Notes under the pieces: generated by a model
Told to the model about the DNA's origin: nothing
The model's input: the letters and a program-made list of their open reading frames with translations, nothing else
The model's database searches: none
In this document: positions 1 through 64,000 of the stretch, in pieces
Layout: each line of letters begins with the position of its first letter
Position numbering within the stretch: position 1 is the stretch's first letter
Program-made: the position numbers and the translations under genes
DNA from: an uncultured Algimonas sp.
GTDB taxonomy: Bacteria > Pseudomonadota > Alphaproteobacteria > Caulobacterales > Maricaulaceae
DNA length: 64,000 bases
NCBI RefSeq assembly: GCF_947498175.1
Contig: NZ_CANMJB010000001.1
Location: forward strand, 434,001-498,000
Direction: 5' to 3'

Positions 1-887
1 TTGAATTCCGGCTGCAGGCAATCGCGGAAAGCCACGGCCTTGGCCGCGATGACGTGCATCAGCGGCCCGCCCTGCAGTCCCGGGAAAATGGCCGAGTTGA
101 ACTTCTTGGCCAGCGCTTCGTCATTGGTCAGGATCATGCCGCCGCGCGGCCCGCGCAAGGTCTTGTGCGTCGTCGTCGTCGCCACGTGGGCATGCGGGAA
201 AGGACTGGGATGCACGCCGCCCGCGACGAGCCCGGCGAAGTGGGCCATGTCCACGTGCAGGTAAGCCCCGACCTTGTCCGCGATCTCGCGGAAGCGGGCG
301 AAGTCGATCACGCGGCTATAGGCGGAGCCGCCGCAGATGATGATCTTGGGCTGGTGCTCCACGGCCAGACGCTCGACCTGGTCGTAGTCGATCAGGTGGT
401 CGTCATCCTTCACGCCGTAGGACACGGCATTGAACCATTTGCCGGACAGGTTGGGCGGCGCGCCGTGGGTCAGGTGCCCACCGGACGCCAGATCCATGCC
501 GAGGATCGTGTCGCCGGGCTTGATCAGGGCGAGAAAGACCCCCTGATTGGCCTGCGAGCCGCTATTGGGCTGGACGTTGGCATATCCGCAGCCGAACAGC
601 TTGGTCGCCCGGTCGATGGCCAGCTGCTCCGCCACGTCGACATGCTGGCAGCCCCCATAATAGCGACGCCCCGGATAGCCTTCGGCATATTTGTTGGTCA
701 GAACGGATCCCTGCGCTTCCATCACCGCGTGAGACACGATGTTCTCCGACGCGATCAGCTCGATTTCCTGCTGCTGGCGCTTGAGCTCGTCCGCCATGGA
801 CGCGAACAGCTCCGGATCGCGCTCGGCGAGGGATTGGGAGAAGAAACGTTCGACGTATGCGGTCGAGTTCTGTTCGGCGACGGACAT
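1..887 (-). CDS. glyA: serine hydroxymethyltransferase, 3' end outside window
   Basis: PLP enzyme that interconverts serine and glycine and loads tetrahydrofolate with a one-carbon unit. The 295 visible codons cover the N-terminal and central fold: the substrate-side SENI segment near residue 47, GGHLTHG near 136 and the PLP-lysine signature [10 protein letters not shown] with the lysine near residue 242. The C-terminal third (family length about 430 residues) lies beyond base 1. The ATG at 885-887 follows a GGGAGC ribosome-binding site. It lies on the same strand as the toxin-antitoxin pair and hemA; its product glycine is the HemA substrate, but the intervening TA pair makes one operon uncertain. 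Confidence 0.97.
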
Positions 888-955
888 AGGTGCTCCCTGG
901 TTCGTTACGCCCATAAACGTCCTAGCCGGGCCGAGCAATGCGGCAGAGTCCGGAA

Positions 956-1243
956 TTAGAATATTTGGCTTGCGTCCTGTCTGCCGATTACACGGCGTAT
1001 CAAGATAATGCCGGACCCTTCCTTTTCGAAGTAGATGACGTTCGAGCGGAAAACGCTACGACGTAATCCAGCACGTTCCGAACCGACCAAAGGAAACAGC
1101 TCAGGAGACGTGCAAAGAAGGTCTAGATGCGAGAGCAGTTCCGAAACGTAGCGCTCTGCGAGATGCTCACCGAAGCGTTCGATACCGAACGTGAAAATGT
1201 TATCGAGATCCTCGTCGGCTTTCGCGGAAAGCTTAACCGGCAC
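956..1243 (-). CDS. parE: ParE/RelE-superfamily toxin
   Basis: A 95-residue protein with the small ParE-type plasmid-stabilisation toxin layout: N-terminal helices ([10 protein letters not shown], then [14 protein letters not shown]), a central [24 protein letters not shown] strand region and a C-terminal [12 protein letters not shown] strand. ParE toxins inhibit DNA gyrase and RelE relatives cleave mRNA on ribosomes; the FRSNVIYFE core and the ParD-like partner favour ParE. Its start overlaps the antitoxin stop by 11 bases, the usual translational coupling of antitoxin first, toxin second. No frame disruption is visible, so it looks intact. The target is inferred from family only. Confidence 0.88.
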
Positions 1244-1481
1244 GGCGATGATGCCGAGCCTTTACATCTTCCCAAATTTCGGAGGGTGACCGCTCGCTTA
1301 TTCCGGACTCATATCCCTTATCGAGTTCGGCGCGGATCCAGTCAATTCGACGTTCTCTTCGACGCTCCTGTCTAACGAGGTCATTGATGACATCGCTCTT
1401 ACTCGAATACTCACCTTTCGCGACTTGAGTTTGTAACCACTTGTCGTTGGCATCGGTGAATGTGACACTTTGACGGGACAT
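1233..1481 (-). CDS. parD: ParD-family ribbon-helix-helix antitoxin
   Basis: An 82-residue antitoxin. The N-terminal SVTFTDANDKWLQTQVAKGEYSSKSDVINDLVR segment has the ribbon-helix-helix pattern (beta strand, helix with KGEYSSKSDVI turn, second helix) used for dimerisation and operator binding. The highly charged C-terminal half (RRRERRIDWIRAELDKG and the SPSEIWEDVKARH tail) is the expected toxin-neutralising arm. The ATG at 1479-1481 was chosen because homologues start just before the first strand; longer in-frame extensions would run into hemA. It precedes the toxin with an 11-base overlap, and the promoter region carries a perfect inverted repeat at 1491-1514, consistent with autoregulation. 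Confidence 0.88.
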   Translation of the reverse strand: MSRQSVTFTDANDKWLQTQVAKGEYSSKSDVINDLVRQERRRERRIDWIRAELDKGYESGISERSPSEIWEDVKARHHRRAG

Positions 1482-1490
1482 GAGCACTTC

Positions 1491-1514
1491 CTTTGGTGCG
1501 ACATTGCACCAAAG
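1491..1514 (-). promoter_or_regulatory. inverted-repeat operator of the parDE pair
   Basis: A perfect 9-base inverted repeat, CTTTGGTGC / GCACCAAAG with a 6-base spacer, lies 9 bases upstream of the antitoxin start and 11 bases beyond the hemA stop. A further GATGCACC half-site follows at 1514-1521. Ribbon-helix-helix antitoxins bind such palindromes to repress their own operon, so this is the likely ParD operator. Binding is inferred. Confidence 0.65.
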
Positions 1515-1525
1515 ATGCACCACAT

Positions 1526-2758
1526 TCAAGCCGCCTCGACGTGCTCCAGCTCGAACTCGTCCCACACTTCCGATAGCGCGCTCATCAACTCGTCCATCAT
1601 CGCGTCGGTGTGGAACGGGCTGGGCGTGAAGCGCAAGCGTTCCGTACCGCGAGGGACGGTCGGGAAGTTGATCGGCTGGGCGTAGATGCCGTAATCTTCG
1701 ATCAACCGGTCGCTGACCGCCTGGCACTTGACCGGATCGCCGACCATGAGCGGGACGATATGCGTGTCCCCGTCGATGAAGGGATAGCCGGCGGCGCGGA
1801 ACCGGGCCTTCAAGACATTGGCGCGGTCCTGATGACGGTCGCGCATTTGCGGACTGATCTTGAGCACACGCACGGAGCGAAGAGCGCCCGCGGCCGTGGA
1901 GGGTGGAATGGAGGTGGTGAAGATGAAGCCGGAGGCCAAGCTGCGGATCGCATCGACGATCACCCGGTCGGCCGCGATATAGCCGCCGATCATGCCGAAC
2001 GCCTTGGCCAGCGTCCCTTGGATGATGTCGACCCGGTCCATCAGGCCGCGCGCTTCGCAGACGCCGCCGCCTCTCGGCCCGTACATGCCCACGGCGTGGA
2101 CTTCGTCGATATAGGTCAGCGCGCCGTACCGGTCGGCCAGATCGCAGATGCCTTCGATCGGCGCGATGTCCGCATCCATGGAATAGACGCTCTCGAAGGC
2201 GATCAGCTTGGGCGCATCCGCCGGTATGGCTTTAAGCTTTTCTTCCAGATCATTGAGATCGTTGTGCTTGAAGATGTGCTTGTGCGTCCGGGCGTTGCGG
2301 ATCCCGGAGATCATGGAGGCATGATTCATTTCGTCCGACAGGATGTGCAGATCCGGCAGGATCTTGCTCATGGTGGACAGCGCCGCTTCGTTGGCGACGT
2401 AGCCGGAGGTGAAGACGAGCGACGCTTCCTTGGCGTGCAGATCGGCCAGCTCGCTCTCCAGCTGCACGTGGTAGCGCGTGGTGCCGGAGATGTTGCGCGT
2501 TCCGCCGGATCCGGTCCCGGCCGCTTCGACGGCGGACTTGACGGCCTCTACCACGCAATTGTTCTGGCCCATGCCGAGATAGTCGTTGGAGCACCAGACG
2601 GTGATGTCTTGTTCGCTGTGATCGTCCTTGAACCAGGTCGCCCGCGGGAACGCGCCTTTCTTGCGACGGATGTCGCGGAAGATCCTGTAACGCCCTTCCG
2701 CCCGGACGGCATCGACGGCCGCCTTGAACTGATCCCTGTATCGTACCGATGTGGTCAC
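1526..2758 (-). CDS. hemA: 5-aminolevulinate synthase (C4 pathway)
   Basis: Condenses glycine with succinyl-CoA to 5-aminolevulinate, the first committed step of heme synthesis in alphaproteobacteria and mitochondria. The 410 residues are full length for the alpha-oxoamine synthase family. Visible landmarks are the CSNDYLGMG segment near 56, [11 protein letters not shown] near 83-93, the PLP-binding DEVHAVG (D218, H221) and the Schiff-base lysine K252 in GTLAKAFG. It is transcribed divergently from hemB, the next enzyme, with 131 bases between the starts, which suggests joint control of the pathway. A toxin-antitoxin pair follows directly downstream. Confidence 0.98.
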
Positions 2759-2842
2759 GTCTCACCTGCTGACTTCTCTTCGCTGGAATATAGACAAGAC
2801 AAGCGTTAATGACCAGCAAACCCGCAGCGAAATTCTGCGCTT

Positions 2843-2860
2843 TTGTGACGCAAGACACAA
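2843..2860. promoter_or_regulatory. possible CRP/FNR-family site between hemA and hemB
   Basis: The hemA-hemB divergent region contains TTGTG and CACAA arms separated by 8 bases. Its core reads TGTGA-N6-ACACA, one base away from the CRP-family half-site pair TGTGA-N6-TCACA. Heme genes in alphaproteobacteria are often controlled by FnrL/CRP-family regulators, but the FnrL consensus TTGAT-N4-ATCAA is not present. The assignment is tentative. Confidence 0.3.
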
Positions 2861-2889
2861 GCGCCAGGTCATTGAAAGCATTCGATTAA

Positions 2890-3876
2890 ATGAGCCAATT
2901 CCCCCAGCTAAGAATGCGTCGCAAGAGGCGCGCCGACTGGTCGCGCAATCTTGTGCGCGAAACTGCCCTCACCGCGCACGACCTGGTTCTGACGACCGTC
3001 ATCACCGATTCCGTGGATCGGGAAGGCCCCGTCGGCAGCCTTCCCGGCGTGTCGCGGCTCGGCCTGGACGCGCTGGTCGCGCAGGCAAAGGAAGCGGCCG
3101 CGCTCGGCATTCCGGCCCTTGCGCTCTTCCCTCACATCGACCCGGCCAGGAAGAATGCGACGGCCAGCGAAGCGCTCAATCCCGACGGTCTTGTGCCCGA
3201 AGCCATCCGCCGCCTGAAGCGCGACGTGCCGGAAATCGGTGTCATCGTCGATGTCGCGCTTGATCCGTTCACCGACCACGGTCACGACGGGCTGATGCGC
3301 GGCGAGGTGATCGACAACGACTCCACGCTCGACATGCTGTCGCAAGGCGCCGTCATCCTGGCCGAGGCCGGTGCAGACATGGTCGCGCCGTCGGACATGA
3401 TGGACGGGCGCGTCGGCGTCATCCGGGACGCGCTGGACGACGCCGGCCTGACTGAGACGATGATCCTGTCCTATGCCGCCAAGTTCGCGTCGGCCTTCTA
3501 CGGCCCCTACCGCGATGCCATCGGCACGGCGTCGGCACTGAAGGGCGACAAGCGGACTTACCAGATGGATCCGGGCAACACGGACGAGGCCCTGCACGAG
3601 GTCGCAATGGATATCGAGGAAGGCGCCGACATGGTCATGGTCAAGCCCGGCCTGCCCTATCTGGACATCTGCCACCGCATCAAGGCCGAGTTCGAAGTGC
3701 CGACTTTGGCCTTCCAGGTCAGCGGCGAATACGCCATGATCCAGTTGGCCTCGCAGAACGGCTGGGGGGATAGCGAGCGCCTGCTGCTGGAGACGCTGAC
3801 CGCGTTCAAACGCGCCGGATGCGACGCCGTGCTGAGTTACGGGGCCATCCGCGCGGCGCGATTGCTGGCTGGTTAG
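2890..3876 (+). CDS. hemB: porphobilinogen synthase (delta-aminolevulinic acid dehydratase)
   Basis: Joins two 5-aminolevulinate molecules to porphobilinogen, the step after HemA. It has 328 residues, full family length. The Schiff-base lysines are K198 (SYAAKFASAFYGP) and K252 (VMVKPG). The metal loop reads DVALDPFTDHGHDG (D121, D125) in place of the cysteine triad of zinc enzymes, which is the form known from alphaproteobacterial enzymes that do not use the catalytic zinc. It is divergent from hemA, and its stop overlaps by four bases the stop of the oppositely oriented dehydrogenase that follows. Confidence 0.98.
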   Translation: MSQFPQLRMRRKRRADWSRNLVRETALTAHDLVLTTVITDSVDREGPVGSLPGVSRLGLDALVAQAKEAAALGIPALALFPHIDPARKNATASEALNPDGLVPEAIRRLKRDVPEIGVIVDVALDPFTDHGHDGLMRGEVIDNDSTLDMLSQGAVILAEAGADMVAPSDMMDGRVGVIRDALDDAGLTETMILSYAAKFASAFYGPYRDAIGTASALKGDKRTYQMDPGNTDEALHEVAMDIEEGADMVMVKPGLPYLDICHRIKAEFEVPTLAFQVSGEYAMIQLASQNGWGDSERLLLETLTAFKRAGCDAVLSYGAIRAARLLAG

Positions 3877-4733
3877 GTCTTGGGCAGGCTCCGGACCAAA
3901 GCGGAGGTATCCTGACGCCCGCCACCCATCTCTTGCACTTTCCCATAGGCGGCATCCACTTGCGCGGCGACCGGCAGGTCCAGCCCCATCGCTTCGGCCT
4001 CGCTCAGGGCGATGGCCAGGTCCTTGCGCATCCAGTCGATGGCGAAACCGAAGTCGAATTCGTCCGCGGCCATGCTCAGCAGCCGGTTGTCCATCTGCCA
4101 GCTCTGGGCCGCGCCGCCGCCGATCGCCGACAATAGCGCGTCCGGATCGAGACCGGCGGCCTGGGCGAAGCGCAAGCCTTCCGACAGACCTTGCAACGTC
4201 CCGGCGATACAGATCTGGTTGACGCATTTGGCCGTCTGGCCCGACCCCGCCGCGCCCAGATAGGTGATGGTCTTGCCGTAGCTTCGCAGCACAGGTTCCG
4301 CGGCATCGAACACGGACCGCTCACCGCCGCACATGATCGATAGACGGCCGGCTTCGGCGCCTGATTGGCCGCCGGAAATCGGGGCGTCGATGAAATCCAC
4401 ACCGGCATCTGCGAGACGCTTGGCTACCTCGCGCGCGCAATCCGGCGAGGCCGTCGTGTGGTCGATCACGGTCGTGCCCGGCGCCAGAGACGGCAGGGTG
4501 CGGTCCATGATGTCGAACACGTCCTGATCCGCGCCGACGCAGATCATGACGTAGTCGCAGCCCTCGACCGCGACCTCGAGCGTTTGTGCCGCGCCTTCGC
4601 CGTGAATGTCCTCCCATTCCTGTGCGCGTGATGGCGTCCGGTTCCAGACTTGGACGTCATGGCCGTTGGCCCGCAAATGTCCGGCCATCGGGAAGCCCAT
4701 CACACCCAGACCCAGAAATGCGCATTTCGCCAT
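3873..4733 (-). CDS. NAD(P)-dependent 3-hydroxyisobutyrate dehydrogenase-family oxidoreductase
   Basis: A 286-residue beta-hydroxyacid dehydrogenase. The Rossmann motif GLGVMG is at residues 8-13, the substrate-binding DAPISGG at 116-122 and the catalytic lysine K169 in GSGQTAKCVNQ; the all-alpha C-terminal domain follows. Members reduce or oxidise 3-hydroxyisobutyrate, tartronate semialdehyde, succinic semialdehyde and similar short beta-hydroxyacids; the sequence alone does not fix the substrate. It converges on hemB with a 4-base overlap of stop codons and is apparently monocistronic. Confidence 0.9.
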   Translation of the reverse strand: MAKCAFLGLGVMGFPMAGHLRANGHDVQVWNRTPSRAQEWEDIHGEGAAQTLEVAVEGCDYVMICVGADQDVFDIMDRTLPSLAPGTTVIDHTTASPDCAREVAKRLADAGVDFIDAPISGGQSGAEAGRLSIMCGGERSVFDAAEPVLRSYGKTITYLGAAGSGQTAKCVNQICIAGTLQGLSEGLRFAQAAGLDPDALLSAIGGGAAQSWQMDNRLLSMAADEFDFGFAIDWMRKDLAIALSEAEAMGLDLPVAAQVDAAYGKVQEMGGGRQDTSALVRSLPKT

Positions 4734-4837
4734 GATCTATTCCTAAAAGACGTTACGCGATTTGTCCGAAACCGCTTGAGTTCGCCGCCGCCTATCGCCC
4801 ATAGCGCGAGTCCAACGCAAGCGAGGTCGTCGTCGTA

Positions 4838-6661
4838 ATGTGGGCTTTGCCCGAAACCGTACAGATGTGGAGCGTGTTCGCCATCGTGGCGGTCGGCGTC
4901 TATCTCTACGTCCGCGAACGGTTCTCCATCGAGGCGATCAGCGTCGGGCTGATCTTCGCCCTGATGGCGTTCGGCAATCTGTTCGCCGCGCCGGAACAGG
5001 ATATGGGCAGCGCCACGCTGTTGTCCGGTTTCGCGGCGCCCGCACTCATCACCATCATGGCCTTGCTGGTCGTCGGTCAGGGCCTGTTCCAGACCGGCGC
5101 GCTGGAACGTGTGACCGTTTCGATCAACAAGGCGCTGGACAAGCGTCCGCGGCGCACGCTGGCCATGGTCTTCGGGGTCGCCTTCGCCGTGTCCATGTTC
5201 ATGAACAACACGCCGGTCGTGGTCATGTTCATTCCGGTCCTGGCCGCCATGGCGGGGAAACTGGGCGTCACGGCCTCGCGCTTCATGATGCCGCTGTCCT
5301 TCCTCTGCATCCTGGCGGGGATGACGACCTTGATCGGCAGCTCGACCAACCTGCTCGTCAACGACGTGCTCGTGCGCTCCACCGACATGTCGCTCTCCTT
5401 CTTCACCCAATTCGTTCCGGGCATGGTGCTCGCCTCGATCGGCGCGGTCTTCATTATCGTCGCCTCGCCCTGGCTGCTGACCGAACGCGAATCCGAAGAA
5501 CCGGCGCTGCAATCAACGGGGCAGCAATATATCGCTCAGATCCGCGTCGCGGATGGTCATCCGCTCGACGGAGTCGAGCCCGTGGCCGGACTCTACACGC
5601 AATTGCGCGACGTGACCGTCCGCATGGTCCAACGCGGCGAAACCTCGCTCCTGCCGCCGTTCGAGGAAGGGCTTCGGGCTGGGGACGTGCTGATCGTCGC
5701 GGCGACCCGCCCGCAACTCTCCGCCCTGCTCAAGACACGGCCGCAATATCTGCGCGGCATGCTCGATATTGGCGGCTTCTCGGACGGCGATACCGGACAG
5801 GACAGTTCGATCATGCTCTCGGAAGCCGTGGTCGCACCGGGTTCGCGCATGATCGGCCGCAATATCGAACAGATCGGCTTTCGCCGCATGACCGGATGTT
5901 TGGTCCTGGGCATCCAGCGACGCTCCCGCATGATCCGCAAACGCATGCTGGACATCCGGCTGGAGGCGGGAGACATTCTGCTCCTGTTCGGTTATGAGAG
6001 CGAAATCAGTGCCTTGCGTCAGAATCGTGATCTGATCCTGCTGGATTGGAGCACGTCGGAACTGCCGGATATCCGCAAGGCCAAAGCGGCGCGGCTGATC
6101 TTTCTGGCGACGATTGCTGCCGCCGCTCTGTCGCTTGTTCCCATCGAGATCGCCGCGCTCGGCGGGGCGCTGGGCATGATCGCCACGGGCTGCCTGAACA
6201 TCCGCCAGGCCGTCCGCGCACTCGACATGCGCATCTTCCTGCTGATCGGAGCCGCCTTCGCCATGGGCCTGGCTCTGGAACGCACGGGAGGCGCGCTATT
6301 TATCGGCACGAACGTCGTCAGTGCCTTCAAGCCGTTCGGCACGCAGGCGCTGATCGCCGCCGTCTTCCTGGTCGTGGCGATCTTCACGAACATCATCAGC
6401 AATTCGGCGGCCGCTCTGCTGTTCGCGCCGATCGCCCTGTCGATCTCGCAGCAGGCCGACATCGATCCGATCATCATGGTGCTGACGGTGATCTTCGCCG
6501 CCAATTGCAGCTTCGCCACGCCCATCGCCTACCAGACCAACCTGCTCGTCATGGGCCCCGGCCATTACCGGTTCGGCGACTTCGCCCGTTTCGGCATTCC
6601 ATTGATCCTGGTGATCTGGGTGTCTTACGTCTTGCTCCTGCCCGTTTTGTTTGGTCTTTAG
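4838..6661 (+). CDS. SLC13/DASS-family permease with two RCK_C (TrkA-C) domains
   Basis: A 607-residue inner-membrane anion/sodium symporter-like protein. N-terminal membrane segments (about residues 1-210) are followed by two cytoplasmic RCK_C modules (about 228-300, ending AGDVLIVAATRPQL, and 325-395, ending AGDILLLFGYESEI), then a second membrane half with the SSTNLLVND (about 168) and SNSAAALLFAPIA (about 520) re-entrant hairpin motifs typical of the DASS fold. Related proteins move sulfate, dicarboxylates or other anions; the RCK_C domains are probably regulatory. The ATG at 4838 has a weak ribosome site; the ATG at 4865 is an alternative. The substrate is unknown. Confidence 0.9.
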   Translation: MWALPETVQMWSVFAIVAVGVYLYVRERFSIEAISVGLIFALMAFGNLFAAPEQDMGSATLLSGFAAPALITIMALLVVGQGLFQTGALERVTVSINKALDKRPRRTLAMVFGVAFAVSMFMNNTPVVVMFIPVLAAMAGKLGVTASRFMMPLSFLCILAGMTTLIGSSTNLLVNDVLVRSTDMSLSFFTQFVPGMVLASIGAVFIIVASPWLLTERESEEPALQSTGQQYIAQIRVADGHPLDGVEPVAGLYTQLRDVTVRMVQRGETSLLPPFEEGLRAGDVLIVAATRPQLSALLKTRPQYLRGMLDIGGFSDGDTGQDSSIMLSEAVVAPGSRMIGRNIEQIGFRRMTGCLVLGIQRRSRMIRKRMLDIRLEAGDILLLFGYESEISALRQNRDLILLDWSTSELPDIRKAKAARLIFLATIAAAALSLVPIEIAALGGALGMIATGCLNIRQAVRALDMRIFLLIGAAFAMGLALERTGGALFIGTNVVSAFKPFGTQALIAAVFLVVAIFTNIISNSAAALLFAPIALSISQQADIDPIIMVLTVIFAANCSFATPIAYQTNLLVMGPGHYRFGDFARFGIPLILVIWVSYVLLLPVLFGL

Positions 6662-6704
6662 GGCGGATGACAGGGACCATGGTCACAGGGGAGTCCGATC
6701 AGAG

Positions 6705-7436
6705 ATGAGCCATCCGTTCGATCCGAACCAGCTTCAATTCTTCCTGACCATTCCGTCCCCGTGCCCCTATCTGCCCGGACGGATGGAACGGAAGATCTTC
6801 ACCCAGCTCGACCCGCTCGACGGCCCGCACCTGAACAACTATCTCACCCATGCCGGTTTCCGGCGCAGCCAGAACGTCATCTACCGCCCGGCCTGCGAAA
6901 GCTGCCGCGAGTGCCGCTCGCTGCGCGTCAAGGCGGACATGTTCGAGCCAGGGCGCAGTTTCCGCCGCACGATCGCGCGCAATGACGACCTGTCCATCGA
7001 GGTCGCGCCCGCCATCGCCACCACCGAACAGTTCGCCCTGCTGGCCCGCTACCTGAAGCATCGCCATCCCGGCGGCGGCATGACCGACATGGATATGAGC
7101 CGCTACGAGATGATGGTCGAGGAATGCGCATCCGAGACCGAAATCGTGGAATATCGCGAGCCGGACGGCACGCTGATCGCATGCATGCTGATCGACCGGC
7201 TGATGGACGGATTATCCTTGGTTTACAGCTTCTTCGATACGGACGCTCAAGCCCGGTCGCTCGGCAACTACATGATCCTGGACCAGATCGGGCGCGCGCG
7301 GCTGGAAGGCCTGCCCTACCTCTATCTCGGCTATTGGGTGCCGGGCAGTCCCAAGATGGATTACAAGATGCGGTTCCGCCCCGCCGAAGTGCTGGGCCAT
7401 CGCGGATGGATGCCGTTGCAGACGCCGACCGCGTGA
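6705..7436 (+). CDS. bpt: aspartate/glutamate leucyltransferase (N-end rule aminoacyl-transferase)
   Basis: Transfers an amino acid (leucine in characterised bacterial Bpt enzymes, arginine in eukaryotic ATE1) from tRNA to proteins with acidic N-termini, marking them for ClpAP/ClpS degradation. The 243 residues contain the N-terminal ATE domain with the conserved cysteines C20 (SPCPYL) and C64/C67/C70 (ACESCREC), and the C-terminal GNAT-like domain with LGYWVPGSPKMDYK near residue 215. A purine-rich stretch precedes the ATG at 6705. The stop overlaps the GTG start of the TRAP binding protein by four bases (GTGA), so the two are translationally coupled. Confidence 0.94.
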   Translation: MSHPFDPNQLQFFLTIPSPCPYLPGRMERKIFTQLDPLDGPHLNNYLTHAGFRRSQNVIYRPACESCRECRSLRVKADMFEPGRSFRRTIARNDDLSIEVAPAIATTEQFALLARYLKHRHPGGGMTDMDMSRYEMMVEECASETEIVEYREPDGTLIACMLIDRLMDGLSLVYSFFDTDAQARSLGNYMILDQIGRARLEGLPYLYLGYWVPGSPKMDYKMRFRPAEVLGHRGWMPLQTPTA

Positions 7437-8578
7437 CGCGCCGGCGCGACATCGTGCTGGGGGCGGGCGCGCTGGCGGCGGGCGCGGGTGTCCTCGGCGC
7501 CCTGTCCGGCAGCGACAAGCCCGATCGGCCGCGCGCCGCACCTGACGGCGTCGCCGCACCCAACCTCAATCGCGGCATCAGGCGCTTCCGCATGGCGACC
7601 AGCTGGCCGAAGGACTTCCCGGGCCTGGGCATCATGCCGGAACGGTTCGCCGATGCCGTGCGCGCGATGAGCGACGGGTTGCTGGACGTGAAAGTCTATG
7701 CCGCGGGCGAGCTCGTCGGCGCGCTGGAATGCTTCAACGCCACCAGCACGGGCGCGGCCGACATGTACCACGCCGCGGAGTACTATTGGCAGGGCGTGTC
7801 GCCGGGCTTCACCTTCTTCACCGCCGTGCCGATGGGCATGACGGCCACCGAGATCATGGGCTGGATCGATTGGGGCGGCGGACAGGAGTTGTGGCATGAA
7901 CTGTCGGCCCGCAACAATGTCATCGCCTTTCAGGCCGGCAATACGGGCCACCAGACCGGAGGCTGGTTCAAGCGCCCGCTGACGGGCTTGGAGGACCTGA
8001 AGGGCCTGCGGATGCGCATGCCGGGGCTGGGCGGCAAAGTGCTGACGGAGCTCGGCGCCACGCCGGTCCTGCTGCCCGGCGGCGAAATCTACCAGGCGCT
8101 GCAATCCGGCTCCATCGATGCGACGGAATGGGTCGGGCCGTGGAACGATCTGGCGCTCGGTTTCTACCGCGAAGCGCCGCATTATTACGTGCCGGGTTTC
8201 CACGAACCGGGGGCAAGCCTCGCGGTCGGCGTCAACCTCAACCGGTGGGCGGGCCTGTCGACCTCGGAACAGGCCATCATCCGCCATGCCTGCAAGTCGG
8301 CCAACGATCAGTCCATCGGCGAATACACGGTCGAGAACGCCCGCGCGCTGGAAACGCTGCGCGACAGGCACGGCATCGAACCGCAGCTCATGCCGGACGA
8401 GATCCTGCGCGCCGTCGGCGACACGGCCGACGCCATCGTCGGCGACCTGGCGCAGGGCGATCCGCTGGTCACGCGCATCTTCGACAGCTACATCGCCGCG
8501 CGCAACCGCTACGCCGAATGGACGGAGATCAGCGACGGCGCCTTCATCAGAGCCCGCGCGCTCCGGCAGCAGGGCTAG
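7433..8578 (+). CDS. TRAP transporter solute-binding subunit (DctP/TakP-like), Tat-exported
   Basis: Periplasmic binding protein of a tripartite ATP-independent transporter, 381 residues from the GTG at 7433. The N-terminus TRRRDIVLGAGALAAGAG is a twin-arginine signal peptide, implying folded export. The mature part contains ATSWPKDFPG, AGELVGAL, the ligand-arginine segment RMRMPGLGGKVL, LLPGGEIYQALQSGSIDATEWVGP and YYVPGFHEPG. This pattern is close to the 2-oxo-acid-binding TakP subfamily, so a 2-oxo acid or related carboxylate is the likely but unproven ligand. It starts inside the bpt stop codon and is followed by the Q and M subunits. Confidence 0.94.
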   Translation: MTRRRDIVLGAGALAAGAGVLGALSGSDKPDRPRAAPDGVAAPNLNRGIRRFRMATSWPKDFPGLGIMPERFADAVRAMSDGLLDVKVYAAGELVGALECFNATSTGAADMYHAAEYYWQGVSPGFTFFTAVPMGMTATEIMGWIDWGGGQELWHELSARNNVIAFQAGNTGHQTGGWFKRPLTGLEDLKGLRMRMPGLGGKVLTELGATPVLLPGGEIYQALQSGSIDATEWVGPWNDLALGFYREAPHYYVPGFHEPGASLAVGVNLNRWAGLSTSEQAIIRHACKSANDQSIGEYTVENARALETLRDRHGIEPQLMPDEILRAVGDTADAIVGDLAQGDPLVTRIFDSYIAARNRYAEWTEISDGAFIRARALRQQG

Positions 8579-8683
8579 GTAGACCGTGGACATGATCTTC
8601 AGGACAAGGCCGTCTCCGGCAACGAAGGCCGGGGACAATGATCGTGCCTATGGTCTTGCAAAGATGTGCAGGATCTAGCCCGG

Positions 8684-9346
8684 ATGTTGGGGGACACGAT
8701 CAAGGCGATCGGCTGGATTTTCAGCCCGGCTTTAGTTTTGCCGTTTGTCTACCTGATTTATAAGCCTTATTTTCTGCAGGCGTCTGCTAGCGCGTTCGTG
8801 CGGACCATTGACACGATCAACCACGGCGTTGGCGAGATCGCCAAATGGTCCCTGCCCCTGCTCGTCATCTCGGTTGCAGCCTCCGTCTTCGGTCTGTCGG
8901 TCTTCGGCACCGCCAACGTGAAATGGCTGGAAAGCGCCTTTTACTTCCAAGCCATCGTGATCCTGCTGGGCGGCGCGGCGACACTGCTGGCCGGTCAGCA
9001 TGTCCGGGTGGATGTCTTTTATGCCGGCATGGGCCGGAAGTCTCGTGCGCGGGTCGATCTGGCCGGATTCTACCTGCTGCTCGCCCCGGTCTGCATCCTG
9101 ATCCTGTGGAACAGCCAGACTTTCGTCGGTTTCGCCTGGCGGACCTTCGAGGGCTCGACCGAAAGCGACGGCATCCGCGGCGTGTTCCTGCTCAAGACGC
9201 TGATCCCCATCTTCGCCCTCACCATGCTGATGCAGGGTCTGGCCATCGCGCTGCGCGCGGCCATGACCCTGCGGGACGATCCCCAGCCGGACCTGCCGGA
9301 CGGCGTGCCCCCTCTGTTCAGCGATGTCGAAGGCGGCCCGCTGTGA
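8684..9346 (+). CDS. TRAP transporter small permease subunit (DctQ)
   Basis: Small four-helix membrane subunit of the TRAP transporter, 220 residues from the ATG at 8684. That start has AGGA ten bases upstream; an in-frame GTG at 8666 is possible but has no ribosome site. Hydrophobic segments are seen around residues 9-28, 48-70, 85-105 and 130-150, with the family-typical GQHVRVDVFY motif in the middle (residues about 105-114) and an acidic C-terminal tail. It overlaps the M-subunit start by four bases (GTGA). It lies 105 bases after the binding-protein gene. Confidence 0.9.
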   Translation: MLGDTIKAIGWIFSPALVLPFVYLIYKPYFLQASASAFVRTIDTINHGVGEIAKWSLPLLVISVAASVFGLSVFGTANVKWLESAFYFQAIVILLGGAATLLAGQHVRVDVFYAGMGRKSRARVDLAGFYLLLAPVCILILWNSQTFVGFAWRTFEGSTESDGIRGVFLLKTLIPIFALTMLMQGLAIALRAAMTLRDDPQPDLPDGVPPLFSDVEGGPL

Positions 9347-10905
9347 GCCCGTCGGAACTCATCGCCGCCCTGATGTTCGTGACCGCCTGCAATGCCCTGA
9401 TGGCGGGCTACAACGTTGCCTTCACTCTGGCCGGGGTCAGCGTCGTGTTCGCCGCCATCGCCAGTGGGCTGGGCCTGTTCGATGTCAGCTTCTTCCTGTC
9501 GCTGCCCGCGCGCATCTACCCCCTCATCACGCGGGAAATCCTGATCGCCGTGCCGCTCTTCGTCTTCATGGGCGTGATGCTGGAAAAATCGCGCATTGCC
9601 GAAGAGCTGCTGCAGAACATGGGCGACCTGTTCGGGCCGTTGCGCGGCGGGCTGGGCATTTCCGTCGTGTTCGTCGGCGCGTTGCTGGCAGCGTCGACCG
9701 GGATCGTCGGGGCGACCGTCGTCACGATGGGCCTGCTGAGCCTGCCGACCATGCTCAAGCGCGGCTACGACATCCCCCTCGCCTCCGCTTCCATCGCGGC
9801 GTCGGGAACGCTGGGACAGATCATCCCGCCCTCCATCGTGCTCGTCATTCTCGGCGACCAGATCGGCAACGCCTTCCAGGAAGCGCAGCGCTCCTACGGG
9901 CTGCAGACCGATGCCGTCGTGTCGGTCGGCGATCTCTTCGCGGGCGCGCTCCTACCGGGCCTGATTCTGGTCGCCGCCTATGCGCTCTACATCTTCGCGA
10001 CTGCCGTGTTGACACCGGCCAAGGCCCCGGCCCAACCCTGGCCGGACGACACGGATGCCAGAGCCTTGCTTTGGAAATCCATCAAAGCGATGGGACCGCC
10101 CCTCTTCCTGATCGTGGCCGTGCTCGGCTCGATCCTGTCGGGCTACGCCACGCCGACGCGCGGGGCCGCGCTAGGCGCGCTCGGGGCGATGCTTCTCGCT
10201 GCGACGCGGATGGCGCCGGAGCGCCGGAAATGGCCGCTCTGGGCGGCGGTGGCCCTGCTCGCGCTCGTTGGGCTGGATCTGACAGGCATCGATCTGCGCC
10301 TTGCGCAGACGCGATGGACGACGGTGGAAACGGTGGCGATCCTGGTGGCCGCCCTCCTCGTCCTGATCGGGTTGTTCGGCACCTCGGTCGGGTCGCTGCG
10401 CCTCTGGCGCAACGGGCAGCTCGCCGACGTGTCGCGCACGACCATGCATATCACGGGCATGGTGTTCGTCATCCTGATCGGAGCGACCGTGTTCAGCCTC
10501 GTCTTCCGGGGGCTCGGCGGCGACGACATGGTGGCCCACCTCATGGCGTCCGCGCCGGGCGGGACATGGGGTGCGTTCGCCTTGGTCATGCTCGTCATGT
10601 TCGTGCTGGGCTTCTTCCTCGATTTCATCGAGATCACCTTCGTCGTCGTCCCGCTCGTCGCGCCGCCCTTGCTCGCGGCCGGGTTCGACCCGGTCTGGCT
10701 CGGCGTGGTGATGGCGCTGAACCTGCAGACGAGCTTTCTGACGCCGCCCTTCGGCTTCGCCCTCTTCTATCTGCGCGGGGTTTCGCCGCCCGAAGTCACG
10801 ACGTCCCATCTCTATCGCGGCGTCGTTCCCTTCATCGCGATCCAGCTCGCGCTCATAGCCCTGCTCATCGTTTTTCCCGGTCTGGTCACGGGATGGCTGG
10901 ATTAG
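9343..10905 (+). CDS. TRAP transporter large permease subunit (DctM)
   Basis: Membrane translocation subunit of the TRAP transporter, 520 residues from the GTG at 9343 that overlaps the dctQ stop. It is almost entirely hydrophobic, with the DctM motifs ASTGIVGATVVTMGLLSLPTML (about 110-130), GQIIPPSIVLVILGDQ (about 160-175), ATPTRGAALGALGA (about 268) and a C-terminal FLTPPFGFALFYLRG (about 465-480). It is about 90 residues longer than the shortest DctM proteins, with the extra membrane segments near residues 285-350, as in the long-M subfamily often paired with TakP-type binding proteins. Confidence 0.93.
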   Translation: MSPSELIAALMFVTACNALMAGYNVAFTLAGVSVVFAAIASGLGLFDVSFFLSLPARIYPLITREILIAVPLFVFMGVMLEKSRIAEELLQNMGDLFGPLRGGLGISVVFVGALLAASTGIVGATVVTMGLLSLPTMLKRGYDIPLASASIAASGTLGQIIPPSIVLVILGDQIGNAFQEAQRSYGLQTDAVVSVGDLFAGALLPGLILVAAYALYIFATAVLTPAKAPAQPWPDDTDARALLWKSIKAMGPPLFLIVAVLGSILSGYATPTRGAALGALGAMLLAATRMAPERRKWPLWAAVALLALVGLDLTGIDLRLAQTRWTTVETVAILVAALLVLIGLFGTSVGSLRLWRNGQLADVSRTTMHITGMVFVILIGATVFSLVFRGLGGDDMVAHLMASAPGGTWGAFALVMLVMFVLGFFLDFIEITFVVVPLVAPPLLAAGFDPVWLGVVMALNLQTSFLTPPFGFALFYLRGVSPPEVTTSHLYRGVVPFIAIQLALIALLIVFPGLVTGWLD

Positions 10906-10942
10906 GCTTGCGGCGAAGCGCCGCGGCCCGTAACTTGCCCGC

Positions 10943-11512
10943 ATGACAACGCTCCTCGTGATCCTCGGCATCGTCGCCGTCCTCGCCGTCCTGATCATCG
11001 GCATCTACAACCGCTTGGTCGCGCTGCGGCAGACGACGAACCAGGCCTGGTCGGACATCGAGGTGCAGCTGAAACAGCGCCAGGACCTCGTTCCCCAGCT
11101 CGTCAATACGGTCAAAGGCTATGCCAAGCACGAGAAGGAAACCTTCCAGGAAGTCATCGAAGCCCGCAACCGCGCCGTCAGCGCCGACACGGTCGAAGGC
11201 CAGGCGCAAGCCGAAGGCATGCTGTCCGCCGCGCTCGGCAAGCTGTTCGCGCTGGCCGAAGCCTATCCGGAGCTGAAGGCCAACACCAACTTCCTGCAGC
11301 TGCAGGACCAGCTGTCGGACGTCGAGAACAAGATCGCCGCCTCGCGCCGCTTCTACAACAACGCTGCTCAGGAGTATAACACGGCGCGCGAACAGTTCCC
11401 GGCCGTGCTGATCGCCGGGCCGTTCGGATTTGCGGAGCGTGAGTTCTTCGAAGCGCCGGAAGGCCGCGAGACGTTGCAGACGCCGCCCGTCGTCGATTTC
11501 GGCACCTCCTAG
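10943..11512 (+). CDS. lemA: LemA family protein
   Basis: A 189-residue membrane-anchored protein with one N-terminal transmembrane helix (about 3-22) and a long helical domain facing away from the membrane. The LemA hallmarks are YNRLVALRQTTNQAWSDIEVQLKQRQDLVPQLV near residues 22-55, the FLQLQDQLSDVENKIAASRRFYNNAAQEYN block near 114-143 and a trailing FAEREFFEAP. The biochemical role is unknown. Alphaproteobacterial lemA genes are frequently next to an HtpX-like M48 protease, as here (15-base gap), suggesting a shared membrane-associated task. Confidence 0.93.
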   Translation: MTTLLVILGIVAVLAVLIIGIYNRLVALRQTTNQAWSDIEVQLKQRQDLVPQLVNTVKGYAKHEKETFQEVIEARNRAVSADTVEGQAQAEGMLSAALGKLFALAEAYPELKANTNFLQLQDQLSDVENKIAASRRFYNNAAQEYNTAREQFPAVLIAGPFGFAEREFFEAPEGRETLQTPPVVDFGTS

Positions 11513-11527
11513 GGGCGCCGCGCCGTC

Positions 11528-12574
11528 ATGTTGATCGAAGCGACCGGGCTTCGCACGCACATCTGGAACAACAATCTGCGCAGCGTGGCTCTGCTGTGCT
11601 TTTTCCCGGTTCTGTTACTGCTCCTCTTCTACGGCCTCCTGATCGGTTTCGTCGGCATGTCCGGATCGGGCACGCTCGAAACGGGACTGACCGAAGCCGC
11701 CGCCATGCTGCCGACCGCCGCGCCCTACGCGCTTGCCGGAGCCGGGGCCTGGTTCGGGATCGCCTTCTTCAGCCACAACGCCATGATCAATGCGGCGACG
11801 CGCGCCAAACCGGTGACGCCGAGCCAGGAGCCGCGCGCCTATCGCATGCTCGAGACGCTCTCCATCTCGCGCGGCCTCACGACGCCGCGCCTGATGGTGA
11901 TGGAAACGCCCGCCATGAACGCGTTCGCGTCAGGCATTCGCAAGGAAAACTACCAAGTCACGCTGACGCGCGGCCTGATGGACGCGCTGGACGACGAGGA
12001 GCTGGAAGCCGTCATCGCGCACGAACTCAGCCACATCATGCACAAGGATGTGCGGATGCTGATCATCGCGGTGATCTTCGTCGGCATCTTCGCCTTCGTC
12101 GGCGAGATGATCTTCCGCAACATGTTCCGGGTGAATTTCGCGCGCTCGTCCAATCACCGCCGTTCGGGCGGCGGCAATGCCGGCGTGCTGATCCTCGTCG
12201 CTTTCGTCGTCGTGGCACTCACCTACGTCATCGCGCTGATGATCCGCTTCACCATGAGCCGGAAGCGCGAATACATGGCTGACGCCGGTGCGGTGGAGCT
12301 GACCAAGAACCCCGATGCCATGATCCGCGCCCTGCAGAAGATTTCCGGGAACGCCGAAATGGCGACCGTGCCGGACGAAGTGCGCGAAATGGCGCTCTAC
12401 AATCCGCGCACGGGCCTGGCGGGTTTGTTCACGACCCATCCCCCGATCGAGAAACGGATCGAGGCGTTGGTGAAATATGCAGGTGGCCGCACCGACACGC
12501 AAAGCCGTCCAAGGCGGCGGCATCCGCAATCTAGCCGCTCGGCCGGAGGCGATCTTCGCAATCCGTGGCTGTAA
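11528..12574 (+). CDS. HtpX-like M48 family membrane metalloprotease
   Basis: A 348-residue integral membrane zinc protease. Membrane segments lie near residues 21-43, 62-82, 178-195 and 220-240. The catalytic HELSH motif is at about 164-168 (VIAHELSHIMHKD), and the third zinc-ligand glutamate lies in the conserved REYMADAGAVELT near 250. The C-terminal HPPIEKRIEAL is a family signature. It probably degrades or surveys damaged membrane proteins. It begins 15 bases after lemA and is followed on the same strand by another protease gene. The basic, low-complexity last 30 residues (RTDTQSRPRRRHPQSS) are unusual. Confidence 0.92.
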   Translation: MLIEATGLRTHIWNNNLRSVALLCFFPVLLLLLFYGLLIGFVGMSGSGTLETGLTEAAAMLPTAAPYALAGAGAWFGIAFFSHNAMINAATRAKPVTPSQEPRAYRMLETLSISRGLTTPRLMVMETPAMNAFASGIRKENYQVTLTRGLMDALDDEELEAVIAHELSHIMHKDVRMLIIAVIFVGIFAFVGEMIFRNMFRVNFARSSNHRRSGGGNAGVLILVAFVVVALTYVIALMIRFTMSRKREYMADAGAVELTKNPDAMIRALQKISGNAEMATVPDEVREMALYNPRTGLAGLFTTHPPIEKRIEALVKYAGGRTDTQSRPRRRHPQSSRSAGGDLRNPWL

Positions 12575-12645
12575 TCCTATCTATGGACAGCCGCGCCTTC
12601 GGCAATTACGAAAAATCAAATCAAAACGACGTTCAGGGGACTTTC

Positions 12646-15555
12646 ATGACTTCCAAGCTTGCCCGCTTTCTTCTTCTCGGCACCGCCACCATCGCTTTCG
12701 CAGCCTGCCAGCCGGCCGATGACACAGCTTCGACCGACTCACCGGAGGCCGCCGTCAGCGAGACCGTCGAAACCACCGCAGTGCCGGACCGGTTCGAACT
12801 GGTCGAGCGCTACACGGGCGAGGATGCCGAAGTCGCGATTCCATACGAGAAATACGTTCTGGACAATGGCCTGACCGTCGTCCTGCACGAAGACGATAGC
12901 GACCCGCTTGTCCATGTGGATGTAACGTATCATGTCGGCTCGGGCCGCGAGGAGATCGGCCGCTCGGGGTTCGCACACTTCTTCGAACATATGATGTTCC
13001 AGGGCTCGGAGAACGTCGCCGACGAACAGCACTTCAAGCTGATCACCGAGTCGGGCGGGACGTTGAACGGCACGACGAACTCCGACCGCACTAACTACTT
13101 CCAGACCGTGCCGAGCAATCAGCTGGAGCGCATGTTGTGGCTGGAAGCGGATCGCATGGGGTATTTCCTCGACGCCGTCACGCAGGAAAAGTTCGAAGTC
13201 CAGCGCGAGACCGTCAAGAACGAACGCGGTCAGCGTATCGACAACCGCCCCTATGGCCTGCTGGGCGAGCGCATCGGGGAAGCCATGTATCCCGAAGGAC
13301 ACCCCTATAGCTGGTCCGTGATCGGTTACATGGAGGATCTGGACCGCGCCGATCTGGACGATCTGAAGCGTTTCTTCCTGCGCTGGTACGGGCCCAACAA
13401 CGCCACGCTGACGATCGGCGGGGATATCGACAAGGCCGAGACATTGGCCATGGTGGAGAAATATTTCGGCTCCATCCCGCGCGGCCCGGAAGTCGAAAAA
13501 CCCGAGAAGCCGCCAGTCGAGCTGGACCAGGACCGTTACATCTCGCTCGAAGACAATGTCCAGCTGCCGCTGCTCTACATGGCTTGGCCGACCGTGTCGG
13601 CGAACCATCCGAACGAAGCGCCGCTAGACGTGTTGCAGAACATCATGGGCGGTGGACAGACGTCCTTGCTCTACAAGAACCTCGACAAACCCGGGCTGAC
13701 CGTTCAGTCCGGCGCCGGTCACGGCTGCCGCGAACTGCATTGCATGTTCACCCTCATCGCCGTGGCCAATCCCGCCAATGTGCAAAGCCTGTCGGAACTG
13801 GAGCCGATCCTGCGCGACAGCTTTACGGAGTTCGAGGAACGCGGCGTCCAGGATGATGATCTGACCCGGGTCAAATCCTCGATCGTGTCCGGGCTGATCT
13901 ATGGATTGGAGTCCGTTTCCGGAAAGGTCTCGCAGCTGGCGTTCTATGAGACGTTCCGTGATACGCCCAACGGGATTTCCGACGACATCGAGCGTTACCG
14001 CAATGTCACCAAGGCGGATGTCGAGCGCGTCTATAACGAATACATCAAGGATAAGCCGGCCGTCATCATGTCGATCGTGCCGAAGGGGCAGCCGCAAATG
14101 GTCGCGCGCGAAGATACGTGGGACCGTTACGAACGCACCATACCGCCCAAGCAAGCCGCAGAGGACATCGAATGGACGATGCCGAGCGACGACTTCGACC
14201 GCTCCATCATCCCGGCGCCTGGCGAAAACCCGTCGATCAAGGCCCCCGACGTCTATGAAGGATCAGTCGCAGGCATCCCCGTCATGGGCGCCGTGAATGC
14301 TGAAACGCCGACCACGACGATCCAGATCCGCATGGATGTGGGCCAGAAGGAAGAACCGCTCGACAAGCTCGGCCTCGCCTCCCTGACGATGCAGATGGTC
14401 AGCGAAGCATCGGAGACGATGAGCGTGGAAGACCGGTCCAACGAACTCGACAAGCTCGGCTCGTCCATCAACGCGCAGGCCGGGGATGTGGAATCGACTC
14501 TGACGATCCGCACCTTGTCCGATAATCTGGACGAGACGGTCGCATTGGCCGTGGATACGCTGACCAGTCCGGCCTTCAGCCAGGAGGATTTCGACCGCGT
14601 CAAGGCCAATCAACTCCAAGGCATCGAGGCTTCGAAGAAGAATCCAGGCTATGTCGCGACGACCCTGTTCGACAAGATGGCATACGGCACTGGCAATGCT
14701 TTCGCCTACCCGCAGAGCGGCACGGCGGAAACGGTGCAGTCGATCACGCTGGACGATGTCAGGGCGTTCTACGACGCTCACGTCTCGCCAACCATTGGCA
14801 GCATCCTGGTCGTGTCGAACCTGTCGCAATCCGAGATCGAAGAAGCGCTCGCACCGTTGAGCGCGTGGGAAGGCGGCGATGTCGAACTGGCCGCGATCAC
14901 GCCGAGCCTGTCGGCCGAACCGGGCACGATCTACTTCGTGGACAAGCCCGACGCGGCTCAGTCGGAAATCCGCATCGGCAAGCCGTCCCTGTCCTATTCG
15001 CCAACGGGCGAGTATTACCGGTCCACCCTGATGAACTTCCCGCTCGGCGGAGCGTTCAATTCGCGCATCAATCTGAACCTGCGCGAAGACAAGGGCTACA
15101 CCTACGGTGCGGGTTCGCGGTTCATCGGCCAGCTCGACCGCGGTCAGTACCGCGCCTTCGGCGCTGTGCGCTCCGACGTCACGACGGAGTCGCTGCAGGA
15201 ATTCCTCACGGAGATCCGCGGTTTTCATGAGAACGGACCGACGGAAGAAGAGATCGAGTTCACGAAATCCGCCATCGGCCAGTCCGAAGCGCGTCAGTAC
15301 GAGACGCCGTTTCAAAAGCTGGGCCTATTGTCGCGGATGAACACCTACGATGTCGGGCCGGAGCATATCGCGGAGCAGAAACGCATTCTCGAAGCGTTCA
15401 CGCGCGACGAGTCTGCGACACTCGCGGCCGAACATCTCGACCTGGACGACATGTTCATCGTCGTGGTCGGCGATAAGGCGACCCAGATGGAGAAGCTCGA
15501 AACGCTGGGCCTGCCGATCGTCGAAGTCGATGCGGACGGCAATCCGGTTGAATAG
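12646..15555 (+). CDS. M16 (pitrilysin) family zinc protease, lipoprotein
   Basis: A 969-residue double-length M16 peptidase. The ATG at 12646 has a strong AGGGGA ribosome site and gives a lipoprotein signal peptide ending in FAAC (C21); an upstream in-frame start at 12565 would bury the signal. The inverted zinc motif HFFEH is at 111-115, with the downstream glutamate in TVKNERGQR. A second, catalytically inactive M16 half starts near residue 540. The protein is probably anchored in the envelope and digests peptides or misfolded proteins. A bidirectional terminator follows. Confidence 0.93.
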   Translation: MTSKLARFLLLGTATIAFAACQPADDTASTDSPEAAVSETVETTAVPDRFELVERYTGEDAEVAIPYEKYVLDNGLTVVLHEDDSDPLVHVDVTYHVGSGREEIGRSGFAHFFEHMMFQGSENVADEQHFKLITESGGTLNGTTNSDRTNYFQTVPSNQLERMLWLEADRMGYFLDAVTQEKFEVQRETVKNERGQRIDNRPYGLLGERIGEAMYPEGHPYSWSVIGYMEDLDRADLDDLKRFFLRWYGPNNATLTIGGDIDKAETLAMVEKYFGSIPRGPEVEKPEKPPVELDQDRYISLEDNVQLPLLYMAWPTVSANHPNEAPLDVLQNIMGGGQTSLLYKNLDKPGLTVQSGAGHGCRELHCMFTLIAVANPANVQSLSELEPILRDSFTEFEERGVQDDDLTRVKSSIVSGLIYGLESVSGKVSQLAFYETFRDTPNGISDDIERYRNVTKADVERVYNEYIKDKPAVIMSIVPKGQPQMVAREDTWDRYERTIPPKQAAEDIEWTMPSDDFDRSIIPAPGENPSIKAPDVYEGSVAGIPVMGAVNAETPTTTIQIRMDVGQKEEPLDKLGLASLTMQMVSEASETMSVEDRSNELDKLGSSINAQAGDVESTLTIRTLSDNLDETVALAVDTLTSPAFSQEDFDRVKANQLQGIEASKKNPGYVATTLFDKMAYGTGNAFAYPQSGTAETVQSITLDDVRAFYDAHVSPTIGSILVVSNLSQSEIEEALAPLSAWEGGDVELAAITPSLSAEPGTIYFVDKPDAAQSEIRIGKPSLSYSPTGEYYRSTLMNFPLGGAFNSRINLNLREDKGYTYGAGSRFIGQLDRGQYRAFGAVRSDVTTESLQEFLTEIRGFHENGPTEEEIEFTKSAIGQSEARQYETPFQKLGLLSRMNTYDVGPEHIAEQKRILEAFTRDESATLAAEHLDLDDMFIVVVGDKATQMEKLETLGLPIVEVDADGNPVE

Positions 15556-15572
15556 GTGGTTCCAAGTCATTG

Positions 15573-15604
15573 AAAGAAAAAGGCGCCCCGCGGGGCGCCT
15601 TTGT
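15573..15604. terminator. bidirectional rho-independent terminator
   Basis: A perfect 9-bp stem (AGGCGCCCC / GGGGCGCCT, 15581-15600, 2-base turn) is preceded by an A-rich run and followed by TTTG. It sits between the converging M16 protease gene and asd and can terminate both transcripts. Confidence 0.85.
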
Positions 15605-15605
15605 C

Positions 15606-16634
15606 TCATGCGCGGTTGAGCAACCCACGGTGCACGAGCAATTCCGCGATCTGGACAGCGTTCAGCGCGGCTCCCTTGCGCAGATTGTCGGACACGACCC
15701 ACAGGTCGAGCGTGTTGTCCTGCGTGCTGTCCTCGCGGATGCGGGACACGAAGGTCGCGAACTCGCCAACGCATTCGATCGGGGTAATGTAGTTCGCGTC
15801 CTCGCCGTCGGGCTGGTCGATGACCATCAGCCCCGGGCTTTCGCGCAATAGCGCGCGGGCGTCGTCGGCCGACAGCTCCTCGGCCAGCTCCACATTGATC
15901 GCTTCGGCGTGGCCGACGAAGGTCGGCACGCGCACGCAGGTCGCGGCGACGCGCACGTCCGAGCCGAGGATCTTCTTGGTCTCGACCTTCATCTTCCACT
16001 CTTCCTTCGTGTAGCCGTCCTCCATGAACACGTCGATCTGCGGGATGACGTTGAAGGCGATCTGCTTGGGGAAGTTGATGGCCGGCAGGTCTTCGTTGGA
16101 ATAGATGCCTTTGGTCTGGAGCCACAGCTCGTCCATCGCCTTCTTGCCCGCGCCGGACACGGACTGGTAGGTCGAAACGACGACGCGTTTCACGGTCGCG
16201 CGGTCGTGCAGGGGTTTCAGCGCGACGACCATCTGGATGGTGGAGCAGTTCGGATTGGCGATAATGTTCTTCTTGCCGAACTCTTCGACGGCATCGGCAT
16301 TGACCTCGGGCACGACCAACGGCACGTCCGGGTCCATGCGCCAGGCGGAGCTGTTGTCGATGACGACCGCGCCTTTGGCCGCGATCCTGGGCGACCATTC
16401 CTTGGACACGGACCCGCCCGCGCTCATCAGCGCGATGTCGCATTTGGAGAAGTCGAATGTCTCGATGTCCTGGCACTTCAATGTGCGGTCGCCGAAGCTG
16501 ACCTCGCGGCCCAGCGAATTTCGCGAGGCGACGGCATAGACCTGTCCGACGTCGATATCCGACTCGGACAGGATTTCCAGCATTTCCGTGCCGACATTGC
16601 CGGTCGCGCCGACGATAGCGAAATCAGTCGCCAT
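15606..16634 (-). CDS. asd: aspartate-semialdehyde dehydrogenase
   Basis: Reduces aspartyl phosphate to aspartate semialdehyde with NADPH, feeding lysine, diaminopimelate, threonine and methionine synthesis. It has 342 residues, normal length. The nucleotide-binding GATGNVGTEML is at 9-19, the catalytic cysteine C130 in IIANPNCSTIQM, followed by STYQSVSGAGKKA and the later active-site segment VGHAEAINVE. It is apparently transcribed alone, ending against the bidirectional terminator at 15581-15600. Confidence 0.98.
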   Translation of the reverse strand: MATDFAIVGATGNVGTEMLEILSESDIDVGQVYAVASRNSLGREVSFGDRTLKCQDIETFDFSKCDIALMSAGGSVSKEWSPRIAAKGAVVIDNSSAWRMDPDVPLVVPEVNADAVEEFGKKNIIANPNCSTIQMVVALKPLHDRATVKRVVVSTYQSVSGAGKKAMDELWLQTKGIYSNEDLPAINFPKQIAFNVIPQIDVFMEDGYTKEEWKMKVETKKILGSDVRVAATCVRVPTFVGHAEAINVELAEELSADDARALLRESPGLMVIDQPDGEDANYITPIECVGEFATFVSRIREDSTQDNTLDLWVVSDNLRKGAALNAVQIAELLVHRGLLNRA

Positions 16635-16727
16635 GATGAACCTCTTGTGTGGAAAAGCGGGACGTATGAAAGACTGGGCCGCTTAGAAGATCGAAGTCCC
16701 GCTAGCAACCGTCGCCGGTGGCGCCGG

Positions 16728-17060
16728 TCAGCGCTTGCTGATCCGCCGCCATAGGAAGACTGCGATGACGGTCACGACGGCAAGCCCCGCGATTTCGATC
16801 CCCGACAGACCGAAGACAATATCCTCGGCCATCATCTGCGTGCCGGCGGAAACAGTGGGAGACTGGCCGGAACTGGCGATCATTGCCAGACCCAGCACGA
16901 CAAGGACGCAGGCGCCGACCACGCCGAAGATGAGATTGTAGAACCGCTGGTCTGCGCGTCGCTGGGCCTGGCGGCGTTCCTGCGCGCGTTGGTAGCGGCT
17001 GGCGCGCCGCCTGGGTTTGGACTGAGGCGTTGCAGGCGGCTTGCGTTGCGGATCGTTCAT
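16728..17060 (-). CDS. small two-helix membrane protein, function unknown
   Basis: A 110-residue protein I do not recognise. The first 40 residues are very basic (KPRRRASRYQRAQERRQAQRRADQR), followed by two hydrophobic helices at about 43-63 (IFGVVGACVLVVLGLAMIA) and 86-103 (IAGLAVVTVIAVFLW) and a short basic tail RRISKR. By the positive-inside rule both ends face the cytoplasm. It is transcribed divergently from the secreted paralogue pair with about 50 bases between starts. The coding call rests on length, composition and predicted topology. Confidence 0.65.
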   Translation of the reverse strand: MNDPQRKPPATPQSKPRRRASRYQRAQERRQAQRRADQRFYNLIFGVVGACVLVVLGLAMIASSGQSPTVSAGTQMMAEDIVFGLSGIEIAGLAVVTVIAVFLWRRISKR

Positions 17061-17108
17061 GGCTGCGTCTTAACATGGCGCGTCCGGCCTTGCATGGTAA
17101 GAAGCGAC

Positions 17109-17555
17109 ATGCGTTCGTTTCTGCTTTCATTCGCCGCAGCCTGCCTTTGCGTGACGACCGCCGTGGCCCAGGTCGAGGCGATCGATCCTTACGGTCCGCC
17201 AGACCCGGCCGTCGAGGTTCCCTTGGAAGGCGAAGCCCTGACGGCGCTGTTCATGGACAAGACCCACCGCGGATATTACCAGTTCGGAGACTGGGACGAT
17301 GCCGATCCGGCCTTCGTCGAACGGATGAACGCCGACGGCACGACCGTGCATGAACGCGACGGTGTCGTATCGCCCGGAACATGGAGAGCGCGCGCCAACG
17401 TCGTCTGCTTCGCCTACGAGGATTTGGACGGCGGCTGTTTCAACATGTATCAGCGCGGCAACTGCTATTATGCGATGTCGGCGTCGTCCCAGACCATGAT
17501 CGCCGTCAGCGTGCTGGACGGTGAAACGCCCGATTGCGAGCCGTCCTATGCGTAG
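17109..17555 (+). CDS. secreted cysteine-containing protein, tandem paralogue 1
   Basis: A 148-residue protein with a Sec signal peptide (RSFLLSFAAACLCVTTAVAQ, cleavage near residue 20). The mature part ends with a block shared with the next gene: GTWRARANVVCFAYEDLDGGCFNMYQRGNCYY and, after a gap, GETPDCEP, giving four or more conserved cysteines suited to periplasmic disulfides. The start at 17109 is preceded by AAGAAG. The last eight bases overlap the start of the second paralogue. I do not know a function; a small periplasmic or secreted disulfide protein is the safe description. Confidence 0.75.
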   Translation: MRSFLLSFAAACLCVTTAVAQVEAIDPYGPPDPAVEVPLEGEALTALFMDKTHRGYYQFGDWDDADPAFVERMNADGTTVHERDGVVSPGTWRARANVVCFAYEDLDGGCFNMYQRGNCYYAMSASSQTMIAVSVLDGETPDCEPSYA

Positions 17556-18021
17556 GATCATGGCGGCCGTAACGATCTGCATCGCCGCGATAGCCCCTGC
17601 CTACGCGCAAGACCCGTCCGATGCCCCGCCGGCGGATGCGGATTTCATGCCGGATCCGCGGACGGAAGCGCCTCTGGACGAGGAGGCTCTGAGAGCCGCC
17701 TTTTCCGGCCAGACGCATCTGGGCACCTACAACTTCAAACGCCCCGAAATCGATACCTTTTCGTTCCGGGAGACGACCAGCGCGAACGGCACGACGCGTC
17801 ATTATCACGGCGACAAGATCGATACGGGCACATGGCGCATCATGTCCAACGTGATCTGTTTCACCTACGACAATTGGAACGGCGGCATCCACCGCGCCTG
17901 TTTCAACATTTTCCAGCGCGGCAATTGCTATTACCATTACGCGCTGAACCAGAACGGCAATTTCACCGCCCGCAGCGTCCATGCGGGCGAAACGCCGGAC
18001 TGCGAACCCGCCATGGTCTGA
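17548..18021 (+). CDS. secreted cysteine-containing protein, tandem paralogue 2
   Basis: A 157-residue protein with a Sec signal peptide (RRIMAAVTICIAAIAPAYAQ). It shares with the upstream gene the run GTWRIMSNVICFTYDNWNGG, CFNIFQRGNCYY and GETPDCEP, so the two arose by tandem duplication and then diverged, particularly in the N-terminal half. Its ATG at 17548 overlaps the previous gene by eight bases, so they are co-translated; the ATG at 17560 would also retain a signal peptide. The function is unknown. Confidence 0.75.
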   Translation: MRRIMAAVTICIAAIAPAYAQDPSDAPPADADFMPDPRTEAPLDEEALRAAFSGQTHLGTYNFKRPEIDTFSFRETTSANGTTRHYHGDKIDTGTWRIMSNVICFTYDNWNGGIHRACFNIFQRGNCYYHYALNQNGNFTARSVHAGETPDCEPAMV

Positions 18022-18037
18022 GAGGTCGCTATCGGTT

Positions 18038-18616
18038 CTACGGTGTCCAGCGAGGCAAGCCGTTCAACTCCTCCAAGACGCGAATCTCGACCCGCAAATC
18101 ATCCATCTGACGCTCCAGCCGTATGGCCTTGCGTTCCAACCGGCGAACTTCCTTGGCGCTCAGCCCGTCGGCCTCGTCCAACCGGTCCGTGACATTGAGC
18201 CAGGCTTTCCGCCGTGCCCGCCAGTCCGAGACGAGCTCGTCGCGCGTTTGCATGACCCGGTAGACATCATAGCCATCGGCATGCGCCACGAGATAATCGT
18301 GGTAGCCGCCCGCTTCGCACTCGGCATTCGGGCGCTCGCCGGACCGGCCGTCGCTGTAACCCGCGCTCGGACCGCAATAGCGTCGCAAGCCCATTTCGAG
18401 ACCCCGGATATAGGCAAGCCGGTCCGGTGTGACGCCGAACTCCGCGCAACGCTCGCCGATATCCGCCAAGCGGGACCGCGACCGGCCCGCCTCGCCATCC
18501 TTGAACCCGATATCCTCCCAATTGCCGGCCCGGCAGGCGTCCTCGGATATGGACGCGCAGCCCGACAACGCCGCCATGGCGGCGCACAAGCCCAGTTTCG
18601 CGATGTCATGCCTCAT
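18038..18616 (-). CDS. DUF2799-like lipoprotein
   Basis: A 192-residue lipoprotein. The signal peptide RHDIAKLGLCAAMAALSGC ends in a lipobox with C20. The mature part has the small-protein pattern CRAGNWEDIGFKDGEAGRSRSRL, CAEFGVTPDRLAYIRGLEMGLRRYCGPSAGYSDGRSG seen in DUF2799 proteins, followed by a coiled-coil-prone charged C-terminus (LSAKEVRRLERKAIRLERQMDDLR). The ATG at 18614-18616 follows AGGGGGAAG, a good ribosome site. It converges with the paralogue pair with a 16-base gap. The function is unknown; family members are envelope lipoproteins. Confidence 0.75.
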   Translation of the reverse strand: MRHDIAKLGLCAAMAALSGCASISEDACRAGNWEDIGFKDGEAGRSRSRLADIGERCAEFGVTPDRLAYIRGLEMGLRRYCGPSAGYSDGRSGERPNAECEAGGYHDYLVAHADGYDVYRVMQTRDELVSDWRARRKAWLNVTDRLDEADGLSAKEVRRLERKAIRLERQMDDLRVEIRVLEELNGLPRWTP

Positions 18617-18779
18617 GGTCTTCCCCCTTGATAGCCAACCCTGACTAACAGGGTCGCGCCCCACAGGCGATGAGCAATCCGTTCATCGTTCGCTCATGTC
18701 TTGCTTCCAATCGCGGCTTGTCATCCTCGACAACGACTTTCCCTTGCTGGCTATTGGCCGACATGATTAAGCGCGCCCT

Positions 18780-19796
18780 ATGCGCCTGGACACGAAAACG
18801 ATCGGCAACGGCAACAGGCCGCCGCTGGGTCTGGCCTTGGGCGGCGGCGTGGCGCGCGGATGGGCGCATATCGGCGCGCTTCGCGCCCTGATCGAAGCCG
18901 ACATCGAACCGGATATCATCGCCGGAACGTCGATTGGGTCGGTCGTGGGGGCAGCCTACCTGGCGGGCCGGCTGGAAAGCCTGGAACGATGGGCGCGGGC
19001 GCTCAACCGCCGCCGGGTCATCCATTATATGGACCTGTCCTGGGGCGGGTCGGGCCTCATGAAGGGCGCGCGCCTGGTCAAGGTGTTGGAACATTATCTC
19101 AAGGATGTGAAAATCGAACATTTCGACCGGCGTTTCGCGGCGGTCGCCTGCGACCTGCGCACCGGCTACGAAGTCTGGTTGCAGCAGGGTCCGGTCATCC
19201 CGGCGATCCGCGCTTCCTACGCCCTGCCCGGCGCGTTCGAACCGGTCCGGATCGACAACCGGTACATGATCGACGGTGCGATGGTGAACCCGGTGCCCGT
19301 ATCGGCATGCCGCGCGCTGGGCGCGCACATGGTGATCGCCGTGTCGCTCAGCGGCGACGCGTTCGGCCCGATCGGGTCCAGCCACGAAGTCGATTTCGAC
19401 GACGGTTCCGAGATCGAGCCGAATGCCTCCGAGATTGCGATCATGGCGCACCAGTCGATCAACAAGTTAAGACCCGACCGTATCCTGTTGAAATCCTTGC
19501 TGGGTGGCACCAAGCGGGGGAAAAGCCCGCGGATCGGTACGGTCATGATGGGGTCGCTCAACATCGTCATGGACCGGCTGACCCGTTCGCGCATGGCGGG
19601 CGATCCGCCGGACGTGTTCGTCGCTCCTCGCATCGGTCATATCGGCATGTTGGAGTTCACGCGCGCTGACGAACTGATCGAACGCGGCTACCGCGCCATG
19701 CAACACGAAATCCCCCTGATCCGCTCTATCCTGGAAATCATCGGCGACATGCCGAGCGCAGCCTCGCCGACCGACGGCAGGATGGAAGAAGAGTGA
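18780..19796 (+). CDS. patatin-like phospholipase (RssA-type)
   Basis: A 338-residue patatin-domain serine hydrolase. The oxyanion loop LALGGGVARGWAH is at 18-30, the nucleophile serine S51 in GTSIGS and the catalytic aspartate D165 in IDGAMVNP, together forming the Ser-Asp dyad. No signal peptide is seen, so it is probably cytoplasmic or peripheral on the inner membrane and hydrolyses acyl chains of phospholipids or related lipids. The acidic C-terminus (DGRMEEE) is variable in the family. It appears monocistronic. Confidence 0.92.
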   Translation: MRLDTKTIGNGNRPPLGLALGGGVARGWAHIGALRALIEADIEPDIIAGTSIGSVVGAAYLAGRLESLERWARALNRRRVIHYMDLSWGGSGLMKGARLVKVLEHYLKDVKIEHFDRRFAAVACDLRTGYEVWLQQGPVIPAIRASYALPGAFEPVRIDNRYMIDGAMVNPVPVSACRALGAHMVIAVSLSGDAFGPIGSSHEVDFDDGSEIEPNASEIAIMAHQSINKLRPDRILLKSLLGGTKRGKSPRIGTVMMGSLNIVMDRLTRSRMAGDPPDVFVAPRIGHIGMLEFTRADELIERGYRAMQHEIPLIRSILEIIGDMPSAASPTDGRMEEE

Positions 19797-19891
19797 AACC
19801 CGCCCGGCCTTAAGGGAAAATTAACGATGGCCACTCGCCCGTTCGGTGTCGGGGCGAGACACACAGACTGGCGGCCATTACCGCGTTCCGC

Positions 19892-21256
19892 ATGACAGCC
19901 TATACGCATTCCGCTTCCTTCGGCCGCAGGGCCGTTCCGTCCGAAAGACGGTTTCGCAGAACGGTGGCGCCGGCGTCGCGATCATCGCAGCCCGTCACCT
20001 ACCACGTCGCTCCGGCACAGCCTTCCAAACCGCGCCGCAGACGCGACTTCACGTTCTTTCTCGCCCCGGCGCGGCTGATCGCACTGATCTTTCTGGCCGC
20101 GGCCTCAGGACTGACGTTTGCGGCCGTGCATGCAGGCTTCGATGCCTACGAAACGGGTCTGCTCGCCCTGCTGAGTGCGGCAGCCGCCGCGATCGTGTTC
20201 CGGTCCGTGCCGCAAGGCCGCGACTCGCTGCGATCGGGCTTTGCGATGCTCTCCGGGATCTTCCTGTCGCTTTCGGCCATCGTCCTGTTACCCGCGCTCG
20301 ACCTATGGCCCAGCGGTGGCGGACCGCTCATCCTGTCGCTGATCTTCACGATCATCGGCACTCTGACCCGGTCGCGCGCCTGCCTGGCCGTGGCCATCGC
20401 CGCACTGCTCGGACTGATGATCGATGCCGACGGGCTGACACGGATGCGGCTGGACGGACAGCTTGCCACGCTGGTTCTCTTTTCCATCGGGCTGTGCGGC
20501 GGGATCCTAGCCGGATCGCGCCTCATCGCCGGCATTTCCATCATCGCCGTCATGGCGTCGGCCATGACCCTGATGGCGGCATTCGGCATACCGACGGCCG
20601 GCGCCATGGCCATTCTCGCCGTTTTCGCGGCGGCCATGACCTTGCTTCTGAGGACCTACCGCGCCCAAGGGTTCTCCGCCGCCGGACTGCCCATGTCCAT
20701 CGCCGGGATCGCCTCCGTCGCGGCGGCGATCATGTTCCAGCTCTACCTGCTCGGGGAAATGGCGCATGCCTCCGGCCAGTCGGCCCTCGTCATGCCGGGG
20801 TTCGGCATCGCACTTCTGATCGGTATCCAGGGCCTCGTCCTGTACGCGTCGATCATCGGCTGGCTGGCGCGGCGCATCGCGTTGGCCGACCTGATGCTGA
20901 TGCAGGCTCTGTTCGGCCTGACCAGCACCATCATCTCGGATCCGTCGCGCCTGGCGCGCTTCGGCTTTCCCGCCCCGGCCGAACTGTTGGCGATCATGAT
21001 CGCCATCGGGATTGGCGGTCTGGCCTATCTGTGCCTGCTGCGAGCCTGGCGCGCCTACCGCCCGGCTCTGACTGCGCTTTCGGCTCTGACGTTGATGATA
21101 CAGGCCATCTTCGTGCTGCGAGGCGTCACGGGGACATTCGATGTGGCCCTGGCCGTTCTGATCTGCACCGGGCTGGCCGTCGCCATCGCGGTCGTGATGG
21201 TGCTCAACCCCCGCAATGTCGCACACACCCCTCTGACAGGATCAGTATTACGATGA
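19892..21256 (+). CDS. polytopic membrane protein, function unknown
   Basis: A 454-residue protein I do not recognise. A basic cytoplasmic N-terminus of about 55 residues (RRRFRRTVAPASRSSQ, PSKPRRRRDF) leads into a hydrophobic domain with about twelve membrane segments to the C-terminus, alternating with short loops. It does not show a recognisable transporter signature; the alternation of small residues and the repeated AIAALLGLMI, IGLCGGILAG and ILAVFAAAMTLLL stretches resemble uncharacterised DUF2339-like or channel-like proteins, which is only a resemblance. Its stop overlaps the start of the GYF-like protein (ATGA), so the two are coupled. Confidence 0.7.
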   Translation: MTAYTHSASFGRRAVPSERRFRRTVAPASRSSQPVTYHVAPAQPSKPRRRRDFTFFLAPARLIALIFLAAASGLTFAAVHAGFDAYETGLLALLSAAAAAIVFRSVPQGRDSLRSGFAMLSGIFLSLSAIVLLPALDLWPSGGGPLILSLIFTIIGTLTRSRACLAVAIAALLGLMIDADGLTRMRLDGQLATLVLFSIGLCGGILAGSRLIAGISIIAVMASAMTLMAAFGIPTAGAMAILAVFAAAMTLLLRTYRAQGFSAAGLPMSIAGIASVAAAIMFQLYLLGEMAHASGQSALVMPGFGIALLIGIQGLVLYASIIGWLARRIALADLMLMQALFGLTSTIISDPSRLARFGFPAPAELLAIMIAIGIGGLAYLCLLRAWRAYRPALTALSALTLMIQAIFVLRGVTGTFDVALAVLICTGLAVAIAVVMVLNPRNVAHTPLTGSVLR

Positions 21257-21822
21257 TGAACGAGACGACCGCTTTCGCACAGAGCCCTTCGGAAACGCAG
21301 GCGGACAAACGCTGGTATGTCTGCGTGTCGGATGCGGTCTATGGGCCCTTTTCGGACCCGACTCTCTGGGGTTACGTCCAGGAAGGGCGCGTCATCGCGG
21401 CGTCCGATCTGTCGTTGCGGCCGGACGGGGGTTTCCTGCCCGCCAAGGACTGGCTGGAGATCGCCCACTGGTTCCACACGCCTATTCCGTCTCCCGTCGT
21501 CGAGACGACGGCGCAAGCCTTGCCGGTCACCTATGCGAACCTCGCCCTGGTCATGGCGGAAATCCGTTCGGGGCGCACCGCCGACTTCTTGCGCGATCTG
21601 CGCCGTGCCGGCGAAGAGACGCGGCTGGGCGAGACGGTCTGGTTGCTTCGGACCAACGCCTCTCCGGACCAAGCTCATGCGCTGCTGGGGCCGTCGCTGG
21701 GCGTCGGCGACAGCCTGTTTGTCATGGATGCGACCCATGCGAAGTTCTCGGCCTACAATCTCGGCGAGGACGCGAATGCGGGACTGGAAGCGATCTGCGA
21801 AGCGCAGATCGGCGCACGATAG
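21253..21822 (+). CDS. GYF_2-like domain protein
   Basis: A 189-residue soluble protein. Residues about 22-72 (RWYVCVSDAVYGPFSDPTLWGYVQEGRVIAASDLSLRPDGGFLPAKDW) match the GYF_2/DUF4339 pattern of W-Y, a GPF turn, a G-x-I segment and a W near the end, a fold used for protein-protein contacts in bacteria. The C-terminal half (about 85-189) is a globular domain with no motif I can name. Its ATG at 21253 lies in the stop of the membrane-protein gene; a cytoplasmic partner of that protein is a reasonable inference. Confidence 0.72.
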   Translation: MMNETTAFAQSPSETQADKRWYVCVSDAVYGPFSDPTLWGYVQEGRVIAASDLSLRPDGGFLPAKDWLEIAHWFHTPIPSPVVETTAQALPVTYANLALVMAEIRSGRTADFLRDLRRAGEETRLGETVWLLRTNASPDQAHALLGPSLGVGDSLFVMDATHAKFSAYNLGEDANAGLEAICEAQIGAR

Positions 21823-21834
21823 TTCCGGACGGCG

Positions 21835-22359
21835 TCAATCCAGGCGGCGCAGACCGTCGCGGAAGCGTTTCGCGTTCGATACATAGACGTCGGCGTTCAG
21901 TTTCAGCATCCTGGCTTCGGCGTCGCCGACCGTCTTGACGACACGTCCGGGCGCTCCGACGACGAGGCTGTTCGGCGGGATGACCTTGTTCTCCGTCACC
22001 AGCGCATGCGCGCCGATGATCGAGCCGGCGCCGATCGTCGCGCCGTTCAGGACCGTCGCACCGATCCCGATCAGGCAGCCATCCTCGATCCTGCAGCCAT
22101 GCAGCATGACCTGGTGGCCGATGACGACGTCCGCGCCGATGACCAGTGGCTGGCCCGGGTCGGAATGCAGGACGGCATTGTCCTGAACATTGGACCGGGC
22201 ACCGATATCGATGGGTTCGTTGTCCCCGCGCAGAACCGCCCCGAACCAGACCGAGCTGTCCTCGGCCATGATCACATTGCCGATCACGGCCGCCGTTTCG
22301 GCGACCCAGACGCTGTCGTGCAGGTCGGGGCCATGGTCGTCCAGCGCGTAGACCGCCAT
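21835..22359 (-). CDS. gamma-carbonic anhydrase-like left-handed beta-helix protein
   Basis: A 174-residue hexapeptide-repeat protein. The zinc histidines expected for the gamma-carbonic anhydrase (CamH/YrdA) family are H65 (NAVLHSDPG), H82 (VVIGHQVM) and H87 (MLHGCRIED), with R44 and D46 in VLRGDNEPI. Repeats of the type IGAxSxI run from about residue 30 to 140, followed by a C-terminal helix. It may be a carbonic anhydrase or an acyl-carrier-like scaffold; family members are often inactive as anhydrases. It is the last gene of a queF-cysE-DUF3126 block and overlaps its upstream neighbour by one base. Confidence 0.9.
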   Translation of the reverse strand: MAVYALDDHGPDLHDSVWVAETAAVIGNVIMAEDSSVWFGAVLRGDNEPIDIGARSNVQDNAVLHSDPGQPLVIGADVVIGHQVMLHGCRIEDGCLIGIGATVLNGATIGAGSIIGAHALVTENKVIPPNSLVVGAPGRVVKTVGDAEARMLKLNADVYVSNAKRFRDGLRRLD

Positions 22360-22571
22360 CAGCCGTCCAGATCCTGCTGCAGGATAGAGATGTTGAGATC
22401 GTAGGAAATGTCGTCCTTGTCCTCGTCGTCGATGTAGAGCAGCCCGAGGATCTCGTCGTCGAGATAGACTTCGACGCTGTCTTGTACCTTGCGCGGCGCA
22501 AGGCGGATCGCTTCGGTCTTGAACCGCGCGCAAAGATAGTCGCGCACGGATTTCATCTGTTCGGGGGTCAT
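22359..22571 (-). CDS. DUF3126 family small protein
   Basis: A 70-residue acidic protein, MTPEQMKSVRDYLCARF at the N-terminus and an EVYLDDEILGLLYIDDEDKDDISYDLNISIL body, the pattern of the alphaproteobacterial DUF3126 family, whose members are usually next to cysE. It lies between cysE and the gamma-carbonic-anhydrase-like gene with 4-base and 1-base overlaps, so the three are translated together. The function is unknown. Confidence 0.85.
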   Translation of the reverse strand: MTPEQMKSVRDYLCARFKTEAIRLAPRKVQDSVEVYLDDEILGLLYIDDEDKDDISYDLNISILQQDLDG

Positions 22572-23374
22572 GACTCGATTCCTTGGTCCATGGCGGCGGC
22601 CGGATCCCCGCAGGATCCGCCGACCGGTTTGGCCGGCACGCCGGCGACTGTACAGTTCTCCGGCACGGGTTTCAGCACGACGGAGCCCGCCGCGATCTTG
22701 GCGCCGTCGCCGATCTCGATATTGCCGAGAATGGATGCGTTGGCGCCGATCAGGACACGGTTGCCGATTTTCGGGTGCCGGTCTTCGTCGGCCTTGCCGG
22801 TTCCGCCCAGCGTGACGCCCTGCAGGATCGAGCAATCGTCGCCGAGCCGCGCCGTCTCGCCCATGACGAAGCCGGTTGCGTGGTCCAGCATGATGCCGCA
22901 GCCGACTTCGGCCGCCGGGTTGATGTCCACGCCGAACAGCTCGCTGCTGCGCGATTGCAAGTGGAAGGCGACCAGGTCGCGCCCCGCCTTGTAGAGCGCA
23001 TGGGCGCAACGGTGCGTCTGGATGGCGAGGAAGCCCTTGAAATAGAGGAAGCATTGCAGGTGGGAATGGCACGCCGGGTCGCGCTGTTTCACGGCCTGAA
23101 GGTCGCGGGCGATGCAGGGCACCAGGCACGGATCGCTTTCGATGGCTTCGGCCAGTACGGTGCGCAGCTTCAGGGACGAGAACTCGCTGCTGGAAAGCTT
23201 TTCGGCGAGATGGTTGACGAGCGCGGAGCCGAGATCCTCCTGGTCGAGGATCGTGGCGTGCAGCAGGGACGACAGGGCGACTTCCTTGACGGCATAGGCT
23301 GCGGCTTCGCGCTTAAGCGCGCTCCAGACGCAGACATCGTCGGCCTCGTCGCAAACGAGATTTACCTGGGACAT
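22568..23374 (-). CDS. cysE: serine O-acetyltransferase
   Basis: Acetylates serine with acetyl-CoA to O-acetylserine, the committed step of cysteine synthesis. The 268 residues show an N-terminal helical domain (about 10-130) and the left-handed beta-helix from FGVDINPAAEVGCGIMLDHATGFVMGETA (about 147-175) through ILQGVTLGGTGK to the repeats IGDGAKIAAGSVVLKPVPENCTVAGVPAKPVG. The catalytic histidine is in LDHATG. The gene overlaps DUF3126 by four bases and follows queF by 61 bases. A cysteine-synthase-like PLP enzyme at 62.3-63.4 kb could complete the pathway. Confidence 0.96.
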   Translation of the reverse strand: MSQVNLVCDEADDVCVWSALKREAAAYAVKEVALSSLLHATILDQEDLGSALVNHLAEKLSSSEFSSLKLRTVLAEAIESDPCLVPCIARDLQAVKQRDPACHSHLQCFLYFKGFLAIQTHRCAHALYKAGRDLVAFHLQSRSSELFGVDINPAAEVGCGIMLDHATGFVMGETARLGDDCSILQGVTLGGTGKADEDRHPKIGNRVLIGANASILGNIEIGDGAKIAAGSVVLKPVPENCTVAGVPAKPVGGSCGDPAAAMDQGIES

Positions 23375-23435
23375 GCCGTCGCCTAACCGACCCTCTTGAG
23401 GATTGGAACCCACAATTCCGCCCGCCCGGCCTGCG

Positions 23436-23891
23436 TCAGCCCCGGCCGCGATAGGGCGGCACACCCTGATCCGGCACCCAGAGACCGTCCGGTGTCTTGC
23501 CGTATTGGTAGAAGACGTCGATGGGTATGCCGCCGCGCGGATACCAATACCCGCCGATGCGCAGCCAGCGCGGTTCGATCTCCTTGACCAGCCGTTGTCC
23601 GATGCCGGTCGTGCAGGCTTCGTGAAAATCGCCGTGATTGCGATAGCTTCCGAGGAACAGCTTGAACGCCTTGCTTTCGACGATCCATCGGTCGGGACAG
23701 TAGTCGACGACCAGATGCGCGAAGTCGGGCTGTCCCGTGACGGGGCAGATCGAAGTGAACTCCGGCGCGACCAGACGCACCATGTAGGGGTCGTCGCAAG
23801 GATTGGCGACGCGTTCCAGCACGGCGTCGTCGGGCGAGGCCGGGAGCGCGCCTGACGCGCCGAGTTGGTCGAGCTTATCGTATCGGGACAT
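23436..23891 (-). CDS. queF: NADPH-dependent 7-cyano-7-deazaguanine reductase
   Basis: Reduces preQ0 to preQ1 in queuosine synthesis, the modified base of GUN-anticodon tRNAs. The 151 residues are the short single-domain (unimodular) QueF form. The catalytic cysteine is C49 in [17 protein letters not shown] with D56 nearby, and the NADPH-side segment [20 protein letters not shown] is at about 72-91. The start at 23889-23891 was chosen for the family length; an in-frame extension upstream has no ribosome site. It is first in the run toward cysE. Confidence 0.96.
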
Positions 23892-24031
23892 GAAACGCGC
23901 TTTAGGCGCACGCGTCCAAAGCGTCCACCTCACAAGATCACCGACTGGGCCTGCGACAAAAGAAACGAACGAATCTCGCAACCTGCGCCGACTCCCTCGC
24001 GTTGAGTCGCTATACCGAACAGGAGACCCTC

Positions 24032-24199
24032 ATGACGGACAAGACGAAAGAAAACGGCGGCGGCTACGGTTATGTCGGCAAGGATGCGCCGGTTGCAGAC
24101 GGTTCGGTCGCCCGGATGGCCGGCAAATCGACCGACGGCTCGCCCCGCCCGGCCATCCACAACAGCCAGTCGCAGATCGCCCACGACGAAGAAGAATAG
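24032..24199 (+). CDS. small hydrophilic protein, function unknown
   Basis: A 55-residue protein preceded by an excellent AGGAG ribosome site six bases before the ATG. It is hydrophilic and glycine-rich at the N-terminus (TDKTKENGGGYGYVGKDAPVADGS) and acidic at the C-terminus (AHDEEE), without a membrane segment or signal peptide; probably largely disordered. It lies 85 bases upstream of rpoH on the same strand. I recognise no family. The ribosome site is the main support for calling it a gene. Confidence 0.55.
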   Translation: MTDKTKENGGGYGYVGKDAPVADGSVARMAGKSTDGSPRPAIHNSQSQIAHDEEE

Positions 24200-24284
24200 C
24201 CGATCACGCGATTGCGTCTTTCACGCGAGCACCCGCGCCGATAAAGCGGCGCCCCACCCCACCCGACTCCGGCAGGAGATATTC

Positions 24285-25238
24285 ATGGCCGAAACCAAGA
24301 CGCTCCCGGCAAAGCGCAACAAGACCGCGGCGAAGAAGTCCGGAAATACGGGCAGCCTGTCCGTTTCGCTCTCGCCCGAACAGGGTCTGAACCGCTACCT
24401 CCAGGAAATCCGCAAATTTCCGATGCTGGAGAAGAACGAAGAGTTCATGCTGGCCAAAAGCTGGGCCGACAAGGGCGATACGGAAGCGGCCGAAAGGATG
24501 GTCACGTCCCACCTGCGCCTCGTCGCCAAGATCGCCATGGGCTATCGCGGCTACGGTCTGCCGATCGGCGAAGTCATCTCCGAAGGCAATGTCGGTTTGA
24601 TGCAGGCGGTCAAGAAGTTTGATCCCGACAAAGGCTTCCGCCTGTCCACCTACGCCATGTGGTGGATCCGGGCCGCGATCCAGGAATACGTTCTGCGGTC
24701 CTGGTCGCTCGTCAAGATGGGCACGACCGCCGCGCAGAAGAAACTTTTCTTCAATCTCAGACGGTTGAAAGGGGAAATGAAAGCGATCGAAGACGGCGAC
24801 CTCACGCCTGAAAACGTCAAGACCATCGCGACCAAGCTTGGCGTCAAGGAAGAGGAAGTCACCTCCATGAACCGGCGCATGCTGAGCGGCGGCGATGCGT
24901 CGCTCAACGTGCAGATCGGCGCCGAAGACGGCTCCACGCAATGGCAGGACTGGTTGCAGGACGACAGCGACAGCCAGGAAGCCATTCTGGCCGACGATCA
25001 GGAACACGACGCCCGGATGGATCTGTTGCGGGACGCCATGGCGGATCTGAACGATCGGGAGCGCGACATCTTCATGAAGCGACGCCTTTCGGAATCGCCT
25101 TTGACCCTCGAGCAGCTGGCCAAGGTTTACGGCGTGTCGCGCGAACGCATCCGCCAGATCGAGGCGCGCGCTTTCGAGAAGATCCAGAAGGCGACCGTCG
25201 CGGCCGCCGACAAGGCGGGCCTGATCGAAGCCGAGTGA
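24285..25238 (+). CDS. rpoH: RNA polymerase heat-shock sigma factor RpoH (sigma-32)
   Basis: Directs RNA polymerase to heat-shock promoters. The 317 residues contain sigma region 2 (about 70-140, with GNVGLMQAVKKFDPDKGFRLSTYAMWWIRAAIQEYVL), the diagnostic RpoH box QKKLFFNLRR at 151-160 and region 4 with LTLEQLAKVYGVSRERIRQIEARAFEKI near 270-300. The ATG at 24285 follows AGGAG. The first 25 residues are a basic extension (AKRNKTAAKKSG). It is the likely companion to the HrcA/CIRCE control visible upstream of groESL at 57.2 kb. Confidence 0.96.
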   Translation: MAETKTLPAKRNKTAAKKSGNTGSLSVSLSPEQGLNRYLQEIRKFPMLEKNEEFMLAKSWADKGDTEAAERMVTSHLRLVAKIAMGYRGYGLPIGEVISEGNVGLMQAVKKFDPDKGFRLSTYAMWWIRAAIQEYVLRSWSLVKMGTTAAQKKLFFNLRRLKGEMKAIEDGDLTPENVKTIATKLGVKEEEVTSMNRRMLSGGDASLNVQIGAEDGSTQWQDWLQDDSDSQEAILADDQEHDARMDLLRDAMADLNDRERDIFMKRRLSESPLTLEQLAKVYGVSRERIRQIEARAFEKIQKATVAAADKAGLIEAE

Positions 25239-25282
25239 TCCTGCCCCGACCTGATTGGGCGGAACGGAGTCCTTGCGTGAGT

Positions 25283-25298
25283 CGTTGCTTCGGCAACG
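25283..25298 (+). other. UUCG-tetraloop hairpin between rpoH and the hemerythrin gene
   Basis: CGTTGC, TTCG, GCAACG form a perfect 6-bp stem closed by an extra-stable UUCG loop, 45 bases after the rpoH stop and 37 bases before the next start. There is no U-run after it, so it is not a classical intrinsic terminator; it may protect the rpoH mRNA end or cause partial termination. Confidence 0.45.
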
Positions 25299-25334
25299 CC
25301 CCCGAAAACACGCTCTGAATACAAGGACTCACAT

Positions 25335-25793
25335 ATGGACATCTACGAACGTCTCGAACAGGACCACGACAAACAGCGAACGCTGATCGACCGCATCAAG
25401 CAGTCGGAGCCCGGCTCGGAAACTCGCGCCCAGCTCTGGACCGACTTGAAGATCGAGTTGGAAGCCCATGCATCCGCCGAGGAACAGGCCTTCTATTCCA
25501 AGCTGATGGCCGAACCGGAAGGCACGGACGATACGCGCCATGCCATCGAAGAACATCAGCAAATGCACGAGATGACCGCCAAGCTCGACGCGATGGACCA
25601 ATCCGCCGATGTCTGGGACACGCTGTTCGGCAAGCTCGCCCACAAGGTCGTCCATCATGTCGACGAGGAGGAAGAGGAGTTCTTTCCGGACGCCAAGGAA
25701 ACCTTGTCGGACAGTCAGGAAGAAGAAGCGCTCAGGATGTTCAACAAGCGCAAGGCGGCCGAAGTCGACAAGCAGGAAGAACTCGCCGACTGA
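25335..25793 (+). CDS. hemerythrin HHE cation-binding domain protein
   Basis: A 152-residue helical protein. The metal-ligand pattern of hemerythrin-like proteins is visible: LEQDHDKQR (H10), the LEAHASAEEQAFYSKL helix (about residues 43-58), HAIEEHQQMHEM (about 69-80) and KLAHKVVHHVDEEEEEFFPDAKETL (about 101-125). Such proteins bind a di-iron centre and serve in oxygen, nitric-oxide or iron handling. The acidic region DEEEEEFF is typical. An AAGGACT ribosome site precedes the ATG. A terminator follows at 25858-25880. Confidence 0.9.
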   Translation: MDIYERLEQDHDKQRTLIDRIKQSEPGSETRAQLWTDLKIELEAHASAEEQAFYSKLMAEPEGTDDTRHAIEEHQQMHEMTAKLDAMDQSADVWDTLFGKLAHKVVHHVDEEEEEFFPDAKETLSDSQEEEALRMFNKRKAAEVDKQEELAD

Positions 25794-25803
25794 CGCTCGA
25801 TTC

Positions 25804-25856
25804 GAATATCGAACTCTGAAACATCAAATTCCGGAACATCAAATCCTGGAATATCT
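25804..25856. repeat. imperfect 15-base tandem repeats
   Basis: Four imperfect units of about 14-16 bases, each beginning GAA and containing ATC (GAATATCGAACTCT, GAAACATCAAATTCCG, GAACATCAAATCCTG, GAATATCTG), fill the gap between the hemerythrin stop and the terminator. The tract is more AT-rich than its surroundings. No function is apparent. Confidence 0.45.
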
Positions 25857-25857
25857 G

Positions 25858-25880
25858 ACGCGGCCGCGGGCCGCGTTTTT
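25858..25880. terminator. rho-independent terminator, hemerythrin gene / gor
   Basis: The 8-bp stem ACGCGGCC / GGCCGCGT with a GCG loop is followed by a run of T (25876-25880). It can end the hemerythrin transcript; on the other strand it overlaps the gor stop region. Confidence 0.75.
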
Positions 25881-27262
25881 CATGTCACGACGGTCGTCTT
25901 GTTGATCTCTCGCGGCTTCAACGTGACGATTTCCTCGGCGATCGTCGGGTGGACGGCACATGTCGCATCAAAATCGGCTTTCGTCAGTTTCGCCTTGATC
26001 GCGATGCCGACCATCTGGATCATCTCCGCGCTATCGTCGCCGACCAGATGGACGCCGATAACGGTTTCTTCCTCGCCCTTCGTCACGACCTTCATGAAGC
26101 AGCGATGCTCGTTTCCGGCCAGAATGTTCTTCATCGGCCGGAACTGCGTCGTGTAGACGGTGACGGCGTCGCCATATTTGCGGCGCGCATCCCCTTCCGA
26201 CATGCCGCACACGCCGACCGGCGGTCGGGTGAAGACGGCGGATGCGATATCGTCGTGATCGAACGCCACCGGGTTGTCCTTGAACACGGTTTCCACGAAG
26301 GCCGCGCCTTCGCGGATCGCGACGGGTGTCAGATTGACCCGGTTGGTGACATCGCCAACGGCGTAGATGTTGGGCTGGCTGGTCCGCGAATAGGCGTCTA
26401 CCTGGACGGCGCCGTTCGGATCGACCTTCACGCCTGCCGCTTCGACGCCGAGCGTATCCGTCTTGGGCCGGCGCCCCGTCGCCATCAGCACGCAATCCGT
26501 CCCGATCTTGGAACCGTCGTCGAATGACACGATCAGGCCGCCCTCCGTCCTGCGGATTTCCGTCGGGCTGATGTTGAACCGCAGGTCGATCCCGTTGCGC
26601 AGCTGCAAGTGGCCGACTTCGTCGCGGACTTCCGCGTCGAACCCGTTGAGCAGCCGCCCCCCACGGTAGGCTTGGATCACGTCCGTGCCCAAGCCGGCGA
26701 AGACGCCCGCGAATTCGCAGGCGATGTAGCCGCCGCCAATGATCAGCATCCGTTTGGGTTGCTCCGGCAAATGGAAGATGTCGTCCGAGACGATCGTGTG
26801 TTGGATTCCTTTGAGGTCCGGTGCCCAGGGCGACCCGCCCACGGCGATCAGGATTGTCTCGGCCGTGACCGTTTTACCGCTCTCGACCAGTCGGAGCGTG
26901 TGCGCATCGACGAATTCAGCGCGTTCGCGGAACAGATCGGCGCCGTTCTTCTCCAGAATGGTCGAATAGATGCCTGACAGGCGGTTCACCTCCTTCTGGA
27001 TCGAATCGCGCAAGACCGACCATTCGAAGGTGGCTGCGTCCACCGACCAGCCATAGCCTTCGGCGTCCCGGATCGCGTCGCCGAAATCGGCGCCGTAGAC
27101 GAGGAATTTCTTGGGGACGCAGCCCCGCACGACGCAGGTGCCGCCGGGCAAGCTTTCCTCGGCCACACCGACTCGCTTGCCCAGCTGCGCGGCAAGCCGC
27201 CCGGCCCGCACGCCGCCCGATCCCGCTCCGATGACGAAGAGGTCGTAGTCGTAATCGCTCAT
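25880..27262 (-). CDS. gor: glutathione-disulfide reductase
   Basis: Keeps glutathione reduced with NADPH. The 460 residues carry the FAD-binding GAGSGGVRAGRLAAQLG at 12-28, the redox cysteine pair C43/C48 in GGTCVVRGCVPKK, the NADPH-binding IIGGGYIACEFAGVFAGLG near 175-193, the second FAD motif YAVGDVTNRVNLTPVAI near 305 and the active-site HPTIAEE near 440. It is the third gene of the glmU-rpiA-gor run, starting immediately after the rpiA stop with no spacer. Confidence 0.95.
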   Translation of the reverse strand: MSDYDYDLFVIGAGSGGVRAGRLAAQLGKRVGVAEESLPGGTCVVRGCVPKKFLVYGADFGDAIRDAEGYGWSVDAATFEWSVLRDSIQKEVNRLSGIYSTILEKNGADLFRERAEFVDAHTLRLVESGKTVTAETILIAVGGSPWAPDLKGIQHTIVSDDIFHLPEQPKRMLIIGGGYIACEFAGVFAGLGTDVIQAYRGGRLLNGFDAEVRDEVGHLQLRNGIDLRFNISPTEIRRTEGGLIVSFDDGSKIGTDCVLMATGRRPKTDTLGVEAAGVKVDPNGAVQVDAYSRTSQPNIYAVGDVTNRVNLTPVAIREGAAFVETVFKDNPVAFDHDDIASAVFTRPPVGVCGMSEGDARRKYGDAVTVYTTQFRPMKNILAGNEHRCFMKVVTKGEEETVIGVHLVGDDSAEMIQMVGIAIKAKLTKADFDATCAVHPTIAEEIVTLKPREINKTTVVT

Positions 27263-27970
27263 TCAGCTGTCCCGCTTGATTTCTAGCACCTTGGCATGAT
27301 CGACTTCGCCGACCACGATCACATCCGCGAGATCGACGAAGAGTCCGGATTCCATGACGCCGGGTATGCGCGCCAGAGCGTCGGCCGTCTTGGCCGGATC
27401 CGGAATCTCCTGGCATTGGCAATCGAGAATGTAGTTGCCGCCGTCCGTGACCAAAGGCCCCTCGCCTGCGCCCTTCTGCCGCAAGGTCGTCAGACCGTCC
27501 CGGCATCCCGACGCGAGCAACGCGTCATAGACCTGCCGCGCCGTGACGCCGAGGCAGAACGGATCGACCTCGACCGGCAGCTGGAACGCGCCGAGCGTAT
27601 GGACGAGCTTGCGATCGTCCACGATCACGATCATCTTTGCGGACGCCTGCGCGACGATCTTCTCGCGCAGCAGGCAGGCCCCGCCGCCCTTGATGAGATG
27701 AAACGCTTCGTCCACCTCGTCGGCGCCGTCTACGGTGACGTCGATGTGTTCGACCCGGTCCGGGTCCAGCAGCGGAATACCGGCTTCCAGTGCGACCTGG
27801 CGGGTTCGTTCCGAGGTCTGCACGCCGGAGACTTTCAGGCCGCCCGCAATCCTGTCGCCCAGCTTTTCCAGGAAGATCTCAGCCGTGCTGCCGGAGCCCA
27901 GCCCCAGCACCATGCCGTCCGAGACGAAATCCAGCGCCGCGAGTGCGGCATTCTCCTTGGCGACCTTCAT
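27263..27970 (-). CDS. rpiA: ribose-5-phosphate isomerase A
   Basis: Interconverts ribose 5-phosphate and ribulose 5-phosphate in the pentose phosphate pathway. It has 235 residues, normal length. Signatures are LGLGSGSTAEIFLEKLG near 22-38, the DVTVDGADEVDEAFHLIKGGGACLLREKIV block (about 77-106) with the catalytic aspartate and glutamate, and DGGNYILDC near 176. The stop and start codons are shared with its neighbours: a 4-base overlap with glmU upstream and a zero-base junction with gor downstream. Confidence 0.97.
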   Translation of the reverse strand: MKVAKENAALAALDFVSDGMVLGLGSGSTAEIFLEKLGDRIAGGLKVSGVQTSERTRQVALEAGIPLLDPDRVEHIDVTVDGADEVDEAFHLIKGGGACLLREKIVAQASAKMIVIVDDRKLVHTLGAFQLPVEVDPFCLGVTARQVYDALLASGCRDGLTTLRQKGAGEGPLVTDGGNYILDCQCQEIPDPAKTADALARIPGVMESGLFVDLADVIVVGEVDHAKVLEIKRDS

Positions 27971-29325
27971 GACTGCCCCTTGCGCTTCGTCATGGCTGCG
28001 CGGAACCGGGCCGCCCAGCCGTCCTTGTTCGCCTGGTCCGCTCTGGCGATCGCCATGGCATCGTTCGGCACATCCCGCGTGACCACCGTGCCCGACGCAG
28101 TGAACGCCCCGTCGCCGATCGTCACGGGGGCTACCAACGATGTGTGCGTTCCGATGAACGCGCCGTCGCCGATGACCGTCTTGTGCTTGAAGAAGCCGTC
28201 ATAATTGCAAGTGACGGTTCCGGCGCCGATATTGCTGCCTTCGCCGATCTCGGCATCGCCGATATAGGTCAAGTGCGACGCCTTGGACCCGCGTCCAAGC
28301 GTGCTTTTCTTCACTTCCACGAAATTGCCGATGAAACTGTCCGGTCCGAGCTGCGTGCCCGGTCGGAGGCGAGCGAACGGACCGACCGACGCGCCCTCCC
28401 CGACGACCGCCCCTTCGACATGCGAGAACGGATGGATGGTGGCGTGCGAGCGCACCGTCACGCCCGGGCCGAAGACGACGTTTTCGCCGATCACGGCGTC
28501 GCGTTCGATGACCGTGTCATAACTGAAATACACGCTGTCAGGATCGCGCATCGTCACCCCGTCGTCGAGGGCCATGGCCCGCATGTGGCTCTGGAAGGCC
28601 TGATGGGCGGCGGCCAGGTCGGCGCGCGAATTCACGCCCAGCATCTCGCCTTCGTCGCCGCGCACAACGCTGGCGCGTTTGCCGTCCCGCCTCAGGATCT
28701 CGATAATGTCCGTCAGGTAGTATTCGCCTTTGGCGTTGTCGTTCGTCACCTGGTCGAGCGCGGCAAACATGTCGCCGGACCGAGCGGCGATGACGCCGCT
28801 ATTGCAAAGGGTCACGGCCAGTTCTTCAGGTCCGGCCTCTTTCGCCTCCACGATCTTTTCCAGAGCGCCGCTGCGTTCGATCAGCCGACCGTATTGAGCG
28901 GGCTCTTCGGCTTCGAAACCCAGCACGGCGACATCCGAGACACTCAACGACTCATAAACCGATGTCAGCGTCCGCGTCGTGATGAGGGGCGTGTCGGCGA
29001 ACAGCACTGCGACGTCGCCGTCGAAGTCACCGATCGCATCGCGAGCGCTGTTCACGGCATGACCCGTGCCCAGTTGCGGCTCCTGCACGGCGATCTGCAG
29101 GCCGAGGGTCTCGGCAGCCTCGCGCACATCGGCGTTCTGTTCACCGACCACGCATATGATGCGGTCGCATCCTGCCTCACGGGCGCAAGCGCAGACCCAA
29201 TCCAGCAGGCGCCGCCCGGCCAGATCGTGCAATACTTTCGACGTAGCGGACTTCATCCGCGTGCTTTTCCCGGCAGCGAGAATGATGGCGGCACGCGGTC
29301 TGGACGGGCGATCGGACATTGTCAT
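27967..29325 (-). CDS. glmU: bifunctional UDP-N-acetylglucosamine pyrophosphorylase / glucosamine-1-phosphate N-acetyltransferase
   Basis: Makes UDP-GlcNAc for peptidoglycan and lipopolysaccharide by acetylating glucosamine 1-phosphate and then uridylylating it. The N-terminal nucleotidyltransferase domain shows ILAAGKSTRMKS near residue 14, FADTPLIT and GEYYLTDII; the C-terminal left-handed beta-helix acetyltransferase shows RLRPGTQLG, NFVEVKKSTLGRGSKASHLTYIGDAEIG and NIGAGTVTCNYDG. The 452-residue form from the ATG at 29325 is used; ATG 29319 and an extended start at 29361 are alternatives, the latter overlapping the divergent gph gene. Confidence 0.96.
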   Translation of the reverse strand: MTMSDRPSRPRAAIILAAGKSTRMKSATSKVLHDLAGRRLLDWVCACAREAGCDRIICVVGEQNADVREAAETLGLQIAVQEPQLGTGHAVNSARDAIGDFDGDVAVLFADTPLITTRTLTSVYESLSVSDVAVLGFEAEEPAQYGRLIERSGALEKIVEAKEAGPEELAVTLCNSGVIAARSGDMFAALDQVTNDNAKGEYYLTDIIEILRRDGKRASVVRGDEGEMLGVNSRADLAAAHQAFQSHMRAMALDDGVTMRDPDSVYFSYDTVIERDAVIGENVVFGPGVTVRSHATIHPFSHVEGAVVGEGASVGPFARLRPGTQLGPDSFIGNFVEVKKSTLGRGSKASHLTYIGDAEIGEGSNIGAGTVTCNYDGFFKHKTVIGDGAFIGTHTSLVAPVTIGDGAFTASGTVVTRDVPNDAMAIARADQANKDGWAARFRAAMTKRKGQS

Positions 29326-29354
29326 GGCGGCGCACTTAACCGATAGCGCGCGGA

Positions 29355-30089
29355 ATGACACGCCGCGAAACAGGAAATTCCACGTCGTCTCTGCCTACGC
29401 CTCTGGCAGGGCTGTCCATCTGTTTCGATCTGGACGGAACACTGGTCGATACGGCGCCGGACCTGGTGCGCGTCACCAACGAGGTCATCGCCCTGGAAGG
29501 CTTGCCGGCCACGAATTACGGCCTCGCCCGGGCGGCAGTCAGCTTGGGATCGCGGCGTCTGATCACCGATGCACTCGATCGTGCGGGACATGGCGTGGAC
29601 ACCGCGCGCCTGGACGTGCTGCAACGCGAATTCCTGTCGCGCTACGCCGAAGACATTGCGCGTCTGTCACGGCCCTATCCCGGCGTATGCGCGACGCTGG
29701 ACGAGCTGGACCGGATGGGCGCGCGATTAAGCGTCTGCACCAACAAACCCGGCTGGCTGGCGCGGCCGCTGCTCGATGCGCTCGGCATGACGGCGCGGTT
29801 CGACCGCATCGTGGGCGGCGACGAAGTTCCGGCGTCCAAACCCGATCCCTCGCATATTTTCACGTCCGCCGGACACAGGCGGGCCGAGCGTATCGTGATG
29901 GTCGGCGATAGCTGGCCGGACATGGAAGGGGCGCGGCGCGCACGCTGCCACGGCGTGCTCGTGACCTATGGCTACAGCTACCGACCCCAGATACGATTAA
30001 GGGCCGATACGCGGCTGCGGAATTTCCGCGACCTCGCACCAGCCCTTATCATGCTGTTCAACCGGCACAGGAATGCCGGATCGTACTGA
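29355..30089 (+). CDS. gph: phosphoglycolate phosphatase-like HAD hydrolase
   Basis: A 244-residue haloacid-dehalogenase-superfamily phosphatase. HAD motif I is DLDGTLVDT at about 25-33, motif II the serine/threonine in LSVCTNKPG, motif III the lysine in ASKPDPSH and motif IV GDSWPDMEGAR near 200. The helical cap lies between motifs I and II. Phosphoglycolate from DNA repair or oxygenation is the classical substrate, but HAD specificity cannot be read from sequence. It is divergent from glmU with about 30 bases between starts. Confidence 0.88.
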   Translation: MTRRETGNSTSSLPTPLAGLSICFDLDGTLVDTAPDLVRVTNEVIALEGLPATNYGLARAAVSLGSRRLITDALDRAGHGVDTARLDVLQREFLSRYAEDIARLSRPYPGVCATLDELDRMGARLSVCTNKPGWLARPLLDALGMTARFDRIVGGDEVPASKPDPSHIFTSAGHRRAERIVMVGDSWPDMEGARRARCHGVLVTYGYSYRPQIRLRADTRLRNFRDLAPALIMLFNRHRNAGSY

Positions 30090-30100
30090 CGAACGGCGGC

Positions 30101-30301
30101 CTAGCCGAAGTCCTGCTTGTTGCGGCTCGGAACCCCGTTGACCATGTTGGACCGGACGTCCGTGCGCGCGGAGCGCATGGAGGCCAGGAATCCACCTTGG
30201 ACGAGATTGATCTTCACGTCGTGACCGCGTTCGGCCCAGTAGGCCTCGATCTGCTGCTTCAAACGCTCTGCGCCTTCGCGCGTGCAATAATCACCTTTCA
30301 T
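30101..30301 (-). CDS. small conserved-looking protein, function unknown
   Basis: A 66-residue protein. The ATG at 30299-30301 has GAAGGA eight bases upstream. The sequence begins KGDYCTREGAERLKQQIEAYWAERGHDVKINLVQGGF, a helix followed by a strand with a single cysteine at residue 6, and ends in a basic, polar tail (SRNKQDFG). Short proteins with this REGAERLxxxIExYWxxRG pattern are familiar from alphaproteobacterial genomes, but no function is known to me. It converges with gph at an 11-base gap. Confidence 0.7.
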   Translation of the reverse strand: MKGDYCTREGAERLKQQIEAYWAERGHDVKINLVQGGFLASMRSARTDVRSNMVNGVPSRNKQDFG

Positions 30302-30487
30302 GGCGTTGTTTCCTTCGTAATGGTGTAGATGACGTCGCACCCGCGAGAGCGCGTCATGTTCGTGTGGCATTTCCCGTAGACACAGTTAAGAAATCGATCT
30401 TTATGGCACAACGCCCGTCATTCGGATTTCTTATGTATTGTTGGTAATACTTATCACAATTATTGAGGTTCAGCCCCCATTCATTTT

Positions 30488-30516
30488 ATGCATTTCCGCA
30501 ATGCTGGTATGCATTT
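30488..30516 (+). promoter_or_regulatory. paired ATGCATTT direct repeats upstream of the HTH regulator
   Basis: Two identical ATGCATTT octamers begin at 30488 and 30509, 21 bases apart, i.e. two helical turns on one DNA face, in an AT-rich gap of about 270 bases between two divergent genes. The spacing suggests an operator for the adjacent HTH protein. No experimental support is available. Confidence 0.35.
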
Positions 30517-30575
30517 GATAAAAGCAACAGGCTTTGTCACATCGACCCCGTCACCCCGTAAATATAAGTTAAGTT

Positions 30576-31103
30576 ATGAGTCTGGCCAAACGCCTCAAGG
30601 ACACGCGCAAGAAACACGGTCTGTCCCAAAGCGAGCTCGCCAAACAGGTCGAAGTCTCGCAGCCCTCCATCGCCAATTGGGAGCGTGGTGGCCACACGCC
30701 GCGCCGCGATGCGCTGGACCGGATCGCCAAGGCGCTGGACACGGACCCGACTTGGCTATTGTCCGGAGAAATGCCGGCGTCACGCAATCCTGCGCACCAG
30801 CATCTGGCCAAACCGATCCATCACATCGCGGTTTATGACTGGCCGAGCGGTCCGACCGATCCACGCCAGGGCCAACCTGTACGCTATCTGGCCGTGGCGG
30901 GCGACACGACAGACCTGTTCGCACTCAACGCCGTGCCGGAAACAGGCTTTCCGGAAGGCTCGTTTCTAATCTTCTCGGCGACGGAACGACGCCTGCCGGG
31001 CCAGTTCCTTGCGAAAACGAGAACGGGCTGCGACCTGTCCGAACGCACCCTATTCGGCGATGATATCCTCGCCCGTCTCGTCTATTCGGTCGTGCCGCAC
31101 TAG
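30576..31103 (+). CDS. HTH-type regulator with LexA/CI-like C-terminal half
   Basis: A 175-residue transcription factor. Residues about 3-60 form an XRE/Cro helix-turn-helix (LAKRLKDTRKKHGLSQSELAKQVEVSQPSIANWERGGHTPRRDALDRIAKAL). The remainder (about 85-175) resembles the LexA/CI S24 fold (RYLAVAGDTTDLFALNAVPETGFPEGSFLIFS and the final DDILARLVYSVV), but no serine occupies the GDS-M position, where TT is found, so self-cleavage is unlikely. A sensory domain without protease activity is the inference. The last 54 bases overlap the opposite-strand MATCAP-like gene. Confidence 0.82.
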   Translation: MSLAKRLKDTRKKHGLSQSELAKQVEVSQPSIANWERGGHTPRRDALDRIAKALDTDPTWLLSGEMPASRNPAHQHLAKPIHHIAVYDWPSGPTDPRQGQPVRYLAVAGDTTDLFALNAVPETGFPEGSFLIFSATERRLPGQFLAKTRTGCDLSERTLFGDDILARLVYSVVPH

Positions 31104-32369
31104 CGACCACACGTCCGGAACTTCCTTCAGCTCTTCCTGGTAGTATTCCTGGAAGCCCGGCATCTCGACCCGGTTCAGGAACCCCGAATAGGCCATGTAG
31201 CTGACCAGGAAGCGCAGATCGTTGACCCAAGGCGGCATGAATTTCGGGCTTTCGATCATGCCGTCCACGGCCATCTGCGACAGGGCCGGGACGTCTTCGA
31301 TGTCGAGCTTGCCGACGAACAACATCCGGATCAGGTCGGACCGCCCCATCTTGACCACCGTGCGCATGAAATTGTGCACGCGCAGCAAACCGTTCAGATA
31401 GACCATGTCCTTGGTGAACGGCGCGCCGCCCGCGATCACCCCGCCGCGGAAAACCCGCCGAGCATTTTCGTAGGACTGGTCCGGACTGTCGGTGCGCTCC
31501 AGGAAGAAGTCGAACACGTCTTTGAAGTCCGCCCCGTCCACCGCCATCTGGATGCCCAGCACCCGGCCCGACAGGCGGCGGAAGCGGCGCGGATCCATCG
31601 ATCCCGTGACGAGTTCGGCGAAGACGGCCAGCCCCTCCTGCACTTCGGTCGTGCCCGGATGGCTCCAGCCCAGAATGGGAAACTTCTTCTGCGAGCGTCC
31701 GTTCAACGCGGTCGCCGTATGCACGAGCGCTTCGTGATGCAGCAATTGCTCCACATCCCGCGCCGTGAAACTCGCCCCCTGCCGGATCCTGATTCGCTTG
31801 GACGTCGCCGCGGCCTTGGCGGACACGGTCGGGCTGATGATGACATTGGGCGCATCGGTCTCGAAGTGACGGTCCAGTTTCTTGCGCAAGGCCCGCGCGA
31901 ACTGGGTGTCGGTCAGATGTTTCTCCGTGCCTTCCACCACCAGCCGGTCGAAATCGAGACCTTCCAGCGACGAATCCATGTGCTTGGCCAGGTCCAGCAC
32001 CATGGTCTTGCGGTCCAGCATCAGGCGCGTGGGCTGTCCGTAAAGCGCCGTGGAGTGGGAGAAGAATTCCGGCGTGCCGCGCGTCTCGATCATGTTGACC
32101 GTGCTCATCATCGAGTCGCTCAAGCGGCACAGCCAGCCGGACATGAGGTCGTCGCCCGCATCGATCAGCGCCCTGGCGTCCTTGACATGTTCGCGCGCCT
32201 TGTCGGTCGGCATCGCCTCATAGGTCGGGTCGGGCAGCTTGCCGCGCTTCAGGAAAGCCGTCTTCATGGCCGGGTTCCAGGCGACGGAGCGCAGCACCCG
32301 CATCGACTTGGCCGCTTTGTAGAGATGTTTCCCGGCCTTGACGGCCGATGTGTATCGGGACTTGCTCAT
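31050..32369 (-). CDS. MATCAP/DUF1704-family putative zinc carboxypeptidase
   Basis: A 439-residue member of DUF1704, called flavohemoglobin expression-modulating QEGLA-motif protein in bacteria and now related to the eukaryotic tubulin tyrosine carboxypeptidase MATCAP. The putative zinc site is HEALVH (H212, E213, H217), an HExxxH variant, with the third ligand E245 in the diagnostic TEVQEGLAVFAE. ARG-rich helices surround it. The ATG at 32369 was preferred over the in-frame TTG at 32384. No signal peptide is seen, so it is cytoplasmic. The bacterial substrate is unknown. Confidence 0.88.
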   Translation of the reverse strand: MSKSRYTSAVKAGKHLYKAAKSMRVLRSVAWNPAMKTAFLKRGKLPDPTYEAMPTDKAREHVKDARALIDAGDDLMSGWLCRLSDSMMSTVNMIETRGTPEFFSHSTALYGQPTRLMLDRKTMVLDLAKHMDSSLEGLDFDRLVVEGTEKHLTDTQFARALRKKLDRHFETDAPNVIISPTVSAKAAATSKRIRIRQGASFTARDVEQLLHHEALVHTATALNGRSQKKFPILGWSHPGTTEVQEGLAVFAELVTGSMDPRRFRRLSGRVLGIQMAVDGADFKDVFDFFLERTDSPDQSYENARRVFRGGVIAGGAPFTKDMVYLNGLLRVHNFMRTVVKMGRSDLIRMLFVGKLDIEDVPALSQMAVDGMIESPKFMPPWVNDLRFLVSYMAYSGFLNRVEMPGFQEYYQEELKEVPDVWSLVRHDRIDETGEDIIAE

Positions 32370-32474
32370 CCGCTCTCGTCGCAACTCGCCTGCGGCGTGT
32401 CAAAGCGCTTCGCACGAATTTGGGCCGCACAGGACGCTTTACGTCGTGCGGCGGCGGCGCTACCCGCCGCCCTC

Positions 32475-34064
32475 ATGTCCAAGGCCCTGCAAACCGAACC
32501 GCTCAAGCGGCGCGTCTTCGCGATCATCTCGCACCCGGATGCGGGCAAGACGACGCTGACGGAAAACATGCTGCTCGCCTCCGGCGCGATCCACCAGGCC
32601 GGGCGCGTGGCTGCGCGCGGCGAAGCGCGCCGCACGCAGTCCGACTGGATGAAGATCGAGCAGGAACGCGGCATCTCGGTCAGCTCGTCCGTCATGACGT
32701 TCGAACACAAGGGCCTGACCTTCAACCTGCTCGACACGCCCGGCCACGAGGACTTTTCCGAGGACACCTACCGCACGCTGACCGCCGCCGATTGCGCCGT
32801 CATGGTGCTCGACGTGGCCAAGGGGATCGAGCCGCAGACGCTCAAACTGTTCGAGGTCTGCCGCCTGCGCGACATTCCCATCGTGACCTTCATTAACAAG
32901 CTCGACCGCGAAGGCGTGGATCCGTTCGAGCTGATCGCCGAGATCGAGAACAAGCTGGCGCTGGATGTCGTGCCGATGCAATGGCCCGCCGCGTCGGGCC
33001 GCCGCTTCAAGGGCGTCGCCGATCTGCGCACGAACCGTTTCCTGGCTTTTGCCAAACCCGACAGCGGCGAAGACCATGCCTGGACGCAGATGGATGGAAA
33101 CTCCATCGGCGCGACCTTCGATGATGACGCCTTGCTGGAAGAATTCCAGATGGAAGCCGAGCTGGCCCGCGAATACCCCGATTTCAGCGAACAATCTTTC
33201 CGCGAAGGCCACATGACGCCGGTCTATTTCGGCAGCGCCTTGCGCAAATTCGGCGTGCTGGAACTGATCGACGCGCTGGCCGAGCTTGCCCCGCCGCCAC
33301 AGCCCGAACCCGCGCTCAAGGCGGGGCAGTCCGTGGAGATGTCGCCGACGGACAGGGAGGTTTCGGGTTTCGTTTTCAAGGTTCAGGCCAATATGGATCT
33401 GAACCACCGCGACCGGGTCGCCTTCTACCGAATGGTCTCCGGCGAGTTCAAACGCGGCATGAAGCTGAAATCCGCCGATGGCCGCAGCCTGAACGTCCAC
33501 AACCCCGTCATGTTTTTCGCCCAGGACCGCGAACTGGCCGAGGAAGCCTATGCGGGTGATGTGATCGGCATTCCGAACCACGGCGTGCTGCGGGTCGGCG
33601 ACAGCCTGTCGGAATCCGGAAAGATCAAGTTTGCGGGCATACCCAATTTCGCGCCGGAAATCCTTCGCCGCGCCCGGCTGGAGGATCCGCTCAAGGCCAA
33701 GCACCTTCGCAAAGCGTTGGAATCACTCGCAGAAGAAGGCGTGACGCAGCTGTTCAAGCCGGCGCTCGGCGCGGACATGATCGTCGGGGCGGTCGGGAGC
33801 CTGCAGATCGACGTGATGCGCGAACGGATCAAGACCGAATACGGGCTCGGCGTGCAATTCGAGGTGCCGCCCTACCAGACGGCGCGCTGGGTCGCTTCCG
33901 ACGATCCGGACAAGCTGAAGGACTTCGTGGACAGGAATACCGCCACCATGGCCGAGGACATTGACGGCGATCCCGTCCTGCTTGCGAAATCGGCATGGGA
34001 CATCGGCTACGCTCAGGAAAAGAACCCGGAATTGCGCTTCCTGACGACCAAGGAGCGCCGCTGA
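32475..34064 (+). CDS. prfC: peptide chain release factor 3
   Basis: A GTPase that recycles RF1/RF2 from ribosomes after peptide release. It has 529 residues, full length. The GTP-binding motifs are G1 SHPDAGKTTLTE (about 19-30), switch II DTPGHEDF near 84 and G4 NKLDRE near 138. Following domains include VFKVQANMDLNHRDRVAF and the C-terminal LFKPALGADMIVGAVGSLQIDV. The ATG at 32475 gives the family N-terminus. It is divergent from the MATCAP-like gene. Confidence 0.97.
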   Translation: MSKALQTEPLKRRVFAIISHPDAGKTTLTENMLLASGAIHQAGRVAARGEARRTQSDWMKIEQERGISVSSSVMTFEHKGLTFNLLDTPGHEDFSEDTYRTLTAADCAVMVLDVAKGIEPQTLKLFEVCRLRDIPIVTFINKLDREGVDPFELIAEIENKLALDVVPMQWPAASGRRFKGVADLRTNRFLAFAKPDSGEDHAWTQMDGNSIGATFDDDALLEEFQMEAELAREYPDFSEQSFREGHMTPVYFGSALRKFGVLELIDALAELAPPPQPEPALKAGQSVEMSPTDREVSGFVFKVQANMDLNHRDRVAFYRMVSGEFKRGMKLKSADGRSLNVHNPVMFFAQDRELAEEAYAGDVIGIPNHGVLRVGDSLSESGKIKFAGIPNFAPEILRRARLEDPLKAKHLRKALESLAEEGVTQLFKPALGADMIVGAVGSLQIDVMRERIKTEYGLGVQFEVPPYQTARWVASDDPDKLKDFVDRNTATMAEDIDGDPVLLAKSAWDIGYAQEKNPELRFLTTKERR

Positions 34065-34124
34065 CCGCGATTTTGGCAAAGGACTTGCATGACGGTAACG
34101 ATACGTTAACCGGATATCACGCCG

Positions 34125-34442
34125 ATGCTTCTACCGTCCCTGATCATGTTCGCCATTACGGTCGTTGTCGCGACGACTTGCCTCGTTCCGGCCGCGTTCA
34201 AGCCGTCGTCCAGCTTGGTCGGTTTCTATTGGTCCGGCTTCTGGCTTTTCCTTGCCTTGATCGCTGCGCTGGCGGGCGGAGAACAGGCTCTGATGCTGTC
34301 GGGTCAGGACGTTCCGGCTCTGGCCGCCCGATTGCAAGTCTCCGCCATACTCTGTTTCATGCTGTTCGTGATGTTCGGATGGGCCCGCCTGTCGGGAGCC
34401 GCCCTCTGGCACGGCGTGCGGCGCGTCGCTGCCCGGTCCTAG
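34125..34442 (+). CDS. small three-helix membrane protein, function unknown
   Basis: A 105-residue hydrophobic protein with segments at about 4-24 (PSLIMFAITVVVATTCLVPAA), 35-52 (YWSGFWLFLALIAALAGG) and 68-88 (LQVSAILCFMLFVMFGWARL) and a basic C-terminus (HGVRRVAARS). It begins 60 bases after prfC and overlaps the stop of the opposite gene by four bases. No family is recognised. Confidence 0.6.
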   Translation: MLLPSLIMFAITVVVATTCLVPAAFKPSSSLVGFYWSGFWLFLALIAALAGGEQALMLSGQDVPALAARLQVSAILCFMLFVMFGWARLSGAALWHGVRRVAARS

Positions 34443-35164
34443 CGCGGCTGAACCTCGGACAGTTCCGACTGCATGACCGGCTGGCTCGGACGGGCGTAGC
34501 CTTGCACGCTTCTGGATCCGCCAATATCCTCTTGCGGGCGTCCATGGAGATTGAGTGACGCACTCGACTGCCATGTCACCGGCGCGCTGGCGGGCTTGCG
34601 CGGCATAGGCTGTCCGGTAGGCGGCGCAACTCCGCGCCGTGGATTAGAGACGGCCCGTCCGGGACTGTGCAACCCGGATCCGGCGGCAAACGCGTCGAGT
34701 TGCGGCCTGAGACCGGGGTGGGGCGACAAGGATCGTGCAGACAAAGGCGCAGGCACGGCTTCGCGGCGAACGACCCGCCCGCCTTGATGGACAGGTCGAG
34801 TTTCTGGGTTCGATGTCACCGCCGTGCCGACCCGGATCGTATTCGTTCCCCCGGATGTGACGTTTACGGAAAAAGGCGGGGCAGACACGCTCACCCCGCT
34901 TATCGACACATCGCTGGCGATCGGCGCTCCGATCTCGGCTTGAAGATCGCATACGCCATTCGCGGTCGGTGAAGGTTTGACGTAGTTCCAGCCTCGGCAA
35001 CGCGCATCGCCGTCGCACTGGCTGGCACAGACATCCGCGCCGGGCACGATTACCGCATGGTAGGGCGTGCCGGGACGGTAGGTGCCCGGGTCGGCGGCCA
35101 AAGTCTGGCTCAGAGCCGGAGCCGCGATCAGAACGGCGGACAGAGAGAATAAGGACAAGCGCAT
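34439..35164 (-). CDS. secreted protein with PAN/Apple-like cysteine domain
   Basis: A 241-residue secreted protein with a Sec signal peptide (RLSLFSLSAVLIAAPALS). Residues about 26-78 (GTPYHAVIVPGADVCASQCDGDARCRGWNYVKPSPTANGVCDLQ) match the short PAN/Apple pattern with four cysteines that form two disulfides, a fold often used for carbohydrate or protein binding. The C-terminal two thirds is low in complexity and rich in Pro, Ser and Arg (PNPRRGVAPPTGQPMPRKPA), probably disordered. It converges with the small membrane protein by a 4-base overlap. Confidence 0.75.
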   Translation of the reverse strand: MRLSLFSLSAVLIAAPALSQTLAADPGTYRPGTPYHAVIVPGADVCASQCDGDARCRGWNYVKPSPTANGVCDLQAEIGAPIASDVSISGVSVSAPPFSVNVTSGGTNTIRVGTAVTSNPETRPVHQGGRVVRREAVPAPLSARSLSPHPGLRPQLDAFAAGSGLHSPGRAVSNPRRGVAPPTGQPMPRKPASAPVTWQSSASLNLHGRPQEDIGGSRSVQGYARPSQPVMQSELSEVQPR

Positions 35165-35218
35165 GGCGGTCTCGCGATTCGGTCGCACCCAACCTGTCCG
35201 ATCGTGGTTAGCGCGGCG

Positions 35219-35929
35219 TTAATCCGCTTTGGCTGCGTGAACGATCTGCGCGAAGCTCTCCATCTCCAGGCTCGCGCCGCCAACCAAAGCCCCGCCGACT
35301 TCCGGCACGCCCAGCAACAGGGCCGCATTGTCCGGCTTGACCGATCCACCATAGAGGATGCGCGGCCCCACCCCGACATGGCGGCGGATGGCGGCGTGCA
35401 TCTCCGCCACGTCGCGGGCCGTTGCCGTGCGCCCCGTACCGATCGCCCAGACGGGTTCATAGGCGATGTCGTAGTCACCCTGCTGCGGCAGGCTGCCTGA
35501 GAGTTGCGCTTCGACGACCGGGATCGCGGTCCCGGCCTCGCGCTCGGCCAGGCTTTCCCCGACACAGACGAGAGGCCGCAGCCCGGACCCAACCGCACGT
35601 TCGGCTTTGGCCTTGACGCGGTCGTCCGTCTCGCCGCCGGTGCGCCGTTCCGAATGGCCGAGAATGACGTAGCGCGCACCGAGCGCGGCCAGCAATGCGG
35701 CCTCCGTCTCGCCTGTATGCGCCCCGGCTTCATGCTCGGAACAATCCTGCGCGCCGATGGCGATCCCGCTTCCTTGCGCCGCCCTGGCCATCGCTCCGAC
35801 GAGCGGATGCGGTGGGCAGATCAGCCGCTCGCAGACCGCCTCCCCGGTCAGCGCGGCAAGTTCGCCGACCTTGTCCACCCAATCGAGTCGACCGTTCATT
35901 TTCCAGTTCGCGGCGATCAGCTGTGGCAT
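35219..35929 (-). CDS. tpiA: triose-phosphate isomerase
   Basis: Interconverts dihydroxyacetone phosphate and glyceraldehyde 3-phosphate. It has 236 residues. Catalytic residues are K10 in ANWKMN, H92 in LGHSERR and E158 in YEPVWAIGTG, and the phosphate loop is LYGGSVKPDN near 192. It is divergent from the ppiD-like gene with about 75 bases between the starts, an arrangement that recurs in alphaproteobacteria (tpiA next to ppiD and trpE). Confidence 0.97.
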   Translation of the reverse strand: MPQLIAANWKMNGRLDWVDKVGELAALTGEAVCERLICPPHPLVGAMARAAQGSGIAIGAQDCSEHEAGAHTGETEAALLAALGARYVILGHSERRTGGETDDRVKAKAERAVGSGLRPLVCVGESLAEREAGTAIPVVEAQLSGSLPQQGDYDIAYEPVWAIGTGRTATARDVAEMHAAIRRHVGVGPRILYGGSVKPDNAALLLGVPEVGGALVGGASLEMESFAQIVHAAKAD

Positions 35930-36005
35930 GCGCCCGGTTTGGCGGCTCGCGCGACTGAACGCAACCGCTTGCGAGGCGGCGCGGGTCTGCTACAGGCGCG
36001 ACGTT

Positions 36006-37946
36006 ATGGCTGACGACATTTACGACCGCCCCAAGGGCCTGTTTTCCCGCATCCGCACCGTCCTGGTCGGCGTCCTGGTCGGGATGCTCGTCCTGGCCTT
36101 CGCGGTCTGGGGCATCGAGGACGTGTTCTCGCCCAACAGCAGCAACGCCGTCGTCAAGGTCGGCGACGCCGAAGTGGGCCGTGAGGCCTTTCTGGACCGG
36201 TTCAACGAGGAAATGCGCCGCATCTCCGACGAAGCGGGCGAAGGCATGACGCCGCAGCAAGCCTATGACCGCGGTATTCCGCAACAGCTGGTCGGTGAAT
36301 TCACGCAACGGCTTGCCATCGAGGCGGACGCCGAAGCGCTCGGCATCGGCGTGAACAATCGCGACATCGTTCGCTACGCCGAGAACATCGACGCCTTCCG
36401 CAACAGCATCACGCAGCAATTCGACCGGACGCAGCTGCAACGCATCCTGGCGTCCAACCGCATGACGGAAGCGGACTTCGAACGCGACGCGCGCACCGTG
36501 CTGGTCCAGCGCCAGACGATCCCAGCCGTGATGGGCGGCATCCTGGCGCCTGGCGACTATGCGCAGCGCTATAACCGCTTCGTCAACGAAACGCGGCGCG
36601 CGCGCCTGGTTCGGTTCGATGCCAGCGCGTTGGAGACGTTGCCGGAGCCCACGGAGGACGAGCTGCGCTCGTTCATCGCCGCCAACCAGTCGCGTTTCAT
36701 CGCTCCTGAATATCGCCGCTTCCTGATGATCCGCATCGAACCGTTCGATCTTGAACGCGATATCGAAGTGACGGACGACCAACTGCGCGAACGGTTCGAA
36801 ACGCTGATCGGCGCAGGCGAAATCGGAGCCGTGGAAACGCGCGATGTCAGCATCATCGCCGTTCCGACGCAGGCCATCGCCGATAACGCCGCCGCCCGCC
36901 TGAGCGCGGGCGAAGCGTTGGACGCCGTCGTCGCGAGCCTCGACCTGCCTGCGCCCGACACGTTCGATGCCGTGAAGGAAGACGGTCTGATCAACCCCGC
37001 CAGCTCGACCGCCGCCTTCGAGGCCGAAGCCGGTACGGCGCGCGTCGCGCCCACGGGCTTCGGATCGTTCGAAGTCGTCTATGTGCGCAATATCAATCCA
37101 GCCGACGAACCGGACTTCGACTCCATGCGCGACGAGCTGACGGCGGACGTGCTGCAAGGCGAAGCCCTGCGCACGATCAACGACTACGAACGCGTGATCG
37201 ACGACCGGCTACTGGAAGGGGCGACCCTGGAAGAGATCGCCGAAGCACTCGACGTTCCCCTGTCCTCCTACCCCTATCTGGACCGCAGCGGCACCACGCC
37301 CGACGGCATCGCCATGACAGGCTTTTCCGCCATACCGGGCATCGCGTCCGACGACCGGCTGCTGCAGGCGGTCTTCACCGGCGACATCGGATTCGAGTCC
37401 GACATCGTGCCGTCCGCCAATGGCGGGTTGGCCGTTTTCCGCGTTACCGACACCATCCCCAGCGCGCCGGAGCCGTTCGAGGAATCGCGCGGCGAAGCGG
37501 TGCGGCTCTGGAAGTCCGAACAGCTGAGCGACGCCTTGACCGCGCGCGGCGTTGAACTGGCCGCACGCCTGCGCGCCGGCGAGAGCATCGAAGTCGTCGC
37601 CGGGGAACTCGGCGCCGAAGTCGAGAACATCGCCGTCCAGCGATCTTCGCCCCTCAACACGGTCTCGCCTGCCGTGCTCATCGGATTGCTTGACGGCGAA
37701 GTCGGCGCGGTGGCGCGCGGCCCCGGCCAGACGCCCGGCACCTACGAGATCGCAATCCTCGACACTGTATCCTCGGCCGGGGAACGGGTCGGCGGACAGA
37801 TGCTCGACATCATCCGCGGTCAGGTCTCCGAACAGATCGCACTGGATGTCAGCCAGGCTTATCAGGACGCCATTCTGGCGGATGCGGAGCACGTCGTCTT
37901 CGAAGACCAGTTGCGCGCGGTTCTGAACCTCGACGCCGAAGGCTGA
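36006..37946 (+). CDS. ppiD: membrane-anchored SurA-N/parvulin-like periplasmic chaperone (PpiD-like)
   Basis: A 646-residue protein with a single N-terminal membrane anchor (RTVLVGVLVGMLVLAFAVWGI, about 17-37) and a large periplasmic part. The SurA-N-like chaperone domain spans about 45-200 (YAENIDAFRNSITQQFD, NRMTEADFERDAR), followed by parvulin-like regions with the DFDSMRDEL and EPFEESRGEAVRLWKSEQL linkers. It should fold envelope proteins at the SecYEG exit. It precedes trpE by 14 bases on the same strand, an arrangement seen in related bacteria. Confidence 0.87.
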   Translation: MADDIYDRPKGLFSRIRTVLVGVLVGMLVLAFAVWGIEDVFSPNSSNAVVKVGDAEVGREAFLDRFNEEMRRISDEAGEGMTPQQAYDRGIPQQLVGEFTQRLAIEADAEALGIGVNNRDIVRYAENIDAFRNSITQQFDRTQLQRILASNRMTEADFERDARTVLVQRQTIPAVMGGILAPGDYAQRYNRFVNETRRARLVRFDASALETLPEPTEDELRSFIAANQSRFIAPEYRRFLMIRIEPFDLERDIEVTDDQLRERFETLIGAGEIGAVETRDVSIIAVPTQAIADNAAARLSAGEALDAVVASLDLPAPDTFDAVKEDGLINPASSTAAFEAEAGTARVAPTGFGSFEVVYVRNINPADEPDFDSMRDELTADVLQGEALRTINDYERVIDDRLLEGATLEEIAEALDVPLSSYPYLDRSGTTPDGIAMTGFSAIPGIASDDRLLQAVFTGDIGFESDIVPSANGGLAVFRVTDTIPSAPEPFEESRGEAVRLWKSEQLSDALTARGVELAARLRAGESIEVVAGELGAEVENIAVQRSSPLNTVSPAVLIGLLDGEVGAVARGPGQTPGTYEIAILDTVSSAGERVGGQMLDIIRGQVSEQIALDVSQAYQDAILADAEHVVFEDQLRAVLNLDAEG

Positions 37947-37960
37947 GCCCGGCTCACGCC

Positions 37961-39427
37961 GTGACGCCCGCTCTCACCCCGTCCCGCACGGCCTTCCGGC
38001 CGTCCGACCGGCCGCAGATCGTCTATGCGCGCGTCGTCAACGACATCGACACGCCCGTCTCCGCCTTCATGAAAGCGGCGCTCGGCAAGCCCTATGCCTT
38101 CCTGTTCGAGTCCGTCCAGGGCGGCGAACAGCGGGGGCGGTTTTCCTTCTTCGGCTTCGACCCGGACCTGATCTGGCGTAGCTATGGCGACAAGGCGGCG
38201 TTATCGCGCGACGGCAATGCCTATGCGGTCATGTCGGGCGAGCCACTCGATGCGTTGCGCGCCTTGATCGCGGAGTGCGAGTTCGAGTTGCCGGACGATC
38301 TTCCGCCCATGACGGCGGGCCTGTTCGGCTATCTCGGCTACGACATGATCCGCCATGTCGAAGTCCTGGCCCAGCCCAATCCCGATCCGATCGGCACGCC
38401 GGACGCGATCATGGTGCGGCCGCGCACCGTCTGCATCTTCGACCAGGTCAAGCAGGAGATCATCGTCGCCGCGCTCGTCCCGCCGGGCGGCGATTACGGT
38501 AGCGCCGTCAAGCGGATCGAAGCCACCATTGCCGATCTGGACGGCCCGACGCCGCCCTCGCCTTCTTCGGTCGTGCAGGTGCCGGAAATCACGCCAACCC
38601 TTGGCACGGACCTCCTGACTTTCGGCGGGCGGGTGAAAGCCGCGCGGGACTACATTCTGGCGGGCGACGTTTTCCAGGTCGTGATCGGCCAGCGCCTCTC
38701 CGCGCCCATGGTGGCCAGCCCGTTCGCGCTCTACCGGGCCCTTCGGCGCATGAATCCGTCGCCCTTCCTTTATTTTCTCGATTTCGACGATCATCAGATC
38801 GTGGGCAGCAGTCCGGAAATCCTCGTCCGATTGCGCGACGGCACGGTTACGATCCGGCCCATCGCCGGCACCCGTCCGCGTGGCAAGACAGTGTCGGAAG
38901 ACCTTGAAAACGAACGCAGCCTTCTATCCGACCCGAAGGAGCGGGCAGAACATCTCATGCTGCTCGATTTGGGCCGGAACGATGTCGGGCGCGTCGCCGG
39001 GGCCGGAACGGTGCGCGTGACGGAACGCTTCATCGTCGAACGCTACAGCCACGTCATGCACATCGTCTCGAACGTCGAAGGTGACATCCGTGACGGGCTG
39101 GATTGCATCGATGCGCTGATGGCTGGCTTCCCGGCCGGAACGGTCTCCGGCGCGCCCAAGGTCCGCGCCATGGAGATCATCGACGAGCTGGAAGACGAAA
39201 AGCGCGGCATCTATGCCGGCGCTGTCGGCTATGTCAGCGCCAATGGCGACATGGACACGGCCATCGCGCTGCGTACCGGAATCGTCAAGGACGGCACGCT
39301 CCACGTGCGGGCCGGAGCCGGCATCGTGATGGATTCGACGCCGGACTATGAATGGGCGGAAACCCGGCACAAGGCCGCCGCCCTTTTCAGAGCGGCAGAA
39401 CAAAGCGTGCGGTTCGACCGGAATTAG
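37961..39427 (+). CDS. trpE: anthranilate synthase component I
   Basis: Converts chorismate to anthranilate with ammonia supplied by TrpG. It has 488 residues from the GTG at 37961. The chorismate-binding core shows the conserved FLDFDDHQIVGSSPEILVRL (about 267-286), RPIAGTRPRGKT, DLGRNDVGRV and GFPAGTVSGAPKVRAMEIIDELE (about 386-408) and AGAGIVMDSTPDYEWAET. The gene follows the ppiD-like gene by 14 bases. trpG does not follow; downstream the strand switches to the phytoene synthase gene. No leader peptide or attenuator can fit in the 14-base gap. Confidence 0.96.
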   Translation: MTPALTPSRTAFRPSDRPQIVYARVVNDIDTPVSAFMKAALGKPYAFLFESVQGGEQRGRFSFFGFDPDLIWRSYGDKAALSRDGNAYAVMSGEPLDALRALIAECEFELPDDLPPMTAGLFGYLGYDMIRHVEVLAQPNPDPIGTPDAIMVRPRTVCIFDQVKQEIIVAALVPPGGDYGSAVKRIEATIADLDGPTPPSPSSVVQVPEITPTLGTDLLTFGGRVKAARDYILAGDVFQVVIGQRLSAPMVASPFALYRALRRMNPSPFLYFLDFDDHQIVGSSPEILVRLRDGTVTIRPIAGTRPRGKTVSEDLENERSLLSDPKERAEHLMLLDLGRNDVGRVAGAGTVRVTERFIVERYSHVMHIVSNVEGDIRDGLDCIDALMAGFPAGTVSGAPKVRAMEIIDELEDEKRGIYAGAVGYVSANGDMDTAIALRTGIVKDGTLHVRAGAGIVMDSTPDYEWAETRHKAAALFRAAEQSVRFDRN

Positions 39428-39507
39428 GGCGTTGCGCTGAGCGCAGTCCCAGTCACTTTCCTATACCGCTCTTTCGTCTTCGTCTCTGCCACGTCCGTGC
39501 ATCTCCA

Positions 39508-39529
39508 TCCCCGCAATTCATGCCGGGGA
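39508..39529. repeat. hairpin after trpE
   Basis: TCCCCG and CGGGGA arms with a 10-base loop lie between the converging trpE and phytoene synthase genes. A second pairing option uses CACGTCC at 39490 and GGACGTG at 39527. No U-run follows, so an intrinsic terminator is doubtful. Confidence 0.35.
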
Positions 39530-39545
39530 CGTGAAAGCTGGACTT

Positions 39546-40553
39546 CTAAAGGGGCCGGGCGTAGAAGCCGTCGCGCGGCGCATCTTTCGCCCTCGCTCGC
39601 ACCATGGCCGGGCCGCCCGCCATCATTGCCAGAGCTAGTTTCCGGCCCGTTCCCGCGCCCACCCGGTCTTGCCAAGCCTCCGGGCCGCCCCGTCGCAGCA
39701 CTTCGCCGATCTCGCGGTAGACTTTCAGCGCCGCCGTGATCGCCCAAGCGCAGCGGAACGGCAGATGTCGGATGCCGGTCCGCGCCGAGGCGTAATAGCC
39801 TTCGGCGACGTCCAGTAATTCGACGGCCGCCTCATGCGCGGCGCGCCAGTTCTGCGGTTGCATCAGCAGATCCGGTTCGACAGGCGCGCCATGCTTGAGC
39901 AGCAGCTCCTGCGGCACGAAAACGCGCCCGGCTCTTGCGTCGTCGATCACGTCGCGGGCGATGTTGGTCAATTGGAAGGCCAGCCCCAGATCGCTGGCCC
40001 GGTCGAGCGTGGGGTCGTCGCGCACACCCATGATCATCGCCATCATCACCCCGACCACGCCCGCCACGTGATAGGAATAGTCCAGAATGTCATCGGTCGT
40101 GCGGTAGGTTCGCTCGGCGGCGTCCATTTCGAAGCCTCTGAGAAGCTCAAATGCATGGCGATGCGGGACGGCGTTGCGTTCGAAGACGACGGCCATCCCC
40201 CTAAATATCCCATCCACCCGCTCATCTCGACCCATGTCGGGGTCCAGCTTCGATGCCACTGCTTGGGCGTCGATCTGGGCCCCGGCCCTCGTCGGGGCGG
40301 GCGGGACAATGAGAGCGTTGCGGGTTCTTTCCAGGAGAATACCCAACCGCTCCCCCTGCCCGTCGCGATAGTCGGCGATCTGGCCGTGTCCCATCTCCTG
40401 ACCGTCGATCACATCGTCGCAATAGCGGCACCAGGCATAGAGCATGGAGGCGTCGTCGCGAATACGCGGCGGCAGGACCTTTGAAGCGAGCGCGAAGCTC
40501 TTGCTGCCCGCTTCGATGGATTCCCGCCCTTGCTGCGCGAGAGCGTCGGTCAT
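39546..40553 (-). CDS. crtB: phytoene/squalene synthase family protein (CrtB-like)
   Basis: Condenses two prenyl diphosphates head-to-head, to phytoene in carotenoid synthesis for CrtB. It has 335 residues. Both aspartate-rich motifs are visible, DDVID at 46-50 (YAWCRYCDDVID) and DVIDD at 200-204 in NIARDVIDDARAGRVFVP, plus GFEMDAAERTYRT near 139. It is longer than the usual hopanoid HpnC/HpnD proteins, which favours CrtB. No crtI or other carotenoid gene is in the window. It lies 3 bases after gltX. Confidence 0.9.
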   Translation of the reverse strand: MTDALAQQGRESIEAGSKSFALASKVLPPRIRDDASMLYAWCRYCDDVIDGQEMGHGQIADYRDGQGERLGILLERTRNALIVPPAPTRAGAQIDAQAVASKLDPDMGRDERVDGIFRGMAVVFERNAVPHRHAFELLRGFEMDAAERTYRTTDDILDYSYHVAGVVGVMMAMIMGVRDDPTLDRASDLGLAFQLTNIARDVIDDARAGRVFVPQELLLKHGAPVEPDLLMQPQNWRAAHEAAVELLDVAEGYYASARTGIRHLPFRCAWAITAALKVYREIGEVLRRGGPEAWQDRVGAGTGRKLALAMMAGGPAMVRARAKDAPRDGFYARPL

Positions 40554-40556
40554 CCC

Positions 40557-41888
40557 TTACGCCTTTTCGCCGCGCAGTCTGGCCCGCGCGCGATCGGCCC
40601 CCATCAGCCTCAGCAACGGACCCATTTCCGGCCCGTGGTCGCGACCGGTCAGCGCCTTGCGCAACGGCATGAACAGGCGTCGCCCCTTGCGATCCGTATT
40701 GTCCTTCAGCTTGCGGACCAGCTCGGACCAATCGGCCTCGTCACCGACCAGCTCGGCCGCCGTGTCGCAAAAGGCCTTGTCGTCCGCATCAATCATTCCG
40801 GCCATAGGCGCGAACAGGGTCGTGTTCCATCCGGCCGCGTCGTCGACCACGTCTACATTGTCGCGTATCGCCAGCCAGAAGGCTTCGCCGCCATCCACGC
40901 CGAGCGCGTCGAGGCGGCCCTCGACCTGCGCATAGGGTGTCTCGTGCAGGATCTTGGCATTCAAGGCCCGCAATTCGTCGTCATCGAAGCGCGCCGGCGC
41001 ACGGCCGATCTTGTCGAACGAAAATTCGTCCGCCAACTGCTTGATCGTGAACCGTTCCTCGACCGGATCGGACGTGCCGATCTTGGCCAGCAGCGACAGG
41101 ATCGCCATCGGCTCGTAGCCTTGCTCGCGCAGTTGACCCATGGACAGGCTGTCGAGGCGCTTGGACAGCTTGCCGCCATCCTTGTCCACCAGCAGCGGCG
41201 TGTGGGCGAAGATCGGCTCGACGCCACCGAGCGCACGGAAGATCTCGATCTGCGCGCCGGAGTTGGTGACATGGTCCTCGCCGCGAATGACGTGGGTGAT
41301 GTTCGCGTCGATATCGTCCACGACGCTGGGCAGCGTGTAGAGATAGGAGCCGTCGCCGCGGATCAGCACAGGGTCCGAGATGCTGCCGGTCTCGATGGAC
41401 TGTTCACCGCGGACCAGATCGGTCCAGCTCACGCTGTTCCCGGACAATTTGAAGCGCCAATGCGGTTTGCGGCCCTCGGTCTCGAAGGCGGCTTTCTGCG
41501 CGTCGGTCAAATCCAAGGCCCGGCGGTCATAGATGGGCGGAAGGCCTTTGACCGCCTGCAACTTGCGCTGACGGTCGAGCTCTTCGGCCGTGTCGTAGGC
41601 TGGATAGAGCAAGCCCATTTCCTTCAGCTTTTCAGCCGCTTCGTCGTAGAGGTTGAAGCGCTTCGACTGGCTGAACGTCTCCTGCCAGTGCAGGCCGAGC
41701 CAGTTCAGATCGTCGCGAATGCCGTCTTCATAGGCCTGCGTCCCGCGTTCCAGATCGGTGTCGTCGATGCGCAGGATGAAGGTGCCGCCCGTGCTGCGCG
41801 CCTGCAGCACGTTCATCAACGCCGTGCGGACATTGCCGACATGGAGTTTGCCCGTGGGGCTGGGGGCGAAGCGGACGCGTGTTGTCAT
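40557..41888 (-). CDS. gltX: glutamate-tRNA ligase
   Basis: Charges tRNA with glutamate. It has 443 residues, near normal length. The class I signature appears as PSPTGKLHVGNVRTAL (HIGH equivalent HVGN) near residue 10 and KLSKR (KMSKS equivalent) near 244. The ARRAY GSISDPVLIRGDGSYLYTLPSVVDDI and HVIRGEDHVTNS are characteristic. Alphaproteobacteria often carry two GltX forms, one serving tRNA-Gln through transamidation; which form this is cannot be read with certainty. It is upstream of the crtB-like gene with a 3-base gap. Confidence 0.96.
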   Translation of the reverse strand: MTTRVRFAPSPTGKLHVGNVRTALMNVLQARSTGGTFILRIDDTDLERGTQAYEDGIRDDLNWLGLHWQETFSQSKRFNLYDEAAEKLKEMGLLYPAYDTAEELDRQRKLQAVKGLPPIYDRRALDLTDAQKAAFETEGRKPHWRFKLSGNSVSWTDLVRGEQSIETGSISDPVLIRGDGSYLYTLPSVVDDIDANITHVIRGEDHVTNSGAQIEIFRALGGVEPIFAHTPLLVDKDGGKLSKRLDSLSMGQLREQGYEPMAILSLLAKIGTSDPVEERFTIKQLADEFSFDKIGRAPARFDDDELRALNAKILHETPYAQVEGRLDALGVDGGEAFWLAIRDNVDVVDDAAGWNTTLFAPMAGMIDADDKAFCDTAAELVGDEADWSELVRKLKDNTDRKGRRLFMPLRKALTGRDHGPEMGPLLRLMGADRARARLRGEKA

Positions 41889-41939
41889 GGCGGCGGCTTA
41901 TAGGGACAAGCCTCCGCTTAGCAAGCGCATGGGTTGGCT

Positions 41940-43601
41940 CTAATCCCCATACCGGTCCCGATATCCATTCGTCACCGGATAGCGCCGGTCCCGTCCGAAA
42001 TTCTTGCTTCCGATCTTTGCACCGGGCGGGGCCTGTCTGCGTTTGTATTCAGCGATGTAGAGCAGCCTCTGAATGCGCATGACGTCGCTCTTGTCGTGGC
42101 CGCGCGCGACGATGGCCTCGACGGGCAGTTCCTGTTCGATCAGGCCCAGAAGGATGTCGTCCAGAATGGGGTAGTCCGGGAGCGAGTCGCTGTCCTTCTG
42201 GTCGGCGCGCAACTCGGCGGACGGCGGTTTGTCGATGATGCGCTGCGGGATCGGGACGTCCGCGCCGAGCAGGTCGTCCGGCGTGTGGGCATTGCGCCAT
42301 TCGCACAGCCGGAAGACTTCGGTCTTGTAAAGGTCCTTGATCGGATTGTAGCCGCCCGACATGTCGCCGTAGATGGTGGCGTACCCGACCGCCATTTCCG
42401 ACTTGTTGCCCGTCGTGACCAACATCGGTCCGAACTTGTTGGACAGGGCCATCAAGGTCAGGCCGCGGATGCGCGACTGGATGTTTTCCTCCGTCGTATC
42501 CGCCGCCATTCCGTCGAAAAGCGGATCCAGCATCTGCGAGAAGGCTTCGCGCGCCGGGGCGATGGGAATGATGTCGTATCGCACGCCCAACGCCTGCGCG
42601 CAGGCTTTCGCGTCCTCCAGACTGTCAGACGAGGTATATTCGCTGGGCATCATCACACACCAGACCCGATCCGGGCCGAGCGCGTCGACGCAAATCGCCG
42701 CGCAAATGGCGCTGTCCACGCCGCCGGACAAGCCCAACACGATCCGCTCGAACCCGTTCTTGTTCACATAGTCGCCGAGGCCGAGACAGCAGGCGCGCCA
42801 GTCGGCCTCCAGTCCCGATAGATGCCCCTCGGTCTTGGCCGATGCGCACTGCCAGACTCCGTCACGCCGTTCCCACTCCGCGACGTCGTAGTCCTCGACG
42901 AAGCTCTTGAGCGACTGGACGATCTGACCGTCCGCCGCCATCGACCAGCTGGATCCGTCGAAGACCAGCTCGTCCTGTCCCCCGATCTGATTGACATAGA
43001 CGAGCGGTAGGCCCTCGTTGAACACCTTGTCGCCCAGCGCCGCGTGCCGTTCCGCATGGGCCGTGCGTCGCCAGGGCGAGCCGTTGGGCGACAGCATGAT
43101 CTGCGCGCCCTTGTCGGCCAGATGCGACGCGACTCCCGGCTGCCACAGGTCTTCACAGATCGGAATGCCGATGGAGACACCCTTGAAAATAATGGGTTCG
43201 GGCAAGGGCCCGCGCGCAAACACGCGCGCTTCGTCAAACACCCCATAGTTCGGCAGGTGATGTTTGTACCGTATATGCTTGATTTCGCCCGCTTCCATCC
43301 AAAGCGCGGCGTTATAGAGTTGGCCGTCATCGACCCAGGGCGCGGTGGTCAGGATGGCAGGACCGTCAGCTGTCAACCCGGCCAGACGCAGGCACGCCTT
43401 GCGGCAATCGTCCTGGACGGTCGGGCGCAGCACGAGGTCTTCCGGCGGGTAGCCGAGGATCATCAACTCCGGGAAGATCGCAAGGTCCGCGCCGTCGGCT
43501 TTGGCCCGGGCGTAGTCGTCCGCCATCTTCGCTTCATTGCCCCAAATGTCGCCGACGACGGGGTTGAGCTGGCAGGAAGCGATGCGGAGGCGGAGCGTCA
43601 T
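41940..43601 (-). CDS. nadE: glutamine-dependent NAD+ synthetase
   Basis: Amidates nicotinate adenine dinucleotide to NAD+ using glutamine. The 553 residues fuse an N-terminal nitrilase-type glutaminase (E45 in FPELMILG, K113 in RYKHHLPN, C149 in GIPICEDLW) to the C-terminal synthetase with the pyrophosphate loop SGGVDS at 292-297 and GNKSEMAVGYATIYGD near 420. The glutaminase triad is complete, so the enzyme should work with glutamine, not only ammonia. It is apparently monocistronic, followed in the same direction by gltX after a 51-base gap. Confidence 0.97.
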   Translation of the reverse strand: MTLRLRIASCQLNPVVGDIWGNEAKMADDYARAKADGADLAIFPELMILGYPPEDLVLRPTVQDDCRKACLRLAGLTADGPAILTTAPWVDDGQLYNAALWMEAGEIKHIRYKHHLPNYGVFDEARVFARGPLPEPIIFKGVSIGIPICEDLWQPGVASHLADKGAQIMLSPNGSPWRRTAHAERHAALGDKVFNEGLPLVYVNQIGGQDELVFDGSSWSMAADGQIVQSLKSFVEDYDVAEWERRDGVWQCASAKTEGHLSGLEADWRACCLGLGDYVNKNGFERIVLGLSGGVDSAICAAICVDALGPDRVWCVMMPSEYTSSDSLEDAKACAQALGVRYDIIPIAPAREAFSQMLDPLFDGMAADTTEENIQSRIRGLTLMALSNKFGPMLVTTGNKSEMAVGYATIYGDMSGGYNPIKDLYKTEVFRLCEWRNAHTPDDLLGADVPIPQRIIDKPPSAELRADQKDSDSLPDYPILDDILLGLIEQELPVEAIVARGHDKSDVMRIQRLLYIAEYKRRQAPPGAKIGSKNFGRDRRYPVTNGYRDRYGD

Positions 43602-43636
43602 GCAGGCGCTTTAGGGGAAGCGGCGCGCGGGGTCCA

Positions 43637-44836
43637 TCAACCGCCCAACCGCTCCGCCAAGCTCCGGAAGAGATCGATGTTCATGTTCATCGAATGCGGC
43701 CCGGACGCGTTCGGCAGGGCGAATTCGCGGTCGGCGGCATTCTTGGCGATCACAATATCGCGGGCCGGATCGATATAGACGAATTGGCCGTAGATGCCCG
43801 ACGCCATGAAGTCGCCGCGCGCCGGCATCGGGACCCACCATTGATAGCCATAGCCCGTGCCGCGCCCGGTCAGGCCCGGTGCGGAATGCGCCGTGCTGGC
43901 GGCGACCCAGTCGGCGGAGATCAGCTGCTGACCGTTCCATTCTCCGTCTTGCAGATAGAGCTGCCCGAACTTGGCATAGTCGCGCGTGGTCAGGTTCAGC
44001 CCGCCCAGCGCGAAGGCCGCGCCCTCCCCGTCCGTGAGGTAGAAGGGTGGCTGACAAAAGCCGAGCGGACCGTAGATCTCCTCCCAGAGGTCATGCACGG
44101 ACCGGCCCGTCGCCGCGCGCAGCACCCATGCCGCAACGTGCGTATCCATCGACACGTAATGCCAACGGTCGCCCGGCGTGAAATCCTGCTCGGTCAGCGT
44201 CGTCGTGTAATCGTCCAGCGATCCGCCCAATGCGATGGTCCGGCCCATCCGGTTGATGTCGGAGTCCTGATCCATATAGTCTTCGTTATAGCGAACCCCG
44301 GAGCTCATATTCAGCACGTTGCGGAGAGTCGCACCGTCATAGGCCGTGCCTTGGAGTTCCGGGACGTAAGTCGTGACATCGTCGTCGAGACTGGCGATCG
44401 CGCCGTTTTCGAGTGCCGCGCCATACAGGCCCGACAGGAAAGATTTGGCGACGGACCAGCTTATGCGGCGGTCGTCCGGACCGGTGCCGCGGTAGTAACT
44501 CTCGTGAATGATCTCGCCGTCGCGCAGGATGACAAGGGCGGTCGTGTCGAGTTCGTCCAGAACATCCAGTGTACCGCGCTCTTCGCCTGCAATGGTGACG
44601 GTGTCGGGCAGCGGTCCACTGTCGCCCATCAGATCGTCGCGGATTGGCACATCGAGCGTATTTGTCAGGAAGGCGCGGTCCATATTGGAGAAATTGTCGA
44701 CAATCCTGCCTTCGTCGAACAGCGTGTTGACCGTCATCAATCGGCCGATGTCGTCTTTCTTGATGGCGAAGACGATACCGGCGACCAGCAACACCGCGAC
44801 GGCAAAGACCGCCAGACGCTTGGACATACGCGCCAT
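43637..44836 (-). CDS. beta-lactamase-family serine hydrolase, membrane anchored
   Basis: A 399-residue penicillin-binding-protein/class C beta-lactamase-fold protein. An N-terminal hydrophobic segment (about 8-25) anchors or exports it. The catalytic S128-V-A-K131 (SxxK) and Y227-V-S229 (YxS) motifs are visible, and SGIYGQF near residue 358 takes the place of the KTG motif, as in esterases and aminohexanoate-hydrolase-like enzymes (NylB). It is therefore probably an esterase or amidase rather than a drug-resistance beta-lactamase. It overlaps the Gfo/Idh stop by one base. Confidence 0.88.
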   Translation of the reverse strand: MARMSKRLAVFAVAVLLVAGIVFAIKKDDIGRLMTVNTLFDEGRIVDNFSNMDRAFLTNTLDVPIRDDLMGDSGPLPDTVTIAGEERGTLDVLDELDTTALVILRDGEIIHESYYRGTGPDDRRISWSVAKSFLSGLYGAALENGAIASLDDDVTTYVPELQGTAYDGATLRNVLNMSSGVRYNEDYMDQDSDINRMGRTIALGGSLDDYTTTLTEQDFTPGDRWHYVSMDTHVAAWVLRAATGRSVHDLWEEIYGPLGFCQPPFYLTDGEGAAFALGGLNLTTRDYAKFGQLYLQDGEWNGQQLISADWVAASTAHSAPGLTGRGTGYGYQWWVPMPARGDFMASGIYGQFVYIDPARDIVIAKNAADREFALPNASGPHSMNMNIDLFRSLAERLGG

Positions 44837-45735
44837 CAGTTCGCCTCGATCGTTGCGGCGATCCTGACGGCTGCAAGCCCCTCTTCTCCCGAAGCCAGAG
44901 GCGAGGCTCCGTCGAGGCAGGCGGCGACGAAACGGTCGAAAGCGGCCGCGAGGCTGTCCGCGGCGTCGGGCTTCGACCCGAAATCCGCATCCAGGTCGAA
45001 CGGCGTGTCATGGCGCAACGTCTTGGCGTTGAAGTCGATCTCGACCGTTCCGGCATCAAAGCGCAAGGTCCAGCGTCGTTCCGGTTCGGCGTTGCGCGAT
45101 GCGGACAGATAGGCCGTCATGTCGCCATAACCCAACTCCGCCGAGACATCGTCCAGCCTGTCCGAATAGATGCTGCGCGCGCGTTCCGTGCTGATCCAGT
45201 CCGGCAGACCATAGAGCGCGTTCAACAGATCGATGTCGTGGATCATCAGGTCCATGACCACGCCGACATCGAGATTGCGCGTCGCGCGGCCCGTGTGGCG
45301 GACAATGGCGATCTCGTTCGGTTGGACTGAAACATCCTGCAAGCCGATCGCGTCCATCACGATGCGTTCCTGATGCCCGACCTGCAGGACGCGGTTCTGC
45401 ACCGCCGCAGTGCCGACGATCCGCTCCGCTTCCGCGACGGTCGCGGCCAGCGGTTTTTCCATCAGCAGATGGCACCCATGAGCGAGCCCCGACAAAGCGG
45501 CATCGAGATGTCCGTTGGCGGGAATGGCGACGATCAAAGCATCGGAAGCGGACGCCAGGGCGTCCAGACTATCCGTCGGGTGCGCTCCGTATCGCGCCGC
45601 CAGATTTCGGCAGGGTCCGGCATTGCGGTCGAACACACCTGACAGGACCGCCCGGTCATGCCCGGCGACCTTTCCGGCGTGGTAACCGGCAAAGACGCCG
45701 GCTCCGACGATTCCGACCTTGAAGACATCGCTCAT
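44836..45735 (-). CDS. Gfo/Idh/MocA-family oxidoreductase
   Basis: A 299-residue NAD(P)-dependent oxidoreductase. The Rossmann fold shows VGIVGAGVFAGYHAGKVA near residue 6-23, followed by the family EKP motif in HLLMEKPLAATVAEAE near 92. The substrate domain includes DVGVVMDLMIHDIDLLNALYG, with the catalytic histidine-aspartate pair near 170. Members act on sugars and inositols; the substrate is unknown. The ATG at 45735 is used; an extension further upstream has no start support. It is coupled to the serine hydrolase by a one-base overlap. Confidence 0.9.
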   Translation of the reverse strand: MSDVFKVGIVGAGVFAGYHAGKVAGHDRAVLSGVFDRNAGPCRNLAARYGAHPTDSLDALASASDALIVAIPANGHLDAALSGLAHGCHLLMEKPLAATVAEAERIVGTAAVQNRVLQVGHQERIVMDAIGLQDVSVQPNEIAIVRHTGRATRNLDVGVVMDLMIHDIDLLNALYGLPDWISTERARSIYSDRLDDVSAELGYGDMTAYLSASRNAEPERRWTLRFDAGTVEIDFNAKTLRHDTPFDLDADFGSKPDAADSLAAAFDRFVAACLDGASPLASGEEGLAAVRIAATIEAN

Positions 45736-45909
45736 GGCGCCGTCATAAGTCCGCGAAAGCGCGCGGCAAGAGCGATCTCGATGCGAAAAGCGATTCGGTC
45801 CGGAACATGCAGAATCACGATTTTCGGGTGATCTGACCGATCTGACAGGCTCGAATCCGAACATTTCGATGAAAAACCCGTAAAAACCCCCGGTTTCATG
45901 GGCATTTCC

Positions 45910-45937
45910 GTGACATGACCGCTTTAATGAGTAAGAT
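45910..45937 (+). promoter_or_regulatory. probable sigma-70 promoter of the HU gene
   Basis: GTGACA (45910-45915) and TAAGAT (45932-45937) are separated by 16 bases and stand about 50 bases upstream of the HU start. Both hexamers are near the housekeeping consensus. The match is visual only. Confidence 0.4.
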
Positions 45938-45991
45938 TACAGCACGTCCCGGGCACGTCGCCGCAGGGCAGACATCGAAGGAGCCTCCACG

Positions 45992-46258
45992 ATGAACAAG
46001 AAAGAACTCGTCGCCAAATTGGCCGACCATCTCGACACCAGCCAGTCCGCCGCCGGCGACATGCTCAACGGCACGCTGGAAATCATCACCAACGAATTGA
46101 AAGACGGTAACGAAGTGAACCTGCCCGGTTTTGGCAAGTTCATCGCCAAACACCGTCCGTCGCGTGAAATGCGCAATCCGCAAACCGGAGAGAAGATGAT
46201 GAGCAAAGCCAAGACCTCCGCTCAGTTCCGTCCGAGCGTCGGCTTGAAAGACCTCTAG
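45992..46258 (+). CDS. hup: HU-family DNA-binding protein
   Basis: An 88-residue histone-like protein that bends and compacts DNA as a dimer. It starts MNKKELVAKLADHLDTSQSAAG and contains the HU arm signature GFGKFIAKHRPSREMRNPQTGEKM at about 45-69, ending in the usual basic body. A strong AAGGAG ribosome site precedes the ATG. A stem-loop overlaps its stop and an intrinsic terminator follows, consistent with an abundant single-gene transcript. Confidence 0.95.
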   Translation: MNKKELVAKLADHLDTSQSAAGDMLNGTLEIITNELKDGNEVNLPGFGKFIAKHRPSREMRNPQTGEKMMSKAKTSAQFRPSVGLKDL

Positions 46259-46276
46259 ACTACACTTGTAGTCTTT
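46258..46276 (+). terminator. first stem-loop at the HU stop codon
   Basis: GACTACA and TGTAGTC pair with a 2-base turn and are followed by TTT. The 5' arm begins at the last base of the HU stop codon. This may be a weak first terminator ahead of the stronger one at 46288. Confidence 0.45.
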
Positions 46277-46287
46277 GATAGGCATGG

Positions 46288-46317
46288 GCCGCTCCGTCAC
46301 CACGGGGCGGCTTTTTT
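46288..46317 (+). terminator. rho-independent terminator of the HU gene
   Basis: GCCGCTCCGT / ACGGGGCGGC form a 10-bp stem with one wobble pair and a CACC loop, followed by six T residues. Confidence 0.85.
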
Positions 46318-46341
46318 CATGACCAACGGATCGGACCCGCC

Positions 46342-46941
46342 ATGACGCGATTTTTGCTAACCCTGCTTTGTGTCTTCGTGGTGCCGATGGGCGTCTCCGC
46401 GCAATCGGATGTTGGCGATCGCCGGATCACACAGGCTAAAGACCATCCGGCCGACAATGCCGAGATCGCCGCTCTGTTCGAAGCGGACCAGGCGGTGCGT
46501 CAGGGGTTCACGCCCGAAAAGGCGAAGGATCCCGCATTCATCAAGGCGATGATCGACGGGGACCGCGAACGGCGCGAACGGACGCTCGCGCTTCTGGCCG
46601 AAGACGCGTTGCGCACGGACAACGACTTCTATCATGCCGCCTTCATTTTCCAGCATGGCGGCACGGCGGACGATTATCTGCTCGCGCATTCGCTGGCCGT
46701 CGCCGCCGTCGCCAAGGGCCATGAGAGCGCCGCTTGGATTTCCGCGGCTACGCTTGATCGTTACCTGATGAACATCGGCCAGCCGCAGGTCTACGGCACG
46801 CAGTACACTCGGGAGGACGGCAAAGTGACCATGGACCCCTATGATCGCGATCTCGTTCCGGATGCGCTGCGGACAGCTCTCGGCGTACCGACGCTGACGG
46901 AGCAGACCGAGAAGCTGGATCAGATGCGCGCGCCGGGCTGA
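46342..46941 (+). CDS. secreted protein, function unknown
   Basis: A 199-residue protein with a Sec signal peptide (TRFLLTLLCVFVVPMGVSAQ). The mature part is helical and charged, with DNDFYHAAFIFQHGGTADDYLLAHSLAVAAVAKGHESAAWISAATLDRYLMNIGQPQVYGTQY near 95-155, a pattern shared with DUF6624-type secreted proteins (HAAFIxQHG, AHxLA, GQPQxYGTQ). No catalytic residues can be assigned. It stands between two terminators as its own unit. Confidence 0.75.
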   Translation: MTRFLLTLLCVFVVPMGVSAQSDVGDRRITQAKDHPADNAEIAALFEADQAVRQGFTPEKAKDPAFIKAMIDGDRERRERTLALLAEDALRTDNDFYHAAFIFQHGGTADDYLLAHSLAVAAVAKGHESAAWISAATLDRYLMNIGQPQVYGTQYTREDGKVTMDPYDRDLVPDALRTALGVPTLTEQTEKLDQMRAPG

Positions 46942-46988
46942 CCGCACATTCGCATCGCTGTGCCGCGATTTGCCTCTCGACATGTCAG

Positions 46989-47019
46989 GGCCGCTCCGCC
47001 GTATCGGAGCGGCCTTTTT
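46989..47019 (+). terminator. rho-independent terminator
   Basis: GGCCGCTCCG / CGGAGCGGCC form a 10-bp perfect stem with a 6-base loop, followed by TTTTT. It ends the transcript of the secreted-protein gene. Confidence 0.9.
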
Positions 47020-47034
47020 CGTGGGGAGACGGAT

Positions 47035-47792
47035 ATGGTGGATATCGGCATTTCCGACCTGTTCGAGGACGGTTTCGGCTTCGGGGCGATGACGGCGCTG
47101 ACGATCAAGGACGTCCTTGTCTATTCGCGCCGTTATTTCCTTGGCCGCGCAGACACAAGACTGGTCCGGCTATACGCCGTCGATCCGGGTCTATGTTGTC
47201 CTGCTCGCCCTCTCGTCCTATCTGCGCTATCTCTATATCGGCGAGGGCCAGGTCGTGACCGAGCTTTACGTCGATCAGTTCGATGACGCTCTGACAAGTC
47301 TGGCGGAAACCGACCCGCGTTTTTGGATCGATCGATCCGCGCACATTGACCAACGAACTGCTGGAAGGAATGTTCTTCTGGGCGCCGTTCACAAGCTTCG
47401 CCCTGTACACTCTCTTCGGTATCGTCTGGCGCGCCTATGCCGAGCCGTTGAACATGGTCGTCCGCATTCGCTACATCTATGCGCTGCTGATCCCTGCGCA
47501 GATCTTCATGCTCGTCATGACGGTTCCGATCGCGACCCTTTCCGCGGAAGCCGCGCCGTTCCTGTCGTTCTTCGGGCTGTTCGGCAGCGCGGTCATCGTG
47601 TCGATCACGGCCTATTTCGGAGCCTTCCCACAATCGGAAAGCCGCGGCAGGCGCTTTGCACGGGCGCTCACACTCGGCTTCGCGCTCGTCGCGGTGATAT
47701 TCGTCGCGACGTTCGCCGCGCTGATGATCGGCATGGTCACCGCGATGGGCGACGCGCTCGCTGCCGCCGGTCCGACCCTCGACGGACCCTAG
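47035..47792 (+). pseudogene. frameshifted multi-pass membrane protein gene (DUF3667/Yip1-like appearance)
   Basis: The coding signal moves through three frames. It starts at the ATG at 47035 (MVDIGISDLFEDGFGFG, then TALTIKDVLVYSRRYFLG) with a GGGGAG ribosome site, continues in the next frame around 47160 (DWSGYTPSIRVYVVLLALSSYL to AETDPRFWID) and again in the third frame from about 47338 (TLTNELLEGMFFWAPFT to the stop at 47792, with about four hydrophobic segments). The second shift coincides with an extra ATCG copy in ATCGATCGATC at 47327-47337; removing one copy joins WID to PRTLTNELLEG in frame. The T-x-D-L...RRYF...RYTP pattern resembles alphaproteobacterial DUF3667-like membrane proteins. 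It may be a real pseudogene or a sequencing error. Confidence 0.72.
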
Positions 47793-47798
47793 AGCAAA

Positions 47799-49178
47799 TC
47801 AGACCGCCAGCTTTGCCCGGTCGCCCTTGCGGTGCGCGTTGAGTTCTTCGGCGATCAGGAAGGCCAGTTCCAGCGCCTGGTCCGCGTTCAGGCGGGGGTC
47901 GCAATGGGTATGATAACGGGACGACAGGTCTTCCTCGCGCACCATGCGGGCCGAGCCGCCAATGCACTCGGTCACGTTCTGACCGGTCATTTCGAAATGC
48001 ACGCCGCCGGGCCAGCAGCCCTCGCTGTGCAGCACCTGCATGAAGGTGCGGACTTCCGTCAGGATATTGTCCACGGGCCGCGTCTTGTAGCCGGACGCCG
48101 TCTTGATCGTGTTGCCGTGCATCGGGTCGCAGGACCAGACGACATGACGGCCTGCCGATTTCACGGCGCGGGCCAGCGTCGGCAGGCCTTTGGCCACCTT
48201 GTCGTGGCCATAGCGCGCGATAAGGGTCAGACGGCCGGGCTCGTTGTCGGGGTTCAGCACGTCGGTCAGGCGCAGCAGCTCGTCCGGCTCCAGCCCCTCT
48301 CCGATCTTCATCGCGATCGGGTTTTCGATGCCGCGGAAGAACTCGACGTGGGCGTGGTCGAGCTGCCGGGTGCGGTTGCCGATCCAAAGCATATGGGCCG
48401 ACGTGTCGTACCAGCGGCCCGTCGTGCTATCGATGCGGGTCATCGCTTCCTCGTAGCCGAGCAACAGGCCCTCATGCGACGTGTAGTAATCCGTCGCCGC
48501 CATTTGCGGCGTCGATTCCGGTGTCACGCCGCAGGCTTCCATGAAGTCGAGCGCATCGCTGATCGTGTCGCAAAGCTCCGCATAACGCTGGCTTGCCGTC
48601 GTGCCGGCCACGAATCCCAGCGTCCATTTATGGATGTTGCGAAGGTTGGCATAGCCGCCGGTGGAAAAGGCGCGCAGTAGGTTCAGCGTCGCTGCCGACT
48701 GGCCATAGGCCTTGAGCAGCCGTTCCGGATCGGGCGTGCGCTGCGCCGGATCGAAATCCATGCCGTTGATGTTGTCGCCGCGATAGCTCGGCAGTTCGAC
48801 GCCGTCGCGCACTTCGACCGGGGAACTCCGAGGCTTGCCGAATTGGCCGGCGATCCGCCCGACTTTGACGACCGGCTGCCCGCCGCCATAGGTCAGGACC
48901 ACGGCCATCTGCATCATGACGCGGAACATGTCGCGCAGATTGTCGGGGTGGAATTCCTTGAAGCTCTCGGCGCAATCCCCGCCTTGGAGCAGGAACGCTT
49001 CGCCGCGGGACACGTCCGCGAGCCGCGCTTTCAACCGCCGCGCCTCGCCCGCGAAGACAAGCGGCGGATAGCCGCGCAGCGTCGTCTCGACGGCCTCGAG
49101 CGCATCCGCGTCGGGATAGTCGTCGGGAATGTGCAGGGCCGGCTTGCGGCGCCAGCTGGAGGGGGTCCATTTCTGCAT
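47799..49178 (-). CDS. class II 3-deoxy-7-phosphoheptulonate synthase (DAHP synthase)
   Basis: Condenses phosphoenolpyruvate and erythrose 4-phosphate, the first step of the shikimate pathway to aromatic amino acids. The 459 residues belong to the plant-like class II type. Landmarks include [14 protein letters not shown] near residue 65, [12 protein letters not shown] near 105, the metal and substrate region [44 protein letters not shown] and [15 protein letters not shown] near 400. The ATG at 49178 follows GGAAGGA. No chorismate-mutase fusion is present. It feeds trpE and trpF, both in the window. Confidence 0.96.
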
Positions 49179-49311
49179 TGCGGGCGGTCCTTCCTGTCCG
49201 GCGCCCGAAGATACGCACACGCCGGATCGCCGTCCTAGCAGCGAATCAGGGCCGATCACAACAATGGATGCGCAGATGTCCCGGGCGAGCGGATCTGCAA
49301 CGAGCAGCCCG

Positions 49312-49881
49312 TCAGTTCGGTTCGGCCTGTTCGATCGTTTCTTCGGCTTCCATGACGACGACCCGTTGGCCGTCCATCACGGTGACCTTGTTGTCGGTTT
49401 GCGCCGCAGAACCGCCGCCAAGATCGATGCGGATGGAATGGGCGCGCGTCAGCCCGTCTTCCGCACCGCCCCTGACCTGCGCGAACAGGTTCAGATAGTG
49501 GACGCCGTCCGCGTTGGGGCGCACCGCGATCCGCCAGGCGGTGGGATCGTCCGCGCCCAGATCGCCGATCGTCAGGCTGGCCGTCGAGCCCAGCACGTCG
49601 AGATCGTCCGTGCCCGAGGCCGACAGGTCCATGGCGCCGGTCCCGGCGTTCTCCGACACACTGACGACGATATCGGTGTAGGTGCCGACCGAGAAGTCCC
49701 CGTCCACCGTGTGGGCGAAGGCGACGGGGGCGCCGAGCTTGATGGTCGCGCCGTCATGCGAGTGGGCGGTGTGATCGTGGGCGGCGCGGTGCTCCGCCTC
49801 CGGGGTGGCGGAAGAACAGGCAGCGAGGCCGACGGCCAGGCAGGATGCTGCCAGCAGGGTCCGGGTTCTGATAGTCGTCAT
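49312..49881 (-). CDS. lipoprotein, function unknown
   Basis: A 189-residue lipoprotein. The signal peptide [21 protein letters not shown] ends in a lipobox, and the mature N-terminus is histidine-rich ([17 protein letters not shown]), which might bind metal. The rest is beta-rich without a known domain ([28 protein letters not shown]). The ATG at 49881 was chosen because GGAG lies six bases upstream; ATGs at 49896 and 49893 overlap the neighbouring stop. It is coupled to the metalloprotease-like lipoprotein gene immediately upstream. Confidence 0.78.
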
Positions 49882-49892
49882 GATCGTCTCCA

Positions 49893-51584
49893 TCATCGTG
49901 CCTGAAGGGTGAAGCAGCTGTCGTGACCGGCTCCGTCAATGTCGGTGTTGATATTGTCGAAGGCATCGACGAGATATTCGCCCGCAGGCAGGTTCAGCGT
50001 CTGGCTTTCGATGCTTCCGGCCGTATTGTCCGGCGTTGCCAGATAGCGACCCCGGCGCAGGACGTCGAAATACGGATCGGCGGAAGCCGGACCGCTGGTT
50101 CGCGTCATGGTCAGGGTGACGGATTGTGCGGCCGGCAGACTGAACCGGAAAAAGGCCCGGTTGCCGAGACGGTTATACGTGCCCGCGTCATTGACCGAAC
50201 AGAACGACTGCGCCGGTCCGCCGATCGTCAGCGTACGGTGGACCGGAAGCCGTTCCGTTATGCCGCCATTATTGGTCTCGCCCGCACCGGCCGGACCGCG
50301 ACCGATGATCCGCTGGTCGTTCAATAGCGCGTCAAGGGCGGCGGCATCGATGCCGGACTGCGATCGCAGCGCATTGGAGAAGGCGAAGATCGAGGTGACT
50401 TCGGGCACGTCCTTGTAGGTCTGGGACGTGAAGGCCCGGTATATCGGTCCCAAACCGTCCGAGATGGTATCCGACCCGTCCGCCGTCCCGTCCATGATGT
50501 CGTACAGAATGGATTGGACCGAGCCGGAGCTGTAGAAACCCTCGTTCGCGAAATCGTTGCGCTCCATATCGATGCCGAAATCCCGCGAGCCATTGCGGCT
50601 GCTGTCACGGTAGACCCGGCCGGAAACGATCCCGGAGAGCGCATTGCCCCAGCCTTCTCCGAACGCGACACGGGCGTCCAGTCGCTCGGAATTGCTGTGC
50701 GGCCCGCCGATGGAGTCGGCCCGCGACAAGGTGTTCTCGAAATAATGGCCCCATTCGTGGGAGACGACATGTTCGTCATACTCATCGGAATCCATCGCGA
50801 AATCGCCCAGGATGAGTATGGTCGGCACGCCGTTGACGGTGAGGTAGGACGATGTCGTAATTTCGCCTCTGGCGATGGCGCCCGAAGCGGACCTGTTGTT
50901 CACGCTCCAGCCCACATCGAGCTCCGGGAAAACGATGTTCGGATCGACGGCGATGAAGACCTGGGTCGCCTCGTAGATCGTGTCCAGGATGGCGAACGGC
51001 GCAGCTGCGCGCGTTCCCGTATAGGACGACCCGCCCCAGCCCGAACCGGCGTTCAGGTTGCGGCGCTGGTTCGCCGTCCCGCTGGAAGCGAGCGATCCAT
51101 CCAGGACATAGGGTGCGTTGCCATTCGTGTTGTCGATCACTTCGGTATCGATCGGGGCGTTGGTCGTGCGCAGCATCTGCGCCCGGACCCTGACCCGGAC
51201 CTCGGTGTTCGCATCCGATGTGAAGCTGTAATCGCCACTGGCATTCGTCTCCGACGTCTTGAGCACACCGCCCGAAGCGTCGAGCAACTGCACGACGGCG
51301 CCGCGGATCGGTTCCTGCCGGATGCTCCCGAAGTCCAGACCCGTGCCCGGAGCGCCGAACGGCACACGGTCGAAAGTCGCCTTGCCGCTGATCGTAACGG
51401 TCGTGGCCGACGTCGGCGGTGGCGGGGGCGGTGGCGGGGGCGGTGGCGGAGGGGGCGGCGGAGAAGGCGGTGGAGCCTGCACGACGGGCGCTGGTGCAGA
51501 GCTGCCCCCGCCACCGCAGGCAGCCAGAGCCACTGCCGAGACGCCGCATGCCAGACTCCGAGTCAAAACGCGCATTACCGACAT
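49893..51584 (-). CDS. lipoprotein with polyproline linker and zinc-metalloprotease-like domain
   Basis: A 563-residue lipoprotein (lipobox LAAC, C23). Residues about 38-57 are an almost pure proline stretch that can act as a rigid spacer across the envelope. Next is a Cna-B-like beta-sandwich (about 63-135, RGAVVQLLDASGGVLKTSETNASGDYSFTSD) and then a metallopeptidase-like domain with HEWGH at 276-280 and a candidate third ligand E310 in AFGEGWGNALSG. A C-terminal beta domain (about 455-563) resembles pre-peptidase C-terminal modules. It is probably a surface or periplasmic protease. It is coupled to the small lipoprotein gene. Confidence 0.85.
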   Translation of the reverse strand: MSVMRVLTRSLACGVSAVALAACGGGGSSAPAPVVQAPPPSPPPPPPPPPPPPPPPPTSATTVTISGKATFDRVPFGAPGTGLDFGSIRQEPIRGAVVQLLDASGGVLKTSETNASGDYSFTSDANTEVRVRVRAQMLRTTNAPIDTEVIDNTNGNAPYVLDGSLASSGTANQRRNLNAGSGWGGSSYTGTRAAAPFAILDTIYEATQVFIAVDPNIVFPELDVGWSVNNRSASGAIARGEITTSSYLTVNGVPTILILGDFAMDSDEYDEHVVSHEWGHYFENTLSRADSIGGPHSNSERLDARVAFGEGWGNALSGIVSGRVYRDSSRNGSRDFGIDMERNDFANEGFYSSGSVQSILYDIMDGTADGSDTISDGLGPIYRAFTSQTYKDVPEVTSIFAFSNALRSQSGIDAAALDALLNDQRIIGRGPAGAGETNNGGITERLPVHRTLTIGGPAQSFCSVNDAGTYNRLGNRAFFRFSLPAAQSVTLTMTRTSGPASADPYFDVLRRGRYLATPDNTAGSIESQTLNLPAGEYLVDAFDNINTDIDGAGHDSCFTLQAR

Positions 51585-51802
51585 GGCCCTGTCTCTCCTC
51601 GCACTCGGCCGACACTGTTCGAGCCGTCCCGTCAGATCAGTCTTGCAGTAAAATCCGCCCGACTTTCATTAACTTGTATCAACACGCTGAAAGGTGATCG
51701 GGTCCTGTGGCGAAAACAAGGCACGTGGCCAAGGCTTAATCAAACAAGACTGAGCAAGACGATCGAACCGGCGAGAACGGCCGGGACGTTTAGGAGGACG
51801 GA

Positions 51803-52930
51803 TCAGTCGAGCCGCAGCGGGCGAGCCTTGCGGGCCGCCTGGCGTTCAGCGGTGGCGAACAGCACGGCATCCGGGTCGAGCGCCAGAACGTCTTTCAGAC
51901 CGATATCGTAATGGTGCGCCCCGTGATGCAACCGGACGATCTCGCGGTAGCTGGGGCGGAAATGTTCCAGCATGGTGTCGGCGAAACTGTCGCCGACGAT
52001 GACCAACCGACCTGCAGGAGCGGCATCCGTGCCCTGCATGCGCAAGGTGGCGAACTCGCCTCGTGCCGGCGAGTCCGGATCGGCTGGCGGCAAAATCTCG
52101 ATATAGTCGCCGGATGCCGGCGGAAAGGCGATCAGCTCATGGCTGGGCTCGGATGTTGCCGCATATCCGGCCATGCCTTCCAGATCCATCAACCTCGGCG
52201 CAGGGATGCGCGGCGGATCCGGCAAATGGCGCGGCCGCCGCGTGGACGGGTCGAGTTCGTCCATGACCGCCATGGCCAGGTCATAGGATCCGTCCGGCGT
52301 CCAGTGGGTATCGCGGTGGAAGAAAACGGTCCGCCCGTGCGCCTTCGCAGCCCGCACATAGCGTTCCGCATCGACCAAACCGGTCCGCCCTGTTCCGGGA
52401 TGGCCGTGAACGGCGGTGCGGAAGCGCCGCCGCCCCTCGATCCAGTCGTCAGGCAGCTTGTCGGGGAAAATACGGGCCTTGTCCGGCGCGATGAAGGCGG
52501 CGAAAGGAACATTCCGCTCACCCAGTTCAGAGCGGGCCAGTGCGAGCGTTTCGATCCAGGCGTCGACCTGCGTCTCGTCCCAGCCCCCCTTCCCTTCGAA
52601 TTCGTCGCGATACTTGTTGTTGCCCAGAAACAGCCAGCCGTCCTTGCCGACGACCACGGCGGGCGGATCCTCGCCGAGATTGTCGCGGATCTCGCGCGCG
52701 GTCCGGATGAAGGTCATGCGGAAGCCGAAATGGTCCTCGAAATGAGCGTCCAGACCGGCCGTGAAGTCTCGCAGGCTGCCATCGAGTCGCGGCACCGGGG
52801 CCAGCGTGCGTTTTTCCGTTTCGCTGATCGTGCCCGTGCCGAAGAACACCGTCCCGGCATAACCGGCCAGCGGCAGAAGGAAGCCCATGATCAGCAGGAG
52901 CACGGCGATATTGCGGAACAGACGGGCCAT
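51803..52930 (-). CDS. AlgJ/AlgX-like SGNH-family polysaccharide O-acetylation protein
   Basis: A 375-residue envelope protein with an N-terminal membrane anchor (about 5-27). It carries the split SGNH-like catalytic set of AlgJ/AlgX: D207-T-H209 in HRDTHWTPDGSY and the nucleophile S315 in VGDSFADTM. Such proteins transfer acetyl groups to alginate or other exopolysaccharides, taking them from the MBOAT partner. The MBOAT gene ends one base before its start (the genes are separated by a single base), so the pair is co-translated. The polysaccharide acceptor is unknown. Confidence 0.88.
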   Translation of the reverse strand: MARLFRNIAVLLLIMGFLLPLAGYAGTVFFGTGTISETEKRTLAPVPRLDGSLRDFTAGLDAHFEDHFGFRMTFIRTAREIRDNLGEDPPAVVVGKDGWLFLGNNKYRDEFEGKGGWDETQVDAWIETLALARSELGERNVPFAAFIAPDKARIFPDKLPDDWIEGRRRFRTAVHGHPGTGRTGLVDAERYVRAAKAHGRTVFFHRDTHWTPDGSYDLAMAVMDELDPSTRRPRHLPDPPRIPAPRLMDLEGMAGYAATSEPSHELIAFPPASGDYIEILPPADPDSPARGEFATLRMQGTDAAPAGRLVIVGDSFADTMLEHFRPSYREIVRLHHGAHHYDIGLKDVLALDPDAVLFATAERQAARKARPLRLD

Positions 52931-52931
52931 G

Positions 52932-54287
52932 TCAGAAACGGAAATACAGGAAAGGCTGGTGCGTGGTCGAGGCCACGGCTGCAAAACACAGAACGCCGAG
53001 AATCAGGACGGCGCTCCACTGGCCGACCGCGGCGACGGCGGGCACGCCCGGCAGGCGTTCGCTCATCCGCTTCCAGCCGTCCCAGGACAACAGCCCGCCG
53101 ACGATCATGGCATATGAAGCGGTCGGCGGCACGTCGATCGTCATACCGCCCTCGCCCATTCCGGCCAGCGCCCCCCAATAGGCCAGCGCATGGGGTAGGC
53201 TGTCGGCCCGGAACAAGACCCAGCCCAGAGCCACGAACAAAACGGTGTAGGCCATGCCGGCGAAGCGCGGCGTCTTCGGCCATCCGGCCTTCTCCGCCAG
53301 CCTTTCGCCGATCAGGAAGATGCCGTGCCACAGACCCCAGAGCAGGAAAGTCCATGCCGCCCCGTGCCACAGCCCGCACAGCACGAAGACGATGACGAGA
53401 TTGCGGTAGGTGGCAAGCTCCCCGCCGCGCGACCCGCCCAGCGGAATGTAGAGATAGTCTCGAAACCAGCGCGACAGGGTCATGTGCCAGCGCCGCCAGA
53501 ATTCACGGAAAGACGCCGCGCTGTAGGGATGCTCGAAATTGCGCGGCAGCTCGAATCCGAAAATGCGGCCCAGCCCGATCGCCATGTTGGAATAGCCGGC
53601 GAAGTCGAAATAGATCTGCAGGGTGAAGGCGGCAAGACCGAGCCAAGCGGCCGCAGGCCCCAGTGTGGCGGCCTCCGCGCCGAAGGCCGCATCGGCGACT
53701 TGCGCGACCGTGTCGGCGATCAGAACCTTCTGCGCCAGGCCGAGCATGAACAGCTTGGCCCCGTCGCAGAACCGGTCCCAGCTTTCGCGGCGCTCGGTGA
53801 TCTGGTCGCGGATTTCGTCCCAGCGCACGATCGGCCCGGCGATGAGTTGCGGGAACATGCTGATATAGAGCCCTGTTTTCAAAGGACTCCGCGCGGGTTT
53901 CGAGCCACGCGAGACGTCCACCAGCAGGCTCATCGCCTGGAAGGTGAAGAAGGAGATGCCGAGCGGCAGGCGCGGTTCGACACGCGGCAGGCCGAGCGTC
54001 TCGGTGATGAGACCGAGATATTTGAACGTGACCAGCAGCGCCAGATTGGCCGCGATCCCGATGGCGAGCCAGGGTTTGCGCCGCGCCGCGATCCGGTGCG
54101 ACAGCTCGTGGTTCATGACGATGGACACCAGCAGCAGCGCGAGCCCCAGCCCTTCGCCCCAGGCATAGAAGAACAGGCTCGCCGCCAACAGGAACACGTT
54201 GCGCGCCATGCGCCCGCGCATGACGAAGTAGAGCGCGACCACGGCAGGCAGGAAGAAGAACAGGAATGTGACCGACGCGAAATTCAT
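52932..54287 (-). CDS. MBOAT-family membrane O-acyltransferase (AlgI-like)
   Basis: A 451-residue polytopic membrane protein. Membrane segments run throughout. Diagnostic AlgI features are PLGISFFTFQAMSLLVDV (about 108-126), GPIVRW (about 151), IYFDFAGYSNMAIGLG near 225-240, FWRRWHMTLSRWFRDYLYIPLGG near 263-285 and the invariant histidine H308 in CGLWHGAAW. MBOAT proteins carry acetyl or acyl groups across the inner membrane for extracytoplasmic acylation of polysaccharides. AGGGGAC precedes the ATG at 54287. The downstream AlgJ-like gene is its partner. Confidence 0.93.
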   Translation of the reverse strand: MNFASVTFLFFFLPAVVALYFVMRGRMARNVFLLAASLFFYAWGEGLGLALLLVSIVMNHELSHRIAARRKPWLAIGIAANLALLVTFKYLGLITETLGLPRVEPRLPLGISFFTFQAMSLLVDVSRGSKPARSPLKTGLYISMFPQLIAGPIVRWDEIRDQITERRESWDRFCDGAKLFMLGLAQKVLIADTVAQVADAAFGAEAATLGPAAAWLGLAAFTLQIYFDFAGYSNMAIGLGRIFGFELPRNFEHPYSAASFREFWRRWHMTLSRWFRDYLYIPLGGSRGGELATYRNLVIVFVLCGLWHGAAWTFLLWGLWHGIFLIGERLAEKAGWPKTPRFAGMAYTVLFVALGWVLFRADSLPHALAYWGALAGMGEGGMTIDVPPTASYAMIVGGLLSWDGWKRMSERLPGVPAVAAVGQWSAVLILGVLCFAAVASTTHQPFLYFRF

Positions 54288-54372
54288 GTGTCCCCTCGCC
54301 GCGCCCATAGCAGGCGCGCGGAAGGGGGCAAGTGGAAGCCTTCAAGACCCTTCTACGCAATGTTTCGCCATT

Positions 54373-54399
54373 CTCATCCCGGACTTGATCCGGGATGAG
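54373..54399. repeat. dispersed palindromic repeat, copy 1
   Basis: CTCATCCCGGA and TCCGGGATGAG, an 11-bp inverted repeat with loop CTTGA, lies between the cydX-like gene and the MBOAT gene. The core CCCGGACTTGATCCGGG recurs at 59352-59368. This looks like a small intergenic palindrome family and can fold as a hairpin in RNA. Confidence 0.65.
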
Positions 54400-54411
54400 G
54401 AGAGAAAGGCA

Positions 54412-54522
54412 CTAAAGAATGGCCGCCCGGATCGCATAGGCCACGACAGTCACGACGGCCACACCGCCCAACCAGAGCACGACGAACCAGCCGATCCGTT
54501 TCGCCCAGGGCTTGCGCTCCAT
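54412..54522 (-). CDS. DUF2474/CydX-like small bd-oxidase subunit
   Basis: A 36-residue single-helix membrane protein (MERKPWAKRIGWFVVLWL, then GGVAVVTVVAYAIRAAIL). It overlaps the cydB stop by one base, the position in which DUF2474 or CydX subunits occur in bd-type oxidase operons. CydX-like peptides stabilise the oxidase heme site. The short length and single helix prevent stronger assignment. Confidence 0.8.
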   Translation of the reverse strand: MERKPWAKRIGWFVVLWLGGVAVVTVVAYAIRAAIL

Positions 54523-55535
54523 CAGTGATAGCCCTCGTCGGGGCTCGTCTTGCCGCGGAACACCCAATAGGCATAGGCCGTGTAGCCCAGGATCAGCGGC
54601 AACAACACCAGCGCGCCGACGAACATGAAGATCTGCGAATTGTAGGGCGTCGCCGCCGCCAGGATGGTCAGGTCCGGCGGAATCAGGTCCGGGAAGATCG
54701 AGATGCCGAGCCCGATAAAGCAGAGCGCGAACAGGATCAAAGATAGGATGAACGGCCGGTATTCGTGGTGATGCACGTTGAGCGACCGGAACAGCAGCAG
54801 CAGGATCACGGCCACGGCGACCGGGACAGGCGCGGCGATCAACAGGCCCGGCATTTCGAACCAGCGACTGTAATAGACGCTGTCCAGGAACGGCGTGATG
54901 ACGCTGACCGCGGCGATGCACAGCACCGTGCCGATGCCGAACGTCCAGGCGAGCTTGCGGGCCCGGTCCTGCACAGGCCCTTCGGTCTTCATGATCAGCC
55001 AGGTCGCGCCCAGCAGCGCATATCCGACCACGACCGCCGCGCCGCAGAGCAGCGTGAACGGGGTCAGCCAGTCCCACCAGCCGCCGCCATAGGCGCGGCC
55101 ATCGATCTCCACGCCCTGCACCATCGCGCCGAGGGCGATGCCTTGCGAGAAGGCGGCGATCAGCGAGCCGCCGATGAAGGCCGCGTCCCAGTATTTCAGC
55201 CAACGCTGGGTCCGCCAGCGGAACTCGAACGCGACACCGCGAAAGACCAGCGCCAGCAACATGGCGATGATCGGAACGTAGAGCGCGGGCATCAGGATCG
55301 CATAGGCGACCGGGAAAGCCGCGAACAGGCCGCCCCCGCCCAGCACCAGCCAGGTCTCGTTCCCGTCCCAAACGGGCGCGACCGTGTTCATGAGCAGGTC
55401 GCGGTCGCGTTTTTCAGGATAGAAGGGATAGAGGATGCCGAGGCCGAGATCGAACCCGTCCAGCACGACATAGATGAACACGGCCAAAGCGAGCAGGAAC
55501 GCCCAGCTATAGGCCAGCCAAGGAACGACGTCCAT
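54522..55535 (-). CDS. cydB: cytochrome bd-type quinol oxidase subunit II (CioB/CydB)
   Basis: A 337-residue membrane subunit. Motifs include FIYVVLDGFDLGLGILYPF near 19-37, DRDLLMNTVAPVWDGNETWLVLGGGGLFAAFPVAYAIL (about 43-80) and a C-terminal TAYAYWVFRGKTSPDEGYH. It partners CydA in reducing oxygen with quinol electrons, without proton pumping. It is preceded by cydA with a 2-base gap and followed by the small subunit with a one-base overlap. Confidence 0.96.
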   Translation of the reverse strand: MDVVPWLAYSWAFLLALAVFIYVVLDGFDLGLGILYPFYPEKRDRDLLMNTVAPVWDGNETWLVLGGGGLFAAFPVAYAILMPALYVPIIAMLLALVFRGVAFEFRWRTQRWLKYWDAAFIGGSLIAAFSQGIALGAMVQGVEIDGRAYGGGWWDWLTPFTLLCGAAVVVGYALLGATWLIMKTEGPVQDRARKLAWTFGIGTVLCIAAVSVITPFLDSVYYSRWFEMPGLLIAAPVPVAVAVILLLLFRSLNVHHHEYRPFILSLILFALCFIGLGISIFPDLIPPDLTILAAATPYNSQIFMFVGALVLLPLILGYTAYAYWVFRGKTSPDEGYH

Positions 55536-55537
55536 GC

Positions 55538-57037
55538 TCAGCCCTCCCCGTCTTCGTTTGTCTTGGTGTCGATTTCGGGCGCGCGGTTGCGGCTGATGCC
55601 GCCCTCTTCGCGCTCATGCGCCTGCGTCTGCTGCGCGGGCGTGATGCCGGCGGTCCGGATCGGACCGTCGGCTTCGGCCAGGCCTTCCTCATAGACATGC
55701 GGTCCGGCCGCCATCAGGCGCAAAATGTAGAAGACGCCTGCCCCGAAGACGAAGAAATAGACGATGACGAACGCCATGAGCGACGCCCCCACGGCGGGCG
55801 CATCCAGGGGGCTGGCGCTCTCGGATGTGCGCATCAGGCCCCAGATCGTATAGGGCTGGCGCCCGACCTCGGTCGTGACCCAGCCCGCCAGCACGGCCAC
55901 CAGCCCGCTCGGCGCCATGACCAGCGCCGCGCGGTGCAACCAGCGGTCGGTGAACAGGCGCTTGCGAAAACGCGCCCAGAGCGACCAGAGGCCGACAAAC
56001 AGCATCAGGAAGCCGATACCGACCATGATGCGGAAGGACCAGAAGACGATGGCCACGGGCGGGCGTTCTTCCATCGGGATCGTGTCGAGCCCGTCCAGCG
56101 GCGCGTTGAGGTCGTGCTTGAGGATCAGCGAACTCGCCTTGGGAATGCCGATGGCGTAATCCAGCCGCTGCTCCTCCTCGTTCGGAATGCCGAACAAATA
56201 GAGCGGCGCGCCTTCCGGATGGGACTCGTAATGGCCTTCCATCGCCATGACCTTCTGCGGCTGATATTCCAGCGTGTTGAGTCCATGCAGATCGCCGAGC
56301 AGGATCTGCAGCGGCGCGACGATCGCCGCCATCCACATCGCCATAGAGAACATGGTGCGCGTGCCCTGGTGGACGCGGTCATGATCGTGGTCGCGCAGCA
56401 AGTGCCACGCCCCGACCCCGCCGACGATGAAGGCCGTCGTCAGATAGGCCGCCGTCAGCGTATGAGCGAGCCGGTAGGGGAAGCTCGGATTGAACATGAT
56501 CTCCAGCCAGTCGACCGGCACGAACTGGCCGTTGGCCGCGATCTCGAAGCCCTGCGGCGTGTGCATCCAGCTATTGACCGACAGGATCCAGGTCGCGGAC
56601 AGCGCCGTGCCGAAGGCGACCAGCACGCAGGCCGCCATGTGCAGGCCCGGCCCCACCCGGTCGCGCCCGAACAACATGATGCCGAGGAAGCCCGCTTCCA
56701 GGAAGAACGCCGTCAGGACTTCGTAGGCCATGAGCGGTCCGATGACCGGTCCGGCGCGGTCCGAGAAGACCGACCAGTTGGTGCCGAACTGATAGGCCAT
56801 GGTGATCCCGCTCACCACGCCCATGGCGAAGGTGATGGCGAAGATCTTCACCCAGAACTTGAACAGGTTGAGAAATTTCGTGTCGCCGGACTTGAGATAA
56901 AGCCCGTTCAGAACGGCCAAATAGCTGGCCAGGCCGATGGTGAACGCCGGAAAGATGAAGTGGAACGCGACCGTGAAGGCGAACTGGATGCGCGCCAGCA
57001 TGACGGCGTCGAAGCCCTCGAACAAGAAAACGGTCAT
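55538..57037 (-). CDS. cydA: cytochrome bd-type quinol oxidase subunit I, cyanide-insensitive type (CioA)
   Basis: A 499-residue heme-binding membrane subunit. The axial-ligand region near H26 (FTVAFHFIFPAFTIG), the GITMAYQFGTNW segment near 76, the quinol-side Q-loop region and the GRQPYTIWGLMRTSESASP stretch near 390 are visible. The Q-loop is short compared with Escherichia coli CydA, and the downstream DUF2474-like subunit supports the CIO subfamily, which resists cyanide and works under low oxygen. AGAAGGA precedes the ATG. The last 40 residues form a charged tail (AHEREEGGISRNRAPEI). Confidence 0.95.
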   Translation of the reverse strand: MTVFLFEGFDAVMLARIQFAFTVAFHFIFPAFTIGLASYLAVLNGLYLKSGDTKFLNLFKFWVKIFAITFAMGVVSGITMAYQFGTNWSVFSDRAGPVIGPLMAYEVLTAFFLEAGFLGIMLFGRDRVGPGLHMAACVLVAFGTALSATWILSVNSWMHTPQGFEIAANGQFVPVDWLEIMFNPSFPYRLAHTLTAAYLTTAFIVGGVGAWHLLRDHDHDRVHQGTRTMFSMAMWMAAIVAPLQILLGDLHGLNTLEYQPQKVMAMEGHYESHPEGAPLYLFGIPNEEEQRLDYAIGIPKASSLILKHDLNAPLDGLDTIPMEERPPVAIVFWSFRIMVGIGFLMLFVGLWSLWARFRKRLFTDRWLHRAALVMAPSGLVAVLAGWVTTEVGRQPYTIWGLMRTSESASPLDAPAVGASLMAFVIVYFFVFGAGVFYILRLMAAGPHVYEEGLAEADGPIRTAGITPAQQTQAHEREEGGISRNRAPEIDTKTNEDGEG

Positions 57038-57210
57038 GCGAACGTCCTTCTTCCGTCACCCCACCGTTCGTGCGATAGCGCAACCTTGGCGGCCCAACTA
57101 GCGCATAGCGGCGCAACCCCGGACCGGCAAAAACGCAACCCGCGTTAATTGCGCCGCATTTGCCGGACCGTCTCGTCCGGAACTTTTGCGAAAATTTCAC
57201 GCCCGCGCCC

Positions 57211-57238
57211 TTGCGACGCTTCCGCCCGCTTCATACAT
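57211..57238 (+). promoter_or_regulatory. possible groESL promoter
   Basis: TTGCGA (57211-57216) and ATACAT (57233-57238) are separated by 16 bases and end nine bases before the CIRCE element. A sigma-32-type alternative (CTTG with a following CCCGC-like block) overlaps the same region. Visual match only. Confidence 0.35.
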
Positions 57239-57246
57239 GCGGCGCG

Positions 57247-57273
57247 TTGGCACTCCCGATCGGGGAGTGCCAA
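57247..57273 (+). promoter_or_regulatory. CIRCE element (HrcA operator) of groESL
   Basis: TTGGCACTC-N9-GAGTGCCAA is a perfect inverted repeat that matches the CIRCE consensus TTAGCACTC-N9-GAGTGCTAA with one symmetric substitution per arm. It ends 34 bases upstream of the groES start. HrcA binds CIRCE and represses groESL except under heat stress. Confidence 0.95.
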
Positions 57274-57307
57274 TCGCTATCAACCCTTTGAAACGAGAGA
57301 TCGAACC

Positions 57308-57595
57308 ATGAAGTTTCGTCCCCTCCACGACCGCGTCGTCGTAGAACGCGTCGCCGAAGACACCAAGACGGCCGGCGGCATCATCATCCCCGATACGGCC
57401 ACCGAGAAACCCTCCGAAGGCAAAGTCGTCGCCGTCGGCCCCGGCACCCGCAACGATGACGGCAGCACCAGCAAGCTCGACGTCAAGACCGGCGACCGCG
57501 TCCTGTTCGGCAAATGGGGCGGCACCGAAGTCAAGATCGACGGCAAGGAGCTGCTGATCATGAAGGAATCCGACATCATGGGCGTCATCGGCTAA
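57308..57595 (+). CDS. groES: co-chaperonin GroES
   Basis: The heptameric lid of the GroEL chamber. It has 95 residues, normal length, beginning [14 protein letters not shown]. The mobile loop is [22 protein letters not shown] at about 17-38 with the GroEL-binding III triad, and the final [15 protein letters not shown] is typical. The ATG at 57308 follows GAGAGA. It stands 34 bases after CIRCE and 58 bases before groEL. Confidence 0.98.
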
Positions 57596-57653
57596 CGCAG
57601 CCGATACCCCCGATTACCCAACACCAACACACTCAAACCTAGGAGAAGCTTAA

Positions 57654-59291
<1,638 letters not shown>

Positions 59292-59298
59292 GTGAGGT

Positions 59299-59339
59299 CG
59301 GGCGCGGCTCGCCGCGCCCGCAGCCTGCCTCCGGCAGGC
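59299..59339 (+). other. two strong hairpins in the groEL 3' region
   Basis: A 10-bp stem CGGGCGCGGC / GCCGCGCCCG with a TC turn (59299-59320) is followed by a 7-bp stem GCCTGCC / GGCAGGC with loop TCC (59323-59339), starting eight bases after the groEL stop. They may stabilise or process the groESL transcript. Confidence 0.6.
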
Positions 59340-59351
59340 GTACCGAACTTA

Positions 59352-59368
59352 CCCGGACTTGATCCGGG
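59352..59368. repeat. dispersed palindromic repeat, copy 2
   Basis: CCCGGA and TCCGGG arms with loop CTTGA; the 17-base core is identical to the copy at 54378-54394. Confidence 0.6.
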
Positions 59369-59406
59369 GTCTCCCGAGACTTGTTCGCTAGCTCGACTAA
59401 AGAAAA

Positions 59407-59435
59407 GGCCGCTTCCGATTGGGGGCGGCCTTTTT
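59407..59435. terminator. rho-independent terminator after groEL
   Basis: GGCCGC / GCGGCC arms, extended by inner CC-GG pairs around a short loop, are preceded by AAAA and followed by TTTTT. It separates groESL from the AT-rich GHKL gene. Confidence 0.88.
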
Positions 59436-59471
59436 ACTTGCTCCAAACTTACTTTGCGGCATTTAGGTAGT

Positions 59472-61061
59472 GTGACAGGAGTTTACAAATCCGAGATTGA
59501 CCGGATCGACAGCACGCCTAACAAGCGACTTTTTTGGTCGATAATAAGCGATTATAACACGCTTTTGGCTCTTTTGGAGTTGGTCGACAATGCTGTCGAC
59601 CTAGCCACAAAAAATAGCTCTTTATCAGAACTTCGAGTTTCAATCGACCTCGATCATCAACGTCAGATAGTTTCAATCACAGACAACGCAGGCGGAGTTG
59701 AGCACCGAGACCTTGGCCTTTTAGTCACTCCAGGCGGCAGCGGACACAATCCTGATGAACAGGTGATTGGGATATTTGGCGTTGGCAGCAAACGCGCAGG
59801 AGTCGCTCTAGGGGAACATATAGAAATTAGAACACGTAAAGCTGAAGGTCCAACATTACAAATCGAAGTGACGAAGGATTGGTTGCTAACCGATGAGTGG
59901 GAGGTGCCAGTTTATCAAGTTGACGACATCGAAGCGAGTAGCACTTGCATTACTATAACACGGCTTCGACGTATATTGACGGATGCAGATATAGGCTATG
60001 TAAGAGAGAAACTATCTGAAACATATGCAAAGTATATACTGCAAGGAGTAATTATTGAATTGAACGGAACACCGATACAGTCCAGGCAATTTTCAAATTG
60101 GAGTTATCCTCCAGAGCATCTTCCAACTAAAACAGAAATTGAGCTTACCGATCCAGAGTTCGGATTAGTAAAGACGATTATTACAAGCGGTCTGATTGCA
60201 GACCGTGTACCTGATAAAAATAATTACGGCGTATATTTTTACTGTAACGACCGCCTTATAGAGAAAGAGCACCGATCAAGAGAAGTTGGTTATAATAACT
60301 CGCAGCTAGCTGGAGTGCCACACCCGGACGCATCACTTTGTAGAGTTATAGTAGAATTTAATGGCGCAGCAGGCGCAATGCCTTGGAATAGTAGTAAATC
60401 CCAAGTCATGTTTGATAATTACTGTTTGAAAAAGGTACAACCAACCATTATTGCATTGTGCAGTCGATACTCAAAAGTTTCTAGAGCACTAAAGAAAACG
60501 TGGAACGAAACTGTAACGCCTTTTTGCGAAGGTGACGTTAGGTCTGTTAAGCCTGAAGTTCTCGGCTCAGCCAGCCAACACATATTTCCTCCTTTACCAA
60601 GGCAAAGGCAAAACGCTTTTGATCGGCTTCTTGCCCAGAATGCTCAGCTAATCGATGAAGAACCTTGGCTACGCGGACTTGTAGAGGCGATGGCTTTTGT
60701 TGACCTTGTCTCTCGCAAAAGAGTGTCCACAAACAATCGAGTTGCTTTGATTTTGTTAGATAGCAATTTCGAAATAGCGTTAAAGGAGTTTATTGTCCAC
60801 AGGAAGGACATCTTCCCAAAATCTGAATACGATGATGTGAAGTTACTAAACATTTTTAAAAATAGATCTGACGTTTTATTACACGTAACCAATAAAATCT
60901 GCATTCCAGATGAACTGATCGTCAAAGCAGAACATTACTACCTTCTTAGAAATAAACTTATACATGAAAGAACCACAGCTGCTATTACCAATACTGACGT
61001 CAAGGATTACAGAAATGTAGTGGCTGAAATGCTTAACATTCTACATACATTGGAAGTTTAA
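59472..61061 (+). CDS. GHKL (Hsp90/MORC-like) ATPase with C-terminal HEPN-like RNxxxH motif
   Basis: A 529-residue protein read from the GTG at 59472 (AGG just upstream); longer in-frame starts would run back through the groEL terminator. The GHKL ATPase fold is clear: N-box ELVDNAVDLA near 36-45, G1 DNAGG at 71-75, G2 GIFGVGSKRAG at 100-110. The later part is helical and ends with RNKLIHE, where R493 and H498 fit the HEPN RNase pattern R-polar-x3-H. The gene is strikingly AT-rich (one 60-base line has 23 G+C, against 38 in a groEL line), with different codon usage, suggesting recent transfer. The fused ATPase and possible RNase suggest a defence or stress role; the function is not established. 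Confidence 0.85.
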   Translation: MTGVYKSEIDRIDSTPNKRLFWSIISDYNTLLALLELVDNAVDLATKNSSLSELRVSIDLDHQRQIVSITDNAGGVEHRDLGLLVTPGGSGHNPDEQVIGIFGVGSKRAGVALGEHIEIRTRKAEGPTLQIEVTKDWLLTDEWEVPVYQVDDIEASSTCITITRLRRILTDADIGYVREKLSETYAKYILQGVIIELNGTPIQSRQFSNWSYPPEHLPTKTEIELTDPEFGLVKTIITSGLIADRVPDKNNYGVYFYCNDRLIEKEHRSREVGYNNSQLAGVPHPDASLCRVIVEFNGAAGAMPWNSSKSQVMFDNYCLKKVQPTIIALCSRYSKVSRALKKTWNETVTPFCEGDVRSVKPEVLGSASQHIFPPLPRQRQNAFDRLLAQNAQLIDEEPWLRGLVEAMAFVDLVSRKRVSTNNRVALILLDSNFEIALKEFIVHRKDIFPKSEYDDVKLLNIFKNRSDVLLHVTNKICIPDELIVKAEHYYLLRNKLIHERTTAAITNTDVKDYRNVVAEMLNILHTLEV

Positions 61062-61833
61062 ACCTTATCTGCATTACTTTTTCGCTGCCGCACGGCGCGC
61101 TGGAGTCTCGCGCGGCGACAAAAGGACATCATGCTCACTGCGCTTTCTCCGCGTGTTGCCCTGTTGCCGGTGGAAGGATTGGTCCTCGATTTAGAGGGGC
61201 TTAGTCCGCTGTTTTCGCAAGCAAACCGACTATCGTATCCGCGCGAACGCCCCATGCCCCCATATTACTCGCACCCACCCCGGACACGAGGGGTTACGTT
61301 GACCTCGGTTTTGGTGGGCCTGGACCTTGTGCCATCGTGCATGGCGGTCCCGTGAGCTGACGTGGCGCGGGACGGCCTTCGGGCGGCGGACGAGGGGTCG
61401 GGCGGGGGAGTGTGAACGAGTCCGCCGTAGCCGACCGTCAGGTCAGGCGAAGGCGGATGCGCCCTCCCCCGTCGTCCGGGCGTCAGGCCGGCCGCGCCGA
61501 AAGCGCGGACGGCCTCTGGCGCCCGCGGCGGGTGCGCCCATTGCGGGCCCTGCCGGACCCCTCGCTCAAACCCCGGGTAGATCCAGGGCGCGGGCTCCGG
61601 CCAGCGTAAAACGGTACTCTCTTCCCCGTTCCGTCGTTGGTCGGGGCCCGCGCTCGTGTCGCCTTCGCCGGCGCCGCACCGCAGATCCGCCGGACCGGCT
61701 GAAAGACAGCCCGGCCGGCCAGCCTTGGCGCCTGCGCGAACCACAAAGCCCCTCCCCCCAAGCCCAGGACACGAAAATGACCCGCAAACCGACCTCGGCG
61801 ATCCGTATACCGCACCGCCAAGCCGTGATCCCG
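61062..61833. other. 772-base stretch without a credible gene, strong potential RNA structure
   Basis: After the AT-rich gene the sequence returns to high GC. Reading frames here are open on both strands but lack ribosome sites and have arginine/proline/glycine-dominated compositions typical of antisense noise. Two large hairpins stand out: 61478-61524 (arms AGGCCG/CGGCCT and CCGCGC/GCGCGG around loop CGAAA, flanked by GGGCG/CGCCC) and 61588-61653 (a 15-bp stem, GCGCGGGCTCCGGCC with GGTCGGGGCCCGCGC, allowing G-U pairs, around a 36-base loop). An ncRNA, a decayed gene or GC-rich spacer are all possible. No tRNA, tmRNA, RNase P RNA or SRP RNA signature was found. Confidence 0.4.
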
Positions 61834-62295
61834 CTACAGTGGCAGCTCCGTCGTGAATTTCAGCTTCTCCATCGCGAAGCTGGCCGACACGTCGCTGATC
61901 CTGACTTTCGCGATCAGTTGCTGATAAACCCGGTCATAGTCGGCGACCGACGCGATCAGGATCTTCAGGATGTAGTCGACCTCGCCCGCCAGCCGGTAGA
62001 ACTCCACGATTTCCGGGATCGCATCGACGGCGGCGGCGAAGTCGGCGGACCACGCGGCGGAATGGTCGTCGGTGCGGACCTGCACGAAGGTGGTCAGCGG
62101 CAGGCCGAGCTTCTCGTTGTCGAGCAGCGCGACGCGGCGTTCGATCACCCCGTCCTCCTCCAGGCGCCGCACCCGGCGCCAGACCGTGTTCAGCGACACG
62201 CCGAGCGCCACCGCGATCGAGTCGAGCGATTGCGCCGCATCGGCTTGCAGCGATGCGAGGATGCGCCGGTCCGTGGTGTCGAGTTTCGCCGTCAT
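61834..62295 (-). CDS. Lrp/AsnC-family transcriptional regulator
   Basis: A 153-residue feast/famine regulator. Residues about 5-60 are the AsnC-type HTH (DTTDRRILASLQADAAQSLDSIAVALGVSLNTVWRRVRRLEEDGVIERRVALLD). The C-terminal RAM ligand domain spans about 70-150 with VDYILKILIASVADYDRVYQQLIAKVRISDVSASFAMEKLKFTTELPL. It is divergent from the cysteine-synthase-like gene, whose start may be as close as 26 bases, so it probably controls that enzyme in response to an amino acid. The ligand is unknown. Confidence 0.93.
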   Translation of the reverse strand: MTAKLDTTDRRILASLQADAAQSLDSIAVALGVSLNTVWRRVRRLEEDGVIERRVALLDNEKLGLPLTTFVQVRTDDHSAAWSADFAAAVDAIPEIVEFYRLAGEVDYILKILIASVADYDRVYQQLIAKVRISDVSASFAMEKLKFTTELPL

Positions 62296-62321
62296 GAACG
62301 ATCAATAGGATAATTTTCGAC

Positions 62322-63422
62322 ATGTGGAAAGAACGACATGACGGCGCTGCGATGATTTCGACAGTGGCCGTGCGCTACGTCTCCCCCATGAACGATCTGA
62401 CCCTGAGCCGTGACGGCGCGACCGCGCTGGAGCCGAAAGCCTTCACTTGCCTCGAACGGCTCATCGGCGACACGCCGATGATCGCCATCGATCTGAGCTA
62501 CCGGACCGAGCGGCGGCGCGTTCTCGCCAAGCTGGAATATTTCAACCTGTCCGGCTCGATCAAGGACCGCATGGCGCTGGCAGTGCTGCGCCGGGCCTAC
62601 GCAACCGGGGCGCTGCGCCCCGGCGACACGATCGCCGAAGCGACCAGCGGCAATGCGGGCATCGCACTGGCCGCGCTGGGCCGCGCGCTCGGCCATCCGG
62701 TCGTGATCTACATGCCGGACTGGATGAGCGTGGAACGGGTCGCGTTGATGAAAAGCTACGGCGCGGATGTGCGTCTGGTCAGTCACGACGAAGGTGGATT
62801 CCTGGGCAGCATCGCCAAGACACGGGCATTGGCGGACGCGCGGGACAATGTCTTCCTCCCGCGCCAGTTCGAGAATGCGGAGAACTGCAATGCGCATTGC
62901 CGGACGACAGGACCGGAAATACTCGCTCAGGCGCAAGCCGCCGGGAGCACGCTCTCGGCTTTCGTCGCGGGCGTGGGGACTGGCGGCACGGTCATGGGCG
63001 TGGGACGGGCGCTGCGGGCTGCCGATCCGTCCATCCGCATCCATCCGGTCGAGCCCGCCGAAAGCCCGACCCTGTCCACGGGCTACAAGGTCGGCAAGCA
63101 CCGCATCCAGGGCGTGTCCGACGACTTCATTCCGGACATCATGTGCCTTAGCAGCTGCGACGCCGTGATCGCCGTGAATGACGGTGACGGCATCCTCATG
63201 GCGCAGCGTCTGTCGGCGGAGCTCGGGCTCGGCGTGGGCATCAGCTCCGGCGCCAACCTTGTGGCCGCCGTGAAGGCGGGATCCGGCGGCGGTCATGTCG
63301 CGACCGTGTTCTGCGACGACAGCAAGAAATACCTCTCGACCGACCTGACCCGGGTCGAGCCGGTCCGCGACGGTTACCTCTCGCCCGACATCGTGCTGCA
63401 CGGCTTCGAGGTGATCGGGTGA
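62322..63422 (+). CDS. cysteine-synthase-like PLP-dependent enzyme
   Basis: A PLP enzyme of the tryptophan-synthase-beta superfamily, 366 residues from the ATG at 62322 (AGGA eleven bases upstream); internal ATGs at 62352 and 62388 are plausible shorter starts and would leave more promoter space. The PLP lysine is K81 in [10 protein letters not shown], the phosphate-binding [13 protein letters not shown] starts near 108 and [15 protein letters not shown] near 220. Cysteine synthase is the closest named function, but cystathionine beta-synthase or 2,3-diaminopropionate-type activity cannot be excluded. It may use the O-acetylserine made by CysE. Confidence 0.88.
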
Positions 63423-63453
63423 CAAGCCCGCGCCCGCCCCTTATGGCCGCGCG

Positions 63454-64000
63454 GTGCGAACCGAAGCCAAGATTTGCGGGCTGACCCGCGCCGCGGACGT
63501 GGCCGCCGCGCAAGCCGCCGGCGCGGCATGGCTGGGCTTCATCGTGGAGGCGCCGAGCCCGCGCCGCCTGAGCCTTGCCGAGGCGGGTCCGCTGATCGGC
63601 GATGTGCGCGCGAATACGGTGGCCGTCACGGTCGATCCGGACGATGCGCTCGTCGCCGGGATCCGCGACGCCGGCTTCACCCACATCCAGCTGCACGGCG
63701 CGGAAACGCTGGACCGCACGGCGGAGATCGCGCGGACCGGCCTGGGCGTCATCAAGGCGGTGCCGGTCGCGACCGCCGACGACGTCAAGCTGGCGACCGA
63801 ATATAGCGGCGCGGCGGACCTGCTGCTGTTCGACGCCAAGCCGCCTGTGAACGCCGAGCAGCGCGGCGGGCACGGCCTGTCCTTCGACTGGTCGGTCCTG
63901 CGCGCGGCGCCTACGCCGAAACGCTTCCTGCTCGCGGGCGGACTGACCCCGGACAATGTCCGCGACGCCGTGGCGCGGACGCGTGCGCCGATCGCCGATG
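63454..64000 (+). CDS. trpF: phosphoribosylanthranilate isomerase, 3' end outside window
   Basis: Isomerises phosphoribosylanthranilate in tryptophan synthesis. The 182 visible codons, read from the GTG at 63454, start VRTEAKICGLTR with the catalytic cysteine C8, followed by GAAWLGFIVEAPSPRRL, HIQLHGAE near 72, the catalytic aspartate in LLFDAKPP near 126, GLSFDWSVL and FLLAGGLTPDNV near 158. An ATG at 63443 is out of frame with this sequence. The gene is cut by the window end about 20-30 codons short of family length. trpB and trpA probably follow outside. Confidence 0.94.
   Translation, partial: MRTEAKICGLTRAADVAAAQAAGAAWLGFIVEAPSPRRLSLAEAGPLIGDVRANTVAVTVDPDDALVAGIRDAGFTHIQLHGAETLDRTAEIARTGLGVIKAVPVATADDVKLATEYSGAADLLLFDAKPPVNAEQRGGHGLSFDWSVLRAAPTPKRFLLAGGLTPDNVRDAVARTRAPIAD

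Follow-up and report, generated by a model that had tools for sequence, protein, structure and literature searches.

The GHKL clamp is the engine of MORC, MutL and Hsp90. As described by Iyer et al. (2008; PMC2292703), paraMORC1-5 combine a GHKL ATPase and an S5 domain with a variable C-terminal extension (REase, TIR or unknown) and are laterally mobile and linked to restriction-modification (R-M) systems; in the available part of that paper, a HEPN extension is named for none of the five, whereas the protein presented here is predicted to carry one. Anantharaman et al. (2013; PMC3710099) reported paraMORC GHKL ATPases fused to a C-terminal HEPN domain of the Ymh type (PF09509) and proposed a function like that of PrrC and RloC. 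In these anticodon nucleases a C-terminal HEPN RNase is held by an N-terminal ATPase (PMC3710099), as may be the case here, but their ATPase is of the ABC type and that of the present protein is GHKL. VcSduA (Shedu type I-D/paraMORC3) is antiphage and loses defence when either its ATPase or its nuclease is mutated (PMC12137116). In the accessible text on DefensePredictor (PMC13092281), HATPase is named in a legend covering predicted systems whose domains lack validation in defence; other HEPN systems are validated there. No characterised or tested GHKL-HEPN protein was found in the open-access literature searched, as far as the available texts go. An earlier note on this DNA, made from the sequence, had known of no characterised system with such a layout. 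This holds for the literature searched, but the layout itself dates from 2013, when it was described with a predicted defensive role (PMC3710099), and is thus less new than the note suggested.

Here we analyse a single gene in a stretch of 64,000 nucleotides from an uncultured Algimonas sp. (the window). Its product resembles the paraMORC-Ymh fusions in having an N-terminal GHKL ATPase and a predicted C-terminal HEPN domain in one protein. It differs from them in the absence of PF09509; RiboL-PSP proteins align with it somewhat better than Ymh proteins, both weakly. It also differs in its surroundings, the window gene lying outside R-M loci and its homologues often standing alone. With VcSduA it shares the architecture of a GHKL ATPase with a C-terminal nuclease, the latter predicted here, but the VcSduA nuclease is PD-(D/E)xK (DUF4263) instead of HEPN. 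We therefore describe the family as an often standalone variant of the 2013 fusion, probably non-Ymh (fair confidence, from profile comparison); some of its members may be among the 2013 examples.

The gene and its two domains

The features of the gene and its product are, in window coordinates:

59472-61061, forward strand: GHKL-HEPN gene, 529 aa, GTG start, TAA stop
59565-59933, forward strand: GHKL ATPase domain, residues 32-154 (Pfam HATPase_c_3, E 1.3e-9)
60396-60398, forward strand: Lys309 in MPWNSSK, invariant in 9/9 aligned proteins, proposed S5-domain lysine
60612-61058, forward strand: predicted C-terminal HEPN domain, residues 381-529 (model with pLDDT 91.4, fold search, Pfam on homologues)
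60771-60785, forward strand: HEPN Ex3K motif, E434-K438, invariant in 9/9 (motif definition in PMC3710099)
60948-60965, forward strand: HEPN Rx4H motif, R493, N494 to H498, invariant in 9/9

We scanned 84,980 species genomes once, within the limits set by exact peptide patterns, and obtained nine relatives among 30 candidate stretches. Five are alphaproteobacterial (Mesorhizobium, Bradyrhizobium, Phenylobacterium, Afipia and one further alphaproteobacterium), and the others come from Elusimicrobiota, Verrucomicrobiota (Lacunisphaera), Chloroflexota (Anaerolineales) and Acidobacteriota (Terriglobus), and the intact copies among them lie in five phyla. Eight of the nine have a full-length open frame. 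The exception (L010) covers residues 1-175 only, its frame stopping after about 198 codons, and we did not align it; the intact homologues are 44-47% identical to the window protein in the resulting alignment of nine. The open frame in the window spans 59292 to 61061, and a start at GTG 59472 gives 529 aa. Candidate start codons of the homologues fall within a few residues of this GTG, which supports the start chosen in the earlier note, and the intact single gene with complete GHKL boxes that it had described is indeed present.

The boxes read ELVDNA (E36, N40), DNAGG (D71, G74, G75) and GIFGVGSKRAG (G100, G103, G105), and all of these box residues are invariant in the nine aligned proteins. 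The ExxDN, DxxGG and GxxGxG boxes, together with a HATPase_c_3 match (E 1.3e-9) that exceeds the Pfam cut-off, place the protein in the GHKL ATPase superfamily; the one other Pfam match, HATPase_c, lies below its cut-off. By analogy with MutL and topoisomerases, we take Lys309 to be the S5-domain lysine that contacts the ATP phosphate. The whole-protein model has a pLDDT of 75.4 and falls below 50 at residues 1-14, 83-111, 276-286 and 364-380, which leaves the ATP lid and the domain linker uncertain. In a Foldseek search with this model, Hsp90/TRAP1 came first (6.7e-12), with MORC3 27th and MORC2 33rd. The label 'MORC-like' used before is therefore too loose; the predicted fold is that of a GHKL domain with an S5-type second domain, and the search indicates nothing beyond this.

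Other searches with the window protein returned little. NCBIfam gave two sub-threshold matches, and no PADLOC model matched. PHROGs gave six matches, the best to phrog_20521, a family listed as unknown (residues 8-204, 2.3e-13), and the others at 0.006 or weaker. A sequence search against solved structures found weak matches throughout (best HtpG, 0.086) and no HEPN structure.

The HEPN signature consists of Rx4-6H with a polar residue (N, D or H) after the arginine, often an Ex3[KR] motif, and a helical domain, according to the available text of PMC3710099. Each of these elements was found in the C-terminal part: RNKLIHE contains R493 and H498 with four residues in between, exactly as had been claimed, N494 is the polar residue, and E434-I-A-L-K438 forms the second motif. 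E434, K438, R493, N494 and H498 are all invariant in the nine aligned proteins, and so the proposed conservation of R493 and H498 held, the departure being a split plasmid copy, 34% identical, that has lost H498 (see below). When residues 381-529 were modelled alone, the model was all helical with a pLDDT of 91.4 and a pTM of 0.86. Compared with the PDB, it retrieved HEPN or HEPN-related chains at all of ranks 1-8, at E-values of 0.5-1.0: HepT of Shewanella, 1wwp, MntA-HepT (three chains), YutE, a HEPN domain protein and prophage HepS. These E-values are weak, 0.5 being the best and 0/162 matches reaching E <= 1e-3. We take the SO_3166 and YutE structures to be HEPN, and 1wwp is named as HEPN in PMC3710099. 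The structure prediction and fold search that the earlier note had proposed thus gave a HEPN-like model.

Sequence profiles are consistent with this assignment for some members of the family. Pfam HEPN_RiboL-PSP matched three of the nine C-termini (best 2.2e-4), the window member not among them; no HEPN model matched in the Pfam scan of the window protein, and a profile of the C-terminal alignment searched against solved structures gave one unrelated chance-level match and no HEPN. Using hhalign, we found that the RNKLIHE of the family aligns with the RxxxxH of RiboL-PSP proteins at E 0.004 and a probability of 8.5%, a weak match, and that Ymh proteins align more weakly still (E 0.082, probability 0.7%); the comparisons took in 5/20 RiboL-PSP loci and 3/4 of the Ymh loci fetched. 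Taking together conservation, structure prediction and, for some homologues, profile matches, the reading as a GHKL ATPase with a HEPN domain is supported. We assign the C-terminal domain to HEPN with high confidence on motif and model, its subfamily as non-Ymh with fair confidence from the profiles, and RiboL-PSP as its possible nearest type with low confidence.

Two candidate labels were tried and rejected. Ymh as the HEPN type found no PF09509 match, this model being absent in a Pfam scan from the window protein, the nine C-terminal domains and the genome to which the window belongs, and had the hhalign E-value of 0.082 given above. For Shedu, neither the window protein nor the nine C-termini had a Pfam match to the PD-(D/E)xK domain DUF4263, and the model is helical.

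Composition and the site behind groEL

The surroundings of the gene contain the following features:

57654-59291, forward strand: groEL, left border of the variable site
59402-59435, forward strand: groEL terminator-like hairpin (-25.7 kcal/mol, z -5.6, followed by a T-run), between groEL and the gene
61834-62295, reverse strand: Lrp/AsnC-like regulator, right border of the site, identity read from the translation

The sharp drop in base composition reported for the gene was confirmed. Its G+C content is 41.8% against 63.0% for the window, and the lowest-G+C stretch of 1590 bp in the window begins at 59481, within the gene; outside the gene region, stretches of this length average 63.4% (sd 2.0%), with a minimum of 58.0%. 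Third-position GC is 0.37 in the gene versus 0.87 in groEL. The gene also stands just beyond a groEL terminator, as had been noted, although the consensus terminator scan did not list the hairpin at 59402-59435; the strong hairpin with its T-run makes read-through from groEL unlikely. Repeats at the gene edges are short and mostly weak, no integrase was recognised by eye beside the gene, and no R-M or partner gene was recognised beside it among the window frames.

Two further frames in the window are associated with lower G+C. One, at 1233-1727 (reverse strand), lies in a lower-G+C stretch (0.516 at 1001-1500) and reads to us like a ParD-type antitoxin. The other, at 30576-31103 (forward strand), presumably encodes an XRE/LexA-like helix-turn-helix regulator; it adjoins a second such stretch (0.522 at 30251-30750) and is perhaps a prophage remnant.

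As had been suggested, we compared the interval between groEL and the Lrp-like gene in congeners. groEL was found in 13 of 18 genus genomes, the window's own included, and downstream DNA was taken from nine of the other 12; G001, G002 and G007 were dropped because groEL lay at a contig end or the match broke off. The fetched stretches (L030-L038) are about 6 kb long, and 10 kb for G015. None of the nine has the GHKL-HEPN gene behind groEL, and other genes are found there instead. Lrp-like and CysK-like genes lie within the fetched stretch in only two of them, at a distance of about 5.1 kb in G015 and about 1.6 kb in G006.

In four of the nine congeners the groEL 3' flank contains, within 3.5 kb, PADLOC-matching genes of other kinds. 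G015, the closest by GroEL, has an AT-rich AbiJ-like gene 78 bp on (L030 9006-9920, reverse strand; AbiJ_NTD4 below cut-off, PDC-S32 5e-53). G003 has a DUF262 protein 466 bp on (HEC-06, 3e-64), G010 a type II restriction enzyme with a methyltransferase 132 bp on, and G016 a DpnI-type enzyme 2.3 kb on, after a YaaC-like protein. In G008 the site is taken by an SH3 gene that is AT-rich and unmatched in PADLOC; ordinary genes are found in G006, G011 and G004, and genes of no clear role in G014, as judged by eye. The AbiJ-like gene of G015 also ends in a HEPN-type motif, RHSLIHE, and so pairs a different N-terminus with the same kind of putative effector.

As a control we took stretches of 3.5 kb from these nine genomes, lying some 15 kb downstream from groEL, with heuristic ORFs of at least 110 aa. 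Nine of 31 site ORFs had a GC not above 0.47, five of these falling at 0.34-0.44, compared with 0/30 control ORFs, which all lay at 0.49-0.60; the milder of the low values mean little, because some of the genomes have only about 50-53% G+C. The PADLOC scan of the site took in seven of the 31 ORFs, picked after the Pfam result, and matched five of the seven, with best E-values of 5e-44 to 2e-96. In the control, 17 families were matched, none in more than two members and at best at 7.8e-29. The site matches are stronger than these, and the control shows that weak PADLOC matches alone mean little. The groEL 3' flank is a variable site in the genus. No description of groEL as a defence hotspot was found in the available parts of the literature searched, where GroEL served as a blotting control in one paper and a map of E. 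coli hotspots in another was without a chaperone. The variable site behind groEL is a practical place to seek further defence genes in the genus.

Distribution of the family

Among 60 genomes, the window's own and its relatives, five match at E <= 1e-3. Besides the window's own genome, the match is full length only in G053, a member of the same order whose protein is the same as that of the Phenylobacterium homologue (L005); three others cover parts of residues 11-332. A full-length copy was found in 0/17 congeners, several being incomplete drafts. Presence at this locus across the genus, one of the three refuting outcomes named in the earlier note, was thus not seen, and neither were the other two. 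At the class level 2/289 genomes match, the window's own and G201, which has the same protein as L003; at the phylum level 4/398 match, two of them partially. In three other groups searched at a threshold of 1e-40, the seed genome alone matches (1/347, 1/277 and 1/268).

Mobile elements hold few relatives. Six of 72,556 plasmid records match, one over the whole length, in R. leguminosarum. This copy is 34% identical, lies on a conjugative plasmid and is annotated in two pieces; E434, N494 and H498 are lost, R493 and K438 kept, and the GHKL boxes are kept in the first piece. Unless this copy is decaying, it speaks against an invariant motif. Near it are annotated an AAA ATPase/endonuclease pair, a DUF4365 gene, a methyltransferase and a transposase. 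No relative was found in viral contigs scanned with the protein and with the alignment, and in a viral structure library no match reached E <= 0.001, a minor capsid protein coming closest with 0.33. One of 50,697 phage records matches: the filamentous Pseudomonas phage PfAC20 has a distant GHKL protein that covers query residues 16-312, the HEPN part lying outside. In this phage (L067 280-6082) two cytosine methyltransferase genes lie after the GHKL gene, the first of them beyond one hypothetical gene and the other at a greater distance; the region looks like defence cargo.

In a tree of the nine proteins, one of six inner branches is well supported and the window branch is long, so that transfer across phyla rests on patchiness and composition and not on topology. 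These observations suggest that the gene was laterally acquired; the family is rare and patchy.

Proposed function and alternatives

GHKL-S5 proteins dimerise and close on ATP. The presence of both GHKL-S5 and HEPN in one chain suggests that closure assembles the RNase, and we lean, without strong conviction, towards the reading that this is a one-gene antiphage effector, self-contained and acquired laterally, whose HEPN RNase is gated by closure of the GHKL module. The N-terminal GHKL-S5 module would form a dimeric clamp closed by ATP, which would sense an invader-related signal, most likely nucleic acid; by the precedent of MORC and paraMORC, DNA is the favoured trigger. On closure, the HEPN domains at the two C-termini would come together as an active, metal-independent endoRNase and cut cellular or phage RNA, so that growth or phage replication stops. 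HEPN domains are typically dimeric RNases (PMC13092281), but the dimer gating, RNase activity, trigger, target and phage protection proposed here are what we infer. The gene had been proposed as an antiphage candidate, and it keeps this standing through genomic context, at some homologue loci and in the groEL flank of congeners; its RNase activity and defence role are argued from sequence and analogy.

A broader proposal, which we make tentatively and hold to be somewhat doubtful, is that the family represents a distinct class of immune effector. Here a GHKL clamp closing on foreign nucleic acid would assemble a dimer of non-Ymh HEPN domains, and the solo gene would move between phyla and enter sites such as the groEL 3' flank.

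The neighbourhoods of the homologues speak, through defence genes at some loci, for the antiphage reading; they also bear on a different explanation, that the protein is an accessory or backup subunit of an R-M system, like PrrC with a type I system, which acts when restriction is inhibited and stands alone where its partners are elsewhere or lost. We called neighbouring genes heuristically at the eight intact homologue loci. R-M, Mrr or CBASS genes adjoin three of them: a type I R-M system at one (L007) and Mrr nucleases at two (L002 and L008). At L007 the gene lies inside the R-M locus, with HsdR upstream and HsdS ending about 22 bp before it, followed by DUF262 (GmrSD_N), a RiboL-PSP HEPN protein and HsdM. 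At L002 an Mrr nuclease begins the downstream side, about 120 bp from the gene, with a CBASS-type phospholipase, an oligonucleotide cyclase and a NucC-like nuclease match also present. L008 has an Mrr protein (PDC-S02) upstream, about 34 bp away, as well as a PDC-S14 protein. Fusions of paraMORC with HEPN have likewise been reported in R-M neighbourhoods (PMC3710099). Against an R-M role, no R-M gene was recognised beside the window gene, and neither phage-defence nor R-M genes were recognised among the neighbours scanned at L003, L004, L005, L006 and L009 (Pfam for 10 proteins; PADLOC for four, from L004, L006 and L009). We consider this explanation unlikely. The search for defence islands around homologues that the earlier note had called for was thus positive at three of eight loci and, among the neighbours scanned, negative at five.

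Several neighbours are worth recording in their own right. At L007 11882-13477, next to the homologue and between HsdS and HsdM, there are two genes, one for a DUF262 protein and the other for a free-standing RiboL-PSP HEPN protein. At L009 (Terriglobus), a 435-aa RelA/SpoT-domain protein with no PADLOC match (11591-12898, reverse strand) is convergent and about 16 bp off, and an RHS/Tlde1 protein neighbours the gene at L006.

It is improbable, in our view, that the HEPN domain is non-catalytic, serving to bind nucleic acid or to dimerise, and that the protein is a MORC-like DNA clamp. Some HEPN domains are thought to be inactive (PMC3710099), and the split R. leguminosarum copy has lost HEPN residues while its first piece keeps the GHKL boxes. 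An inactive domain, however, would not need the five signature residues, which are invariant in nine of nine proteins from five phyla.

We also give little credence to a stress-response or chaperone-like protein of the sacsin or Hsp90 type, for which the adjacency to groEL would be meaningful. GHKL domains have one common fold, and the leading rank of TRAP1/Hsp90 in the Foldseek search with the whole model therefore carries little weight. The sacsin-type NCBIfam domain NF047352 matches the window protein below its cut-off (26.3 versus 50 bits). Sacsin does combine Hsp90-like ATPase modules with HEPN in a single protein (PMC3710099), but it is a giant eukaryotic chaperone-type protein with other domains, and the present match to it is sub-threshold only. 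Moreover, a terminator-like hairpin separates groEL from the gene, and the nine congeners examined have other genes at this position. It is very improbable that the gene is selfish or toxin-like, as in toxin-antitoxin or addiction modules, and of no defensive benefit: HEPN RNases are the toxins of MntA-HepT pairs, as structure titles state, but no partner gene was recognised in the window and none was common to the homologue loci.

Returning to the antiphage effector, the pairing of GHKL and HEPN was predicted from sequence in 2013, and no test of it was found in the literature searched. As the gene is small, single and complete and has no recognised partner, it makes that prediction directly testable. 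If the prediction is true, RNA cleavage would join the outputs of prokaryotic MORC-like clamps, of which the PD-(D/E)xK version, VcSduA, is proven to be antiphage.
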